Positions 1 through 41,613 of a stretch of 41,613 nucleotides of DNA are shown one piece after another. The stretch is from a virus. Position numbers and translations under genes: made by a program. How positions within the stretch are numbered: the stretch's first letter is position 1; each line of letters starts with the position of its first letter. The stretch lies in IMG/VR virus record IMGVR_UViG_3300037106_000074, positions 1 to 41,613 of that record. One strand, 5' to 3'. Under the pieces are notes generated by a model that did not search any database, was not told where the DNA came from, and saw nothing but the letters and a program-made list of their open reading frames with translations.

Positions 1-103
1 AGCAGGTTATTTATTATTTGTGCTACTAATTAAATTCATCTCGTTTTGATAGCTTAGTGTTTCAAAATCCGCAACGATATGCTACACGCAGCCGTTATAA
101 AAC
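1..103 (-). repeat. attC-like site 1 (partial, cut by window start)
   Basis: This is the R'' half, arm and loop of the recombination-like site downstream of cassette 1. Bases 1-99 are identical to 3003-3101. The missing R' part can be predicted from that second copy. GTTATAAAAC at 94-103 is the left terminal sequence of cassette 1 and pairs with GTTTTATAAC at 253-262. Confidence 0.65.
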
Positions 104-106
104 AGT

Positions 107-322
107 TTAAGAATACCACCCACTTCCGAGCATTTGTTCTTTACCACATTTCTCACATTTATGTAATCTTGAACTACAACACCATTCACCTTCTTGTGGT
201 ATTGGGTCAGGTGTCATATCTATTTGTTGCCAATCGTGTTTACAAAAAAACCGTTTTATAACAACAAATATACCCAATTTGGGTTTTTGTGTTTTACTTA
301 AAGTTTCTATATTTTTATTCAT
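107..322 (-). CDS. Cassette 1: small zinc-ribbon-like protein
   Basis: Unknown protein of up to 71 residues. The part inside the cassette contains CKHDW followed by a CEKCGK pair near the C-terminus, so a small four-ligand zinc ribbon is plausible. The only upstream ATG in frame lies inside attC-like site 2, so the first 22-24 residues (from MNKNIE) are encoded by the recombination site and not by the cassette proper. Starting at the internal ATG (MTPDPIP) would remove the CKHDW half of the motif. Either the site supplies the start codon or a non-ATG start is used. No function can be assigned. Confidence 0.55.
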   Translation of the reverse strand: MNKNIETLSKTQKPKLGIFVVIKRFFCKHDWQQIDMTPDPIPQEGEWCCSSRLHKCEKCGKEQMLGSGWYS

Positions 323-389
323 TTTATCTGTAATTTAAAGTTTATACTATTTAATCCAAAACTGGGTATATTTGCGACCGTTATATGGC
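253..389 (-). repeat. attC-like site 2
   Basis: The site runs from GTTTTATAAC (253-262, R' side) to GTTATATGGC (380-389, R'' side). The inner arms CAAATATACCCA and TGGGTATATTTG are perfectly complementary over 12 bases and continue imperfectly. The large loop between the arms (about 80 bases) contains the start codon and first codons of the cassette 1 reading frame. Confidence 0.6.
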
Positions 390-390
390 A

Positions 391-660
391 TTATAAAGAG
401 CCAGTAACTACGAACTTGAAGTATTTATAATCATTTGTTTCCTGTTCAGATAACGCAAGTTCTGATTCTAACATAGCCTTCAAATAGTTATATCTTTCCT
501 CAATTTCTCTTTTACGTTTAAGTTCAATTTGTTTGAAATGTTCCTCTTGATTGTACTTAGCCTGTAATTGAGCAAGTTTTTCCATGCCATCACCATCGAA
601 ATAATTTTTAAGCATTTTCCAACTTTCGACTTCTTCTTTTGATTTTAAAAAATTCCACAT
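391..660 (-). CDS. Cassette 2: unknown coiled-coil protein, 89 aa
   Basis: Not recognised. The sequence is highly charged, rich in Glu, Lys and Leu, and has the heptad-like character of a helical or coiled-coil protein (residues 10-80). The gene fills its cassette: the stop lies only a few bases from the terminal GTTATATGGC and the ATG is about 40 bases from the opposite terminus, so there is little room for a private promoter. Transcription probably reads in from upstream cassettes or from a promoter near the GTTA end. Confidence 0.65.
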   Translation of the reverse strand: MWNFLKSKEEVESWKMLKNYFDGDGMEKLAQLQAKYNQEEHFKQIELKRKREIEERYNYLKAMLESELALSEQETNDYKYFKFVVTGSL

Positions 661-697
661 AATATTTAGTTTAAATTGTTAATATTCAATAAATAAC

Positions 698-794
698 GCC
701 ATATAACACCGTATATAAAACATGGCTTGATAGGTTCGTGCTAACTTGAAACATTCGAACAAAGCCACGTTTCATACACGAAACGTTATAAAAC
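698..794 (-). repeat. attC-like site 3
   Basis: Ends are GCCATATAAC (698-707) and GTTATAAAAC (785-794). The arms at 711-728 and 761-777 are complementary except at two positions five bases apart, which are G-T on the coding strand and A-C on the other strand. The apical loop is about 32 bases. Confidence 0.7.
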
Positions 795-808
795 ATTTCC
801 CACCACGC

Positions 809-1117
809 TTAATAGTGCAAGTCAATAAACAGAACATCATCTTCATTATTATATTTTACGCAACACCAAGCAGGATGATATTGCTCCAAACTTTCTTTAA
901 TAATATTCCCCTGTTCATCTTTGAATGTATGTTCACCTTCTTTTAAATAAACACCCCAATTATGTTTTTCATAATAAATATCTTCAACTCTCTGAACTAC
1001 AACTTTAGCATTATCAGGTAAGTTGTGTTTATTTAAAAAATTCTTTAAATCCCCGACAGTTAAAAAATCTTGGTATCTGTTTGTTAATTCTTCTTTTGTA
1101 ATTTCTTTTATTTCCAT
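809..1117 (-). CDS. Cassette 3: unknown protein, 102 aa
   Basis: Not recognised. The N-terminal third, containing TVGDLKNFLNKHNLPDNAKV, resembles the short helical module often found at the start of small phage or cassette proteins that predict 'degree of precision' style folds. The C-terminal half has a WCCVKYNNEDDVLFIDLHY tail with paired cysteines. The stop lies 15 bases from the cassette end and the ATG about 11 bases from the other end, so the gene occupies nearly the whole cassette, as is usual for integron cassettes. Confidence 0.65.
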   Translation of the reverse strand: MEIKEITKEELTNRYQDFLTVGDLKNFLNKHNLPDNAKVVVQRVEDIYYEKHNWGVYLKEGEHTFKDEQGNIIKESLEQYHPAWCCVKYNNEDDVLFIDLHY

Positions 1118-1127
1118 CGCTCAAAAC

Positions 1128-1231
1128 GTTTTATAACAAAGGCTATAAGCAATTGCCTATCAGCGTTTGTCGGTTAATTGAACAGTATTTACAAGGCAAC
1201 TGCTCATAGCCTCGACCGTTATACACAATAC
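1128..1231 (-). repeat. attC-like site 4
   Basis: Ends are GTTTTATAAC (1128-1137) and GTTATACACAATAC (1218-1231). The 17-base arms 1141-1157 and 1195-1211 (GGCTATAAGCAATTGCC type) are complementary apart from the two recurrent wobble positions. The apical loop is about 37 bases. Confidence 0.72.
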
Positions 1232-1279
1232 TACATTTGTGTTTTAAATTAAGTTCTGTGTAAAAAACTTTTTAAAAAT

Positions 1280-1699
1280 TTACCCTTCCTTTTCTTGTCT
1301 TTCATCAATCACATTATTCATAATTCCAATAACTTCATACATAAATGTTTCATCAACACCATCCTTTTCAACTTTCTCAGTATTACCTAATAAGTACGCT
1401 ACATTACCCCACCATAAATTTTTGTAATTATCAACTTTATTGGTTTCGTGATATTTTGGGTTATGATAATCTAAAAATTCTCTAAAAGAAATGAATGATT
1501 TTGCTCGTAATCCCATATCAACAACTTCTTTAATCAATTTGTAAAGTTTGTTGTAATTTTTAGATTTACCATAGTATCCTTGTAAATACTCAACAATATC
1601 ATGAGTCCATTCATCTGAAAGATTATTATTTACATTCTCATTCACAAATTGTTTAAAGTTTTTCACTTTATCTATCATTTCTCGTATTTCCTTACTCAT
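1280..1699 (-). CDS. Cassette 4: unknown protein with capsid-targeting-like leader
   Basis: 139 residues, of unknown function. The first 22 residues (containing KNFKQFVNEN at 13-22) are nearly the same as those of the cassette 5 protein, and the DNA is also similar over these codons, whereas the rest is unrelated. The leader resembles the T4 internal-protein capsid-targeting sequence (YQEFIAEA type), which is removed after an acidic residue by the prohead protease. The remainder is mostly helical, with several Tyr and Trp residues. Packaging into the virion is an inference from this resemblance only. Confidence 0.65.
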   Translation of the reverse strand: MSKEIREMIDKVKNFKQFVNENVNNNLSDEWTHDIVEYLQGYYGKSKNYNKLYKLIKEVVDMGLRAKSFISFREFLDYHNPKYHETNKVDNYKNLWWGNVAYLLGNTEKVEKDGVDETFMYEVIGIMNNVIDERQEKEG

Positions 1700-1802
1700 A
1701 TTATTTTAGTTTATATATATATATTCAGAATTAATTTTTCCAACACACATTTTTAAAAAGTTTTTATCTGTGTTCCAAATCAACATTCTACCATAATAAA
1801 CC

Positions 1803-1941
1803 GTACTGTGTATAACACGCAGTATAAGAAATAGCGGTTTCAGTGGTATATTCAGCATTTGTACTTCTATTATAGTTAATCTGTTCTGAAAAGTTTAGTG
1901 TTTCAAATCCGCTACTTCTCATACTGCCATTCGTTATGCTC
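1803..1941 (-). repeat. attC-like site 5
   Basis: Ends are GTACTGTGTATAAC (1803-1816) and GTTATGCTC (1933-1941). The 19-base arms 1819-1837 and 1909-1927 pair throughout apart from the two recurrent G-T/A-C positions. At about 71 bases, the apical loop is long. Confidence 0.72.
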
Positions 1942-1999
1942 CATGCCTTAGTTTAGTGTTTCAATTTGAATTCTGTGATGAAAAACAAAAAGAATTTCC

Positions 2000-2509
2000 C
2001 TACGCACTAATATTTGTATAATAATTTAATAATTCTTCATAAGTTTTTGGGAACATATCTTTAAATTTTTCAACTCTATTGGTAATGTCAGTCCATTTAT
2101 TTCTATCACCATACAAGTACCCAATTATTTCTTCATCATTTTTATTTTGTAAATCAAAAACACTTCTATTAAAATTATCAAATACCCAAGGGTCTATGAT
2201 ATATCTATCATTCATTACTGCAAAATGATGTCCTTCATCACTATCATCACCATTTTCTTCTACAAAATATTTAGCATCTGGATTTTCACTTGTACTAAAT
2301 CCATATATTTTTATTTTATCACCTTCCAACATTTTCACTGCTGATGCCACATAAGTACAAATAAATGAAGAAGGTTCTATTACCTTTTCTAACATTTCAA
2401 TTAGTTTTGGATTATCATAGATATATGGATTAATACTTCCAATATTCTCATTCACAAATTGCTTAAAGTTCTTCATCTTATTAATCATTTTTCGTATATC
2501 TTCACTCAT
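2000..2509 (-). CDS. Cassette 5: putative Cys-His-Asp peptidase-like protein
   Basis: 169 residues. Residues 1-22 match the leader of the cassette 4 protein (MKNFKQFVNEN at 12-22). The remainder has CTYVASAVK (Cys51), GHHFAVM (His94/95) and YIIDPWVFD (Asp106). This is the order and spacing expected of papain/transglutaminase-like folds, where a Cys at the start of a helix is followed by His and Asp on adjacent strands. Family members include proteases, deamidases and acyltransferases. With the leader, this could be an enzyme carried in the capsid and delivered to the host. The enzyme class is inferred from the motif pattern; the substrate is unknown. Confidence 0.6.
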   Translation of the reverse strand: MSEDIRKMINKMKNFKQFVNENIGSINPYIYDNPKLIEMLEKVIEPSSFICTYVASAVKMLEGDKIKIYGFSTSENPDAKYFVEENGDDSDEGHHFAVMNDRYIIDPWVFDNFNRSVFDLQNKNDEEIIGYLYGDRNKWTDITNRVEKFKDMFPKTYEELLNYYTNISA

Positions 2510-2618
2510 AGTTTTTAATTTATATATAAATATTCAAATTTTAAAAATCCACCCCAAAATTCTTTTTGTTTTTCTTTCGTGTTTCAAATCAGCATTTATG
2601 CTTAATAAGTCGGCACGA

Positions 2619-2716
2619 GAGCATAACAAGGTGTATAAGAAAGTTTGCTATCAACAGTAGTGGTAATTTGAAAGTTCATCTAAGCAAACCTTCTCATACA
2701 CCCAGCCGTTAGGTGC
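2619..2716 (-). repeat. attC-like site 6
   Basis: Ends are GAGCATAAC (2619-2627) and GTTAGGTGC (2708-2716). The 20-base arms 2630-2649 and 2683-2702 differ from perfect complementarity at only two positions, the recurrent wobble pair. This is the cleanest site in the array. Confidence 0.75.
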
Positions 2717-2741
2717 AAGCGTGGGTCGGCTGCGCTTGCAC
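2713..2741 (-). repeat. Perfect 9-bp hairpin at the 3' end of cassette 6
   Basis: GTGCAAGCG and CGCTTGCAC are perfectly complementary around an 11-base GC-rich loop, immediately after the cassette 6 stop codon and overlapping its R'' end. There is no T-run, so it is not a classical terminator. It may protect the transcript end or extend the folded recombination site. Confidence 0.55.
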
Positions 2742-2748
2742 ACTATTA

Positions 2749-2949
2749 CTATTTTGAACTTGACGAGCTACTTTTAAAAAGTATGCCAGCTAATAAGTTC
2801 AATCCTAATGCCTGCCAAAATCCGATTTTAATAAGTCCGAAAATTGTAGGCATAAGCCAGTTCCATAACCACATTGTAGGTAATGCCATCAACACGGCAG
2901 CCACAACTACTAATCCAATTACTGCAAAAATTTTAGTAAGTATTTCCAT
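2749..2949 (-). CDS. Cassette 6: small two-helix membrane protein
   Basis: 66 residues from the ATG (MEILTKIF). A longer frame exists but would start at TTG inside the recombination site. It has a hydrophobic helix at about residues 4-28 and a second at about 34-56, then a short KSSSSSSK tail. It is probably an inner-membrane protein of unknown role. Small membrane proteins are common cassette cargo. No family is recognised. Confidence 0.65.
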   Translation of the reverse strand: MEILTKIFAVIGLVVVAAVLMALPTMWLWNWLMPTIFGLIKIGFWQALGLNLLAGILFKSSSSSSK

Positions 2950-2968
2950 TGTTTTTAAAATTGCGCCA

Positions 2969-3104
2969 GCACCTAACAACGTGTAGCATCCATTGCGGTG
3001 TTAGCAGGTTATTTATTATTTGTGCTACTAATTAAATTCATCTCGTTTTGATAGCTTAGTGTTTCAAAATCCGCAACGATATGCTACACGCAGCCGTTAT
3101 AGCC
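2969..3104 (-). repeat. attC-like site 7
   Basis: The R' end ACCTAAC (GTTAGGT on the coding strand) fits the canonical integron R' consensus GTTRRRY exactly. The other end is GTTATAGCC (3096-3104). The arms around CGTGTAGCAT and ATGCTACACG are complementary with one extra base on one side, instead of the paired wobbles of the other sites. Bases 3003-3101 are identical to 1-99. Confidence 0.75.
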
Positions 3105-3106
3105 AA

Positions 3107-3289
3107 TTAAAAAACTACCACACAAGGAAACTCTAATGCTTTACCGAAAACAGGGCAATCGACTTCTTTTGCAAATTTTACAGCAAAATCATAAGGGCAG
3201 TTTTCACCAAGCCATTTTTGAATTTGCTCTTTTGCATCGGCAGCAAATCTTACAACATATTTACCATCTCTATTAAAAACTTTTTTCAT
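3107..3289 (-). CDS. Cassette 7: unknown protein, 60 aa
   Basis: Not recognised. Begins MKKVFNRDGKYVVRFAAD and contains two cysteines. The size and the alternating basic and hydrophobic pattern suggest a small globular alpha/beta protein. The cassette is only about 220 bp, and its 15-bp terminal inverted repeat (3096-3110 with 3300-3314) has one mismatch. Confidence 0.62.
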   Translation of the reverse strand: MKKVFNRDGKYVVRFAADAKEQIQKWLGENCPYDFAVKFAKEVDCPVFGKALEFPCVVVF

Positions 3290-3305
3290 AATTTAAAAAT
3301 TAACT

Positions 3306-3405
3306 GGCTATAACACACGGTATAAAACATGCCGTGACAAGCCTGTGTATAATTTGAAACGTTCTACATCGGCACGTTTCATACCGCCACCGTTATACAC
3401 AATAC
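3306..3405 (-). repeat. attC-like site 8
   Basis: Ends are GGCTATAAC (3306-3314) and GTTATACACAATAC (3392-3405). The 17-base arms 3318-3334 and 3370-3386 pair fully except at the two recurrent wobble positions. The apical loop is about 35 bases. Confidence 0.74.
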
Positions 3406-3444
3406 TACATTATACGTTCTAATTAGCATTTTGTTACAAAATTT

Positions 3445-3759
3445 TTAATTAATATGTTCACAACGTTCAAAATTAATTTCATTAAAATTTAAATTAATTT
3501 GACATTTATGTAATTTCCATATATTAGTATTATCATTTGGAATTATAAAAGCACTATCAAATAACTCATATTTTCCTTCAATGTTATTTTCACCAACGAC
3601 AATAAATTTAAATGGATTCCATTTTGATTTACCTGTAAATTGTTTTGTTCCATTATCATTTATTTTTTCTTCGATAACAAGAGTTGGATTTTCATTAAAA
3701 TTTATTCTGAAAATAAAACTTCCCAAAATTAATTTACCATTTTTTACTTCATTTTTCAT
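3445..3759 (-). CDS. Cassette 8: unknown protein, 104 aa
   Basis: Not recognised. It starts at ATG (MKNEVKNGK); a three-codon extension would use TTG. The sequence is beta-rich, with repeated short hydrophobic strands and many Asn and Lys residues, like a small beta-sandwich or lipocalin-like protein. The cassette shares its terminal and subterminal DNA with cassette 4 (TACACAATACTACATT on one side, AATAAACCGTACTG on the other), although the proteins are unrelated. Confidence 0.62.
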   Translation of the reverse strand: MKNEVKNGKLILGSFIFRINFNENPTLVIEEKINDNGTKQFTGKSKWNPFKFIVVGENNIEGKYELFDSAFIIPNDNTNIWKLHKCQINLNFNEINFERCEHIN

Positions 3760-3834
3760 AATATTCAATTTTATTTATAATTATTCTTAAAAAGTTTTTG
3801 TTCGTTTTTCATATCAACATTTTACTTTAATAAA

Positions 3835-3936
3835 CCGTACTGTGTATAACAACGTGTATAAAACATAGCCAATTAAGGTTTCTGGCTTATATCAAGTGTC
3901 GTGCGTGGCAACGTTTCATACACACAACCGTTAGCG
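3835..3936 (-). repeat. attC-like site 9
   Basis: Ends are GTACTGTGTATAAC (3835-3848) and GTTAGCG (3930-3936). The arms 3852-3868 and 3907-3923 pair apart from three positions, two of them the recurrent wobble pair. The stop codon of the cassette 9 gene (TAA) is part of the R'' core CGCTAAC. Confidence 0.72.
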
Positions 3937-4113
3937 TTCATTTGCCAACGCACTCTGATACATTTCTTCAAGGTCTTTAAAAAACTTATTTCCTTGAATT
4001 ACTATCATTGATGGATTATATGTATTTACATATCTAGTGTAAACATCTTCAATTCTTTCATAACAATCGTGTTTATCTCTACCTTTTTCAGTATTAATCC
4101 ATTGTAAATACAC
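3931..4113 (-). CDS. Cassette 9: unknown protein, about 60 aa
   Basis: Not recognised. The frame starts at GTG (reading MYLQWINTEKGRDKHD), but coding-like sequence continues upstream without an ATG (KIVTATKPR), so the true N-terminus is uncertain and may be damaged. Its stop codon lies within the recombination-site core. The opposite cassette end (GTATAAC at 4184-4190) does not complement its R'' (GTTAGCG), unlike all other cassettes, which suggests a hybrid or decayed cassette. Confidence 0.5.
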   Translation of the reverse strand: MYLQWINTEKGRDKHDCYERIEDVYTRYVNTYNPSMIVIQGNKFFKDLEEMYQSALANER

Positions 4114-4183
4114 TCTCGGCTTTGTTGCTGTTACTATTTTCAGTTCAGATACTTGTTTTTAAAGTCCATTTTAAATTTGTTTT

Positions 4184-4233
4184 GTATAACCAATACTACA
4201 TTAATACGTTCTAATTAGCATTTTGTTACAAAA
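4184..4233 (-). other. Array boundary: duplicated cassette end without an attC site
   Basis: GTATAAC (4184-4190), the outer end of cassette 9, is followed directly by a stretch at 4192-4233 that matches the left end of cassette 8 (3401-3441) with a single-base insertion. No palindromic site lies between them. This looks like the end of a tenth cassette joined after loss of its attC, and it marks where the recognisable array stops. Confidence 0.5.
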
Positions 4234-4234
4234 A

Positions 4235-4360
4235 TTAACGTTTTTTATGAAAAAACTTCATTATTTTAATCCAAATTTTATCAATAAAAATTAATAAGTA
4301 CATGAGAACTGCACCAAAAGTAACACCAATACAAAAATATAAAGAATTAAATAGTTCCAT
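4235..4360 (-). CDS. Small membrane protein, 41 aa
   Basis: ATG start at 4360. The protein begins MELFNSLYFCIG and has one strong hydrophobic helix (about residues 7-26), then a basic tail ending KFFHKKR, which predicts a cytoplasmic C-terminus. Its start overlaps the end of the preceding gene by 14 bases, so the two are likely co-translated. Unknown function. Confidence 0.5.
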   Translation of the reverse strand: MELFNSLYFCIGVTFGAVLMYLLIFIDKIWIKIMKFFHKKR

Positions 4361-4553
4361 TATCTTTATTATTTTTAATGAAAATTACAATACCCCATAT
4401 AGATAACATTAAAAATACTAATGCGCATATATATCCCCAAACAGGACGGTTTGGTTCAATTGTGGTTTTTGACATCGAGTATCCATAAATTAAGAAATAC
4501 ATTGCGAACATCAAAATCCTCAACACTTTCATTTTATATGGAATTATCTTCAT
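4347..4553 (-). CDS. Small two-helix membrane protein, 68 aa
   Basis: Not recognised. There are hydrophobic helices at about residues 8-26 and 38-59, with a polar link containing EPNRPVWG. It overlaps the following 41-residue membrane protein. A CTATTTATAG motif 8-17 bases upstream of the ATG resembles the GTATTTATA element found before several other genes here. Confidence 0.6.
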   Translation of the reverse strand: MKIIPYKMKVLRILMFAMYFLIYGYSMSKTTIEPNRPVWGYICALVFLMLSIWGIVIFIKNNKDNGTI

Positions 4554-4561
4554 ATTATTTT

Positions 4562-4573
4562 ACTATAAATAGT
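4562..4573 (-). promoter_or_regulatory. TATTTATA element upstream of the 4553 start
   Basis: Reads ACTATTTATAGT on the coding strand, a near-perfect palindrome just upstream of the ATG. It is similar to the element before TnpB, the two RHH/GIY-YIG modules, the LAGLIDADG gene and the gene starting at 18818. Confidence 0.3.
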
Positions 4574-4593
4574 ATGTTTAAAAGTATAATTAC

Positions 4594-4800
4594 TTATTTG
4601 TTTTGTAATTTTCTTACTTTATTGACTACTATTGGTCGTAATCCATCAAATTTTATGGTGTATTCAAACATATTACCATATTTTATTTGTGTATCAGTAA
4701 GCTCATCAAAATGATGGGCATTAGTCCATATTTCTGATTTTTGAAGATTCTTTTGAATATTTTTATCTTCTATTGGCGAATAAACTTTTACGATTTCCAT
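4594..4800 (-). CDS. Unknown protein, 68 aa
   Basis: Not recognised. Begins MEIVKVYSPIEDKNIQ; a mixed alpha/beta, hydrophilic protein with no cysteine. It sits in a tight run of short minus-strand genes separated by 40-60 bases. The sequence containing ELTDTQIKYGNMFEYTIKF suggests a small soluble domain. No function can be proposed. Confidence 0.6.
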   Translation of the reverse strand: MEIVKVYSPIEDKNIQKNLQKSEIWTNAHHFDELTDTQIKYGNMFEYTIKFDGLRPIVVNKVRKLQNK

Positions 4801-4852
4801 TTTAATAATAATTAAATTAATTTTTCTTTAAATACTTATAATTTATTTTAAA

Positions 4853-5053
4853 TCATTGTTTTTCAAAATTTTCTAAAATAAAGTTTATATTATAACTACA
4901 ATATTCATTACCATATAATATATGATTTAATGTTATATCATCTTCATCAATGCCTAATACTTCATAATTGTCATTTTCGATAAATAATGGCATTTGAAAA
5001 ATATTATATATTGTTTTTAAACATTTTAATTTATCGCCAAATTTTATTTTCAT
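4853..5053 (-). CDS. Unknown protein, 66 aa
   Basis: Not recognised. The pattern MKIKFGDKLKCLKTIYN...YEVLGIDEDDITL is typical of small beta-barrel (SH3- or KOW-like) proteins, in which an early GDxxxC is followed by short strands. The fold is a guess from strand spacing. It lies nine bases after the stop of the upstream gene and is probably in the same transcript. Confidence 0.6.
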   Translation of the reverse strand: MKIKFGDKLKCLKTIYNIFQMPLFIENDNYEVLGIDEDDITLNHILYGNEYCSYNINFILENFEKQ

Positions 5054-5062
5054 ATTATTATT

Positions 5063-5359
5063 TTAATTGTATGACACTTCGTCATTTTCTTCAATTTCGT
5101 CAGTATTAAAACATTCATTTAAATCTTTAACGATATCATTTGGTTCTACAAATGTTTTAAAACACATACTTAATTCATCTAAAACAATTCCATTTGGAAG
5201 TCTTATATTTTCAAAAGTAACAGAATAACCACCTAATTCATTAGGTTCGCATCCAAGTAATTCTAATACTTTTCCATTGGCAATTTCTTTATTTTCAGCT
5301 TCTACATTATCTATAAATAAAGAAACTAGACCAGTTGCTTCTACTTCAAATTTTTTCAT
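5063..5359 (-). CDS. Unknown acidic protein, 98 aa
   Basis: Start chosen at MKKFEVEATG. A longer frame would run through the promoter. The N-terminus has the strand-helix-strand pattern seen in small ferredoxin-like proteins (FEVEATG...VEAENKEIANGKVLELLG). The C-terminus is strongly acidic (about 25 residues rich in Asp and Glu). Many phage proteins of unknown function share the 'a-x-n-x-e-A-x-x-k' helix, but no specific family is assigned. Confidence 0.65.
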   Translation of the reverse strand: MKKFEVEATGLVSLFIDNVEAENKEIANGKVLELLGCEPNELGGYSVTFENIRLPNGIVLDELSMCFKTFVEPNDIVKDLNECFNTDEIEENDEVSYN

Positions 5360-5376
5360 AATTTTTAATTTAAATA

Positions 5377-5407
5377 CAAATATATTTGATTTTTTAAAGA
5401 AATGCAA
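5377..5407 (-). promoter_or_regulatory. Bacteroidota-type promoter
   Basis: On the minus strand a TTG at 5405-5407 is followed, 20 bases later, by TATATTTG (5384-5377), which matches the Bacteroidota primary-sigma -7 element TAnnTTTG with its -33 TTG. The predicted start site gives a short leader before the ATG at 5359. Confidence 0.5.
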
Positions 5408-5424
5408 CAATAATAAAAAATTAT

Positions 5425-5817
5425 TTAAATTTTTTTAAAATTAAATTGGGTTCTTAGTCCAAATTCTTGTTCATCTGGAGGAAATTTTGTTAAGAACATA
5501 TTATGAAAACCATTTTTTATTTCTTCAATAAAAAATCCATGAATTTCACCTTTAAATAAATTATTTCTTTCTTTAGACTTCCAATAAGCAGTTTCATCAT
5601 ATGAAATAGGTGTTTTATCACTATTTTTATTACCCCAAGATATTTGTGTTTTTCCAACAATAGTCCAAAATTTATATGTAGATTCCATTATTTCAAATTT
5701 ACTATCATGTAATTTGACTTCTAAAAGTGTTAAACAAATATCATTATTAGTATCATCTTTTAATATAAAATATTGTTCAATGATTTTAAAAAATTCGAAT
5801 CGTGGTTTTACTTGCAT
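5425..5817 (-). CDS. Unknown protein, 130 aa
   Basis: Not recognised. Begins MQVKPRFEFFKIIEQYFILK. It is beta-rich with conserved-looking aromatic residues (YKFWTIVGKTQISWG, AYWKSKERNN). The C-terminus contains GFHNMFLTKFPPDEQEFG. Together with the next upstream gene it forms a pair of similarly sized beta-rich proteins. Neither shows a signal peptide. No function can be proposed. Confidence 0.62.
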   Translation of the reverse strand: MQVKPRFEFFKIIEQYFILKDDTNNDICLTLLEVKLHDSKFEIMESTYKFWTIVGKTQISWGNKNSDKTPISYDETAYWKSKERNNLFKGEIHGFFIEEIKNGFHNMFLTKFPPDEQEFGLRTQFNFKKI

Positions 5818-5877
5818 AATGAAAAATTATTATTTAAAATAGTTAAATTTTTTCGAAACATAAATTAAGTAACCTAA

Positions 5878-6240
5878 TTATGGGTGGTTCACAAAATAAT
5901 AATGAAAATCTCCTTTAAAACCATAACTATTTTCCACTGAAGTTCTGACAATAATTTCATCGGTTTGAGATAATTCCGGGACAATAAGTGGTTCTTTATT
6001 ATACTTATCAATACTTTTTAACATTTTACCTACAATAACAAACTCACCATCACGACCAGTAAAAATACCATGAATTTCATTACTTATTATATCACCATCA
6101 CTAAAAACAATAGTATCTTCATCAATAAAATTAGCAATATTAAATTTAGAATATTTTAATCGATTCTCTTTTCGTTCTTTGTATTCGCTATACGAAACTA
6201 AAATACCATACATAAAATATTGATTTCTTAATCTACTCAT
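5878..6240 (-). CDS. Unknown protein, 120 aa
   Basis: Not recognised. Its central section contains FIDEDTIVFSDGDIISNEIHGIF and its end is YYFVNHP, a beta-rich pattern similar in style to the downstream 130-residue protein. Its start lies only 77 bases from the divergent TnpB gene, so TnpB probably inserted just upstream of this gene. Confidence 0.62.
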   Translation of the reverse strand: MSRLRNQYFMYGILVSYSEYKERKENRLKYSKFNIANFIDEDTIVFSDGDIISNEIHGIFTGRDGEFVIVGKMLKSIDKYNKEPLIVPELSQTDEIIVRTSVENSYGFKGDFHYYFVNHP

Positions 6241-6287
6241 ATTACTAAATTTTTTTTATAAAATAAATAACTTTTCAAAATATTTAA

Positions 6288-6298
6288 GTATTTATACT
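6288..6298 (+). promoter_or_regulatory. GTATTTATACT element before tnpB
   Basis: GTATTTATACT lies 19 bases upstream of the TnpB ATG and, with the preceding A, forms the self-complementary AGTATTTATACT. It may be part of the transposon left-end hairpin, a promoter element, or both. The same GTATTTAT core is found before other mobile genes in this window. Confidence 0.35.
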
Positions 6299-6317
6299 AA
6301 ATAAGAGAATAGTATAA

Positions 6318-7589
6318 ATGTTAAAATTATACAAATATAAACTAAAACCGGATAATAACCAAATTATTTTATTAAATAAACATTTTGGCTGTATTAGATT
6401 TATTTATAATTATTTTCTCAATGAACGTAAAAAAGAATATGAAACTAATAATCAAACACTTAATTATTATGATAATACAAAAGCATTAACCGAATTAAAG
6501 CATTCAAATGAATATATTTGGCTTAATGAAATTTGTGCACAATCTTTACAACAGTCTCTTAAACATCTTGATGGAGCATATAATGGATTTTTTAAAGGTA
6601 GGACAAAGTTTCCAAATTTTAAATCTAAACACAATAAAAATAGTTTTTGCGTTCCTCAAGCAGTAAAATTAATTAATAATAAACTATATATACGTAAATT
6701 TAAAGGAGGAATTGGTGTTATTATTGATAGGAAATTTAAGGGAATTATAAAACAATGCACAATAACCAAAACACCAACTAATGAATATTTTGTTAGTATT
6801 TTAGTTGAAACCGAACATGTTAAATTACCTAAAACTAATAAAAGTATTGGAATAGATTTGGGATTAAAAGATTTTGCAATAACATCAGAAGGATTTAAAT
6901 ATAAAAACAATAAATATACTAAACAATATGAAAAGAAATTAAAAAAAGCACAACAACATTTATCAAAAAAAACAAAAAATTCGAAAAAATTTGAACAACA
7001 AAGATTGAAAGTGGTTAAAATATACAAGAAGATAACCAATTCTCGTGTAGATAATCTACATAAAGTAAGTACTGACCTAATTAAAAAATATGACATAATT
7101 TGTTTAGAAGACCTTAATATTAAAGGTATGTCAACAAGATGCAAGCCAAAACAAGACAAAAATGGTAAGTATTTATCCAATGGTCAATCAGCAAAATCAG
7201 GACTTAATAAATCTATATCAAATGCTAGTTGGGGTACTTTTGTTGAAATGCTTAATTATAAAGCCAATTGGAATGATAAACAAATTGTTAAAATTAATAG
7301 ATTTTATCCTTCAAGTAAAACATGTCATATTTGTGGCTATATAAATCAAGACTTAAATCTTTCTATTAGAGAATGGAAGTGTCCTAAATGTGGTATTGTT
7401 CATGATAGGGATATAAATGCTGCAAAAAACATATTAAAAGAAGGTCAGAAAATATTACTTAATGATTTAACAAATAATATTGACAATAACAAATCGTCAG
7501 GGACTGACGATAACAGACGTGGAGACCAAATAAGACCTGTTATAACGGGCACAATCGATGAAACGTCCAAAATTCTTAGCATAAGTTAA
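6318..7589 (+). CDS. tnpB: TnpB, RNA-guided nuclease of the IS200/IS605 group
   Basis: 423 residues, the usual TnpB length. The N-terminal WED/REC-like part (with YKLKPDNNQ and FGCIRFIYNYFL) is followed by a RuvC-like nuclease: Asp180 in SIGIDLGLKDFA, Glu264 in CLEDLNIKGM, and the third acidic site in HDRDINAAKNIL (Asp363/365). The zinc-binding Cys residues 336, 339, 355 and 358 are present, so the enzyme looks intact. No TnpA transposase is nearby, making this a solitary element dependent on a helper. It is inserted opposite to the surrounding minus-strand genes without breaking any of them. TnpB proteins cut DNA guided by an omega RNA from the element's right end and so retain the element in the population. 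Confidence 0.95.
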   Translation: MLKLYKYKLKPDNNQIILLNKHFGCIRFIYNYFLNERKKEYETNNQTLNYYDNTKALTELKHSNEYIWLNEICAQSLQQSLKHLDGAYNGFFKGRTKFPNFKSKHNKNSFCVPQAVKLINNKLYIRKFKGGIGVIIDRKFKGIIKQCTITKTPTNEYFVSILVETEHVKLPKTNKSIGIDLGLKDFAITSEGFKYKNNKYTKQYEKKLKKAQQHLSKKTKNSKKFEQQRLKVVKIYKKITNSRVDNLHKVSTDLIKKYDIICLEDLNIKGMSTRCKPKQDKNGKYLSNGQSAKSGLNKSISNASWGTFVEMLNYKANWNDKQIVKINRFYPSSKTCHICGYINQDLNLSIREWKCPKCGIVHDRDINAAKNILKEGQKILLNDLTNNIDNNKSSGTDDNRRGDQIRPVITGTIDETSKILSIS

Positions 7590-7615
7590 GAAGCCTAATT
7601 ATTTTAGGTAGTCCA
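7440..7615 (+). ncRNA. Candidate omega RNA / right end of the TnpB element
   Basis: In TnpB elements the guide RNA overlaps the 3' end of tnpB and runs past the right end. Here a perfect hairpin (TCGTCAG-GGA-CTGACGA, 7494-7510) lies inside the last codons and another (CCTAA-TTATT-TTAGG, 7594-7608) lies just after the stop. The low-complexity C-terminal coding sequence is consistent with selection for RNA structure. Exact ends and guide position cannot be fixed by eye. Confidence 0.45.
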
Positions 7616-7649
7616 TATGCATTATATTAAGGGAATATGAATCTTTATA

Positions 7650-7937
7650 TTATTCATTATAATCAGGATGACTTGTTAAATGCCAAAAACCACATTCATC
7701 ACATTTATAGCTTCTTACGGGTCGTATATCTTTTTTTCCCATTCTTCTATTCATTCTTTGACCATGAAGATATCTTCTATGTTTTTTACCAGAATTAATA
7801 GCTTCTTGAGCATCCCTAAATGAGGGATATTGAATCTTACCACATTTTGGTCTGAAATCGTTAGTAAATTCAACTTCTGCAAGTGGTACATTATCAATTT
7901 CTATTTTTGGCTCGGATAATGATAAATTTTTAGTTTC
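7650..7937 (-). CDS. Unknown zinc-binding phage protein, 95 aa
   Basis: Start chosen at METKNLSLSEP, which overlaps the upstream stop by eight bases. The C-terminal half has a cysteine (FRPKCGK), a basic helix and then SYKCDECGFWHLTSHP, a CxxC...H arrangement that suggests a small zinc ribbon. The CGFWHLT signature recurs in short proteins of phages and Bacteroidota. The basic stretch HRRYLHGQRMNRRMGKK could bind nucleic acid. The family connection is from recall and the function is unknown. Confidence 0.65.
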   Translation of the reverse strand, partial: ETKNLSLSEPKIEIDNVPLAEVEFTNDFRPKCGKIQYPSFRDAQEAINSGKKHRRYLHGQRMNRRMGKKDIRPVRSYKCDECGFWHLTSHPDYNE

Positions 7938-8493
7938 CATAATTTTCATTATTTTGATTATACTTTTCAATTTCATCATCTAAAATTGCCATTTGAATAT
8001 ATTCATCATCAACATTATATTCATAACATTCTTTATTGGCAATCATAATAACAACACCTTTTTTACAATGTTTTAATATTCGTTTTAAATTGGCAAAATT
8101 ATCATTATTTTGCCAAAATTTTGTTATAATACTAAGTAAATGATGTGGTTTATTAACACTGATGATTGGTGATTTTTTATCTACATATCCACCAAGCATT
8201 GGTATCATTACATCATATCGTGGATTTATAATATCTGTTTCAATATCATATTGAAATATGGGAGTAAATACAAATCTGATTTTATTAATTGATACACGAT
8301 TTTCTGATAAAATATTTCTGTTTTTAATAATTAATTTTTTTTCATAATCCGATAATACATATGAACCAATAGAATATTTTTTATAAATTCTTTTATTAAT
8401 AATTGAAGTGATTATTTTTTTAATTCTACCATAGAAAAAAATAAAAACACTTATTAGTAATAACGCAATTATTATTAAATAAATTATTAACAT
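7930..8493 (-). CDS. Membrane-anchored protein of unknown function, 187 aa
   Basis: A single N-terminal hydrophobic helix (about residues 2-21, MLIIYLIIIALLLISVFIFF) is followed by a basic stretch and a soluble domain of about 150 residues, so the bulk should face the cytoplasm. No motif is recognised. It overlaps the genes on both sides by 7-8 bases, which indicates translational coupling with the HD protein upstream and the zinc protein downstream. Confidence 0.62.
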   Translation of the reverse strand: MLIIYLIIIALLLISVFIFFYGRIKKIITSIINKRIYKKYSIGSYVLSDYEKKLIIKNRNILSENRVSINKIRFVFTPIFQYDIETDIINPRYDVMIPMLGGYVDKKSPIISVNKPHHLLSIITKFWQNNDNFANLKRILKHCKKGVVIMIANKECYEYNVDDEYIQMAILDDEIEKYNQNNENYGN

Positions 8494-9044
8494 TTCTCTT
8501 CAATTAGTTTTTTAAACCATTCATAACTTTCATTTGATTTATCACCTGTTGCATTATCACAACGATAAAATTTTATATAAAGGTCTAAACAATCAAGTAA
8601 ATTTAAATCACCAATAAGTTTTTCAGCACGTCTTTTTGCCTTATACCAATCGCCATGTCTTCCACCTTGTGACCATGCATTATATGCTTCATCATGTGAT
8701 TGAATAACTTGAAGTATTTTAGTATTATTGCAATATTTTTCAGCAAATATTTCGGCAATTTTACCATGATGATTATCACCCACTTTTGGTTTTGTATTGT
8801 CAACTTTATGTTTAAAAGTATCGTGAACTATTGCAATTAAACGTAAATCCTGACGGTCTTCATCATCAGCATAAAATTTATCAATGTTTTCTAATACTTC
8901 TTTAATATGATAAATAACCTGACCTTCTGGATGTCCACTTCTTGGGCGACCATGATTTGCACCTTGAATAAAAACAGCATCAGAGATTATTGCAATCTCG
9001 ATGCCGTTTTCAGGTTTCACGATATTTTTAATTAATTCGTTCAT
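8487..9044 (-). CDS. HD-domain phosphohydrolase
   Basis: 185 residues. Metal-ligand pattern of the HD superfamily: His46 (VIYHIKEVLENI), His74-Asp75 (IAIVHDTFKHK), His92/93 (NHHGKIAEIF) and His117-Asp118 (VIQSHDEAYNAW). The start GRPRSGHPEGQV is typical of phage and bacterial HD proteins that sit next to polynucleotide-kinase-like genes in RNA or nucleotide repair cassettes. The reaction is likely phosphomonoester or phosphodiester hydrolysis on a nucleotide or RNA end; the substrate is not predictable. Its ATG overlaps the stop (TAATG) of a kinase-like remnant upstream. Confidence 0.8.
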   Translation of the reverse strand: MNELIKNIVKPENGIEIAIISDAVFIQGANHGRPRSGHPEGQVIYHIKEVLENIDKFYADDEDRQDLRLIAIVHDTFKHKVDNTKPKVGDNHHGKIAEIFAEKYCNNTKILQVIQSHDEAYNAWSQGGRHGDWYKAKRRAEKLIGDLNLLDCLDLYIKFYRCDNATGDKSNESYEWFKKLIEEKC

Positions 9045-9115
9045 TATTTCAACTTTATTTCGAAACGATTAACCATCTTATTAATAGTTTCTTCTGGTAC
9101 ATTATGATTATTGCT
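9044..9115 (-). pseudogene. C-terminal remnant of a P-loop kinase-like gene
   Basis: An open frame of 23 codons reading SNNHNVPEETINKMVNRFEI ends in TAATG overlapping the HD gene start. The HNVPEE...MVNRFE pattern is the usual C-terminal tail of phage polynucleotide-kinase-like P-loop proteins. Stops occur directly upstream in this frame, and coding-like fragments continue in other frames to about 9190. The upstream gene therefore seems to have been deleted or frameshifted, leaving only its coupled tail. Confidence 0.35.
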
Positions 9116-9194
9116 TCATGCAGTGAACAACAATTCAGATTTCCAGACGCTGTATTTCGTTTCGACCACATGAAGTTTCAATAGTATATCTTTG

Positions 9195-9461
9195 TTACAT
9201 TATTCTAAAATTTGTCACATATATTAATTTATTATTATTACTATAGATACCATCAACAAGAATAAATTTTTCATATCTTGTTTTAGATGAAACAACAGTT
9301 TTTTCTAACATTTCAAATAAAACAGAACCTTCAAATGCTTTTAATTTATGCTTATGTTTTTCATTTTCTGCAATATATGAATAATATGTTTTTTTTATTC
9401 TTACTTTTGGTGTTGCTTTTCTAATTATTTTCCATATTATTTTGAGAGTTTCCGATTTCAT
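9195..9461 (-). CDS. Unknown basic protein, 88 aa
   Basis: Not recognised. Lys-rich N-terminus (MKSETLKIIWKIIRKATPKVRIKK) with an amphipathic helix, then a short strand-rich end. Its start overlaps the end of the NADAR gene by 41 bases, an unusually long overlap, so either the start is later or the two are tightly coupled. Confidence 0.5.
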   Translation of the reverse strand: MKSETLKIIWKIIRKATPKVRIKKTYYSYIAENEKHKHKLKAFEGSVLFEMLEKTVVSSKTRYEKFILVDGIYSNNNKLIYVTNFRIM

Positions 9462-9945
9462 TTTTTTCTTGTTTTACTTGTTTCCGTACTTCCATTAACG
9501 CTTTGCCTAAAAGATTCATACCTTGCCATTTAGTTTCATCAAGCACATCATCATTACTCCAATGCAATCCAATTCCCCATACAGAATCATTTGGATTTGT
9601 TTCAACCAATATTTTATCACTAGTTGATAATAGTAATTCTTTTGAGCGTTTATCTTGACTAAATTTAGCATAATTAACAGCTACCATTATATCAAAACAA
9701 GCAATCATCCATTTTTCAGTATTAAAATTTTTAACCATACGACCCAATGCTTTATTTTCTCTTGGTTCTGGTGTTTCAACTATTTTTTTTGCTGTTTCCA
9801 TATCACCAAAGAAAACAGCTTTTTCCCACATGAATGCTTGTTCTGTGTTAAAAAAAGTAATTCCTTTATATTTAAATTGACATATATGCCAATTTGATAT
9901 TCTGGACTTATAAAAAAATACGTATTTATCCGTTATTCGTTCCAT
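9421..9945 (-). CDS. NADAR-domain ADP-ribosyl glycosidase (YbiA-like)
   Basis: 174 residues, covering a complete NADAR domain. The N-terminal FFYKSRISNWHICQFKYKG and TEQAFMWEKAVFFGD, the central NKALGRMVKNF, the LLLSTSDKILVETNP segment and the WGIGLHW plus GMNLLGKALMEVR end are all signature blocks of this family. NADAR enzymes are known to remove ADP-ribose from guanosine in DNA and to serve as antitoxins to DarT-type transferases; YbiA acts on riboflavin intermediates. In a phage, a counter-defence role against DNA ADP-ribosylation is the most attractive inference. It has no DarT partner here. Confidence 0.88.
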   Translation of the reverse strand: MERITDKYVFFYKSRISNWHICQFKYKGITFFNTEQAFMWEKAVFFGDMETAKKIVETPEPRENKALGRMVKNFNTEKWMIACFDIMVAVNYAKFSQDKRSKELLLSTSDKILVETNPNDSVWGIGLHWSNDDVLDETKWQGMNLLGKALMEVRKQVKQEKNEIGNSQNNMENN

Positions 9946-9951
9946 TTTAAT

Positions 9952-10134
9952 CTATTTTAATAGTTTTCGTATATCTTCTTCCATTATTATAATTTCATTA
10001 ATTTTTTTTGAAAAAGAATCAAATTTATCTTTATCATATTTAGATATTAAGATATTAATAATCCTTCTATCAAATCCCATTTTTTCCAGAAAAATATATT
10101 GTTTTTCATTTAAATATAATGCTATGTTATTCAT
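9952..10134 (-). CDS. Unknown protein, 60 aa
   Basis: Not recognised. Starts at MNNIALYLNEKQYIFLEKMG; helical throughout, with a pattern that could fit a short helix-turn-helix (EKMGFDRRIINILISKY). The ATG overlaps the previous stop as TGATG, a sign of translational coupling. Confidence 0.55.
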   Translation of the reverse strand: MNNIALYLNEKQYIFLEKMGFDRRIINILISKYDKDKFDSFSKKINEIIIMEEDIRKLLK

Positions 10135-10424
10135 CAATTTTTGTTATATTTTACTGCTCTTTTATACGTACCAACACTTCCAAACGGATTATGATTATAT
10201 AATGATTTATCTGCGGTATATGCCGATATGTCAATCCAAATTTCATCACCGGATTTTAAATCAATCACAGATTTAGCAATGCTATTGTTATCAACAAAAC
10301 TATGTAGATTAACACAAGCAAGTCTTTTATTGGTATTCTGAAATCTAATTTCATAAAAATTGTTTCTTTTTACAATCTTATCAATCTTAAATAAACCAAA
10401 ATTTCCGTTAAATTGAGTTTCCAT
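10134..10424 (-). CDS. Unknown protein, 96 aa
   Basis: Not recognised. Strand-rich N-terminus (NGNFGLFKIDKIVKRNNFYEIRF) and a section LKSGDEIWIDISAYTADKS that resembles OB- or SH3-like small beta barrels. This is the last gene before the plus-strand RHH/GIY-YIG insertion. Confidence 0.6.
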   Translation of the reverse strand: METQFNGNFGLFKIDKIVKRNNFYEIRFQNTNKRLACVNLHSFVDNNSIAKSVIDLKSGDEIWIDISAYTADKSLYNHNPFGSVGTYKRAVKYNKN

Positions 10425-10507
10425 ATCGAAAATATTAAATATTATACAATATTACGAAAAATTATTTAAATTGTTGCATAATTACAATACTTTTCCAAAA
10501 CTAATTT

Positions 10508-10518
10508 GTATTTATCTA
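10508..10518 (+). promoter_or_regulatory. GTATTTATCTA element before module 1
   Basis: Lies 15 bases upstream of the ATG of the small RHH-like gene. The same eleven bases occur at 15091-15101 before the second module, in otherwise diverged sequence. It could be a promoter element or an operator for the RHH-like protein. Confidence 0.4.
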
Positions 10519-10533
10519 TACAATATATATACC

Positions 10534-10686
10534 ATGAAAGCAAATAAAGAAATGTATTCATTAAGAATACCGTCAGAACAACTGAAGTATTTACGTGATA
10601 CTGCAAAAAATAACTTTACTACAGTTACACAATTAATTTTGGACTTAGTAAATCAAAAAATGAAAAGTGATATAAAATATGAATAA
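10534..10686 (+). CDS. RHH-like small DNA-binding protein (module 1)
   Basis: 50 residues. The strand MYSLRIPSEQLKYLR followed by helices around NNFTTVTQLILDLVNQ fits the beta-alpha-alpha pattern of ribbon-helix-helix regulators. It is clearly homologous to the 50-residue protein at 15119 (shared FTTVTQLILDL). Its stop overlaps the endonuclease start by eight bases (ATGAATAA), an arrangement also conserved in the second copy. Likely roles are autoregulation of the endonuclease or assistance in target recognition; both are inferences. Confidence 0.65.
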   Translation: MKANKEMYSLRIPSEQLKYLRDTAKNNFTTVTQLILDLVNQKMKSDIKYE

Positions 10687-11512
10687 AATATGTGGAATTT
10701 ATAAAATAACGTCACCATCGGGTAAAATTTATATCGGGCAATCGAGAAATATAAAACGAAGATTGAATGATTATATTAATAATAGATGTTATGAACAATT
10801 ATTAATATATCGTTCAATTAATAAATATGGTTGGAATATGCATAAATTTGAGGTAATTCATGAATGCACAGAACCAGAATTAAATTATTTGGAAAAATAT
10901 TATATAAAGTTTTACGATACATTTGATACAAAACATGGAATGAATTTAACAAGTGGTGGTGACCACATAAAACTTTCAAAAGAATCATTACGAAAAATTA
11001 GTGATAGTTCTAAGAATAGAATTGTTTCACAAGAAACTAGAGATAAATTTAGTAAAATTCATAAATGGAAAAAAATATCTAAAGAACATAAATCAAGTTT
11101 AAGAAAATTTCATTTAGGTAAAAAACACACTAAAGAAAGTATTGAAAAGATGAGAATAATAAAATTAAATAAAAAACCATCTAATGAAACAAAAGAAAAA
11201 CTAAGAATTGTTAATACAGGAAAAAAACGTTCAGACATAACAAAAGAAAAAATAAGAAAATCAAAATTAGGAAATAAAATATGGCTAGGTAAAAAACATT
11301 CTGAAGAAACCAAACAAAAATTAAGTGAAATTCATAAGAATAATTATGAAATTTATAACCAAAATAATGAATTGGTTCATAAATTCAGAAATACCATTAG
11401 ATTGGAATTAAAGAAATTAAATTTACCTCGTGAACGTTTTTGTGAAACATATAGAAGAAATGAAAAAATAAAAAATGGTAAATATAAGGATTGGTATATT
11501 ATCAAACTATAA
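10679..11512 (+). CDS. GIY-YIG homing endonuclease with NUMOD3 repeats (module 1)
   Basis: 277 residues. The GIY-YIG domain is at residues 1-90 (CGIYKITSPSGKIYIGQS, later EKYYIKFYDTFDT and GMNLTSGGDH). A DNA-binding region of NUMOD3-type repeats follows (GKKHTKES, KKPSNETKEKL, GKKRSDITKEKI, GKKHSEETKQKL) and then a C-terminal block ending GKYKDWYIIKL that the second copy shares. Such enzymes spread by cutting sites lacking the element. The stop codon is directly adjacent to the stop codon of the Dda helicase on the other strand, so insertion left that gene intact. Confidence 0.92.
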   Translation: MNKICGIYKITSPSGKIYIGQSRNIKRRLNDYINNRCYEQLLIYRSINKYGWNMHKFEVIHECTEPELNYLEKYYIKFYDTFDTKHGMNLTSGGDHIKLSKESLRKISDSSKNRIVSQETRDKFSKIHKWKKISKEHKSSLRKFHLGKKHTKESIEKMRIIKLNKKPSNETKEKLRIVNTGKKRSDITKEKIRKSKLGNKIWLGKKHSEETKQKLSEIHKNNYEIYNQNNELVHKFRNTIRLELKKLNLPRERFCETYRRNEKIKNGKYKDWYIIKL

Positions 11513-13000
11513 TTATTCATCAATTTTATTACATAATATGGTTGCAGTTAATTCGGGTCTTGTAAGGGCAGTATAAAACAATTGATTTTTTTCACGTAAC
11601 ACCCAATTTTCTTCAAAATCGCTTAAGATGATTGTAACATGCTGATATGTAGACCCTTGCACTTTATGACAAGTTAAAAAATAGCCATAATCTAGGTCCT
11701 TGACAATAACTTCACCACTATTTCTAAGTCTACCATTTTGATATTTATCAATATTTTTCATTAATAAATTATTACGCCTGAATTCATAATATTTATTCCA
11801 CATCTTCTTATTTGATTTTGCACAATCTTTAAAAAAATCGTGCATTTGTGCATATAAATGTAAATTTTTGTGGTTATTCGTATTAATAATAAAAACGTCT
11901 TCGAATTTAAATTTACCTTTGGGAAGGTCTTCACGAATTTTAACGGGATACCCACTAATTCCATAAGAATTTTCTTCTAAACCAGACTTTTCAATAACTC
12001 GATAATCAGCAGAATTTTGAATAATTATTTGATTTTGTCTATCATTTGTGATTGTTCGATATCCGCAAATAACATCATTCACTTCAATAATATCTGCTTT
12101 ATTTCCAAAAATTGCGGTTCTAACAACATTATTTGATTGCATTACAGTTTCATTTTTCCAAGCAATTCCTCGACAAAAATTTATGTCTTTATTAAATTCT
12201 TCAGATGTGAATTTTTCCAAAACCATTTTTCTGAATTCTCTTTTATCTATAGTAAATATAATGCCCTCACCATTTATATTAATATTAGTTTTTCTTGAAA
12301 AATTACCAGCATCAATACTCGTTAAATTATTTCTTATGATATCTGCAATCAATAATATGGGATTTGTGTCAGCTTGTCTCATAATTTCAGTGAGAATATA
12401 TTTTTCAATATCTTCTTGAATAAAAACTGCAGATTCTTTTTCATTTATCGGAGGTAGCTGATGTGGGTCTCCTACGAATAATACCTTTGTTCGACTATCT
12501 TTTGTTTTTTCTTTAATTAAATTAAAAAGGTCTTGATTTACCATTGAACTTTCATCCAAAATTACAAGGCTATAAAATGTAATACGTGGTAAAGCGATTG
12601 GATTAAATTGAGGGAAGTTCGGTGAAAAATTTTCTAAATCCAAATCCGGACGTAAACCTAAAAGTGAGTGAAGGGTTTTGGATTCTTTTTCGGTAATATT
12701 TTGAATGATTCTGGTCGCCTTATGCGTGGGTGCTGATACTACAACACCATATCGATAATCATCTAATATTTTCTTTATAATTGTTGATTTTCCACTACCA
12801 GCAGGTCCTTCAAGAGTAAAAAATGTTTTATCCTTTTCTTTTAGCCATTTCTTAATTCTTTGAATAGCTTCAAATTGTTGGTCATTAAATACAATTTTTT
12901 TACCATTTGGAAGAATTAGTTCATTATCAGCTACTGTTTCTTCTTCGTCTTCATTTAAAAAACTAAAAATATCATCATTAGTTATCAATTCTTTACTCAT
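11513..13000 (-). CDS. Dda-like superfamily 1B DNA helicase
   Basis: 495 residues. RecD/Dda-type helicase motifs: Walker A GPAGSGKST (65-73), motif Ia SAPTHKATRI, LHSLLGLRP, Walker B VILDESSM (147-153), GDPHQLPP (177-184), LTEIMRQ (193-200 region) and the C-terminal motif GYFLTCHKVQGSTYQHV. Like T4 Dda, it should translocate 5' to 3' and help in replication start, recombination or removal of bound proteins. It overlaps the upstream 80-residue gene by four bases (ATGA), so the two are co-translated. The N-terminal 38 residues are acidic and not part of the core. Confidence 0.92.
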   Translation of the reverse strand: MSKELITNDDIFSFLNEDEEETVADNELILPNGKKIVFNDQQFEAIQRIKKWLKEKDKTFFTLEGPAGSGKSTIIKKILDDYRYGVVVSAPTHKATRIIQNITEKESKTLHSLLGLRPDLDLENFSPNFPQFNPIALPRITFYSLVILDESSMVNQDLFNLIKEKTKDSRTKVLFVGDPHQLPPINEKESAVFIQEDIEKYILTEIMRQADTNPILLIADIIRNNLTSIDAGNFSRKTNININGEGIIFTIDKREFRKMVLEKFTSEEFNKDINFCRGIAWKNETVMQSNNVVRTAIFGNKADIIEVNDVICGYRTITNDRQNQIIIQNSADYRVIEKSGLEENSYGISGYPVKIREDLPKGKFKFEDVFIINTNNHKNLHLYAQMHDFFKDCAKSNKKMWNKYYEFRRNNLLMKNIDKYQNGRLRNSGEVIVKDLDYGYFLTCHKVQGSTYQHVTIILSDFEENWVLREKNQLFYTALTRPELTATILCNKIDE

Positions 13001-13239
13001 TTTGTATTAGCTAAACTAAATAAATTATATAAAATATGTCTATCTATTATTTTTGCCATAAATGCTGCATTCCAATCAGGAAATTTTGGTTCAATATTAT
13101 CTTCTGATAAATTATATGCAACTTCTTTTTCAAATTGTTTGATTTCTTCATCTGTCATTTTATTTAAGAAATCTGGAAATTTATCGTTTCTAATGATTGG
13201 TTTTTTAATTAATTCTTCTATTTTAATTGTATATTCCAT
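12997..13239 (-). CDS. Unknown protein, 80 aa
   Basis: Not recognised. Helical and acidic, containing FPDFLNKMTDEEIKQFEKEVAYNLSED. The stop overlaps the start of the helicase gene (ATGA), so it may act with the helicase or simply share its message. Confidence 0.6.
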   Translation of the reverse strand: MEYTIKIEELIKKPIIRNDKFPDFLNKMTDEEIKQFEKEVAYNLSEDNIEPKFPDWNAAFMAKIIDRHILYNLFSLANTK

Positions 13240-13242
13240 TCT

Positions 13243-13653
13243 TTATTTTTTAAGACATTTTAAAGCACTAATTAAACTTTCCAATACATTTGCATTATCG
13301 ATATATCCAGCATCTTCTTCATTAAAGAATTCAACAGTATAATTATTACATCTACTATCATAATCAATATGGTCATAAACATCACTATCAGTATTATCTT
13401 TACATTCATCATTTGCACATGAAATCAGTATTGCTCTTTCATTTTTTAGATTATATACAAAATAATAATAAGGTGTGTTTCCAGATTCTTCTGCAGAAAC
13501 ATCTTCTCTTTCAAAACCTAAAGATAATAAAGTTTTTTCAGTTATTGGAAATTCTTTTATTGTTTCTTTTTTAATTAAAATTATTTTTAATTCATTCATT
13601 GCATCCCAAAGTCTTTGATATGCTTCATTTAATAATTTTTCATTGCTTTTCAT
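13243..13653 (-). CDS. Unknown protein, 136 aa
   Basis: Not recognised. N-terminal helix (LLNEAYQRLWDAMNELK), then FPITEKTLLSLGFEREDVSAEESG followed by a beta-rich section with aromatic residues (YYYFVYNL) and a helical C-terminus ending LISALKCLKK. The 'lLslGFe' strand-turn resembles that in many small phage proteins of unknown function. Probably soluble. Confidence 0.6.
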   Translation of the reverse strand: MKSNEKLLNEAYQRLWDAMNELKIILIKKETIKEFPITEKTLLSLGFEREDVSAEESGNTPYYYFVYNLKNERAILISCANDECKDNTDSDVYDHIDYDSRCNNYTVEFFNEEDAGYIDNANVLESLISALKCLKK

Positions 13654-13663
13654 ATTTTAACTA

Positions 13664-13831
13664 TTAATTTTCAGATGTAATTTTTAATTTTTTTAAACAC
13701 TTTTTACATGTTACGGCTTCTTTAATAGATGTCCATTCTTCATAAAATTCCATTCCACAAGCTGTTAACGAATAATAAGTTTCTGTATCACTTTCATTTC
13801 CATTTATTGCAGTAGCATAATGTATTTTCAT
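13664..13831 (-). CDS. Small CxxC protein, 55 aa
   Basis: ATG at 13831. The protein begins MKIHYATAINGNESDT and contains Cys25 and a Cys42-x2-Cys45 pair (AVTCKKCLKKLK). This is the common 'alphabetically small' phage zinc-ribbon layout, in which an early His/Cys pairs with a late CxxC. It fills the gap between two annotated-size genes and has the same spacing and start context as its neighbours, so it is probably real. Function unknown. Confidence 0.55.
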   Translation of the reverse strand: MKIHYATAINGNESDTETYYSLTACGMEFYEEWTSIKEAVTCKKCLKKLKITSEN

Positions 13832-13838
13832 ATTTCAA

Positions 13839-14432
13839 TCATTTTATATAATTACTTTGATAAAATTCGATTGCTTTTTTTATTGTTTCATTATGATTAA
13901 ATGCCCAATTAAGTTTTTTATCATATTTACAATAAAAATCTGAAATTGATATCCATTGAGCTAATTTTGTTTCATTATTTGAATAATTTTCAACATAAAT
14001 TGGAAGTCTTTCAAGATGTTCATGAAAATCATATACTGAAAGATATATAAATGAAACATTTTGGCGATGATTGCCCGGATTATCTCTGATTTCTATAGGT
14101 TTTTCATTATTATTTGTGATTAGTAAGTCATTATAATCTGGAAGATATAAACTGGTTTCTTCATATACTTCTCTTATCATTGATTCAAAAATATTTTCAT
14201 TAAAGTCAACATAACCATACGGTAAGCAATATTTATTTTTTTCATCACGCATTTTATTTGACCTTTGGGTAATAAGTACATGCATTCCACCAACTAATGG
14301 AATAATTAATACAACTCCAACTGTTGCAATAGACCTACTTATCCAATAATCAAGATTTATAATACCTTGATTTGATTTATGTTTAATTATTAGATGTTCA
14401 TTAGGAACATTATTAAATATAGGCTTATTCAT
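13839..14432 (-). CDS. Nudix hydrolase
   Basis: 197 residues. A complete Nudix box is at 73-95: Gly73, Glu79, then REVYEETSL with Arg87, Glu88, Glu91 and Glu92. Upstream TVGVVLIIPLVGGMHVLITQR is the standard first-strand region. The enzyme should cleave a nucleoside diphosphate linked to another group using Mg2+. In phages Nudix enzymes act on dNTPs, ADP-ribose, NADH or capped RNA; the substrate cannot be read from sequence. The presence of NADAR and an HD protein in the same block fits nucleotide or ADP-ribose metabolism. Confidence 0.88.
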   Translation of the reverse strand: MNKPIFNNVPNEHLIIKHKSNQGIINLDYWISRSIATVGVVLIIPLVGGMHVLITQRSNKMRDEKNKYCLPYGYVDFNENIFESMIREVYEETSLYLPDYNDLLITNNNEKPIEIRDNPGNHRQNVSFIYLSVYDFHEHLERLPIYVENYSNNETKLAQWISISDFYCKYDKKLNWAFNHNETIKKAIEFYQSNYIK

Positions 14433-14435
14433 AAA

Positions 14436-14999
14436 TTAAAATTTAACCCAACCATTAATAAAAGATAATGGAAGTTCAATATAATTAATAATTCCACTCT
14501 CAGTATGTTCTTTAACTATTTCACCTATATTATTTAATTTTTCTCTTTCTAACCAATTAATTATTGATTGAATAACTTCTTCTTTTGAATCATTAGTTTT
14601 AAATTTACCAACACAACAATCCGAAACATCTTCATCGAAATAAAAAAACATAAATTTATTTGGTTTATTATTAGAATCATAATTTTCTGCTTCAATTTCA
14701 GCAAGAATAACAATATCATCTCTAAAACAATTTAATTCAGTATGAAACATTTCGTTTTTACCTAATAAAATTTTATCTTTTAATTCACCTTTTGTATGAT
14801 TATCATCGACTTTTTCATCATCTGGTGTATATCTATCGATTAAATAACACTTAATCGGATTAACATAATTAATAAATTCATTTAAAAATGTTGAAGATAT
14901 ATAACACCAAATAGTTCCATAAGGAATTGGATTATGTGCCACTTCTGATGGATAGTCAATACTTTCATTAAAGTAATTCCAAATTGTTTTATCTTTCAT
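14436..14999 (-). CDS. Unknown protein, 187 aa
   Basis: Not recognised. It has a WNYFNESIDYPSEV start and a central section NCFRDDIVILAEIEAENY followed by FMFFYFDEDVSDCCVGKF, an alternating strand pattern with a pair of cysteines. It is a soluble mixed alpha/beta protein. It has its own predicted promoter and leads a run of minus-strand genes that includes the Nudix and helicase genes. Confidence 0.62.
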   Translation of the reverse strand: MKDKTIWNYFNESIDYPSEVAHNPIPYGTIWCYISSTFLNEFINYVNPIKCYLIDRYTPDDEKVDDNHTKGELKDKILLGKNEMFHTELNCFRDDIVILAEIEAENYDSNNKPNKFMFFYFDEDVSDCCVGKFKTNDSKEEVIQSIINWLEREKLNNIGEIVKEHTESGIINYIELPLSFINGWVKF

Positions 15000-15019
15000 A
15001 ATTTTTATAATTTATAATA

Positions 15020-15051
15020 CAAAGATAATTATTATTTTTCTTTTAACGCAA
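15020..15051 (-). promoter_or_regulatory. Bacteroidota-type promoter
   Basis: On the minus strand a TTG (15051-15049) and TATCTTTG (15027-15020) are separated by 21 bases. This matches the -33 TTG / -7 TAnnTTTG signature and lies about 20 bases before the ATG at 14999. Confidence 0.55.
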
Positions 15052-15090
15052 TTATTTTTTACAAATATAGAAATTTTTTAAATAAATACA

Positions 15091-15101
15091 GTATTTATCT
15101 A
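15091..15101 (+). promoter_or_regulatory. GTATTTATCTA element before module 2
   Basis: Lies 17 bases upstream of the second RHH-like ATG and is identical to the element at 10508-10518. It is followed by CTACATAATATGTAG, a near-perfect palindrome that could be an operator. Confidence 0.42.
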
Positions 15102-15118
15102 CATAATATGTAGACAAT

Positions 15119-15271
15119 ATGAAAGAAAATAAAATTTTTTACACATTCAGAATTCATTCTAAACAATTAGTATATCTTAGAAAGAAAGCTAAGACTGAAT
15201 TTACTACCGTTACACAACTAATTTTAGATTTAATAACCAAAGATATGAAAAATAATTTAAATAATGAATAA
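15119..15271 (+). CDS. RHH-like small DNA-binding protein (module 2)
   Basis: 50 residues, the same length as the module 1 protein and sharing FTTVTQLILDL. The order is strand (FYTFRIHSKQLVYLR), then two helices, as in ribbon-helix-helix regulators. The stop overlaps the GIY-YIG start by eight bases exactly as in module 1. A palindrome upstream may be its own operator. Confidence 0.62.
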   Translation: MKENKIFYTFRIHSKQLVYLRKKAKTEFTTVTQLILDLITKDMKNNLNNE

Positions 15272-16109
15272 AATATGCGGAATTTATAAAATAACTTCAC
15301 CTACTGGAAAGATTTATATTGGTCAGTCTGTTGATATAAATCGTAGATTAAATTCATATAAAAGTACAAAATGTAAAAGACAACCTAAATTATATAATTC
15401 AATCATAAAATATGGTTGGAATGCCCATGAATTTGAAATAATTTGTGAATGCGAAGAATCGAAACTTAATGAATTAGAAAAATATTATATTAAACAATTT
15501 AATTGTTTTGACACTAAAAATGGTATGAATTTAACAGATGGTGGTGACCATTTTAAATTTAATGAAAAATTTAGGGAAAGAATGCGTATATTTATGAAAG
15601 ATAATAAATATTGGTTGGGTAAACATCATTCTGATGAAACCAAACAAAAATTAAGTATTGCAAGTAAGGGTAGAAAACACACAAAAGAAAGTATATTATT
15701 GGTTGCTAATAAAAATAGAGGACAAAAACGTTCTGATGAAACCAAACAAAAAATGAGAATGGCTCAGTTAGGAAAAAAACATACTAAAGAATCAATATTA
15801 AAAATGTGTATCGCAAGTAAGGGTAGAAACTTGGGAATGAAATTTAGTGATGAAATTAAGAAAAAAATGAGTATTGCTCAATTAGGAAAAAAATTTTCTG
15901 AAGAAGCTAAACAGAAAATGAGTATGGCACATTCTAATAATTATGAAATTTATAATCAAAATAATGAATTAATTTATAAATTCAAAAGTAATATTAAAAA
16001 AGAATTAAAAAAGTTAAAATTACCTAGAGAATCTTTTTGTAATACGTACAAATATAATATAAAAATTAATAAAGGAAAGTATAAGGATTGGTATATAATT
16101 AAATTATAA
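15264..16109 (+). CDS. GIY-YIG homing endonuclease with NUMOD3 repeats (module 2)
   Basis: 281 residues. Same architecture as the enzyme at 10679: GIY-YIG domain (CGIYKITSPTGKIYIGQS, GMNLTDGGDH), then about six NUMOD3-like repeats (GKHHSDETKQKL, GRKHTKES, GQKRSDETKQKM, GKKHTKES, GMKFSDEIKKKM, GKKFSEEAKQKM) and the shared C-terminal block ending GKYKDWYIIKL. The repeat region differs in number and sequence from copy 1, which fits different target sites. It is inserted between two minus-strand genes and ends 12 bases from the next stop. Confidence 0.92.
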   Translation: MNKICGIYKITSPTGKIYIGQSVDINRRLNSYKSTKCKRQPKLYNSIIKYGWNAHEFEIICECEESKLNELEKYYIKQFNCFDTKNGMNLTDGGDHFKFNEKFRERMRIFMKDNKYWLGKHHSDETKQKLSIASKGRKHTKESILLVANKNRGQKRSDETKQKMRMAQLGKKHTKESILKMCIASKGRNLGMKFSDEIKKKMSIAQLGKKFSEEAKQKMSMAHSNNYEIYNQNNELIYKFKSNIKKELKKLKLPRESFCNTYKYNIKINKGKYKDWYIIKL

Positions 16110-16121
16110 TTAATAATTCTT

Positions 16122-16619
16122 TTAAGAAACAATATCTATTTTATATTTCCTATAACTAAAAACTCTAGGCATAATACCCTCTCTTCTTAAAAGAGATAAT
16201 AAAATACAACGTTCTTCTTTATAGTTATTAGATTGTATTTCAGGATTTTTAATTATAGTTATTTTACCTTCATTTGAGACATAAAGAAGTCCCCATTTTT
16301 CAGGTAAATCATTTTCTTTTATAATTCCAATTGGACACATATAACTTCTAAATTCGCCTAGTCCTAGTTCAGGATATTTTCGCCAATATTTTTTCTTATC
16401 TACAAGAAAATCAGAACGAGACATTTTAACTTCAATTAATTGTGTTGAACGACTTGAAATTCCAAATGCATCTGGACATTCACCAACACGGTCTAATTCA
16501 CATACAACATATTGACATTTATGAAATGAATGAATTCCAGTATATCTAAGATATTTAGCAGCTTTAACACATAAATCTCTATGAGATAAATTATTAAATT
16601 TTGTTAATTTTTTCTTCAC
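16122..16619 (-). CDS. PD-(D/E)XK nuclease-like protein (MmcB-like)
   Basis: 165 residues. GTG start, because an in-frame stop lies two codons before it. The pattern Asp50 (GECPDAFG) followed by LIEVKMSRSDF (Glu63-x-Lys65) is the PD-(D/E)XK signature, and the flanking KKKYWRKYPELGLGEFRSYMCP resembles the MmcB-type DNA repair or phage putative nuclease family. Likely a DNA endonuclease or inactive relative. The conserved CP...I..LPEKWGLLYV block near the C-terminus supports this family. Target unknown. Confidence 0.7.
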   Translation of the reverse strand: MKKKLTKFNNLSHRDLCVKAAKYLRYTGIHSFHKCQYVVCELDRVGECPDAFGISSRSTQLIEVKMSRSDFLVDKKKYWRKYPELGLGEFRSYMCPIGIIKENDLPEKWGLLYVSNEGKITIIKNPEIQSNNYKEERCILLSLLRREGIMPRVFSYRKYKIDIVS

Positions 16620-16644
16620 TTTTCATTTGAATCTGCTTTAAAGG

Positions 16645-17019
16645 TTATTTTTTTGTTGTCATATAATTAATATATGATTCAATATAAACATATGTATTAT
16701 TTTTTTTACATAATTCTAAAAATTCTAAAATAACTTCTTCATTATTAAATGATATAATATATTCATATAAATCATGAAGAAAATACATTGGATGAAAATC
16801 TTTATTAGTAAAATGAGCAGAAGAATATTCTGGTTTTGCATAACTTCCTACACCGCCATCACTTAATTCATCTGTTTTATGAATTTCAATTTTTACTCTT
16901 GCAAGTGTTATTGAAGAATGATTAGAATCTCCACAATCATCAGACCAATTTATAAATCCAAATTCTTTAAGAAGTATATCAGTTAATAATAATTCACTAA
17001 ATTCAAATGGATATTTCAT
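16645..17019 (-). CDS. Unknown protein, 124 aa
   Basis: Not recognised. Contains CGDSNHSSITLARVKIEIHK and GGVGSYAKPEYSSAHFTNKDFHPMYFLHDLYEYI. The late 'FHPMYFLHDLYEYI' with two His residues looks like a conserved interaction or metal site. The C-terminal half is helical. It is in series with the nuclease-like gene downstream. Confidence 0.58.
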   Translation of the reverse strand: MKYPFEFSELLLTDILLKEFGFINWSDDCGDSNHSSITLARVKIEIHKTDELSDGGVGSYAKPEYSSAHFTNKDFHPMYFLHDLYEYIISFNNEEVILEFLELCKKNNTYVYIESYINYMTTKK

Positions 17020-17038
17020 AATTTTTTAAAATCTTTTT

Positions 17039-17626
17039 TTATTCTTTAATATATTTATCAATAAATGATTGAGAAACTTGTGGAAATCTTGATTTATCAT
17101 AAATCGATTTATAATGTTGTCTTAAAACAGATAATTTTATATCAGTTCTTATCCATTTATTAAGTTCATATAGGGTTTCTGCATATGAATTTTCAAAAAC
17201 CTGTATGGTTTCCATTTTCCAATCACGTTTATTTTCCGGATTATTTAAAATATCTTTTAAATATTTAAAAGCAATATATAATATATTAGTTTGAGATATT
17301 GGTTTGGTTTTATATTTTTCCCATTCATTACTACATGAATTACAATGGTTTATTTCACGTGTATTTATTATCATAATACCTTTGATATTAATAAAACTTA
17401 TTTTAATATTAATATTGCCAGTATTTTGAACACAAACAATTCGATTTATAATATTTTTTCTACTTTTACATATTGGACACTGACCATCATGAAAAAGTTT
17501 ATTATCTTGCTGTTCTTCAATTTCTTTACGTGCAATAACATCACATTTCTTCAAAACAATTTCTTTATTATTCTGAAGAAATGCTTTTTGTGTTTTATTA
17601 GGTAAATTTAAAATTTTACGTATCAT
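17039..17626 (-). CDS. Zinc-finger protein of unknown function, 195 aa
   Basis: A central zinc-ribbon-like region with CPICKSRKN (about residues 50-58) and HCNSCSNEW (about 94-102) gives a CxxC...CxxC arrangement. It is flanked by a basic N-terminal helix (IRKILNLPNKTQKAF) and a long helical C-terminal domain. Nucleic-acid binding is plausible. The start is four bases from the preceding stop region. Confidence 0.62.
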   Translation of the reverse strand: MIRKILNLPNKTQKAFLQNNKEIVLKKCDVIARKEIEEQQDNKLFHDGQCPICKSRKNIINRIVCVQNTGNINIKISFINIKGIMIINTREINHCNSCSNEWEKYKTKPISQTNILYIAFKYLKDILNNPENKRDWKMETIQVFENSYAETLYELNKWIRTDIKLSVLRQHYKSIYDKSRFPQVSQSFIDKYIKE

Positions 17627-17627
17627 A

Positions 17628-18197
17628 TCATGCTAGTTTTTTATCTCTAATTAATTCACGTAAGAATACGTTCTTAATCCCACCAATGAAGCGTACCCAT
17701 TCTTTATAATATTCTGGAAACATTTCTTGTAGTTTTTCCATGCTTTGTGTTTTAAGCATAATTATATTTTCTGCAGGTGCTGCTTCTTTTGCTTCGGGAT
17801 ACATTTTAATATCAAGAATATAATCCACAAAATCTGGATAATCTTTTCTGTTAAATACTCGTTCATCTACGATAAAACACAATGCAGTAAGTGCATCATT
17901 AAGGTCTGGTTCTTGAAAATAAGAAAATTGTATATCGTTTTGTTGTAAATCATCAGCAATTTGATTTAAACTACCCATAACAATACCTTCAATATCTCTA
18001 CGTTCATTTGTAGTACCACCATTTAAGATAATCCAAGTTTTCCAATTTCTTACAAAAATGATAAATTCTTCATCACTCCCATATTTATTAGCATATTCAA
18101 GTGCTGCATGACCACATTGTATACCAGCCTGAATACCAGTAAGTTGGTAAATTGTGAAGAAATACATTTTATATTCAAGTAATTTTTCTTCTTCCAT
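17628..18197 (-). CDS. PTH2-like (peptidyl-tRNA hydrolase 2 fold) protein
   Basis: 189 residues. The segment YQLTGIQAGIQCGHAALEYANKYG, followed by a Trp-rich helix and a strand, mirrors the PTH2 core KGKIAAQCSHAA, where the Gln-Cys-x-His block forms part of the active site. QEPDLNDALTALCFIVDERVF occupies the place of the PTH2 strand that carries the catalytic Asp and Thr. Related phage proteins have been named peptidyl-tRNA hydrolase, but this one has an added C-terminal helical tail. Hydrolase activity is not certain because the sequence match is partial. Confidence 0.55.
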   Translation of the reverse strand: MEEEKLLEYKMYFFTIYQLTGIQAGIQCGHAALEYANKYGSDEEFIIFVRNWKTWIILNGGTTNERRDIEGIVMGSLNQIADDLQQNDIQFSYFQEPDLNDALTALCFIVDERVFNRKDYPDFVDYILDIKMYPEAKEAAPAENIIMLKTQSMEKLQEMFPEYYKEWVRFIGGIKNVFLRELIRDKKLA

Positions 18198-18222
18198 ATT
18201 ATTTTTTAATTATAGCTTATTA

Positions 18223-18441
18223 TTAAAATTGCCAACACATTCCAACACCATCACACATTTCACATAATTCTTTTTCTAAATAATTTCTTCCCGCTTTTGT
18301 TTTTCTTTCAGTTTTTATCTCCATTATATGTAATGAGATTATTCCAATATCTATTGGGTTTGGTAAATCAAAGTAATTTATTTTTTTGCCATAACCTTCA
18401 CATTCAGGACATTGCTTATATATTTTACCTTTAAAACTCAT
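18223..18441 (-). CDS. DnaJ-type zinc-finger-like small protein, 72 aa
   Basis: Two CxxCxGxG-like knuckles (CPECEGYGK near the start and CEMCDGVGMC near the end) are separated by a basic helical linker. This is the half-zinc-centre motif of the DnaJ cysteine-rich domain. On its own it would be a small zinc protein that may bind RNA or unfolded protein. There is no J-domain. A predicted promoter precedes it. Confidence 0.62.
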   Translation of the reverse strand: MSFKGKIYKQCPECEGYGKKINYFDLPNPIDIGIISLHIMEIKTERKTKAGRNYLEKELCEMCDGVGMCWQF

Positions 18442-18477
18442 ATTATTATTTCAACTTATTTTTTATAATTAATGATA

Positions 18478-18506
18478 CAAAGATATACAAAAATTGTAAA
18501 TAACAA
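18478..18506 (-). promoter_or_regulatory. Bacteroidota-type promoter
   Basis: TTG (18506-18504) and TATCTTTG (18485-18478) on the minus strand are separated by 18 bases. They match the -33/-7 signature and lie about 37 bases upstream of the ATG at 18441. Confidence 0.52.
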
Positions 18507-18536
18507 TGCAATATTACGAAAAAAAATTAAATTTAA

Positions 18537-18818
18537 TTAATATTTTATTGAATCTAAGAATTCATCCTCTGTAGAAGGAGTCCAAGATACTATAAAAAAC
18601 CTTTCACTTTGATTATCAATATAAACCACATAATGAAATGCATAATATTCGTTATTATTTGTTGGATAAATTACATAATCGGAATATATTTTTATATGTC
18701 CGTCTTCAATGTTATTTTCTTTTCGAATTTCTAACGCTTGTTCATGAATATAAACAGCCATTAGTTCCACTATTTTCTTTAAACTAACATTTGCAATAAT
18801 TGATGATACGGCATTCAT
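18537..18818 (-). CDS. Unknown protein, 93 aa
   Basis: Not recognised. Starts MNAVSSIIANVSLKKIVELM; an N-terminal helix is followed by strands (HIKIYSDYVIYPTNN, YAFHYVVYIDNQSERFFIVSW), a compact alpha/beta layout. A GTATTTATA element lies just upstream of its ATG. Confidence 0.6.
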   Translation of the reverse strand: MNAVSSIIANVSLKKIVELMAVYIHEQALEIRKENNIEDGHIKIYSDYVIYPTNNNEYYAFHYVVYIDNQSERFFIVSWTPSTEDEFLDSIKY

Positions 18819-18830
18819 AATAAAGACTTT

Positions 18831-18843
18831 ATTATAAATACTT
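18831..18843 (-). promoter_or_regulatory. GTATTTATA element upstream of the 18818 start
   Basis: Reads AAGTATTTATAAT on the coding strand, 12 bases before the ATG. This is the only clear occurrence before an ordinary phage gene, which favours a promoter function and not a transposon end. Confidence 0.4.
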
Positions 18844-18895
18844 TTTTAAAAAGAAAGAAGTGTTAAATTTATATTAATATAAAATTTATGATGTT

Positions 18896-18920
18896 ATTTT
18901 CCTTTAAAATTAAGGAAAAT
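18896..18920 (-). terminator. Hairpin after the AAA+/M41 gene
   Basis: ATTTTCCTT and AAGGAAAAT form a 9-bp stem with a 7-base loop just downstream of the stop at 18924. The following T-run is weak, so termination is likely but not certain. Confidence 0.45.
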
Positions 18921-18923
18921 ATT

Positions 18924-20849
18924 TTACAATTTTTTTAAATTTAAAAAATGTTGAACTTTTTCATCATATGAATAAATTAATTTATCATTAATTTCTTTTT
19001 GTATTAAATTTAATCCATTTTCATTACATAATTGTAAAAAATTGACAATTGAAATATCATTATTATCAATACAATGTTTTACAATTATTTTATATAAAGT
19101 AATGTGTTTATTTAATAAATCTCTTGCTCTTTTCTTTTCTTCACCTAATATATTTTCAATAATATCATTAGTTTTTTCAACATCATAATTTGATTCGTAA
19201 TATGTATCTACTTCTTTTTTTAATATATTAGAAATAGTTCCATCCATAGCATAATGTCTAACATATCTTGCTGCAATATCTGTTGCATTTATAATATCAG
19301 CAAATGCACCAGTAGATTTAAATTCCTCACCAAAAACCATTTCTTCGGCAATAAAACCAGCTAATAATATTGCTATTTGATTTCTTAAAAATGTTCTATT
19401 ATCAATTGATTCATGTTCGATAATAAAACCTTTACTAAAACCAGCAGCATTGATATTTATTTGTTTTGGCGGTGTATCAAATAGTAAACAATAAAGTATA
19501 GCATGTCCAATTTCATGTATAATATATAATATTCTTTCATCAACAGATTTATTTTTATGAATATTGTCAATTTCTAAAACAATTTCTTTTTCATATATTT
19601 TTTTATTAATATTTACAAATAAATTATTATTTTCATATTCAATATATAACTCATTAACGTTTTCACAAAAAGCATTATATATAAAATACGGTAAATTACT
19701 TCCAAGTATATTAAATACTGTTGAAATTGCTGGTCTTACACCTTGTGTTGGAAAAACACCATTTCTATATATTATATCATATATATCATTAGATAATTTA
19801 ATATCTATATTATGCTCATTTTTTACTTTATCAAGAATTTTTTGACAATTCATTTTAATGATTGTATAATATGATTTTTTATCTAAACATGGATATATTA
19901 CATGATTATTTCCAAAACGAGCAATTTGTTCTGGTTTAAATTGATGTGATAATGCTTGTTTAATATTAATAATATTAACTCTTTTTGATAATTCATGATA
20001 TACATCAGCATCAGTATCGCTATCATCAACTTCATCCGACATTTTGAATGCACTATCTAAGTTTCCAGAAATAAAAATTAAAAGTTTTTCATATGATTTA
20101 CCTTCATTAATATTATCAGCTTTTAAACTATTTTGAACCAGAAATATTCTTTCTTCTGCATCCATTTCCATTATTTCTTCAATAGTATTATTTAAATTAA
20201 GAGTTTTCTTTATTCTACTTGCTGTCCAATGTGAGGTTTTAAATCTACGTTTTTTTAAAACTTTAATTTTATTAGATTGTTCATCTTTTTTTGATTCAAT
20301 ATCTTTTGGTTCTTCCTCATTATCTCTTGCATCAAGCCAATACATTTCATCAAAAAGCATTTCCATAATTTGAACTTTACGTTCAGAATTATTTTGAAAC
20401 CTACCATCTGAAAGTAATGTCCAAACATCATTAAAATACTTGTTTTCAAGCATTTTTCCGTTTTCATCTAAAGTACGATAACGTTGAATTTCATCGAGTA
20501 ATAATACTGCAGGTTCTTTTGTATCAATACCACCACTTTCTAAAAAACTTTCAATGTTTTTCATGTAATCGTTTTTCATATCCATTTGAATTTCAATGAA
20601 CTTATCAGTAAATTTTAATAAGCTCACAAGAGTTCTAACTAAATCAGTTTTACCAACACCAGTTATACCCCATAATGAAATTATAAGTGGTCTGAATTGA
20701 ATATTTGGCATTAAATACCAGAGGGAAATATAATCGATTATTTTGTCAATAACATTATCGATTCCAATAAATTTTTCTTTTAATTTTATTTTAATTTCTT
20801 CGAGTTTTTCTCTTTTCTCTTTGATTTGATTAAAAAAATCTTTATTCAT
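18924..20849 (-). CDS. Clp-type AAA+ ATPase fused to FtsH-type M41 metallopeptidase
   Basis: 641 residues from the ATG (an eight-codon TTG extension runs through the promoter). The numbering below counts from that longer form. The AAA+ module is of the ClpA/ClpB D2 class: Walker A GITGVGKT (69-76), Walker B LLLDEIQ (124-130), sensor 1 Asn271 (FISGNLD), arginine finger Arg319 (FKPEQIARF) and sensor 2 Arg380 (GVRP). A charged insert follows Walker B. The C-terminal part is an M41 zinc peptidase: HEIGH at 453-457 (two His ligands and catalytic Glu), FIAEEMVFG at about 507-515, and Asp526 (STGAFADIINAT), the third zinc ligand of FtsH. Normal FtsH has a classical AAA domain and membrane helices; this protein has neither. 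It should be a soluble ATP-driven protease acting on phage or host proteins. Confidence 0.88.
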   Translation of the reverse strand: MNKDFFNQIKEKREKLEEIKIKLKEKFIGIDNVIDKIIDYISLWYLMPNIQFRPLIISLWGITGVGKTDLVRTLVSLLKFTDKFIEIQMDMKNDYMKNIESFLESGGIDTKEPAVLLLDEIQRYRTLDENGKMLENKYFNDVWTLLSDGRFQNNSERKVQIMEMLFDEMYWLDARDNEEEPKDIESKKDEQSNKIKVLKKRRFKTSHWTASRIKKTLNLNNTIEEIMEMDAEERIFLVQNSLKADNINEGKSYEKLLIFISGNLDSAFKMSDEVDDSDTDADVYHELSKRVNIINIKQALSHQFKPEQIARFGNNHVIYPCLDKKSYYTIIKMNCQKILDKVKNEHNIDIKLSNDIYDIIYRNGVFPTQGVRPAISTVFNILGSNLPYFIYNAFCENVNELYIEYENNNLFVNINKKIYEKEIVLEIDNIHKNKSVDERILYIIHEIGHAILYCLLFDTPPKQININAAGFSKGFIIEHESIDNRTFLRNQIAILLAGFIAEEMVFGEEFKSTGAFADIINATDIAARYVRHYAMDGTISNILKKEVDTYYESNYDVEKTNDIIENILGEEKKRARDLLNKHITLYKIIVKHCIDNNDISIVNFLQLCNENGLNLIQKEINDKLIYSYDEKVQHFLNLKKL

Positions 20850-20870
20850 ATATATAATATTTTTAATTGT

Positions 20871-20901
20871 CAAATATAAACATTATAAAAATAATAAACA
20901 A
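20871..20901 (-). promoter_or_regulatory. Bacteroidota-type promoter
   Basis: TTG (20901-20899) and TATATTTG (20878-20871) on the minus strand are 20 bases apart, upstream of the AAA+/M41 start. It supports ATG at 20849 as the true start, since the longer frame would place the start codon inside the -7 element. Confidence 0.55.
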
Positions 20902-20919
20902 TTAAAAAATATTATTATT

Positions 20920-22290
20920 TTAATCATCGTTCATATCATATATATCATTCGTTATTATCCAATAATTTACAGCAATACTAATAAGAAATGCAATTATATA
21001 TATAATAATAATTGCAGTACTTGAAGGTTCAACAGTTAAATAATCAAATTCTTTAAATGTTCTTTTCTTAAATTGACTAAGATTTTGATTAAGATATTGA
21101 TAAAGGTCATCCCAAGTTTTTTCAGTTAATACTGGATATTTTGGTGATTGAATTTTTATTGTAGTATCTTTAAATATTGGTGGTAATTGTTTTAATTTTC
21201 CTAATTTATTTCTAAACATTTTATTATTAACTGGTGGTAATTGCATTTTAATTACGCTATCTTTATAAGTATAAAGATTTAATACTTGATGTGCTACTGC
21301 TGTAGTTAATACATTTGAATTTGCCCATGAAAATGAATGCGCCCATTGAATTTCATTTCCCTTTTTACCTATACAGAGTACAAGTTCATTTTTATTACCT
21401 TTCACCCAATAATTTTCTTGATATTCAGCAATTTTTTCTGGCTTATTTTCAAAAATAAGCACCCAAAGTCGCATTTTATTGCTAACACCAAATTTACCGT
21501 TAAGTCTTTTAAATTTTTCTTGTGTTTCTTTATTAATATTAGTACCTAAAATTGTTGGATAATCCATACCTTGTGACATAGAAAATAGTCCACCACCATT
21601 ATATTCAGGATATTTAAATAATTTAAGACTATCTGCTTTCTTTTCACTTACAACTGATATATTAAATACAGATAAATCACTGGCTTTAATTTTATTCACA
21701 TAAGTATGTATACTTGTATATGCTTTTCTGGTATTGTCATTACCACTCCAAACTGTTTGATAATTGTATGAAACATTACCTACACGTTTACCTTCAAATT
21801 TAGTTCCACTACAACCAGTACCTTCATCATTTGGTGCATAATTTTTATGAGAACCAACAATTGTTTTAGTAGTTCCAAATTGTTTTACAAGTTCATCATG
21901 TAGTTTCTCAGTAATAGTAAAACTTTCATCTATATCTGTAACAGCATACCAATGAGGTGCAACATCTTCTTGATGTGAACAATCATAATATTCTGTGCAA
22001 TATGTTGTATTACCTTTACTATCACTTCCACAAGGAACTTGTCTGGAACAAGTTTCTGTTTTCCAATAATTATATGGTTCATTTTCATAAATTGCAGTAA
22101 TTGTTGAACCCCAATATTCTGTGAAATGAACACTTGAATAAGAAATAATTAATTTGGATATAATTATTGCAACAAGGACAGAACCAATTGGAATAAAAAA
22201 TTCCCACCAAGTAAATTCACGTTTTTTAAAATAATAAAATATCGCAGTTACGATTATCGGAACTAATAATGCTAAATAAAGTACTGACAT
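20920..22290 (-). CDS. Membrane protein with large extracytoplasmic domain, 456 aa
   Basis: Not recognised. Two N-terminal helices (about 2-19 and 28-51) and one C-terminal helix (about 427-448) flank a domain of roughly 370 residues containing two closely spaced Cys pairs (CSRQVPC and CTEYYDC, 82-104) likely to form disulfides, so the loop is predicted to be outside the cytoplasm. The domain has many Asn/Tyr/Ser residues and motifs such as GGGLFSMSQGMDYPTILG. The size and topology suggest an envelope-remodelling or receptor-modifying protein (for example superinfection exclusion), but no family supports this. It sits between Thg1 and the AAA+/M41 gene. Confidence 0.65.
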   Translation of the reverse strand: MSVLYLALLVPIIVTAIFYYFKKREFTWWEFFIPIGSVLVAIIISKLIISYSSVHFTEYWGSTITAIYENEPYNYWKTETCSRQVPCGSDSKGNTTYCTEYYDCSHQEDVAPHWYAVTDIDESFTITEKLHDELVKQFGTTKTIVGSHKNYAPNDEGTGCSGTKFEGKRVGNVSYNYQTVWSGNDNTRKAYTSIHTYVNKIKASDLSVFNISVVSEKKADSLKLFKYPEYNGGGLFSMSQGMDYPTILGTNINKETQEKFKRLNGKFGVSNKMRLWVLIFENKPEKIAEYQENYWVKGNKNELVLCIGKKGNEIQWAHSFSWANSNVLTTAVAHQVLNLYTYKDSVIKMQLPPVNNKMFRNKLGKLKQLPPIFKDTTIKIQSPKYPVLTEKTWDDLYQYLNQNLSQFKKRTFKEFDYLTVEPSSTAIIIIYIIAFLISIAVNYWIITNDIYDMNDD

Positions 22291-22315
22291 GATTTTATGT
22301 TTTAATTATTAATAG

Positions 22316-23152
22316 TTATTCCATATCTGGAATTAAATTATATAAAAATTCCATATCTTGAGTAAAAATTGGACATTCAGTACTTACCCAACGACTACGA
22401 ATTGCTACTGCACTATTCAATTTATCTCTATCAGGTTCAATTTCAAATTCCTGTTTAATAATAAGTCTACCTCTTTTTAACTTAGGTGCATAGTCATTCC
22501 AATTAATACCCTTTTGAAATATCATTTCTTGTTGTTCGTTTGAACTTTTATTTTCCAGTTCTTTGTGACTGTAAAGACTTTGGGCAACACTTGAAATACT
22601 ATTTCTTACACAATCTTTTTGTCGCCAAACTATCATGTTAGCAACTTCAGTTTTTGAAGGAATTGTAAATACACGAGCATCAAATTCAGCAAACTTAATT
22701 CCTTTAATTAGTATTTCACTAAATACCGCACCGTTTTGCAGTGAAGTAGGAAAGTATGAAGTATCAGGGCAAGCATTTTCAGTAACGTATCTTTTTAATC
22801 TTGCCATGTTAAATGCATTTGTTGCCATACTTGCAGCAACACTTGTCATTTTCTGTATATTACCATCAAACCAAGCATCTGTAGCAATATCATCAAAATC
22901 AGTCAATAATATACTAATTTCATCTGACTGTACAAATGCAAATTTAGCACCTTGTATATTTTTACAAAGATAACAAGCGGTTTCATCCATATCATAAATT
23001 AAACCATCATCAAAAGGTCTTATTAATCCACGACAAAATTGTGAAAAACATCGACCATCAATACGAATTATAGTATAGGTTCTACGAGGAAGACTTATAC
23101 GAGTTCTATCCTCATAATATTTTTTCATTCTATCACCAAGTGCGTCTTTCAT
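22316..23152 (-). CDS. thg1: Thg1-like 3'-5' RNA polymerase (tRNA-His guanylyltransferase family)
   Basis: 278 residues from MKDALGDRMKKYYE; a longer frame would run into the radical SAM gene. The core is intact: IRIDGRCFSQF (metal ligand Asp32), FVQSDEISILL (Asp77-Glu78), and the conserved block QKMTSVAASMATNAFN. ARVF and KDCVRNSIS follow. Thg1-like proteins add nucleotides in the 3'-to-5' direction to the 5' end of tRNAs; bacterial and phage-type members usually repair 5'-truncated tRNAs instead of adding G-1. It is preceded by an RNA ligase and a radical SAM gene in the same transcript, which supports an RNA repair role. Confidence 0.9.
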   Translation of the reverse strand: MKDALGDRMKKYYEDRTRISLPRRTYTIIRIDGRCFSQFCRGLIRPFDDGLIYDMDETACYLCKNIQGAKFAFVQSDEISILLTDFDDIATDAWFDGNIQKMTSVAASMATNAFNMARLKRYVTENACPDTSYFPTSLQNGAVFSEILIKGIKFAEFDARVFTIPSKTEVANMIVWRQKDCVRNSISSVAQSLYSHKELENKSSNEQQEMIFQKGINWNDYAPKLKRGRLIIKQEFEIEPDRDKLNSAVAIRSRWVSTECPIFTQDMEFLYNLIPDME

Positions 23153-23162
23153 TATTTTTATT

Positions 23163-23981
23163 TTATTTCCAATTCCACAAATAGTCTCTTTTTTCATCAT
23201 CTTGATGAAAGCCATCATCATATATTCTGTATTTATTAGCTTTTATTTTAGGCGAATCAATTTTTTTTAATTCTTCTAAATTATCTTCAGATACATCATC
23301 AATTTGTATATCAGATTTTTTTGATTTTAATGGTAATGCACCACCGCATTTTTTACATGCCCAATCAATTTGATATTGATATTTACTTAAATCATATTTC
23401 CACCAATCTGGATGGTCATAAATATTAATACCGTCAACACCATTGAATAAATATGATAACATGCCAGCAACTTCACAAAAGAATGCACCTTTAGGATTTA
23501 TTGTTGCTGACCATTCATTTTGAATCCAACATTTGTCAATACATTTATTAATTGTATCTTGACTTATATTATATTTATTTTTTATTGATTCTGATGATGT
23601 TAATAATGGTGTATGTTTTGATATAAAATCACCAGTATGTTCATTAATAATAATATTATTTGTTATAAAATAATTACCAGCATATTTCATACAATCCTTA
23701 TTATTTGTCCATAAACCTCTTTTATCATATGCTCTATATTTTTTAAAAAGTTCTAATATTTGTGGAAATTGTGGATGTAATAGTGGTTCACCACCCATAA
23801 TACCAACAGTGCCTTGAAAATCTTTTAAGGTAATTAAAATATCTTCAATATATTTTAAATCCATAAAATATATTCTTTCTTTTGTGTAATGTCCACAAAA
23901 TCTGGTACAATTACAACAAGATTTGTTGCATAAATTTGTAACATCAATTTGGATAATCCACATGTCTTTAATTTGTCTCAT
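23163..23981 (-). CDS. Radical SAM enzyme
   Basis: 272 residues. The radical SAM cluster motif CNKSCCNC (Cys18, Cys22, Cys25) is near the N-terminus, then GIMGGEPLLHP, the SAM-binding GGEP motif. C-terminal cysteines (CIDKC, CEVAG, CKKCGG) are spaced like an auxiliary cluster of the SPASM/twitch type. The reaction is unknown. Related phage proteins lie near sugar or RNA-modification genes; here the neighbours are Thg1 and RNA ligase, so RNA modification or repair is a reasonable inference. Confidence 0.85.
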   Translation of the reverse strand: MRQIKDMWIIQIDVTNLCNKSCCNCTRFCGHYTKERIYFMDLKYIEDILITLKDFQGTVGIMGGEPLLHPQFPQILELFKKYRAYDKRGLWTNNKDCMKYAGNYFITNNIIINEHTGDFISKHTPLLTSSESIKNKYNISQDTINKCIDKCWIQNEWSATINPKGAFFCEVAGMLSYLFNGVDGINIYDHPDWWKYDLSKYQYQIDWACKKCGGALPLKSKKSDIQIDDVSEDNLEELKKIDSPKIKANKYRIYDDGFHQDDEKRDYLWNWK

Positions 23982-23993
23982 TTGTTTTAATAT

Positions 23994-25037
23994 TTATTCT
24001 TTATTATCAATTAAAAACTTATTTGAAATTGCTTTAAAGCTAAGTCTACCCTGATTTTTAAGTTCATGCTTTACAAATACTACTCCTTCTCTTTCAATTA
24101 AAGGATTTAATACACTTTTATTTTGTGCATAAGCAAGTATTTCATCAACACTATTTGGAAGTACATAATTCCAATCCAATATGGGAACGGTTTCTAACTT
24201 AAATTGATTAACTATAATATCAACCATTTCTTCATAAGGTAAGAATTCATATTTGTCAATATCAAACATACGAAAAAATTTAATTGTTTGACCCTTTAAC
24301 TTATATCTATTCTTTTGAATACCTTCACCAATAATTTCACCTTGTAATCCAAGATTTCTTCCAAGTTCACCAAGTTTTTTTTCAAGATAATTTTGTCTTG
24401 CGAATTTCCAAAATGAATTAGTTGAACTTTCATAAAATTCATAATTTCTACTACAAACACCAAATTCACCATTTTTCCAATAAAACGAACCACTGCTACC
24501 ATCAAGTTTTTCTGTCGTTATAAACATCTGACCAACATATTCTATTGGTATATGCGGAAGTATTTGAATACGGTCTTCATCAGTTATTATCATAAATGAA
24601 GGAAATCCACCCTTTGCATCACCTGCAAGTTCAGCAGGAATTGGTGCTTCATATTTAGTGATACCAAGTTCTTCAGTAACATCAAGACCTATAGGACTAA
24701 TAGCATTTTCATGTAATATAAGTTCCGATTTATCCAATTCATTAATATGCCATTGAAGTTCAATAGGAAGAATATCCAATGGAAAACAAATGCCCTGCGA
24801 AATCTGTCCACGAAATTTACAGGTTCTAATACGAAATTTGTCTTTTCTTAAAAATTCAAATTCTGAACGTTCAGATAATAATGAATCTATTTCACAATAA
24901 ACACATAATTCTCCTACATGAAATTCATCTTTCTTTACAACTACTTTCCAACCCAATACTTGTGCAACTTCAATTGCATCAGCATCTGGAATTGGATTGA
25001 TGGATAATATTTTTTGTATTGTTGCTAATTTTCTCAT
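23994..25037 (-). CDS. RNA ligase of the DRB0094 (Rnl5) family
   Basis: 347 residues. N-terminal OB-like domain with the family block LATIQKILSINPIPDADAIE and GWKVVVKKDEFHVGELCVY. Nucleotidyltransferase motif I TEKLDGSSGSF places the adenylated lysine at Lys177; later CSRNYEF (motif Ia/II), GLQGEIIGEGIQ and VFVKHELKNQGRLSFKAIS (motif V) follow. DRB0094-type ligases seal 5'-phosphate to 3'-OH ends in nicked duplexes that have ribonucleotides at the 3' side. It is the first gene after the tRNA-like segment and is followed by radical SAM and Thg1-like genes. Confidence 0.92.
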   Translation of the reverse strand: MRKLATIQKILSINPIPDADAIEVAQVLGWKVVVKKDEFHVGELCVYCEIDSLLSERSEFEFLRKDKFRIRTCKFRGQISQGICFPLDILPIELQWHINELDKSELILHENAISPIGLDVTEELGITKYEAPIPAELAGDAKGGFPSFMIITDEDRIQILPHIPIEYVGQMFITTEKLDGSSGSFYWKNGEFGVCSRNYEFYESSTNSFWKFARQNYLEKKLGELGRNLGLQGEIIGEGIQKNRYKLKGQTIKFFRMFDIDKYEFLPYEEMVDIIVNQFKLETVPILDWNYVLPNSVDEILAYAQNKSVLNPLIEREGVVFVKHELKNQGRLSFKAISNKFLIDNKE

Positions 25038-25185
25038 AATTTTTATTTAAAACCAGTTCATTTATCTACTGGCAAAGTTAGGTTTAGTCGATAACTTTCC
25101 TTTATGTGGAGAACGTTTTTATTTTTTCCAGAGGCATATTATTCCACCCATCCATTGGCTTTGCCTAATTCCAACTCGTCTTCGA

Positions 25186-25307
25186 GCGCAGAATGAGATT
25201 CGAACTCATACTATGGGCAATTAATTCAAGTGCACTTTTGCCGAGACCATACATTTGTATATGTGCCTTACCAATTGAGACTATCTACGCTTATGGGATT
25301 GCTCCCA
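25186..25307 (-). ncRNA. tRNA-like structured RNA (possibly a decayed Leu-type tRNA)
   Basis: Minus-strand 25290-25186 folds with tRNA-like ends: a 7-bp acceptor stem (GCGTAGA with TCTGCGC), TA at positions 8-9, a 4-bp D stem with a GG-containing loop (CAATTGGTA), and a perfect T arm (ATGAG-TTCGAAT-CTCAT). Between D and T arms there are 55 bases: a weak CATA/TATG hairpin around ACAAAT and a GGCAA...TTGCC stem like a long class II variable arm. No clean 7-base anticodon loop with U33 exists and CCA is not encoded. A GNRA-type hairpin (TGGGA-GCAA-TCCCA) lies at 25307-25294. Outside this, 25038-25314 holds no gene. Confidence 0.4.
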
Positions 25308-25314
25308 CAAATAT

Positions 25315-25890
25315 TTACTTTTTAAATAAATCAACATTATCTTCTTTACCGGATTTATATGCATTTTCAGTCACTTCGGAAGTAATTATTGTAATACCTT
25401 CTTTAAGAACTTTACCATTAGCATCTGCTAAATAACCTATATTATGACGACTACCAATAACAATACTGTTTGGAAATGTCTGGCACATAGTTTTATGTTG
25501 ACGGTCAATATCAATAAGTTTTTCCTGTTCAACAAAGAAACCATTTCGTTCACCTTCAATAGCTGCCATCAATTTATCATACAATTTTGTATCAAAATTT
25601 GGATTACTTTCTGTTATCCATTTCATTAATGAACCATCATTTTTTGAATAACGACCTGCAATAAGGTCAGGATAAATTTTTGCAAATGCATCTTTATACT
25701 GGTCAGCAACTTGTGCATCCTGATGAATAATTTTCCACATTTTATCAAAGAATGCAGCACATACTTTTTGCTGTGCATCACCTGTTTGGTGAGTGCGTAT
25801 TTCTGAGTTACTTACACTAACCACCCAGAGAAAGGCGAATAATGCGAATATTGCACATACTCCAATTCCAATAAATAAATTTTTTTTCAT
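25315..25890 (-). CDS. LemA-like membrane-anchored protein
   Basis: 191 residues. N-terminal hydrophobic helix (about 4-25), then SNSEIRTHQTGDAQQKVCAAFFDKMWK and QVADQYKDAFAKIYPDLI, a long helix pattern, and later GFFVEQEKLIDIDRQHKTMCQTFPN. That last segment matches the end of the LemA helical bundle (YN...V..YN..I..FP). LemA proteins are anchored in the membrane with helices outside or in the periplasm; their role is unclear. There are no strong catalytic residues. It shares the same strand as the RNA ligase group and is preceded by a -7-like element. Confidence 0.6.
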   Translation of the reverse strand: MKKNLFIGIGVCAIFALFAFLWVVSVSNSEIRTHQTGDAQQKVCAAFFDKMWKIIHQDAQVADQYKDAFAKIYPDLIAGRYSKNDGSLMKWITESNPNFDTKLYDKLMAAIEGERNGFFVEQEKLIDIDRQHKTMCQTFPNSIVIGSRHNIGYLADANGKVLKEGITIITSEVTENAYKSGKEDNVDLFKK

Positions 25891-25942
25891 AATTTTTGTT
25901 TTAAATTAATAAAAATTTTAATTTTAAAATAAATAATACGAG

Positions 25943-25950
25943 CAAAGATA
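25943..25950 (-). promoter_or_regulatory. TATCTTTG -7 element
   Basis: A TATCTTTG element lies 53 bases upstream of the LemA-like ATG, inside the end of the preceding gene's region. No clear -33 TTG at the usual spacing. Confidence 0.35.
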
Positions 25951-25958
25951 CAAAATTG

Positions 25959-26357
25959 TTACAATAATTCAGACAAATATTTAATAGAAATTTCACTTTG
26001 TTCAATTTCTTTTTTAATGTATGTTTCTATTATATCTTTTTTTTCTTTATCTTCTTCTTTAAAATATAATTTAAGCATATTCACCAAATTATTTAGTGGA
26101 CTAAGTTTGTTTCTAATATCAGCACAAATAACACCCGCTTCAATTAAATCATATTTTATTAATTCATAATCATCTAAGTTAATTTCTTTTGGAAGTGGTG
26201 AGTGTTCTTCATAATATTTTTTTAATAAATCCATTGTTGCTGTAATATTCATTAGAACTGGAAGTATACATGTAAATATCATATTTATACCACCAATATT
26301 GCTGATTTCAACAAATTCTTTTGGTTCTTTTTTAGTTCTAAGTGCTTTGATTTTCAT
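25959..26357 (-). CDS. Unknown helical protein, 132 aa
   Basis: Not recognised. Contains a hydrophobic stretch around INMIFTCILPVLMNITATMDLLKK (about 24-47) and long helices rich in Lys and Glu. A peripheral or small membrane association is possible. It overlaps the upstream gene by four bases (ATGA). Confidence 0.58.
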   Translation of the reverse strand: MKIKALRTKKEPKEFVEISNIGGINMIFTCILPVLMNITATMDLLKKYYEEHSPLPKEINLDDYELIKYDLIEAGVICADIRNKLSPLNNLVNMLKLYFKEEDKEKKDIIETYIKKEIEQSEISIKYLSELL

Positions 26358-26680
26358 ATTGAAATTATTTTAGTTTTACCTCTTTTTCTTAAAATTGGCA
26401 TTATTGTATTTGCAAAAGAACTTCTAATTATTGTTACAATATATGCATAAACATTATCACTTCTATCTGGATTAAAATTTAATACATGTTTACAACATGC
26501 ATCATATGCATTAGTTTCACAAAGAATCTTATTGATTTCAATCATTATTGAATATCTTTTTTCAATTTCTTGATTAATTATTTCAAAAAACATATCTTTA
26601 ATTTCAAGTGTAAGTTCATTTAATTCTTTACAAAGAATTATTTCTTTTAATAATTGTTCTTTAAATTCTTTTGTTATCAT
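26354..26680 (-). CDS. Unknown helical protein, 108 aa
   Basis: Not recognised. All-helical, with NELTLEIKDMFFEIINQEIEKRYS and a Cys pair (YDACCKHVL). It forms an overlapping string (ATGA on both sides) with the genes at 25959 and 26677, so the three are likely translated together. Confidence 0.58.
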   Translation of the reverse strand: MITKEFKEQLLKEIILCKELNELTLEIKDMFFEIINQEIEKRYSIMIEINKILCETNAYDACCKHVLNFNPDRSDNVYAYIVTIIRSSFANTIMPILRKRGKTKIISI

Positions 26681-26967
26681 TTTATTTCTTCCCCTTTTTG
26701 TCTAAAAGTTTTACCTTCTTGTCGTAATTTTTTCTTTAATTCTTCTCTTAATTTTAATCCAATTTCTTCTGCAGCAAATTTAGCGTTTACAGAATGAGAA
26801 ATATCAATTCCATTATATATTGCACCGTTTATATAAGCAATGCCTCGATAAACATTTTGAAACTGTTTTAATGGAAATTCATTTGGTATTAATTCAACTT
26901 CAACCAATAAATTTTCTTCGTGTTTATTTGTAGTATATATTAATTTATACTTGCCTTTCATTATCAT
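26677..26967 (-). CDS. Unknown protein, 96 aa
   Basis: Not recognised. Strands at the start (KYKLIYTTNKHEENLLVEVELIP), then a helix with FAAEEIGLKLREELKKKLRQEG. The ATG may be at MKGKYK, two codons later. It follows the DNA ligase closely. Confidence 0.58.
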   Translation of the reverse strand: MIMKGKYKLIYTTNKHEENLLVEVELIPNEFPLKQFQNVYRGIAYINGAIYNGIDISHSVNAKFAAEEIGLKLREELKKKLRQEGKTFRQKGEEIK

Positions 26968-26968
26968 A

Positions 26969-28096
26969 TTAAATGTCTTCTCTAATACGCATTGCTACTG
27001 GAAATCTTGGTACATTATTTTTTGTAGTCAATCCTTGATATTTAACTGTAAGCATTTTTCCAACAATTAATTCTGGATTTTCAGCATATTTAATTAAATT
27101 ATCCATATTACCAATCATTTTTGCTGCAAATTGAGTACCATTTTCAGTTTCACAAACAAATACTGCTTTTCCTGCCATTCTACCTTTATTTCCAACCTTA
27201 ACATCAACTACTTTATATTCAGAATCTTGAAATTCTTTCACCTTTTGTAAATCATATGAACGTTTATTTACATATAATCCATCCATATTTCTTACCATAC
27301 AACCTTCATAACCTTCTGCAAGGAAATGTTCAAATGCTTCCATAAGTTCATCTTCATTATTAACTACTATTGTTTCAACAATATGAACTGCAGTATTTTC
27401 AAAAAATGGCTTAAGTGATTGTAAAAGAGTATTACGTTCACCATTAGATAGATTGGGAAGTGCAATGTCATAAATATGATATTGAACAATTTCACAACCT
27501 TCTTTTGGTTTTTCTTGCCTGATAAATGAAGTTAATTCTTCAAATCTATTATGATATTGATGATTATAAAGTTCGCCATCAAATCTATCACTAAGTCCAC
27601 ATTTTTCAAGTATTTTAATAATATGTGGCATACTTGTTATTTGTTTTCTGGTTCTTGACCAAAGAGTTACAGCACCATCATCATATTGCGAAGTTGCTCT
27701 ACACCCGTCCAATTTAGGTTGACAAAGTGCAGAATATTTTATTTTATGTCCTTGTTCACTGAATTTATGTGCAAGCATTGGAGCAATACCACCTTCAATA
27801 ATATCATCAGTTTTACCTGCTTGTGCATCTTCAATATTTTGAACGTAACCTTTTTTTAATTGTTTTTCCCAATCAGATTTAGCTTGAGTTTCAGCTTGTT
27901 GTATTGGAGTAGTTTCATTTGACCTGCCAATATTTTTACCTCTAATTACTTGTTCTTTGCTTTCTTGAATTTTACCACCAACTTGACCATAATTACTTAT
28001 AATTGTAGGTATATTTTCAATTTCATTAACACTAACTTGCCATTCTTGAATAGCACCAGTACTGGTTTTTTTAAATAATTTTGGAAATTCTTTCAT
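26969..28096 (-). CDS. ATP-dependent DNA ligase with N-terminal WGR-like domain
   Basis: 375 residues. The N-terminal 85 residues (EWQVSV, IISNYGQVGGKIQ, GKNIGRSNETTP, AKSDWEKQLKKGY) form a WGR-like DNA-binding domain also seen in some phage ligases. The catalytic domain has Lys128 in motif I (QPKLDGCRA), FDGELYNH (motif III), AEGYEGCMVRN (motif IV) and LQKVKEFQDSEYKVV (motif V). An OB-like end follows (LTVKYQGLTTKNNVPRFPVAMRIRED). It should seal nicks in phage DNA during replication and repair. It is preceded by an ATP-grasp gene. Confidence 0.92.
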   Translation of the reverse strand: MKEFPKLFKKTSTGAIQEWQVSVNEIENIPTIISNYGQVGGKIQESKEQVIRGKNIGRSNETTPIQQAETQAKSDWEKQLKKGYVQNIEDAQAGKTDDIIEGGIAPMLAHKFSEQGHKIKYSALCQPKLDGCRATSQYDDGAVTLWSRTRKQITSMPHIIKILEKCGLSDRFDGELYNHQYHNRFEELTSFIRQEKPKEGCEIVQYHIYDIALPNLSNGERNTLLQSLKPFFENTAVHIVETIVVNNEDELMEAFEHFLAEGYEGCMVRNMDGLYVNKRSYDLQKVKEFQDSEYKVVDVKVGNKGRMAGKAVFVCETENGTQFAAKMIGNMDNLIKYAENPELIVGKMLTVKYQGLTTKNNVPRFPVAMRIREDI

Positions 28097-28127
28097 TGTT
28101 AAAATTTTTATTTAATATATTTAAATT

Positions 28128-28880
28128 TCATTTTTCTTTTTGAATATATTCTTGAAAACATTGATAAAACATATTTGGTAATATGGCATGGTTTACAAAA
28201 CCATAAAGTCCGCAGGAGAAGAATGTGTGAATTTCGATTATGAAAGTACCATCTTTATCATTAACACCAACATCCAATGTATATGCAATTGGTGCTGATT
28301 TATATTTCTTAATCATACTTCTAATTTTATTTATATTAGGAAATTTAGTAAATTCACCACAATAATTTTGCAACCCAACTAATTTATTTTGATATACAAA
28401 AGCACGCCATTCACTATCAATATTAATATATTTAGAAATTTGATAATTACCTTCAGGTAATGGTTTAAATTCTTTATTTGTATTAATAATAGCTGAATAT
28501 CCTTTTATTTTGTCATTACTTTTAACAAAATATTCACCGTCAAAACCATCTAATGATGATTGATTACCATTAAAAATAATTCTTTCTGTATAACAAAATA
28601 ATTCTTCTGGAACATTTATTGGCTTTGGAGTAAGATTGTAAAAATGTTGCAAAAATGCTGTTACAAATTCTACACTACCTATGGGTACATATGTAAAATG
28701 CATTGGTTTAAATATTGAAGGGTCAATAGTTTCTACATTACAATCAGTATTAAGAAATTTGACTTTAATATTATCTTTTTCTAAATGAAGTAACCAATTC
28801 TTGAATCTAATTGATTCAAGTAGAGTAAATGAGAAATCGTGAGTAACATTTCCGTTACATTTTTGAATAAGAAATTTCAT
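28128..28880 (-). CDS. ATP-grasp domain protein (R2K / DUF4343-like)
   Basis: 250 residues. The central and C-terminal part has GFDGEYFVKSNDKIKGYSA (Lys in the ATP site), YQISKYINIDSEWRAFVYQNK and APIAYTLDVGVNDKDGTFIIEIH, the order expected for the R2K clade of ATP-grasp enzymes, in which two Lys/Arg residues and a final IEIH metal site carry out ligation. The clade occurs widely in phages and is linked to peptide-tag or counter-defence roles; the acceptor is not known. The N-terminal 90 residues are unassigned. Confidence 0.72.
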   Translation of the reverse strand: MKFLIQKCNGNVTHDFSFTLLESIRFKNWLLHLEKDNIKVKFLNTDCNVETIDPSIFKPMHFTYVPIGSVEFVTAFLQHFYNLTPKPINVPEELFCYTERIIFNGNQSSLDGFDGEYFVKSNDKIKGYSAIINTNKEFKPLPEGNYQISKYINIDSEWRAFVYQNKLVGLQNYCGEFTKFPNINKIRSMIKKYKSAPIAYTLDVGVNDKDGTFIIEIHTFFSCGLYGFVNHAILPNMFYQCFQEYIQKEK

Positions 28881-28885
28881 TATTT

Positions 28886-29197
28886 TTATTTTTTAGGTGC
28901 ATAATTTTTATCAAGCCAATATACTATAGGTGCAAGGTCTTCATCATCATGATACATATCTTTCACATATTCTTTGCGAGTTTCTATCCATTCATCGATT
29001 CCATACCACCAACCTTCTGGTAAGAATTTTTCTGCTGCAGCAACTGCTTCAAATTTATTTTTAAAAATAAATGTTTCTTCACACATTAATATAGTAATAC
29101 CTATTGGTTTAAAACCAGCATCACAAATTTCTTTTAATAGTTCACTATTTGGAGTACCATAAGAACCATGTCCTAAGTATGTTGAATGTGGTGACAT
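28886..29197 (-). CDS. Unknown protein, 103 aa
   Basis: Not recognised. Begins MSPHSTYLGHGSYGTPNSELLKEI, contains FLPEGWWYGIDEWIE and ends with a short aromatic block (IVYWLDKNYAPKK). Its compact alpha/beta layout and Trp-rich loop are distinctive but suggest no activity. It lies five bases from the ATP-grasp gene. Confidence 0.6.
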   Translation of the reverse strand: MSPHSTYLGHGSYGTPNSELLKEICDAGFKPIGITILMCEETFIFKNKFEAVAAAEKFLPEGWWYGIDEWIETRKEYVKDMYHDDEDLAPIVYWLDKNYAPKK

Positions 29198-29240
29198 TTT
29201 TTATTTTAAATTATTGCCAAATATATAAAATAAATTCGAA

Positions 29241-30398
29241 TTAATCAATACCTTTATCAGAATAACTTGAAAATTGTTTGGGAATACCAATGCATGAACC
29301 AATTGCTGTTGCATCTACAGTAATTAATTTACCACCACCAATACCAGTAACTGGAACTTTATCTGGAACTTGGTCAAGACAAGTAACTACAACATTTTTT
29401 CGAGATTTTGGATTATTATAATTGTCACAATCAAATGCATATCTTAATAATCCAATATCAAGTATTGATTTTCTGAATACACCTTGCCATCCATCATTTA
29501 CGTTGGTTTCTAATGGATTATCCTTAATATAACTAATGTCCATGCCTTCATTTGTCATCGGACCATTTCCATGACGAGTCTGATATGCACGTGTTATATA
29601 GTATGTATCGACATTTCTTTCATTAATTGTAATTCCAAGTTTGTTTATGATTTCAATTGCATTTTTGCTTGTTGTATTGCTTCGTGTAACATGTGGAAAA
29701 AATCCATAATCCATATCAAGCATGATGCCTTGACCACCTTCAAAAATTAAGTCAAAATAATCAGTAGGTATTGATGAACCAAGTAAGTATATATCATATA
29801 TTGTATTTACAATATCAAATCTACTTACAAGGTCATCACATGCTAATTTAAAATCATCAATTATTTTTTGAGTTTTGGAATTGGCAAGACTAATATATTC
29901 ATAATATTTTTCTTGTAAAAGTTTGAGTTTAATATCACGAATTTTTGGATATTGTAAATCTCTGGCATATAAATGAAAAAAATCTTCATTTCTTTTAATT
30001 GTTGTACCAAAACCAACGCCAACAGTACCATGAAGATTAAGACTATCAAGTTTAATATTTTTCAAAATATCAAAAGGTGTTGTTATCATTGCATTTGCAT
30101 TAATAAATAATTGAGGATGAATTTCCATTTTTCTCAATGCATTGCCTTCTTTTAGTATTCCCACAGGATTTACAGTACAATATTCTGACCAATATGTTGG
30201 TGCGCCTAATAGTGTACCCGAACCAAAATTTGAGAATACATGTCTTTTATCATCAATAACTACTGTATGTCCGCATTGATGCCCGCCATTGAATCTTATA
30301 ACTAATGGATTATTGGATTTACTACAAAGATAATTTACAAATGCACCCTTGCCTTCATCTCCAAACAAAAATCCTAAACAAATTGATATTGAATTCAT
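29241..30398 (-). CDS. purA: Adenylosuccinate synthetase (PurA)
   Basis: 385 residues, shorter than the usual 430 of bacteria. Conserved blocks: GFLFGDEGKG (13-18, with catalytic Asp14), RFNGGHQCGHTVV, GTVGVGFGT, FEGGQGIMLDMDYGFFPHVTRSNTTS, YITRAYQTRHGNGP and VTCLDQVPDKVPVTG (base-binding region). PurA couples IMP and aspartate with GTP hydrolysis to make adenylosuccinate, the step toward AMP. The Asp in FGDEGKG is kept, whereas PurZ enzymes that make 2-aminoadenine precursors replace it, so this looks like PurA. A phage copy would raise adenine nucleotide supply, useful for an AT-rich genome. Confidence 0.93.
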   Translation of the reverse strand: MNSISICLGFLFGDEGKGAFVNYLCSKSNNPLVIRFNGGHQCGHTVVIDDKRHVFSNFGSGTLLGAPTYWSEYCTVNPVGILKEGNALRKMEIHPQLFINANAMITTPFDILKNIKLDSLNLHGTVGVGFGTTIKRNEDFFHLYARDLQYPKIRDIKLKLLQEKYYEYISLANSKTQKIIDDFKLACDDLVSRFDIVNTIYDIYLLGSSIPTDYFDLIFEGGQGIMLDMDYGFFPHVTRSNTTSKNAIEIINKLGITINERNVDTYYITRAYQTRHGNGPMTNEGMDISYIKDNPLETNVNDGWQGVFRKSILDIGLLRYAFDCDNYNNPKSRKNVVVTCLDQVPDKVPVTGIGGGKLITVDATAIGSCIGIPKQFSSYSDKGID

Positions 30399-30417
30399 TA
30401 TGATTAATTATTATGTT

Positions 30418-30798
30418 TTACTTTATTCTTACAACCCAACAATAACCAAACATTAAAGGACATGGATTGACTATTTCATCATCTGATTCATCCATAACAT
30501 TCATAAATTCAGAATAATCTTTTTCCCATACAGACCCCGGAATTTGATTTTGCATTCTTTTTATTTGAACATCAGCTTCTTCAATTTTCCATTGTCCTAT
30601 TTCCTTAGAAATTATAGTATATAATGTTTTTATTTCACGAAAAGATATCAAGGTATTTAATGGAGCAATTCTTGTTAAAAAAAATGTTTTTATTTGAGAC
30701 TTCAAATCATGTCCTTCAGAAAAGTCTTGTTCGATATTTACTTTAACTTCTGTTCCAGAATTTGGAGAAACATATGTACATTCGAATTTTCTTAACAT
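30418..30798 (-). CDS. Unknown protein, 126 aa
   Basis: Not recognised. Strand-rich start (LRKFECTYVSPNSGTEVKVNIEQ), helical middle (SQIKTFFLTRIAPLNTLISFREIKTLYTIIS) and an acidic end (MDESDDEIVNPCPLMFGYCW). It lies 20 bases from PurA, likely in one transcript. Function unknown. Confidence 0.6.
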   Translation of the reverse strand: MLRKFECTYVSPNSGTEVKVNIEQDFSEGHDLKSQIKTFFLTRIAPLNTLISFREIKTLYTIISKEIGQWKIEEADVQIKRMQNQIPGSVWEKDYSEFMNVMDESDDEIVNPCPLMFGYCWVVRIK

Positions 30799-30843
30799 AA
30801 TAATATTTTTTACAATAATACGAAAAACAATTTATATTGTTAC

Positions 30844-30880
30844 AAAAAAAGGGATATATTTTAATATATCCCTTTTGTTT
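30844..30880 (-). terminator. Bidirectional Rho-independent terminator
   Basis: GGGATATATT and AATATATCCC (30851-30872) form a 10-bp stem around two central bases, with A-run on one side and T-run on the other, so it can stop transcription in both directions. It follows the vWA gene on the minus strand. Confidence 0.8.
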
Positions 30881-30894
30881 CATTTATATTTTTA

Positions 30895-31809
30895 TTAAAG
30901 TTTTAATGCTCCTTCATCACTTGTTGATACGACAGCACCACTTACAACTGTTGCAAGAGCAGTAGTAACCAAACCAGCAGTTTTTTCATCAAATTTGCTT
31001 ACAACTGATTTAATATCAGCACCATGCTGAACTGCGATAAGTGTTGCAATTGTAGCACAAATTGCATGATAATCGTCCAAAATGATAAGTCTTTCACCAA
31101 GCATTTTTTTCCAATAGCCAAGAACATCTGGGTCATTTTTGTAACTAGCTTCATTAACGTGTATATGATATACATTATAAAGTCTTTGTGCTTCTGCAAG
31201 AAGTTGTTCATCAGTATATTCTTCATTTTCTTTATATCCAAGAATATTTTTTAAAGTACTTGCATCAACAAAATCCCAACTTTTTTCATCACCAATTGTA
31301 AAAAGAAAACCCTTTTCATTACGTTTTTCAAAACAATCAATACTGGTATGTTTACCAGCAATTAACCATGCAAGTAAATAACTTTCCATGTCTTGACCAC
31401 CACCACCACCTTGAATAGCTACGTTTTTTAACCATTTATCAAGGTCTTCAGTACTTGATTCAAATTGACCTATCTGAATTGGAGTACTGATGCAATGGTG
31501 GTCATTAATTGCACCAAAAAGTACTTGTGGATGTTCTACGCCATTATCAATAATAGTATTCATAAGAGTATCGAGTTCATTTTTGATAATATCTTCAGGA
31601 ATTCTACCCATACTACCAGTATCATCAAGAAAAATCATTATTGCTAAAGATTTTGGATGTTCATCACTGTCACGAGATTCTCTAACTGTAATATTTTTTG
31701 GAAGCATATCATTTATTGCAGATTTTGAAAAAATATCATCTGCACTTTTACTTGCATAACTTGCACTTATGTGCGTATATGCATCATGTGACCATTTACC
31801 ACCACCCAT
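30895..31809 (-). CDS. von Willebrand factor A-domain protein
   Basis: 304 residues. The MIDAS motif DDTGSMG (62-68, Asp-x-Thr-x-Ser) follows the hydrophobic strand LAIMIFL, as in VWA metal-binding domains. The later FGAINDHH and GGGGGQDMESYLLAWLIA blocks and FLFTIGDEKSW (third MIDAS strand) complete the fold. A C-terminal tail of about 70 residues is Ala/Val rich. Next to a J-domain-pseudokinase gene it resembles the vWA component of TerY-type phosphorylation modules. The start MGGGKWSHDAY is well supported. Confidence 0.85.
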   Translation of the reverse strand: MGGGKWSHDAYTHISASYASKSADDIFSKSAINDMLPKNITVRESRDSDEHPKSLAIMIFLDDTGSMGRIPEDIIKNELDTLMNTIIDNGVEHPQVLFGAINDHHCISTPIQIGQFESSTEDLDKWLKNVAIQGGGGGQDMESYLLAWLIAGKHTSIDCFEKRNEKGFLFTIGDEKSWDFVDASTLKNILGYKENEEYTDEQLLAEAQRLYNVYHIHVNEASYKNDPDVLGYWKKMLGERLIILDDYHAICATIATLIAVQHGADIKSVVSKFDEKTAGLVTTALATVVSGAVVSTSDEGALKL

Positions 31810-31811
31810 AA

Positions 31812-32006
31812 TTATTTAGTTTTAGTTGTTTCGTCATTGCATTCACAGTTTTCATCTGTACATTCGCAAGGTTTATCACCTGTTTCTGTTACAGGTTCTG
31901 TGGTATCAGCAACTTTAGTTGCTTCTTCTGCAGTTTTTACTTCTGCATTTTCTTGTTCTTGTGCCATATCTTCGAAAGACTTGGCATCATTTGTATTAAA
32001 TCCCAT
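31812..32006 (-). CDS. Small acidic Cys-rich protein, 64 aa
   Basis: Not recognised. Strongly acidic with a repeated Thr/Ala/Glu-rich N-terminal half, and a Cys-rich tail (CECTDENCECND, four Cys residues) that could bind a metal. It is sandwiched between the vWA gene (two bases away) and the J-domain gene, so it probably belongs to the same complex or regulatory unit. Confidence 0.55.
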   Translation of the reverse strand: MGFNTNDAKSFEDMAQEQENAEVKTAEEATKVADTTEPVTETGDKPCECTDENCECNDETTKTK

Positions 32007-32077
32007 AATTTAAAATTTTAATTGTTAATACTATTTAATTTAAATAAAACTCATTATATTTATATAAAAAAATTAAG

Positions 32078-32965
32078 TTACAAATTTAATAAATAAAATT
32101 TCTTTTCAAAATTTTTTGCCAATATTTCTCTATATTGTTTATATTCATCAACATGATTTTTATGTTTTGTTAACAAAAATGTTAAGATATTTTGATTTAC
32201 ATTAACTTTATCCATTTTTAATTTAGTACCTGCTGCTGACTTATCTCCTAACAAATATAATGCAATTTTTTTACAAAGCTCCAAATCTATATCAGGAGTT
32301 GCTATTTTTTCTGAAAAAAGAGTGGTAGGATACCACATTTTATACTTTGCCGAAATTGTTTCAGCTTTCTTAAATAATGTGGTCATATGATAGAAACTAA
32401 TTATTATAATTCCATGAGTTTCAGGCACTACAAAGACTGTTGTAGGATTTAATCCCATATGAGAATAGCTAATTTGCCTTAACCATAGCACAAACTCGAA
32501 CATTCTACTAAACAACCAATTAACATGAATTTGTTTTAATTTCTGTCCAGTAAGAGGAACACTACGGTTTTTTAAATTTATAGTAAGTTTATTTTTTTCT
32601 AAGACCATACTTTCTGGCAGATATCTATGAAAACTTTCTGACGCTTTGTCAGTTTTTGCCATAAGTTGTTTATAATTATTTACTGATTTCGTAATTAATT
32701 TTCTATTAGCATCAGTTACAATATATTCGATTTTTTTTTCAAATACTCTAAAATCACCGCTTTCATCAGTAAATTTTGTACCATTTTCCAGAATATCTTT
32801 ATAATTATTCATTTTCGCCATTGCTTCTGCTGCTAATGAATTTGGATGATAATCTGGATGAATGAGTTTACAATAATCCCTATACAATTTTTTCCAATCA
32901 TCTGGGAATATATCTGATGGTTTATTTGATTTAATTAGTTTATCAATTAATTCACGGTCTGTCAT
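32078..32965 (-). CDS. J-domain protein with degenerate protein-kinase-like domain
   Basis: 295 residues. Residues 20-60 form a J-domain (DWKKLYRDYCKLIHPDYHPN, HPD at 36-38, then AAEAMAKMNNYKDIL), able to bind DnaK. From about 90 to 285 there is a kinase-like fold: a VNWLFSRMFEFVLWLRQISYSHMGLNPTTVFVVPE block where an active kinase would have HxDLxPxN, then HGIIIISFYHM in the place of DFG, and the late IATPDIDLELCKKIALYLLGD. The catalytic Asp residues are not visible, so it is probably a pseudokinase. Pairing with a vWA gene suggests a chaperone- or phospho-signalling-like unit. Confidence 0.68.
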   Translation of the reverse strand: MTDRELIDKLIKSNKPSDIFPDDWKKLYRDYCKLIHPDYHPNSLAAEAMAKMNNYKDILENGTKFTDESGDFRVFEKKIEYIVTDANRKLITKSVNNYKQLMAKTDKASESFHRYLPESMVLEKNKLTINLKNRSVPLTGQKLKQIHVNWLFSRMFEFVLWLRQISYSHMGLNPTTVFVVPETHGIIIISFYHMTTLFKKAETISAKYKMWYPTTLFSEKIATPDIDLELCKKIALYLLGDKSAAGTKLKMDKVNVNQNILTFLLTKHKNHVDEYKQYREILAKNFEKKFYLLNL

Positions 32966-32970
32966 AATTT

Positions 32971-33168
32971 TTAATAATTATTATTGTATTGTCTTAAAAT
33001 ACCTATTTCATAATCTTCCCATACTTCAATTTGTGCTCTTAAATATTTTTTAAGAACATCATCAGTAGCATCTGCTAAATCTACATATAATGTTTTAATA
33101 ATATCACCACAACGGACATATGCTTCATTATTTCTAATCACTGAGACAATTTTAACATTATTTCCCAT
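32971..33168 (-). CDS. Unknown protein, 65 aa
   Basis: Not recognised. Begins MGNNVKIVSVIRNNEAYVRCGD and has a helix rich in Asp and Lys (LADATDDVLKKYLRAQIEVWEDYEIG). Its position five bases from the J-domain gene implies co-expression. Confidence 0.58.
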   Translation of the reverse strand: MGNNVKIVSVIRNNEAYVRCGDIIKTLYVDLADATDDVLKKYLRAQIEVWEDYEIGILRQYNNNY

Positions 33169-33169
33169 A

Positions 33170-33433
33170 TTATTTTATTTTTGAATGTAAAACACTATCA
33201 AGTTCTTTAATTTCAATTTTAATTGAATCTTTTGTGAGATAATTTTTATCGTGAAGATATTTCACAGTTTTATTAAAACCATCCCAAAGACCTTGTTCAT
33301 AAGTTTTTTGTGGATTTTGTTCTGTTAAAACTACAGTAGAGGGTTTAAAACCTTTATGTTTTTGTACAACAACAAAAAAAATACCAATTGCAATTATCGT
33401 AATAAATAATATAAAATTTATAATCCTTTTCAT
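33170..33433 (-). CDS. Membrane-anchored protein, 87 aa
   Basis: One N-terminal helix (about 3-24, IINFILFITIIAIGIFFVVV), then a soluble region with GLWDGFNKTVKYLHDKNY. This resembles the short membrane-anchored proteins that occur in many phage genomes with unknown function. Topology predicts the C-terminus outside. Confidence 0.6.
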   Translation of the reverse strand: MKRIINFILFITIIAIGIFFVVVQKHKGFKPSTVVLTEQNPQKTYEQGLWDGFNKTVKYLHDKNYLTKDSIKIEIKELDSVLHSKIK

Positions 33434-33435
33434 AA

Positions 33436-34026
33436 TTAAAATGTTTTATGTATAAAAAATCTTTTTATTCTATAACAAATATTAGGGGTTAAACCCGAAT
33501 AATTATCGGTTTGAAAAAAGTTGAATTGTTGATTTAGAAGCATATCACTATCATCATCAATTATAGCAAAACGATAAAAATCATAATAATGAATACCAAA
33601 CCATTTCATACAATTTTCTTTTAACCAAAGTGATATTTCAGTTCCTCTTTCAAATCCAGTATGCTTTGTTTTATCAATAATAGTAAATGTTGCACCACAA
33701 TATTTAAAAATTTCTTGAAGTCTTTCAAGGGTATGTCCATTTCTCATTGAAGCCGACAATACTACAGCAGAATTAGTTTCTTTACAAAGATTATTTAATA
33801 AATCTATGCGCATAGGACAAATTTCATTTTTATAATAATCTAATTTTGAAATTTCATTTGCTTTTAACATTTTGCGTAAATATTTCTTAACTGTTTTATA
33901 AAAAGGTATACCATCATATTGAGTTAAATGTTTATATCTCTCAGTATAAAACAATTGACAATTAAGTACCCCATCTATATCAAGAAAAATTATTGAATTA
34001 TATTTATTAAGTTCCGCTTCCATCAA
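33436..34026 (-). CDS. HAD-superfamily phosphatase-like protein
   Basis: 196 residues; ATG at 34023 (MEAELNKY) is an equally good start. Motif I FLDIDGVLN carries the nucleophile Asp-x-Asp; VVLSASMRNG gives the motif II Ser; FAIIDDDSDM holds the motif IV Asp residues. The insert with CPMRIDLLNNL resembles the HAD domain of the 'Swiss Army Knife' RNA-repair family, so end-healing of RNA is possible. It overlaps the upstream gene by 20 bases and has a shorter relative at 37574. Confidence 0.75.
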   Translation of the reverse strand: MMEAELNKYNSIIFLDIDGVLNCQLFYTERYKHLTQYDGIPFYKTVKKYLRKMLKANEISKLDYYKNEICPMRIDLLNNLCKETNSAVVLSASMRNGHTLERLQEIFKYCGATFTIIDKTKHTGFERGTEISLWLKENCMKWFGIHYYDFYRFAIIDDDSDMLLNQQFNFFQTDNYSGLTPNICYRIKRFFIHKTF

Positions 34027-34237
34027 TTAATTCATCTACTTCTTCAAAAGTTTTTACTGTAACTTCACCACAATAATTTTCAAATAATGATTTTATATCT
34101 TTCCGAAAAACTTCAAGTTCTTCTTGATTATCAAAATAAAAATCATGTTGTAATTTCCATCGAACATCGTTTATACCAATAGTTGGGTCTCCTTTAGATA
34201 AAACATGAAATCCACTAACTTTAATTATATTAATCAT
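34007..34237 (-). CDS. Unknown protein, 76 aa
   Basis: Not recognised. Begins MINIIKVSGFHVLSKGD and has a strand-helix-strand layout (FYFDNQEELEVFRKDIKSLFENYC). It is the first gene of the minus-strand block and overlaps the HAD gene by 20 bases. Confidence 0.58.
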   Translation of the reverse strand: MINIIKVSGFHVLSKGDPTIGINDVRWKLQHDFYFDNQEELEVFRKDIKSLFENYCGEVTVKTFEEVDELIDGSGT

Positions 34238-34403
34238 AATTTTTATTTTATTAAACGAATCTTCTATCAGAAGGTTACAAACTTTTAAATATTTTTTGAC
34301 AAATGTAAATAAAAAAATTAATAATACTATAATAATATTTATTTTTTATAAAAATTATAGTAAAAAAAATTTTTTATTTAAATTATTTCATTATTTTTGC
34401 ATC
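34238..34403. promoter_or_regulatory. Divergent promoter region
   Basis: This 166-bp A/T-rich gap separates the minus-strand block from the plus-strand block. It holds a short hairpin (CTTCT-ATC-AGAAG, 34261-34273) and TATTTTTG, a plus-strand -7-like element at 34391-34398. The element sits so near the ATG at 34404 that the transcript would have almost no leader. Promoters for both directions are expected here, but exact sites are uncertain. Confidence 0.4.
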
Positions 34404-34964
34404 ATGATAAATTTAGAAAAAATAAAAGAATTTGCGCAAAAATCTTATGATGATGCTAATTGTAAATATAATGATGGAAATTATTTTATTCATATTAATA
34501 TGGTTGTCGATACATTAAATAATCATATGAATATATTTTGTAATCATAATGATTTTATTAATACTCTTGCAGCATGCTACACACATGATTTGTTGGAAGA
34601 TGCAAAAAAATCATATAATGATATCAAAATAATATCAAATAAAGATGTTGTAGACATTACATTAGCAGTTACTGATGTTCCAGCAGAAAATCGTTTGATG
34701 CGACATTTACTTACTATGGGTAAAACTGTAAGAGATTATCGTGCAATAATTCTTAAAATGTGTGATATGCTTGCTAATGCTCAATATAGTAAAGAACATA
34801 ATAGCTCAATGTATAAAAAATATGTTGAAGAATACGAATATCGCAAACCAATTTTTAAAAAAGCATTAACTTGGTATAAAGATAATCTCGATATGGATGA
34901 AGTTGAAAAACTTTGGGTAATATTGGATTATATTCACAATAATAAAAATATAAATAATTTATGA
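34404..34964 (+). CDS. HD-domain protein (SpoT-like)
   Basis: 186 residues. His30 (YFIHINMVV), then YTHDLLEDAKKSY (His61-Asp62 and Glu65-Asp66), the HD...ED pattern of RelA/SpoT hydrolase domains, with LAVTDVPAENRLMR and LKMCDMLANAQYS (second conserved Asp region) after it. The synthetase domain is absent, so hydrolysis of (p)ppGpp or another nucleotide is the likely activity. The start follows AT-rich sequence with no other ATG in frame. The stop overlaps the exonuclease start (ATGA). Confidence 0.8.
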   Translation: MINLEKIKEFAQKSYDDANCKYNDGNYFIHINMVVDTLNNHMNIFCNHNDFINTLAACYTHDLLEDAKKSYNDIKIISNKDVVDITLAVTDVPAENRLMRHLLTMGKTVRDYRAIILKMCDMLANAQYSKEHNSSMYKKYVEEYEYRKPIFKKALTWYKDNLDMDEVEKLWVILDYIHNNKNINNL

Positions 34965-35506
34965 AAAATTTAGGACATCTTATGCTTGACCTTGAAACAA
35001 TGGGTAATAAAAGCAATGCAGTAATTGTTTCAATTGGTGCTGTTGAATTTGACCTTGAAACAGGTGAATTAGGTAAAGAATTTTATGAAAGAATTGATTT
35101 ACAATCATGTCTTGATGTTGGCTTAATAGTTAATGGTAGTACACTTTACTGGTGGTTACAACAAAGTGAAGCAGCAAGAAATGAAATTTGTAAAAAAGGT
35201 AATGACCTCAGAAGTGCATTAGTTTTGTTCAATACTTTTATGATATTTGAAAATGATTTTAAAGATATTCAAATTTGGGGAAATGGTGCAAGATTTGATA
35301 TTGGTATATTGGAGGATGCATATACTGCACTTAAATTAGGTACTCCTTGGAATTTTAGAAATGAAAGAGATGTACGTACATTAGTTTCATTTGCTCCACA
35401 AGTTAAAGAACATTATCCTATAAGTGGTATGGTGCATTATGCGTTAGATGATTGTAAAAACCAAATTGGTTATTGTTGTGCTATTTGGCAGAAATTAAAT
35501 AAATAA
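34961..35506 (+). CDS. DEDDh 3'-5' exonuclease
   Basis: 181 residues. Asp10 and Glu12 in LMLDLETMG, GNGARFDIGILEDAY (second conserved Asp) and HYALDDCKNQI (His and final Asp, five apart) constitute the DEDDh exonuclease pattern. Similar proteins are called exodeoxyribonuclease VIII-like or 3'-5' exoribonucleases in phages. It may trim DNA or RNA ends in phage nucleic-acid repair. Confidence 0.85.
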   Translation: MKNLGHLMLDLETMGNKSNAVIVSIGAVEFDLETGELGKEFYERIDLQSCLDVGLIVNGSTLYWWLQQSEAARNEICKKGNDLRSALVLFNTFMIFENDFKDIQIWGNGARFDIGILEDAYTALKLGTPWNFRNERDVRTLVSFAPQVKEHYPISGMVHYALDDCKNQIGYCCAIWQKLNK

Positions 35507-35519
35507 ATTTAATTATCAT

Positions 35520-35585
35520 CATTAATGGTACTTTTACATACATATTTGTAATGAATTAACTAAATATATAAAAAAACCATTAATG
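35520..35585. repeat. Inverted repeat CATTAATGGT / ACCATTAATG
   Basis: A perfect 10-bp inverted repeat with a 46-base AT-rich spacer lies between the exonuclease stop and the LAGLIDADG remnant. It may be the left end of an old insertion. Confidence 0.35.
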
Positions 35586-35758
35586 TAAATATTAAATCAA
35601 CTATTAGATATAAAAATATTGGTGCTGTTCGTTTAAGTGACACTAAACAAGTAATTAAATTCATGGATTGGTTATATTATGATTCAACAATTTATTTAAT
35701 AAGAAAATATAATAAATTTAAAAATTTTAAATTATTATGGAATGGGAAGATGAATTAA
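35564..35758 (+). pseudogene. C-terminal remnant of a LAGLIDADG homing endonuclease
   Basis: An open frame of 64 codons without an ATG reads GAVRLSDTKQVIKFMDWLYY followed by STIYLIRKYNKF, the typical C-terminal block of LAGLIDADG/intein-like endonucleases. The same block is seen near the end of the intact enzyme at 36595 (LKFIYCDANFKYYLKRKY). The catalytic motifs are missing, so this is a relic of an earlier insertion. Confidence 0.6.
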
Positions 35759-36123
35759 AAAAACATATTCTTAAATGGATTAAAGAAGAATTTGACCCAG
35801 AAGCCAATATGAATAATTTATGTTTTATTGATATTGGATTACCAGAGGATATTGATTTTAATGAATTTTCTATTCCAAATTTAGGTAAATTTTATGCTTA
35901 TTCTATAATGAAAGAAAATTATGAACAAGCAGAAAAAATTAAAGAAATGCTTGCTAAAAAAGGTAGTAACGTTAATTTAGATATTAATGAAAAAACCAGA
36001 GAAGGTATTCTTGAAATATCTTTTGTTCCTGAAAAAGGTGTGGAAAAAATTGAAATAAATATGAAAGTATTAAAAAATGGTTTAAGTATTGATTGGGATA
36101 AGGAATTAAAAGATAAATTATAA
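35737..36123 (+). CDS. Unknown protein with UVR-motif-like segment, 128 aa
   Basis: Contains FYAYSIMKENYEQAEKIKEML (about 49-69), similar to the UVR motif that mediates binding between UvrB, UvrC and partners. The N-terminal 45 residues are acidic and the C-terminal half is beta-rich (GILEISFVPEKGVEKIEINM). The start overlaps the end of the LAGLIDADG remnant frame, so the insertion may have altered this gene's upstream region. Function unclear. Confidence 0.6.
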   Translation: MEWEDELKKHILKWIKEEFDPEANMNNLCFIDIGLPEDIDFNEFSIPNLGKFYAYSIMKENYEQAEKIKEMLAKKGSNVNLDINEKTREGILEISFVPEKGVEKIEINMKVLKNGLSIDWDKELKDKL

Positions 36124-36134
36124 TAATTAATTAT

Positions 36135-36485
36135 ATGAAAAATTTAACAGCAGAAACATTTAAAGAAAAAATATTTGACTTTTCAAAAGAAACTGAATGG
36201 TCATTTAAAAGTAGTAAACCTGCAATTATTGATTTTTATGCTGATTGGTGTTCACCTTGCAAAGCAATTGCTCCAGTTCTTGATGAACTTAATAAGGAAT
36301 ATCAAAATATTGATTTTTATAAAGTAGATACTGATGCAGAAAATGAAATAGCATCTGCTTTTAATATTAAAAATATACCTTCAATACTTTTTATACCTCT
36401 TACAGGTATGCCACAAATGTCTTTAGGTGCAATGCCTAAAGAAATATTTAAGAAAATAATTAAAGAAGTATTAGGTATTGAATAA
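36135..36485 (+). CDS. Thioredoxin
   Basis: 116 residues. The redox active site DWCSPCK (Cys39 and Cys42) replaces Gly of the usual WCGPC with Ser. The cis-Pro region NIPSILF and a DFYADWC strand complete the fold. Phage thioredoxins serve as hydrogen donors for ribonucleotide reductase or as glutaredoxin-like reductants; no reductase gene is in the window. The gene lies 11 bases after the preceding stop and is probably co-transcribed. Confidence 0.9.
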   Translation: MKNLTAETFKEKIFDFSKETEWSFKSSKPAIIDFYADWCSPCKAIAPVLDELNKEYQNIDFYKVDTDAENEIASAFNIKNIPSILFIPLTGMPQMSLGAMPKEIFKKIIKEVLGIE

Positions 36486-36571
36486 AAAATATTCGTAATT
36501 TTGTAACCTATTAATTTTTTATTAGTATAAGTAAAAAAATGGACAACAATAATATTTTTGGATATGGAGAA

Positions 36572-36583
36572 GTATTTATAACT
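36572..36583 (+). promoter_or_regulatory. GTATTTATAACT element before the LAGLIDADG gene
   Basis: Lies 12 bases upstream of the ATG at 36595. It shares the GTATTTAT core with elements before TnpB, both RHH modules and the gene at 18818. Confidence 0.38.
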
Positions 36584-36594
36584 AAAATATAATT

Positions 36595-37581
36595 ATGGAT
36601 ACAATACAAACATTTGAAAAAGAAATTATTGAATTATCGAAAATTAAATCGCAAAAAGAAATTGCATTACTATATAACAGTACTCAGCCAAAAATTAGTA
36701 ATATTTTAAGGAAAAATAAAATTATAAATAAAAAGAGTAGATTAAATATGAGTCATCTTGCACTTAATATTGACTATTTTAAAGAAATTAATTCTAATGA
36801 TAAAGCATATTGGCTTGGATTTATATGTGCTGATGGTAATATTAAAAAAACAAACAATAAGGTTAGTTTAATATCTAAAGATTTAGAAGTAATTGTAGGA
36901 TTTAAAGAAGCAATTGGCGCAGAACATAAAATTAGTAAAAGGGAAATTTTTGATAAACGAACAAATAAAACATATACTGGATATAGTATTCAGATTGGCA
37001 ATGAAATATTTACCCAGCATTTAATTAATTTAGGTATTACTAATAATAAAACAAATGTATTGGAATTTCCAAATATTGAAGAGAAATACTATTCATATTT
37101 TATTGCTGGATTATTTGATGGTGATGGGTCAATTTCATTGAAAGGGATAAATAAAAATAGATTAGTAATTAATTTAATTTCTACAAATGAAATGTTATTA
37201 TATATTAAAGAATATATTTTAAATAAATTAAATATTAAACCAAAATATTGTTGTGATGTTAGTAAAAATAAACAAAATGTTTGGAAAATGTATTTGTATT
37301 CAGATGCACATAGATTTTTAAAATTTATATATTGTGATGCTAATTTCAAATATTATTTAAAAAGAAAATATAATATATTTCTAAAAAATATTAATTATCG
37401 AAATAATATTCGTCATTTAAAAAAAGTAATACAATGTGATAAAAATATGAATATAATTAAAATATGGAATACAATTAGAGAAGCAAGTATTGAAATGAAT
37501 TGTCACGAAAACACGTTAAATTATAATATAAAGAAAGAAAGATTATTTAAAAATTATCATTGGAAACATGAAAATGAATAA
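36595..37581 (+). CDS. LAGLIDADG homing endonuclease with NUMOD domain
   Basis: 328 residues. An N-terminal helix-turn-helix-like segment (SKIKSQKEIALLYNSTQPKI) precedes two LAGLIDADG motifs: AYWLGFICADG (about 77-87) and YFIAGLFDGDG (about 163-173). A C-terminal NUMOD1-like DNA-binding domain reads VIQCDKNMNIIKIWNTIREA. Both catalytic Asp residues are present, so it can be active. The gene is free-standing and its stop overlaps the start of the HAD gene, so it was probably inserted immediately upstream of that gene. Confidence 0.9.
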   Translation: MDTIQTFEKEIIELSKIKSQKEIALLYNSTQPKISNILRKNKIINKKSRLNMSHLALNIDYFKEINSNDKAYWLGFICADGNIKKTNNKVSLISKDLEVIVGFKEAIGAEHKISKREIFDKRTNKTYTGYSIQIGNEIFTQHLINLGITNNKTNVLEFPNIEEKYYSYFIAGLFDGDGSISLKGINKNRLVINLISTNEMLLYIKEYILNKLNIKPKYCCDVSKNKQNVWKMYLYSDAHRFLKFIYCDANFKYYLKRKYNIFLKNINYRNNIRHLKKVIQCDKNMNIIKIWNTIREASIEMNCHENTLNYNIKKERLFKNYHWKHENE

Positions 37582-38029
37582 TAATGTGGTTTTATTTTTA
37601 GATTTAGATGGTGTTATGTGTACCACCACTCAATATTATACTAATAAAGATAAATGGAATTCCGAATATCATCGTTATAAATTCGATGAAAAATGCGTGA
37701 AAGTGTTTAATCAAATTATTGAAAAAACAAAACCAATTATTATATTGTCAAGCGATTGGAAAGATAGTTATACTATTGAACAACTTAATCGTATTTTTGA
37801 AATAAATAAGGTCGATGTAAAAATTTTTGATATTACACCGCAATTATGGGGTATTAAATATTTTAAATTAACTGAATTAGAAGAATGTCGTGCAAATGAA
37901 ATATTAAAATATGTTGAAGGCCATAAGATAAAAAAATTTATTGCAATTGATGACCTTGATTTATCGAAATGGCTTCCTAACAATTTCATTAGAACACCAA
38001 TGGCAAATGAAGGTATTAAAACAAAGTAA
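37574..38029 (+). CDS. HAD-superfamily phosphatase-like protein
   Basis: 151 residues from MNNNVVLFLDLDGVM; a start two codons earlier is possible. It has motif I LDLDGVM, PIIILSSDWKDSYT (motif II Ser/Thr) and KFIAIDDLDLSKWLP (motif IV Asp). It is a shorter relative of the HAD protein at 33436. These small HAD proteins are frequent in phages and are likely nucleotide or RNA-end phosphatases. Its N-terminus overlaps the LAGLIDADG stop. Confidence 0.75.
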   Translation: MNNNVVLFLDLDGVMCTTTQYYTNKDKWNSEYHRYKFDEKCVKVFNQIIEKTKPIIILSSDWKDSYTIEQLNRIFEINKVDVKIFDITPQLWGIKYFKLTELEECRANEILKYVEGHKIKKFIAIDDLDLSKWLPNNFIRTPMANEGIKTK

Positions 38030-38070
38030 TGTTAAAGATAAGATTTTTAAATTAATTAATTTATTATAAA

Positions 38071-39468
38071 ATGAAAAACGAAAAATTAGAATTATTATTG
38101 AACAAGGTGGTTGAATATAATCGACCAGATATTGCTCACTATAGAGGATTTCTCTATAAAAATGGTGTTGACGACTACTATATTAAAATCGTTGAAGTTG
38201 ATAGTGGTAATATTACTATTGATGAAAAAGTATATCTGCAAGAAAGTGATGCACAATTTATCACTTTATCTGAAAAACCTAAATTAATGCGAGTTAGTAT
38301 GAAATCATGGCATTATCGTTTGATTAAATTCGTACTTCGCAGTAATGCACCTACCCCTAAAACAATGCAAAATGGTTGTCCTTATTTTTGGTTATTATTG
38401 TTTTCATTATTTATGGTAATATTTGTATTACTTAGACATTTAATTAAATTTATATTTTTATTAATCCCTAAAACATTGCTTTGGGGATTGAAAAAACTTA
38501 CTGATGGTTGGATAATGAATATCGATGAACGACAAGTATATGGCATGTATTGGAATAATGATACAAAAATGCCAATAACTGCAAAAATATATTTTGATAA
38601 ATCCGATGAGAATTTTTTGGATTATTTTTTGCTTGAAAAATATCATCTTGATGGTAAAATAAATCCAGAAGAATATGAAAAAAAGAAGCAAGAACTTTTA
38701 GTAAAATGGGAAAAATGGCGTGAAGAATTAGCAAAATCTCGTCAATTTTTTAGAGAAGAAGCACAGAAAAGAGAAGAAGAAATTGAACGTAGAAAAGCTG
38801 AACGTGAACGTCTTCAAGCAATAAAAAAAGCTAAATGGGATGCCAGAATGAAACCAATTAATGATGGTTTTAAAAAAATATCTACATCAATTTCAAATGC
38901 ATTTACTTTTAATCCTGCTAATTTAAAAAACATTATTAAAAGAACAAAACAATTTGTTGGTGCATTAATTACATTGTTTTTACTTGCAGTAACATATTTT
39001 GCAGTTAATGGTCTTACATATTGTATAATTGCTGCTATTGATTGGTGTATTGTAAATTGGGTAATTTTTGTATGTATTGGTTTAGGTGCTGTTGCTGTCG
39101 GTATTATCTATATACTTTATGTACTTATTGGCGGTTGGTTACAAAATATAGTTAATAAATATCAAATTGGTAAAAAAGTATGGTATATTGAACCATTGAT
39201 TTATTTAATTTGGTATCCAGTGAAATATGCAGTACATGGAATAGTATATGGATTTTTTTACATAGTATGTATACCAATTAAATTCGTATTTTATAATTTA
39301 ATATTTAAATTCATACTTATACCATTAAGTATTCTTATTTGGAAATTATTGAAAGCATTAGGTAACGGTCTTAAAAATAGTAGTGGCGTATTTGGTGAAT
39401 ATTTCAATGCAAGTTACAGTGATTATTGTCCGGGAATTGAATGGGTTGATACTGAGGAAGAAAAATAG
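38071..39468 (+). CDS. Multi-helix membrane protein with coiled coil, 465 aa
   Basis: Not recognised. A cytoplasmic N-terminal domain of about 100 residues is followed by a hydrophobic pair (FWLLLFSLFMVIFVLLRHLI... at about 106-135), a domain of 60 residues, a long charged coiled coil (about 205-275, EEAQKREEEIERRKAERERL), then four or more helices to about residue 450. The large size and coiled coil suggest a phage envelope or nucleus-associated membrane scaffold, but no family is known. It is followed by two more membrane genes in the same transcript. Confidence 0.62.
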   Translation: MKNEKLELLLNKVVEYNRPDIAHYRGFLYKNGVDDYYIKIVEVDSGNITIDEKVYLQESDAQFITLSEKPKLMRVSMKSWHYRLIKFVLRSNAPTPKTMQNGCPYFWLLLFSLFMVIFVLLRHLIKFIFLLIPKTLLWGLKKLTDGWIMNIDERQVYGMYWNNDTKMPITAKIYFDKSDENFLDYFLLEKYHLDGKINPEEYEKKKQELLVKWEKWREELAKSRQFFREEAQKREEEIERRKAERERLQAIKKAKWDARMKPINDGFKKISTSISNAFTFNPANLKNIIKRTKQFVGALITLFLLAVTYFAVNGLTYCIIAAIDWCIVNWVIFVCIGLGAVAVGIIYILYVLIGGWLQNIVNKYQIGKKVWYIEPLIYLIWYPVKYAVHGIVYGFFYIVCIPIKFVFYNLIFKFILIPLSILIWKLLKALGNGLKNSSGVFGEYFNASYSDYCPGIEWVDTEEEK

Positions 39469-39497
39469 TAATTTTTTAACACTTAAAACTTAAAGTT

Positions 39498-40115
39498 ATG
39501 TTAACGTTTATATTATCAGTTATAATAGTTTCCTTTATTTGTCTTTGTTTTTTCAAAGGTAATTTTTGGGAAAATAGATACTTAGTACTTTTAATTAGTG
39601 GTGGTGTGGCATTAGTTGTCACACTTACTACTAATTTAATTATTCGTGGACATTTGCAGACCAAAACAGAAATTGTATCTACAAGTCCATTACATACCTT
39701 TTTTGTACAAAAGAGTCTTTTTAAAAATAAAACTCATTTTATTAAAGATTATGATTATTTTAATAATCATTATGCTACCGAATTTTTTTATAATAAAAAA
39801 GATAGTTTGCATAAACAAAAACCTGTTACTATTCTTCTTTATACTCAAAATAAAGATGATAATAATATTATTGTTGGAACATTTTATAAATCATATAAAC
39901 AAGATTATGATGATTTAAATGATGTATATCTTGCTCCAAGTAATGCTGATAGTATTGCATATAGATGTAAGAAAAAATTAATCTATGATGTACCTAAAAG
40001 TAATTGGTTAACTGGTTTTAGTTTACCACGTATTAAAACAATTACTATTCTCTATATTCCACCAAAGGAATATAAGTTAATACCAGATTCATTAATTCGT
40101 AAAATACCATTCTAA
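39498..40115 (+). CDS. Membrane protein with soluble C-terminal domain, 205 aa
   Basis: Not recognised. Two helices near the N-terminus (about 2-20 and 28-49) and then a soluble domain of about 150 residues. It has features of a beta-rich domain with Lys/Tyr-rich strands. It is the middle gene of three membrane genes. The short intergenic gap suggests an operon with the large membrane protein. Confidence 0.6.
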   Translation: MLTFILSVIIVSFICLCFFKGNFWENRYLVLLISGGVALVVTLTTNLIIRGHLQTKTEIVSTSPLHTFFVQKSLFKNKTHFIKDYDYFNNHYATEFFYNKKDSLHKQKPVTILLYTQNKDDNNIIVGTFYKSYKQDYDDLNDVYLAPSNADSIAYRCKKKLIYDVPKSNWLTGFSLPRIKTITILYIPPKEYKLIPDSLIRKIPF

Positions 40116-40117
40116 TT

Positions 40118-40363
40118 ATGAAAACAAATTTATTTATAATTCTTTGGAAAAAAGAAAAAATCCATTGGAAACGAATTGTAATATTATTCAATCGTTTTAA
40201 TGGTTGGATGTATAAATTAACTTTTGGTTTAATTGTTGCTTTACTTGTAACAATATTTCATTATGCTTTTGCATTAATGCATACACTTTATGAAATATTT
40301 TTATTTATTTTTGCAAGGCAAGCATTTAAAGCAAATTTACAAAAAATGGCATTAAAAGTATGA
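40118..40363 (+). CDS. Small membrane protein, 81 aa
   Basis: Not recognised. Basic N-terminus (WKKEKIHWKRIVILF) then one or two hydrophobic helices (about 33-66, LTFGLIVALLVTIFHYAFALM...). The stop overlaps the following exonuclease start (ATGA), so the two are co-translated. Confidence 0.6.
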   Translation: MKTNLFIILWKKEKIHWKRIVILFNRFNGWMYKLTFGLIVALLVTIFHYAFALMHTLYEIFLFIFARQAFKANLQKMALKV

Positions 40364-40887
40364 ATAAAAATAAATTAATATGTGTCGATGTTGAAAGTGA
40401 TGGTGGATATATGCCAGATTATTCAATAGTTTGTTTTGCTGCAATAATTGTTGAACCATCACTTTCTAAAACATTTTATGGACAAATGCGACCAATTTCT
40501 GATAAATGGAATCCTGATGCATTAGCTATAAGTGGTTTTAGTAGAGAAGAACATCTTAAATTTGATGAACCTTATATAGTAATGAAAAGATTTGCAGATT
40601 GGTTAAAAGAAAATGTAAATGGTCAACCAATAGGTATTTCAGATAATAATGGTTATGATTTTGGTGTATGTTTAAATTATTATTTTCATAAATTTTATGG
40701 TAGTAATCCATTTTCTTGGAGTTCAAGAAGGATTGGGGATTTGTTTTGCGGTGTTGAACACGATATGTGGTATAAATGGAAAAAACATAGAATAACATCC
40801 CATAATCATAACCCCAAATTTGATGTAAAAGGAAATGCTGAAGCATTATTGTATTTATCTAAAACATATAATATTAAATTACCATAG
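40360..40887 (+). CDS. DEDDh-type 3'-5' exonuclease
   Basis: 175 residues. Asp10-x-Glu12 in CVDVESDGG, GISDNNGYDFGVCLNYY (third conserved Asp) and HNPKFDVKGNAEALLY, which gives the His and final Asp of the DEDDh family. It is a paralogue or distant relative of the exonuclease at 34961, with a different insert (FSWSSRRIGDLFCGVE). Likely acts on DNA or RNA ends. Confidence 0.78.
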   Translation: MNKNKLICVDVESDGGYMPDYSIVCFAAIIVEPSLSKTFYGQMRPISDKWNPDALAISGFSREEHLKFDEPYIVMKRFADWLKENVNGQPIGISDNNGYDFGVCLNYYFHKFYGSNPFSWSSRRIGDLFCGVEHDMWYKWKKHRITSHNHNPKFDVKGNAEALLYLSKTYNIKLP

Positions 40888-40891
40888 TGTT

Positions 40892-40987
40892 ATGATAATC
40901 CATCAAGAATTTTTAATGAAATTAATTGAAAATAATATTCATTATAAAAATAAAAAATTTAAAGTAATTGGTGAATATAAAAAATGA
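40892..40987 (+). CDS. Small protein of 31 aa overlapping the homing endonuclease start
   Basis: Begins MIIHQEFLMKLIENN and ends KVIGEYKK. The stop overlaps the next ATG by four bases (ATGA). It may be a real coupled leader peptide or the truncated end of an older gene. Small-gene-plus-endonuclease pairs recur in this window, but this one has no resemblance to the RHH-like proteins. Confidence 0.4.
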   Translation: MIIHQEFLMKLIENNIHYKNKKFKVIGEYKK

Positions 40988-41613
40988 GAGACCATATTTT
41001 AATTGAAGATAAATTTGGATTATTAAAAAGTACACCAGATAAACTTTTACATGGAAATAAACCTACAGTACAATCTGCATTAAATAAATATGAATATATT
41101 GTAAATAAATTTAATTATATTCATTTCAACAAATATGTTTATAAAAAATTTCTTTATTTAAAAGAAACTACAGAATTTGAATTTATTTGCCCCAAACATG
41201 GTATAATGAAAACATTAGTTAATTATCATTTAAAGCATGGGTGTTCAAAATGTGGAATGGAATTAGCAAAAAATAGACGACCTAAATCTTTAAATAATTT
41301 TATAAACCAATCTAATGCAGTACATAATAATAAATATAATTATTTTAATGCCAAATATATTAATACTTCAACCAAATTAATTATAACATGTTCAATACAT
41401 GGTGATTTTTTACAAACACCCAATAAACATTTACAAGGTAGGGGTTGTAAAAAATGTAGTAGAGAAAATAATAATTTTAAAAAATTGGACTGGATTTCCA
41501 AAAAAGGTATTGCAACCTTTTATATTTTAAATTGTTGGAATGAAAATGAAAAATTTTATAAATATGGAATTTGCACTGGAGAAATAAAAAATAGGTTTAA
41601 TTCAAAAACAAAA
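40984..41613 (+). CDS. Homing endonuclease with zinc ribbons and GIY-YIG domain (partial)
   Basis: The first 210 residues are in the window and the gene continues beyond it. Two repeats of the form C-x2-HG-x(n)-HL-x-G-x-GC-x2-C (CPKHGIMKTL...GCSKCG and CSIHGDFLQTPNKHLQGRGC) act as DNA-binding zinc ribbons. A GIY-YIG-type start, ATFYILNCWNENEKFYKYGI, follows. This is the common architecture of T5 Orf172-like phage endonucleases. The catalytic Arg and Glu would lie beyond the window, so activity cannot be judged. Confidence 0.78.
   Translation, partial: MRDHILIEDKFGLLKSTPDKLLHGNKPTVQSALNKYEYIVNKFNYIHFNKYVYKKFLYLKETTEFEFICPKHGIMKTLVNYHLKHGCSKCGMELAKNRRPKSLNNFINQSNAVHNNKYNYFNAKYINTSTKLIITCSIHGDFLQTPNKHLQGRGCKKCSRENNNFKKLDWISKKGIATFYILNCWNENEKFYKYGICTGEIKNRFNSKTK

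Follow-up and report, generated by a model that had tools for sequence, protein, structure and literature searches.

The question raised by this locus was whether a phage genome can hold a cassette array of the integron type and, if so, what moves the cassettes. The window, i.e., the whole stretch of 41,613 nucleotides that was analysed, begins with nine small minus-strand genes (107-4113, in the stretch 1-4190) with attC-like hairpins between them, and the initial annotation had read these as integron-like cassettes arrayed within a phage genome. The reading was borne out by the attC-like array, an attI-like site, a recombinase and the junctions with phage DNA. We consider it very probable that most of a jumbo myophage's integron-like platform, in which a XerA-like recombinase moves attC cassettes at attI, lies within the window. 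Judged from sequence, the system is an integron by anatomy and comparative behavior, and a new variant of it, without the IntI-specific insertion and with mostly reversed genes.

Source phage

The DNA of the window was found again in contigs of 207,816 and 348,923 bp. The latter encodes portal, major head protein (capsid), head protease and tail sheath (phrog_138, 213, 207 and 23), showing the length (above 200 kb) and the head, portal and tail genes of a jumbo tailed phage. By these features the window is a jumbo phage fragment; the host is probably a member of the Bacteroidota. Parts of the array were present at both ends of the 348,923-bp contig. The junction between array and phage DNA was 100% identical in G000, G001 and G004, and the phage side of the recombinase was found in both G001 and G005. 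The window start and both ends of G005 fall within cassette D/J, which is repeated, or within its attC. When cultured phages were searched for a close relative of the recombinase, none was found among 23 records, with identities of 33.6-40.6% in the places listed. PF00589 occurred in two of 20 records, both from the query phage; these 20 had been selected on the basis of RNA ligase and cassette E; the L019 record lies outside the set.

Cassettes in the window

The sites were scored with R1, a home-made covariance model built from the window sites. The array runs beyond position 1 of the window, where one more cassette (J) is followed by attI and the recombinase. The attC-like site on the 5′ side of cassette J (1-104) is cut by the window end (27.7 bits, partial); it is whole in L001 (12406-12544, 68.5 bits). 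The features that follow are all on the minus strand. Cassette I has a gene of 71 aa (107-322) with weak PHROG matches, one of them a zinc-finger protein (E 0.033), and the first ATG of this gene falls within its attC-like site (253-390, 69.7 bits). Cassettes H (gene 391-660, 89 aa; site 698-795, 82.1 bits) and G (gene 809-1117, 102 aa; site 1128-1228, 93.4 bits) precede cassette F (gene 1280-1699, 139 aa; site 1807-1943, 85.9 bits), the product of which resembles that of cassette E at the N-terminus (D4 repeat). Cassette E (gene 2000-2509, 169 aa; site 2618-2718, 89.1 bits) had relatives (58%) in two viral contigs, whose examined stretches contained no R1 site. The cassette D unit of attC plus gene (2708-3101, 394 nt) was 100% duplicated as cassette J adjoining attI (L001, 12411-12804); its gene (2749-2979) encodes a small membrane protein (phrog_705/phrog_2169) and its site spans 2968-3106 (68.6 bits). 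Next come cassette C (gene 3107-3289, 60 aa; site 3305-3402, 78.6 bits) and cassette B (gene 3445-3768, 107 aa; site 3841-3940, 86.9 bits, row A in alignment A1), the site of which folded on its own no better than shuffles (z 0.36). The outermost cassette A (3931-4190) showed neither matching start and end nor an attC-like site on its 5′ side and seems to be decayed. At the far array edge (4191-4236), positions 4204-4236 were 97% like 3412-3444, the 3′ end of cassette B (D13); this edge may be what is left of a cassette that was lost.

Hairpins and cassette ends

Inverted ends specific to each cassette had been claimed for the whole array. They were seen by eye in eight of the nine window cassettes, as GTTAxxxxx at the own start and xxxxxTAAC at the own end, and were missing in the outermost one. 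In 110 cassettes taken from the query phage and its relatives, the start of a cassette agreed with its own end at 5.63 of eight positions, compared with 3.30 of eight for shuffled ends (highest of 200 shuffles, 3.65). The hairpin stem of eight sites had 23 pairs, 95.1% of them standard and 14 changed on both sides. Its covariation was 0.589, compared with 0.159 after shuffling (none of 500 shuffles reached it) and no more than 0.174 on sliding, a score favored by deriving the structure from the very eight sites tested. The scan with an attC covariance model that had been proposed as a check was made with R1: the window sites fit the model, and its 399 matches at E up to 1, from 81 sources, then included hundreds of sites adjacent to related recombinases. 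As in attC, each site forms an imperfect hairpin bearing R and L boxes, and structure is conserved more than sequence. When each site was folded by itself as DNA, a clear gain in stability over shuffles was seen for only four of the eight.

Classical attC sites carry one-sided bulged (extrahelical) bases, which set the recombined strand. Two stem positions here were mostly G.T wobbles (A.C mismatches when read on the opposite strand), in six of eight and eight of eight sites; these stand in place of the bulges, so the hairpins may be handled differently. The position of the site also had to be corrected. It had been placed 3′ of each gene, and the hairpin that moves with a gene turned out to be at its 5′ side; the units common to different contigs were attC plus gene.

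attI-like site and recombinase

The array comes to its end just outside the window, at an attI-like site, TAAC/TATAATATATA; 36 nt past this site starts a tyrosine recombinase of 269 aa, which adjoins attI and the array in each of the two larger contigs of the query phage (G001 and G005). The tyrosine recombinase that the initial annotation had suggested looking for was thus found at the array end; by domain, however, it is not IntI. A consensus, TAACTATTATATA, was present with at most two mismatches and at most 85 bp from the recombinase start at 65 of 72 phage loci, the same loci from which it was read (67 of the 72 differ from one another), and in 2 of 1,681 control windows from those loci. 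These 72 comprised L019 and 71 of the 80 viral recombinase loci, nine having been dropped for scant flank or as copies. Differing cassettes were joined to one attI. More than 1 kb of upstream DNA was available for 63 of the 80 viral loci that had been retained for carrying a related recombinase, and 60 of these 63 showed attC-like sites, some being near-copies (54 by a scan of the own locus, plus L047, L051 and L106, plus L104, L107 and L108). The own-locus scan gave 206 sites on the recombinase strand and two on the opposite strand; no site appeared in one shuffle per locus (plus strand only).

R134, K159, K162, H219, R222, H245 and Y254 were invariant in 56 sequences; we take these to be the catalytic residues R, K, H-x-x-R, H and Y of tyrosine recombinases, a set that is present here. 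TIGR02249 matched the recombinase with 152.9 bits (cut-off 265), split in two stretches, and all ten proteins scanned were likewise below the cut-off and split. IntI4 (2a3v) also aligned in two stretches, with 33 residues between them versus 80 in IntI4, and the spacing from K to HxLRH was 58-60 in every phage protein that showed both motifs (44 of 45). By these alignments, the phage recombinase is without the IntI-specific insertion near patch III and is not IntI by domain. Its nearest solved relatives by sequence were 4a8e (1.4e-34) and 5hxy (1.8e-32), and the predicted model compared with 5hxy gave Z 22.6 and rmsd 13.8 over 257. Five phage proteins (167.9-195.4 bits) stayed below the cut-off of the XerA profile NF040815 (220 bits), which NCBI names 'site-specific tyrosine recombinase/integron integrase'; L161 from Gillisia (233.3 bits) was the sole one of ten scanned proteins above it. 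In a tree of 78 recombinases, 45 viral rows were separate from 30 of the 33 bacterial-genome rows.

Cassette exchange among related phages

Loci L055, L059 and L060 were identical over 2,651 nt from attI onward; the attI-proximal cassette of L060 differed from that of L055 and L059, and the latter two differed one cassette further out. Similarly, L053 and L057 were 99.84% alike over 10,853 nt from attI and had different cassettes there. The identity between relatives that differ in cassettes started or ended at TAAC. A 960-nt cassette with one hairpin was interior in L093 and only at attI in L082 (99.9%), while L081 had it at attI and also, at the contig start, a second copy of which the final 114 nt are present. 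Cassettes common to distinct contigs (L044/L114, 99.4%; L056/L093, 97.5%) ended at or near TAAC. A near-identical hairpin of 48-60 nt was repeated before several cassettes in L081, L082 and L093; all junctions come from metagenome assemblies, and misjoining is possible at these repeats. The variation in cassette content and place anticipated by the initial annotation was therefore observed between near-identical phage contigs (L055/L059/L060, L053/L057 and L081/L082/L093). Gain, loss and reordering were seen by this comparison of relatives and not within the query phage, whose arrays were identical wherever its contigs overlapped, so that it showed no variation of its own. The left-flank gene (5425-5817) matched only contigs of the query phage. 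Relatives of the right-flank gene (79%) came from two contigs, and the stretch examined had no R1 sites; these contigs share only that stretch with the query and therefore give no empty-site test.

Orientation and content of cassettes

The longest ORF pointed toward the recombinase in 122 of 136 intervals of phage arrays, with 13 pointing away and one interval having none (41 loci, some near-copies). In bacterial arrays, 25 of 31 intervals read away, five toward and one had none (13 loci); two of the five belong to L117, which has the phage layout. The order of gene then attC, with the gene reading away from attI, does not hold in the phage arrays. We searched 106 cassette proteins, eight from the window and 98 others. 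Pfam gave seven families with one member each, including DNA methylase, RNA ligase, exonuclease and YopX. PADLOC gave 56 families, of which the 25 listed were all methyltransferases with one member each, and PHROGs gave 44, each of the 25 listed having one member. With identical proteins removed, blastp among the 98 non-window proteins found no pair at E 1e-4 covering at least 60% of the shorter one. AT-rich stretches precede cassettes and phage genes and are candidate promoters.

The N-terminal stretch KNFKQFVNEN is common to cassettes E and F, and we take it to resemble the propeptide of T4 internal proteins. The pattern FxxF[VILM]xE was near the start of 0 of the 98 cassette proteins from other phages, and a looser version matched only here and there in the phage genome, so a virion-cargo reading was dropped. 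The earlier hint that cassettes encode virion proteins gained no support from this motif search or from the Pfam, PADLOC and PHROGs profiles.

Counterparts in Bacteroidota

Integron-like arrays were also found in Bacteroidota, including Flavobacterium, Gillisia and Pelobium, and hairpins alike to those of the phages occurred in 30 of 80 Bacteroidia genomes. These arrays share with the phage arrays a related recombinase (41-48% identical to the phage one, ten rows), an alike attC stem and an attI core. They differ in that the array lies behind the 3′ end of the recombinase, the genes mostly point away from it and attC is at the 3′ end of the gene. The core, CATATATACAAGTTA, lay about 100 nt past the recombinase at 14 of 39 loci with at most three mismatches, the consensus being read from the scored loci themselves, and in 2 of 1,129 control windows; it replaced an inverted-repeat pattern that fitted one of the 39 loci. 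No conserved partner gene was found behind the recombinase, the largest shared family occurring in 3 of 44 loci.

Proposed mechanism and alternatives

Each cassette consists of one hairpin of the attC type and a small gene, occasionally more than one, and joins attI or its neighbor at G/TTA (TAAC on the gene strand). In the proposed mechanism, the recombinase, as the presumed catalyst, would cut the folded single-strand attC as in integrons, and cassettes would be released or taken up as circles and inserted at attI, so that the newest cassette would adjoin the recombinase. Followed outward from the recombinase, the order is canonical, with attI and then cassette bodies each ending in attC. 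Since most genes point to the recombinase, on its strand, they are probably transcribed with the preceding phage genes or from promoters of their own.

The array might instead be a passive CALIN from a host integron, moved, if at all, by a host IntI in trans, with the recombinase serving dimer resolution or integration. The alike hairpins in Bacteroidia would fit this, as would published CALINs in virulent phages, some with attC used by IntI1 (PMC9892861, in the part available). We regard it as unlikely, given hairpins upstream of the recombinase at nearly all viral loci with enough flank, an attI conserved within 85 bp, and most phage genes placed oppositely in their cassettes to those of bacterial arrays. 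TIGR02249 at E 1e-60 also had no match in the same 80 Bacteroidia genomes, although no control genome matched either, so this does not prove IntI absent. Because the recombinase beside attI is not IntI by domain, published tools might call such an array a CALIN.

It is very unlikely that a host integron contig was misjoined to phage DNA or that the arrays are assembly artefacts. Contigs do end in cassette D/J or its attC, as happens when assemblers stall at repeats, and one hairpin recurs several times in L081, L082 and L093, but the array-phage junction and the recombinase-phage side were recovered in separate contigs, and the viral recombinases stand apart from most bacterial ones. Further, the identity in L055/L060 and L053/L057 begins at TAAC after unlike sequence, presumably too short a match for k-mer misjoining. 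The misjoined host contig that the initial annotation had named as its refutation was not borne out, the junctions recurring in G001, G004 and G005. We give scarcely any credence to the hairpins being terminators or structural repeats between ordinary phage genes that differ through homologous recombination. They lie intergenic, and attC is thought to hold weak terminators (PMC9892861, available part), but such elements would not account for R-box inverted repeats specific to each cassette, identity breaking at TAAC, a conserved attI beside the recombinase, or a covarying stem with two fixed wobbles.

Relation to known systems and implications

Integrons are gene-capture platforms of bacteria and archaea. 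Like IntI integrons, the phage system has a recombinase beside attI, an array of small genes, covarying attC, G/TTR-like junctions, and cassette differences and reordering between relatives. Unlike them, it has no IntI-specific insertion, an attI 36 nt from the recombinase start (in the query phage), mostly reversed genes and jumbo phages as carriers. Xer proteins resolve dimers at dif sites; the phage recombinase, although nearest to XerA/Xer (5hxy, 4a8e) among solved structures, is linked instead to cassette arrays. Spirochaetota integrons encode an IntI with the specific domain. With their reversed intI, they likewise have an unusual recombinase orientation relative to the array (PMC9668308). 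Phage CALINs (Qi et al. 2023, PMC9892861) are also attC cassettes in phages, virulent ones included; in the available part of that paper, the clusters of virulent phages are without an integron integrase, whereas the large phages here have their own kind of recombinase and attI. The same source describes a complete integron in an inactive Shewanella prophage, and it was the only title on integrons in phages among those listed in searches of the open PubMed Central literature. The term 'integron' was absent from the searchable text of a 2026 jumbo-phage review (PMC13282480).

In the available portions of these sources, the IntI-specific domain is held necessary for recombination (Messier and Roy 2001, cited in PMC9668308), and the insertion is described as incompletely conserved in an integron-like subgroup, yet essential (PMC8138268). 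Bacteroidota are counted among integron-bearing phyla (PMC9668308). Many integron-like arrays are indicated there by our results, compared with one complete Bacteroidota integron, in Salinibacter ruber, named in the IntegronFinder 2.0 survey of complete genomes (PMC9024848, available part). The giant phages and their Bacteroidota sister system likely represent a second, IntI-domain-free kind of integron, through which phages would swap small, reversed genes of mostly unknown function among themselves, and perhaps with host integrons that share their attC type, as a machine for accessory and counter-defence evolution. IntegronFinder requires the IntI-specific domain (PMC9668308, available part), so both the definition of an integron and the search for integrons would change if a widespread, phage-owned platform does without it. 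Such a platform would also account for the uptake and reordering of small accessory genes by giant phages.

Cassette array within a phage genome

The window covers part of a phage genome, and this phage very probably encodes an integron-like system. The integron-like cassette array proposed in the initial annotation was upheld by covarying hairpins, an attI-like site (the array end) beside a recombinase, head and tail genes, and contig overlap. Parts of the window were found at 100% identity in IMG/VR contigs of 207,816 (G001), 348,923 (G005), 51,383 (G004) and 68,919 bp. The genes of G005 included tail sheath, portal, head maturation protease and major head protein, and 33 tRNA genes were predicted in this contig. 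One gene in the tRNA cluster of this jumbo phage (L207-L208) was called tRNA-Pyl with anticodon CTA, a possible amber suppressor. Across records, many of them fragments, the major head protein phrog_138 was detected in 12 of 24 (G005 but not G001; 0 of 14 controls) and the tail sheath PF04984 in 8 of 22, four of these above the cut-off. G005 started inside cassette D and ended inside its copy, cassette J, indicating that the phage genome, about 352 kb with the remaining array included, probably forms a circle or is circularly permuted. A TnpB-like (OrfB_IS605/Cas12f1-like) gene was located near the array on the plus strand (window 6318-7589). A PurZ-like gene at window 29241-30398 (PHROGs: 2-aminooxy adenylosuccinate synthetase) may be a sign that the phage DNA contains modified adenine.

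All nine small genes of window 1-4190 were carried on the minus strand, and sites shaped TAACG...GTTA were present between them; the site at the window start was incomplete. Eight aligned sites had one stem of 23 pairs in common (95.1% of cells paired), and 14 of these pairs had changes on both sides. Covariation was 0.589 compared with 0.159 after shuffling (0 of 500 shuffles) and at most 0.174 when the alignment was slid. Two stem pairs were mostly G.T on the gene strand (6/8 and 8/8 sites), leaving A.C mismatches on the other strand. Each site, named by its row in this alignment, was also folded singly as DNA on the minus strand of L001, the locus with the array end, and compared with 200 shuffles. 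Sites B, D, E and F were matched by only 0-3 shuffles (z -4.18 to -2.43); stability was lower for C, G and H (11-16 shuffles, z -1.59 to -1.74), and A was at chance level (124 shuffles, z 0.36). Over 110 cassettes, the inverted repeats at a cassette's own start and own end matched at 5.63 of 8 positions, compared with 3.30 for shuffled ends and 3.40 for the two flanks of a single attC, which come from different cassettes, bearing out the earlier description of cassette-specific inverted ends.

The genes of cassettes F (window 1280-1699) and E (2000-2509) had a common upstream sequence and N-terminus (KNFKQFVNEN), after which they were unlike. Relatives of cassette E at 58% occurred in two viral contigs, in stretches where no site matching R1 (a covariance model built from the window's hairpins) was seen, hinting that ordinary phage genes may become cassettes. 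Well away from the array, at about 268.6 kb in G005, there was a single further R1 site (L208 8570-8669, 62.8 bits). A gene follows it, and the two may be what is left of a cassette that had entered at a secondary site and has since decayed.

Array end and recombinase

Beyond the window, the array in G001 had one more cassette, its tenth, named J and identical to D over 394 nt, and the array end read GCACCTAAC|TATAATATATAAAG. The tyrosine recombinase that the initial annotation had suggested seeking elsewhere in the genome (269 aa) started 36 nt past this end, on the strand of the cassette genes. The exact junction of attI and recombinase in the query phage was found in G001 and G005 only; most related phages had such a junction, unlike one another up to TAAC and then reading TA..ATATATA. 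The attI consensus TAACTATTATATA was derived from the very loci scored. Allowing two mismatches, it occurred no more than 85 bp from where the recombinase starts in 65 of 72 loci (71 of 80 kept viral recombinase loci plus L019; 67 of the 72 differ), compared with 2 of 1681 control windows.

The NCBIfam integron-integrase model scored 152.9 bits on the phage recombinase (cut-off 265) in two separate stretches, and the top-scoring model was XerA at 167.9 bits (cut-off 220). IntI4 (2a3v) aligned on either side of its insertion, with 80 residues between the two aligned stretches in IntI4 and 33 in the phage protein. Judged by the IntI domain, the system is not an integron member; its anatomy and the comparison of relatives argue that it is integron-like in its working. 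The AlphaFold2 model (pLDDT 85.7, pTM 0.62) was nearest to XerA 5hxy (Z 22.6, rmsd 13.8 over 257), the high rmsd indicating that the domains are placed differently in the two, followed by XerH 5jjv (Z 20.2) and IntI4 2a3v (Z 19.5, rmsd 4.7 over 260). Of the 33 bacterial-genome rows in a tree of 78 recombinases, 30 fell in one starred branch (100/99); outside it were the 45 viral rows with L115, L116 and L117. The fork that groups the viral rows with L115 and L116 was weakly supported (63/92). By the strands of their R1 sites L115 and L117 had the phage layout, and each is probably a phage contig that was placed in a bacterial bin.

Spread among viral loci

Recombinase relatives were encoded at 180 places in viral contigs, of which the best 80, 56-100% identical, were kept. 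Among the 63 kept loci with more than 1 kb upstream, attC-like sites were found upstream in 60 (54 by our own stem scan, three by R1 and three in a further scan); none were seen in the 1.0-1.2 kb examined in each of L049, L059 and L076. The stem scan gave 206 sites on the recombinase strand and 2 on the opposite strand, and zero on the plus strand of one 3-mer shuffle per locus. In a control set of 24 loci (L009-L032) with an RNA ligase from other phages, sites appeared only in L019, which also encodes the recombinase (59% over 258 aa). L019 (IMGVR 3300031578_000066) is a relative of the query phage with its own array and recombinase at a different backbone position; it has about 1.9 kb between two flanking matches that lie 14 kb apart, integron region included, in the query phage. 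L037 (11632-12354) and L066 (18267-20612) had, in addition to the upstream array, extra attC-like sites that lay downstream of the recombinase and shared its strand.

Cassette exchange between relatives

The initial annotation had looked to related genomes for cassette variation. This was observed between near-identical relatives; the contigs of the query phage agreed wherever they overlapped and showed no array variation. Loci L055, L059 and L060 had exactly the same sequence for 2,651 nt starting at attI, and the attI-proximal cassette of L060 differed from that of the other two, which in turn differed from each other at the next cassette outward. L053 and L057 were 99.84% identical over 10,853 nt from attI, with different adjacent cassettes. 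In both comparisons identity started at TAAC or one base before. A 960-nt one-hairpin cassette was interior in L093, and its sole full copy in the 10 kb of L082 examined (99.9%) was at attI; the cassette preceding it in L093 was followed by another in L082. L081 also had this cassette at attI, and the final 114 nt of another copy formed the beginning of its contig. Misjoining is conceivable in L081, L082 and L093, within each of which one 48-60 nt hairpin recurs. More distant contigs also had a cassette in common (L044/L114, 99.4%; L056/L093, 97.5%); in these pairs, as in D/J, the common unit was attC plus gene, ending at or near TAAC.

Gene orientation within cassettes

Outward from the recombinase the layout was classical, with attI followed by units starting at G|TTA and ending in attC. 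The direction of the longest ORF between neighboring sites was counted in 136 phage intervals from 41 loci, some of them near-copies: it pointed toward the recombinase in 122 and away from it in 13, and one interval had no ORF. Among bacterial relatives (13 loci), it pointed away in 25 of 31 intervals and toward in 5 (2 in L117), with none in 1, and duplicated bacterial cassettes (L191, L159, L128) were gene-then-attC units. R1 matches in viral loci lay on the recombinase and gene strand among the 300 matches listed; of 94 in genome loci, 86 were on the strand opposite to the recombinase and 8 on the same strand (L115, L117, L188). Site strands and ORF directions together show that in phage cassettes the gene itself is reversed relative to the hairpin, and naming alone is not the cause.

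Bacteroidota counterparts and hosts

At E 1e-5, R1 sites were detected (Infernal, stricter filters) in 30 of 80 Bacteroidia genomes, one of them G043, the centre genome. In the class to which G046, a MAG named Methylophaga, belongs, they were detected in 1 of 46 genomes, namely G046 itself. The bacterial attI core CATATATACAAGTTA, a consensus derived from the scored loci, occurred with at most three mismatches in 14 of 39 loci (control, 2/1129) and was similar to the phage core read on the same side, TTATATATAATAGTTA. Taken with the R1 sites, this resemblance suggests that the phage hosts are likely Bacteroidota. In Bacteroidia loci such as L128, L161 and L192, sites stood beside Xer-like recombinases without the IntI insertion. 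Domain-based searches would miss integron-like systems of this sort in Bacteroidia.
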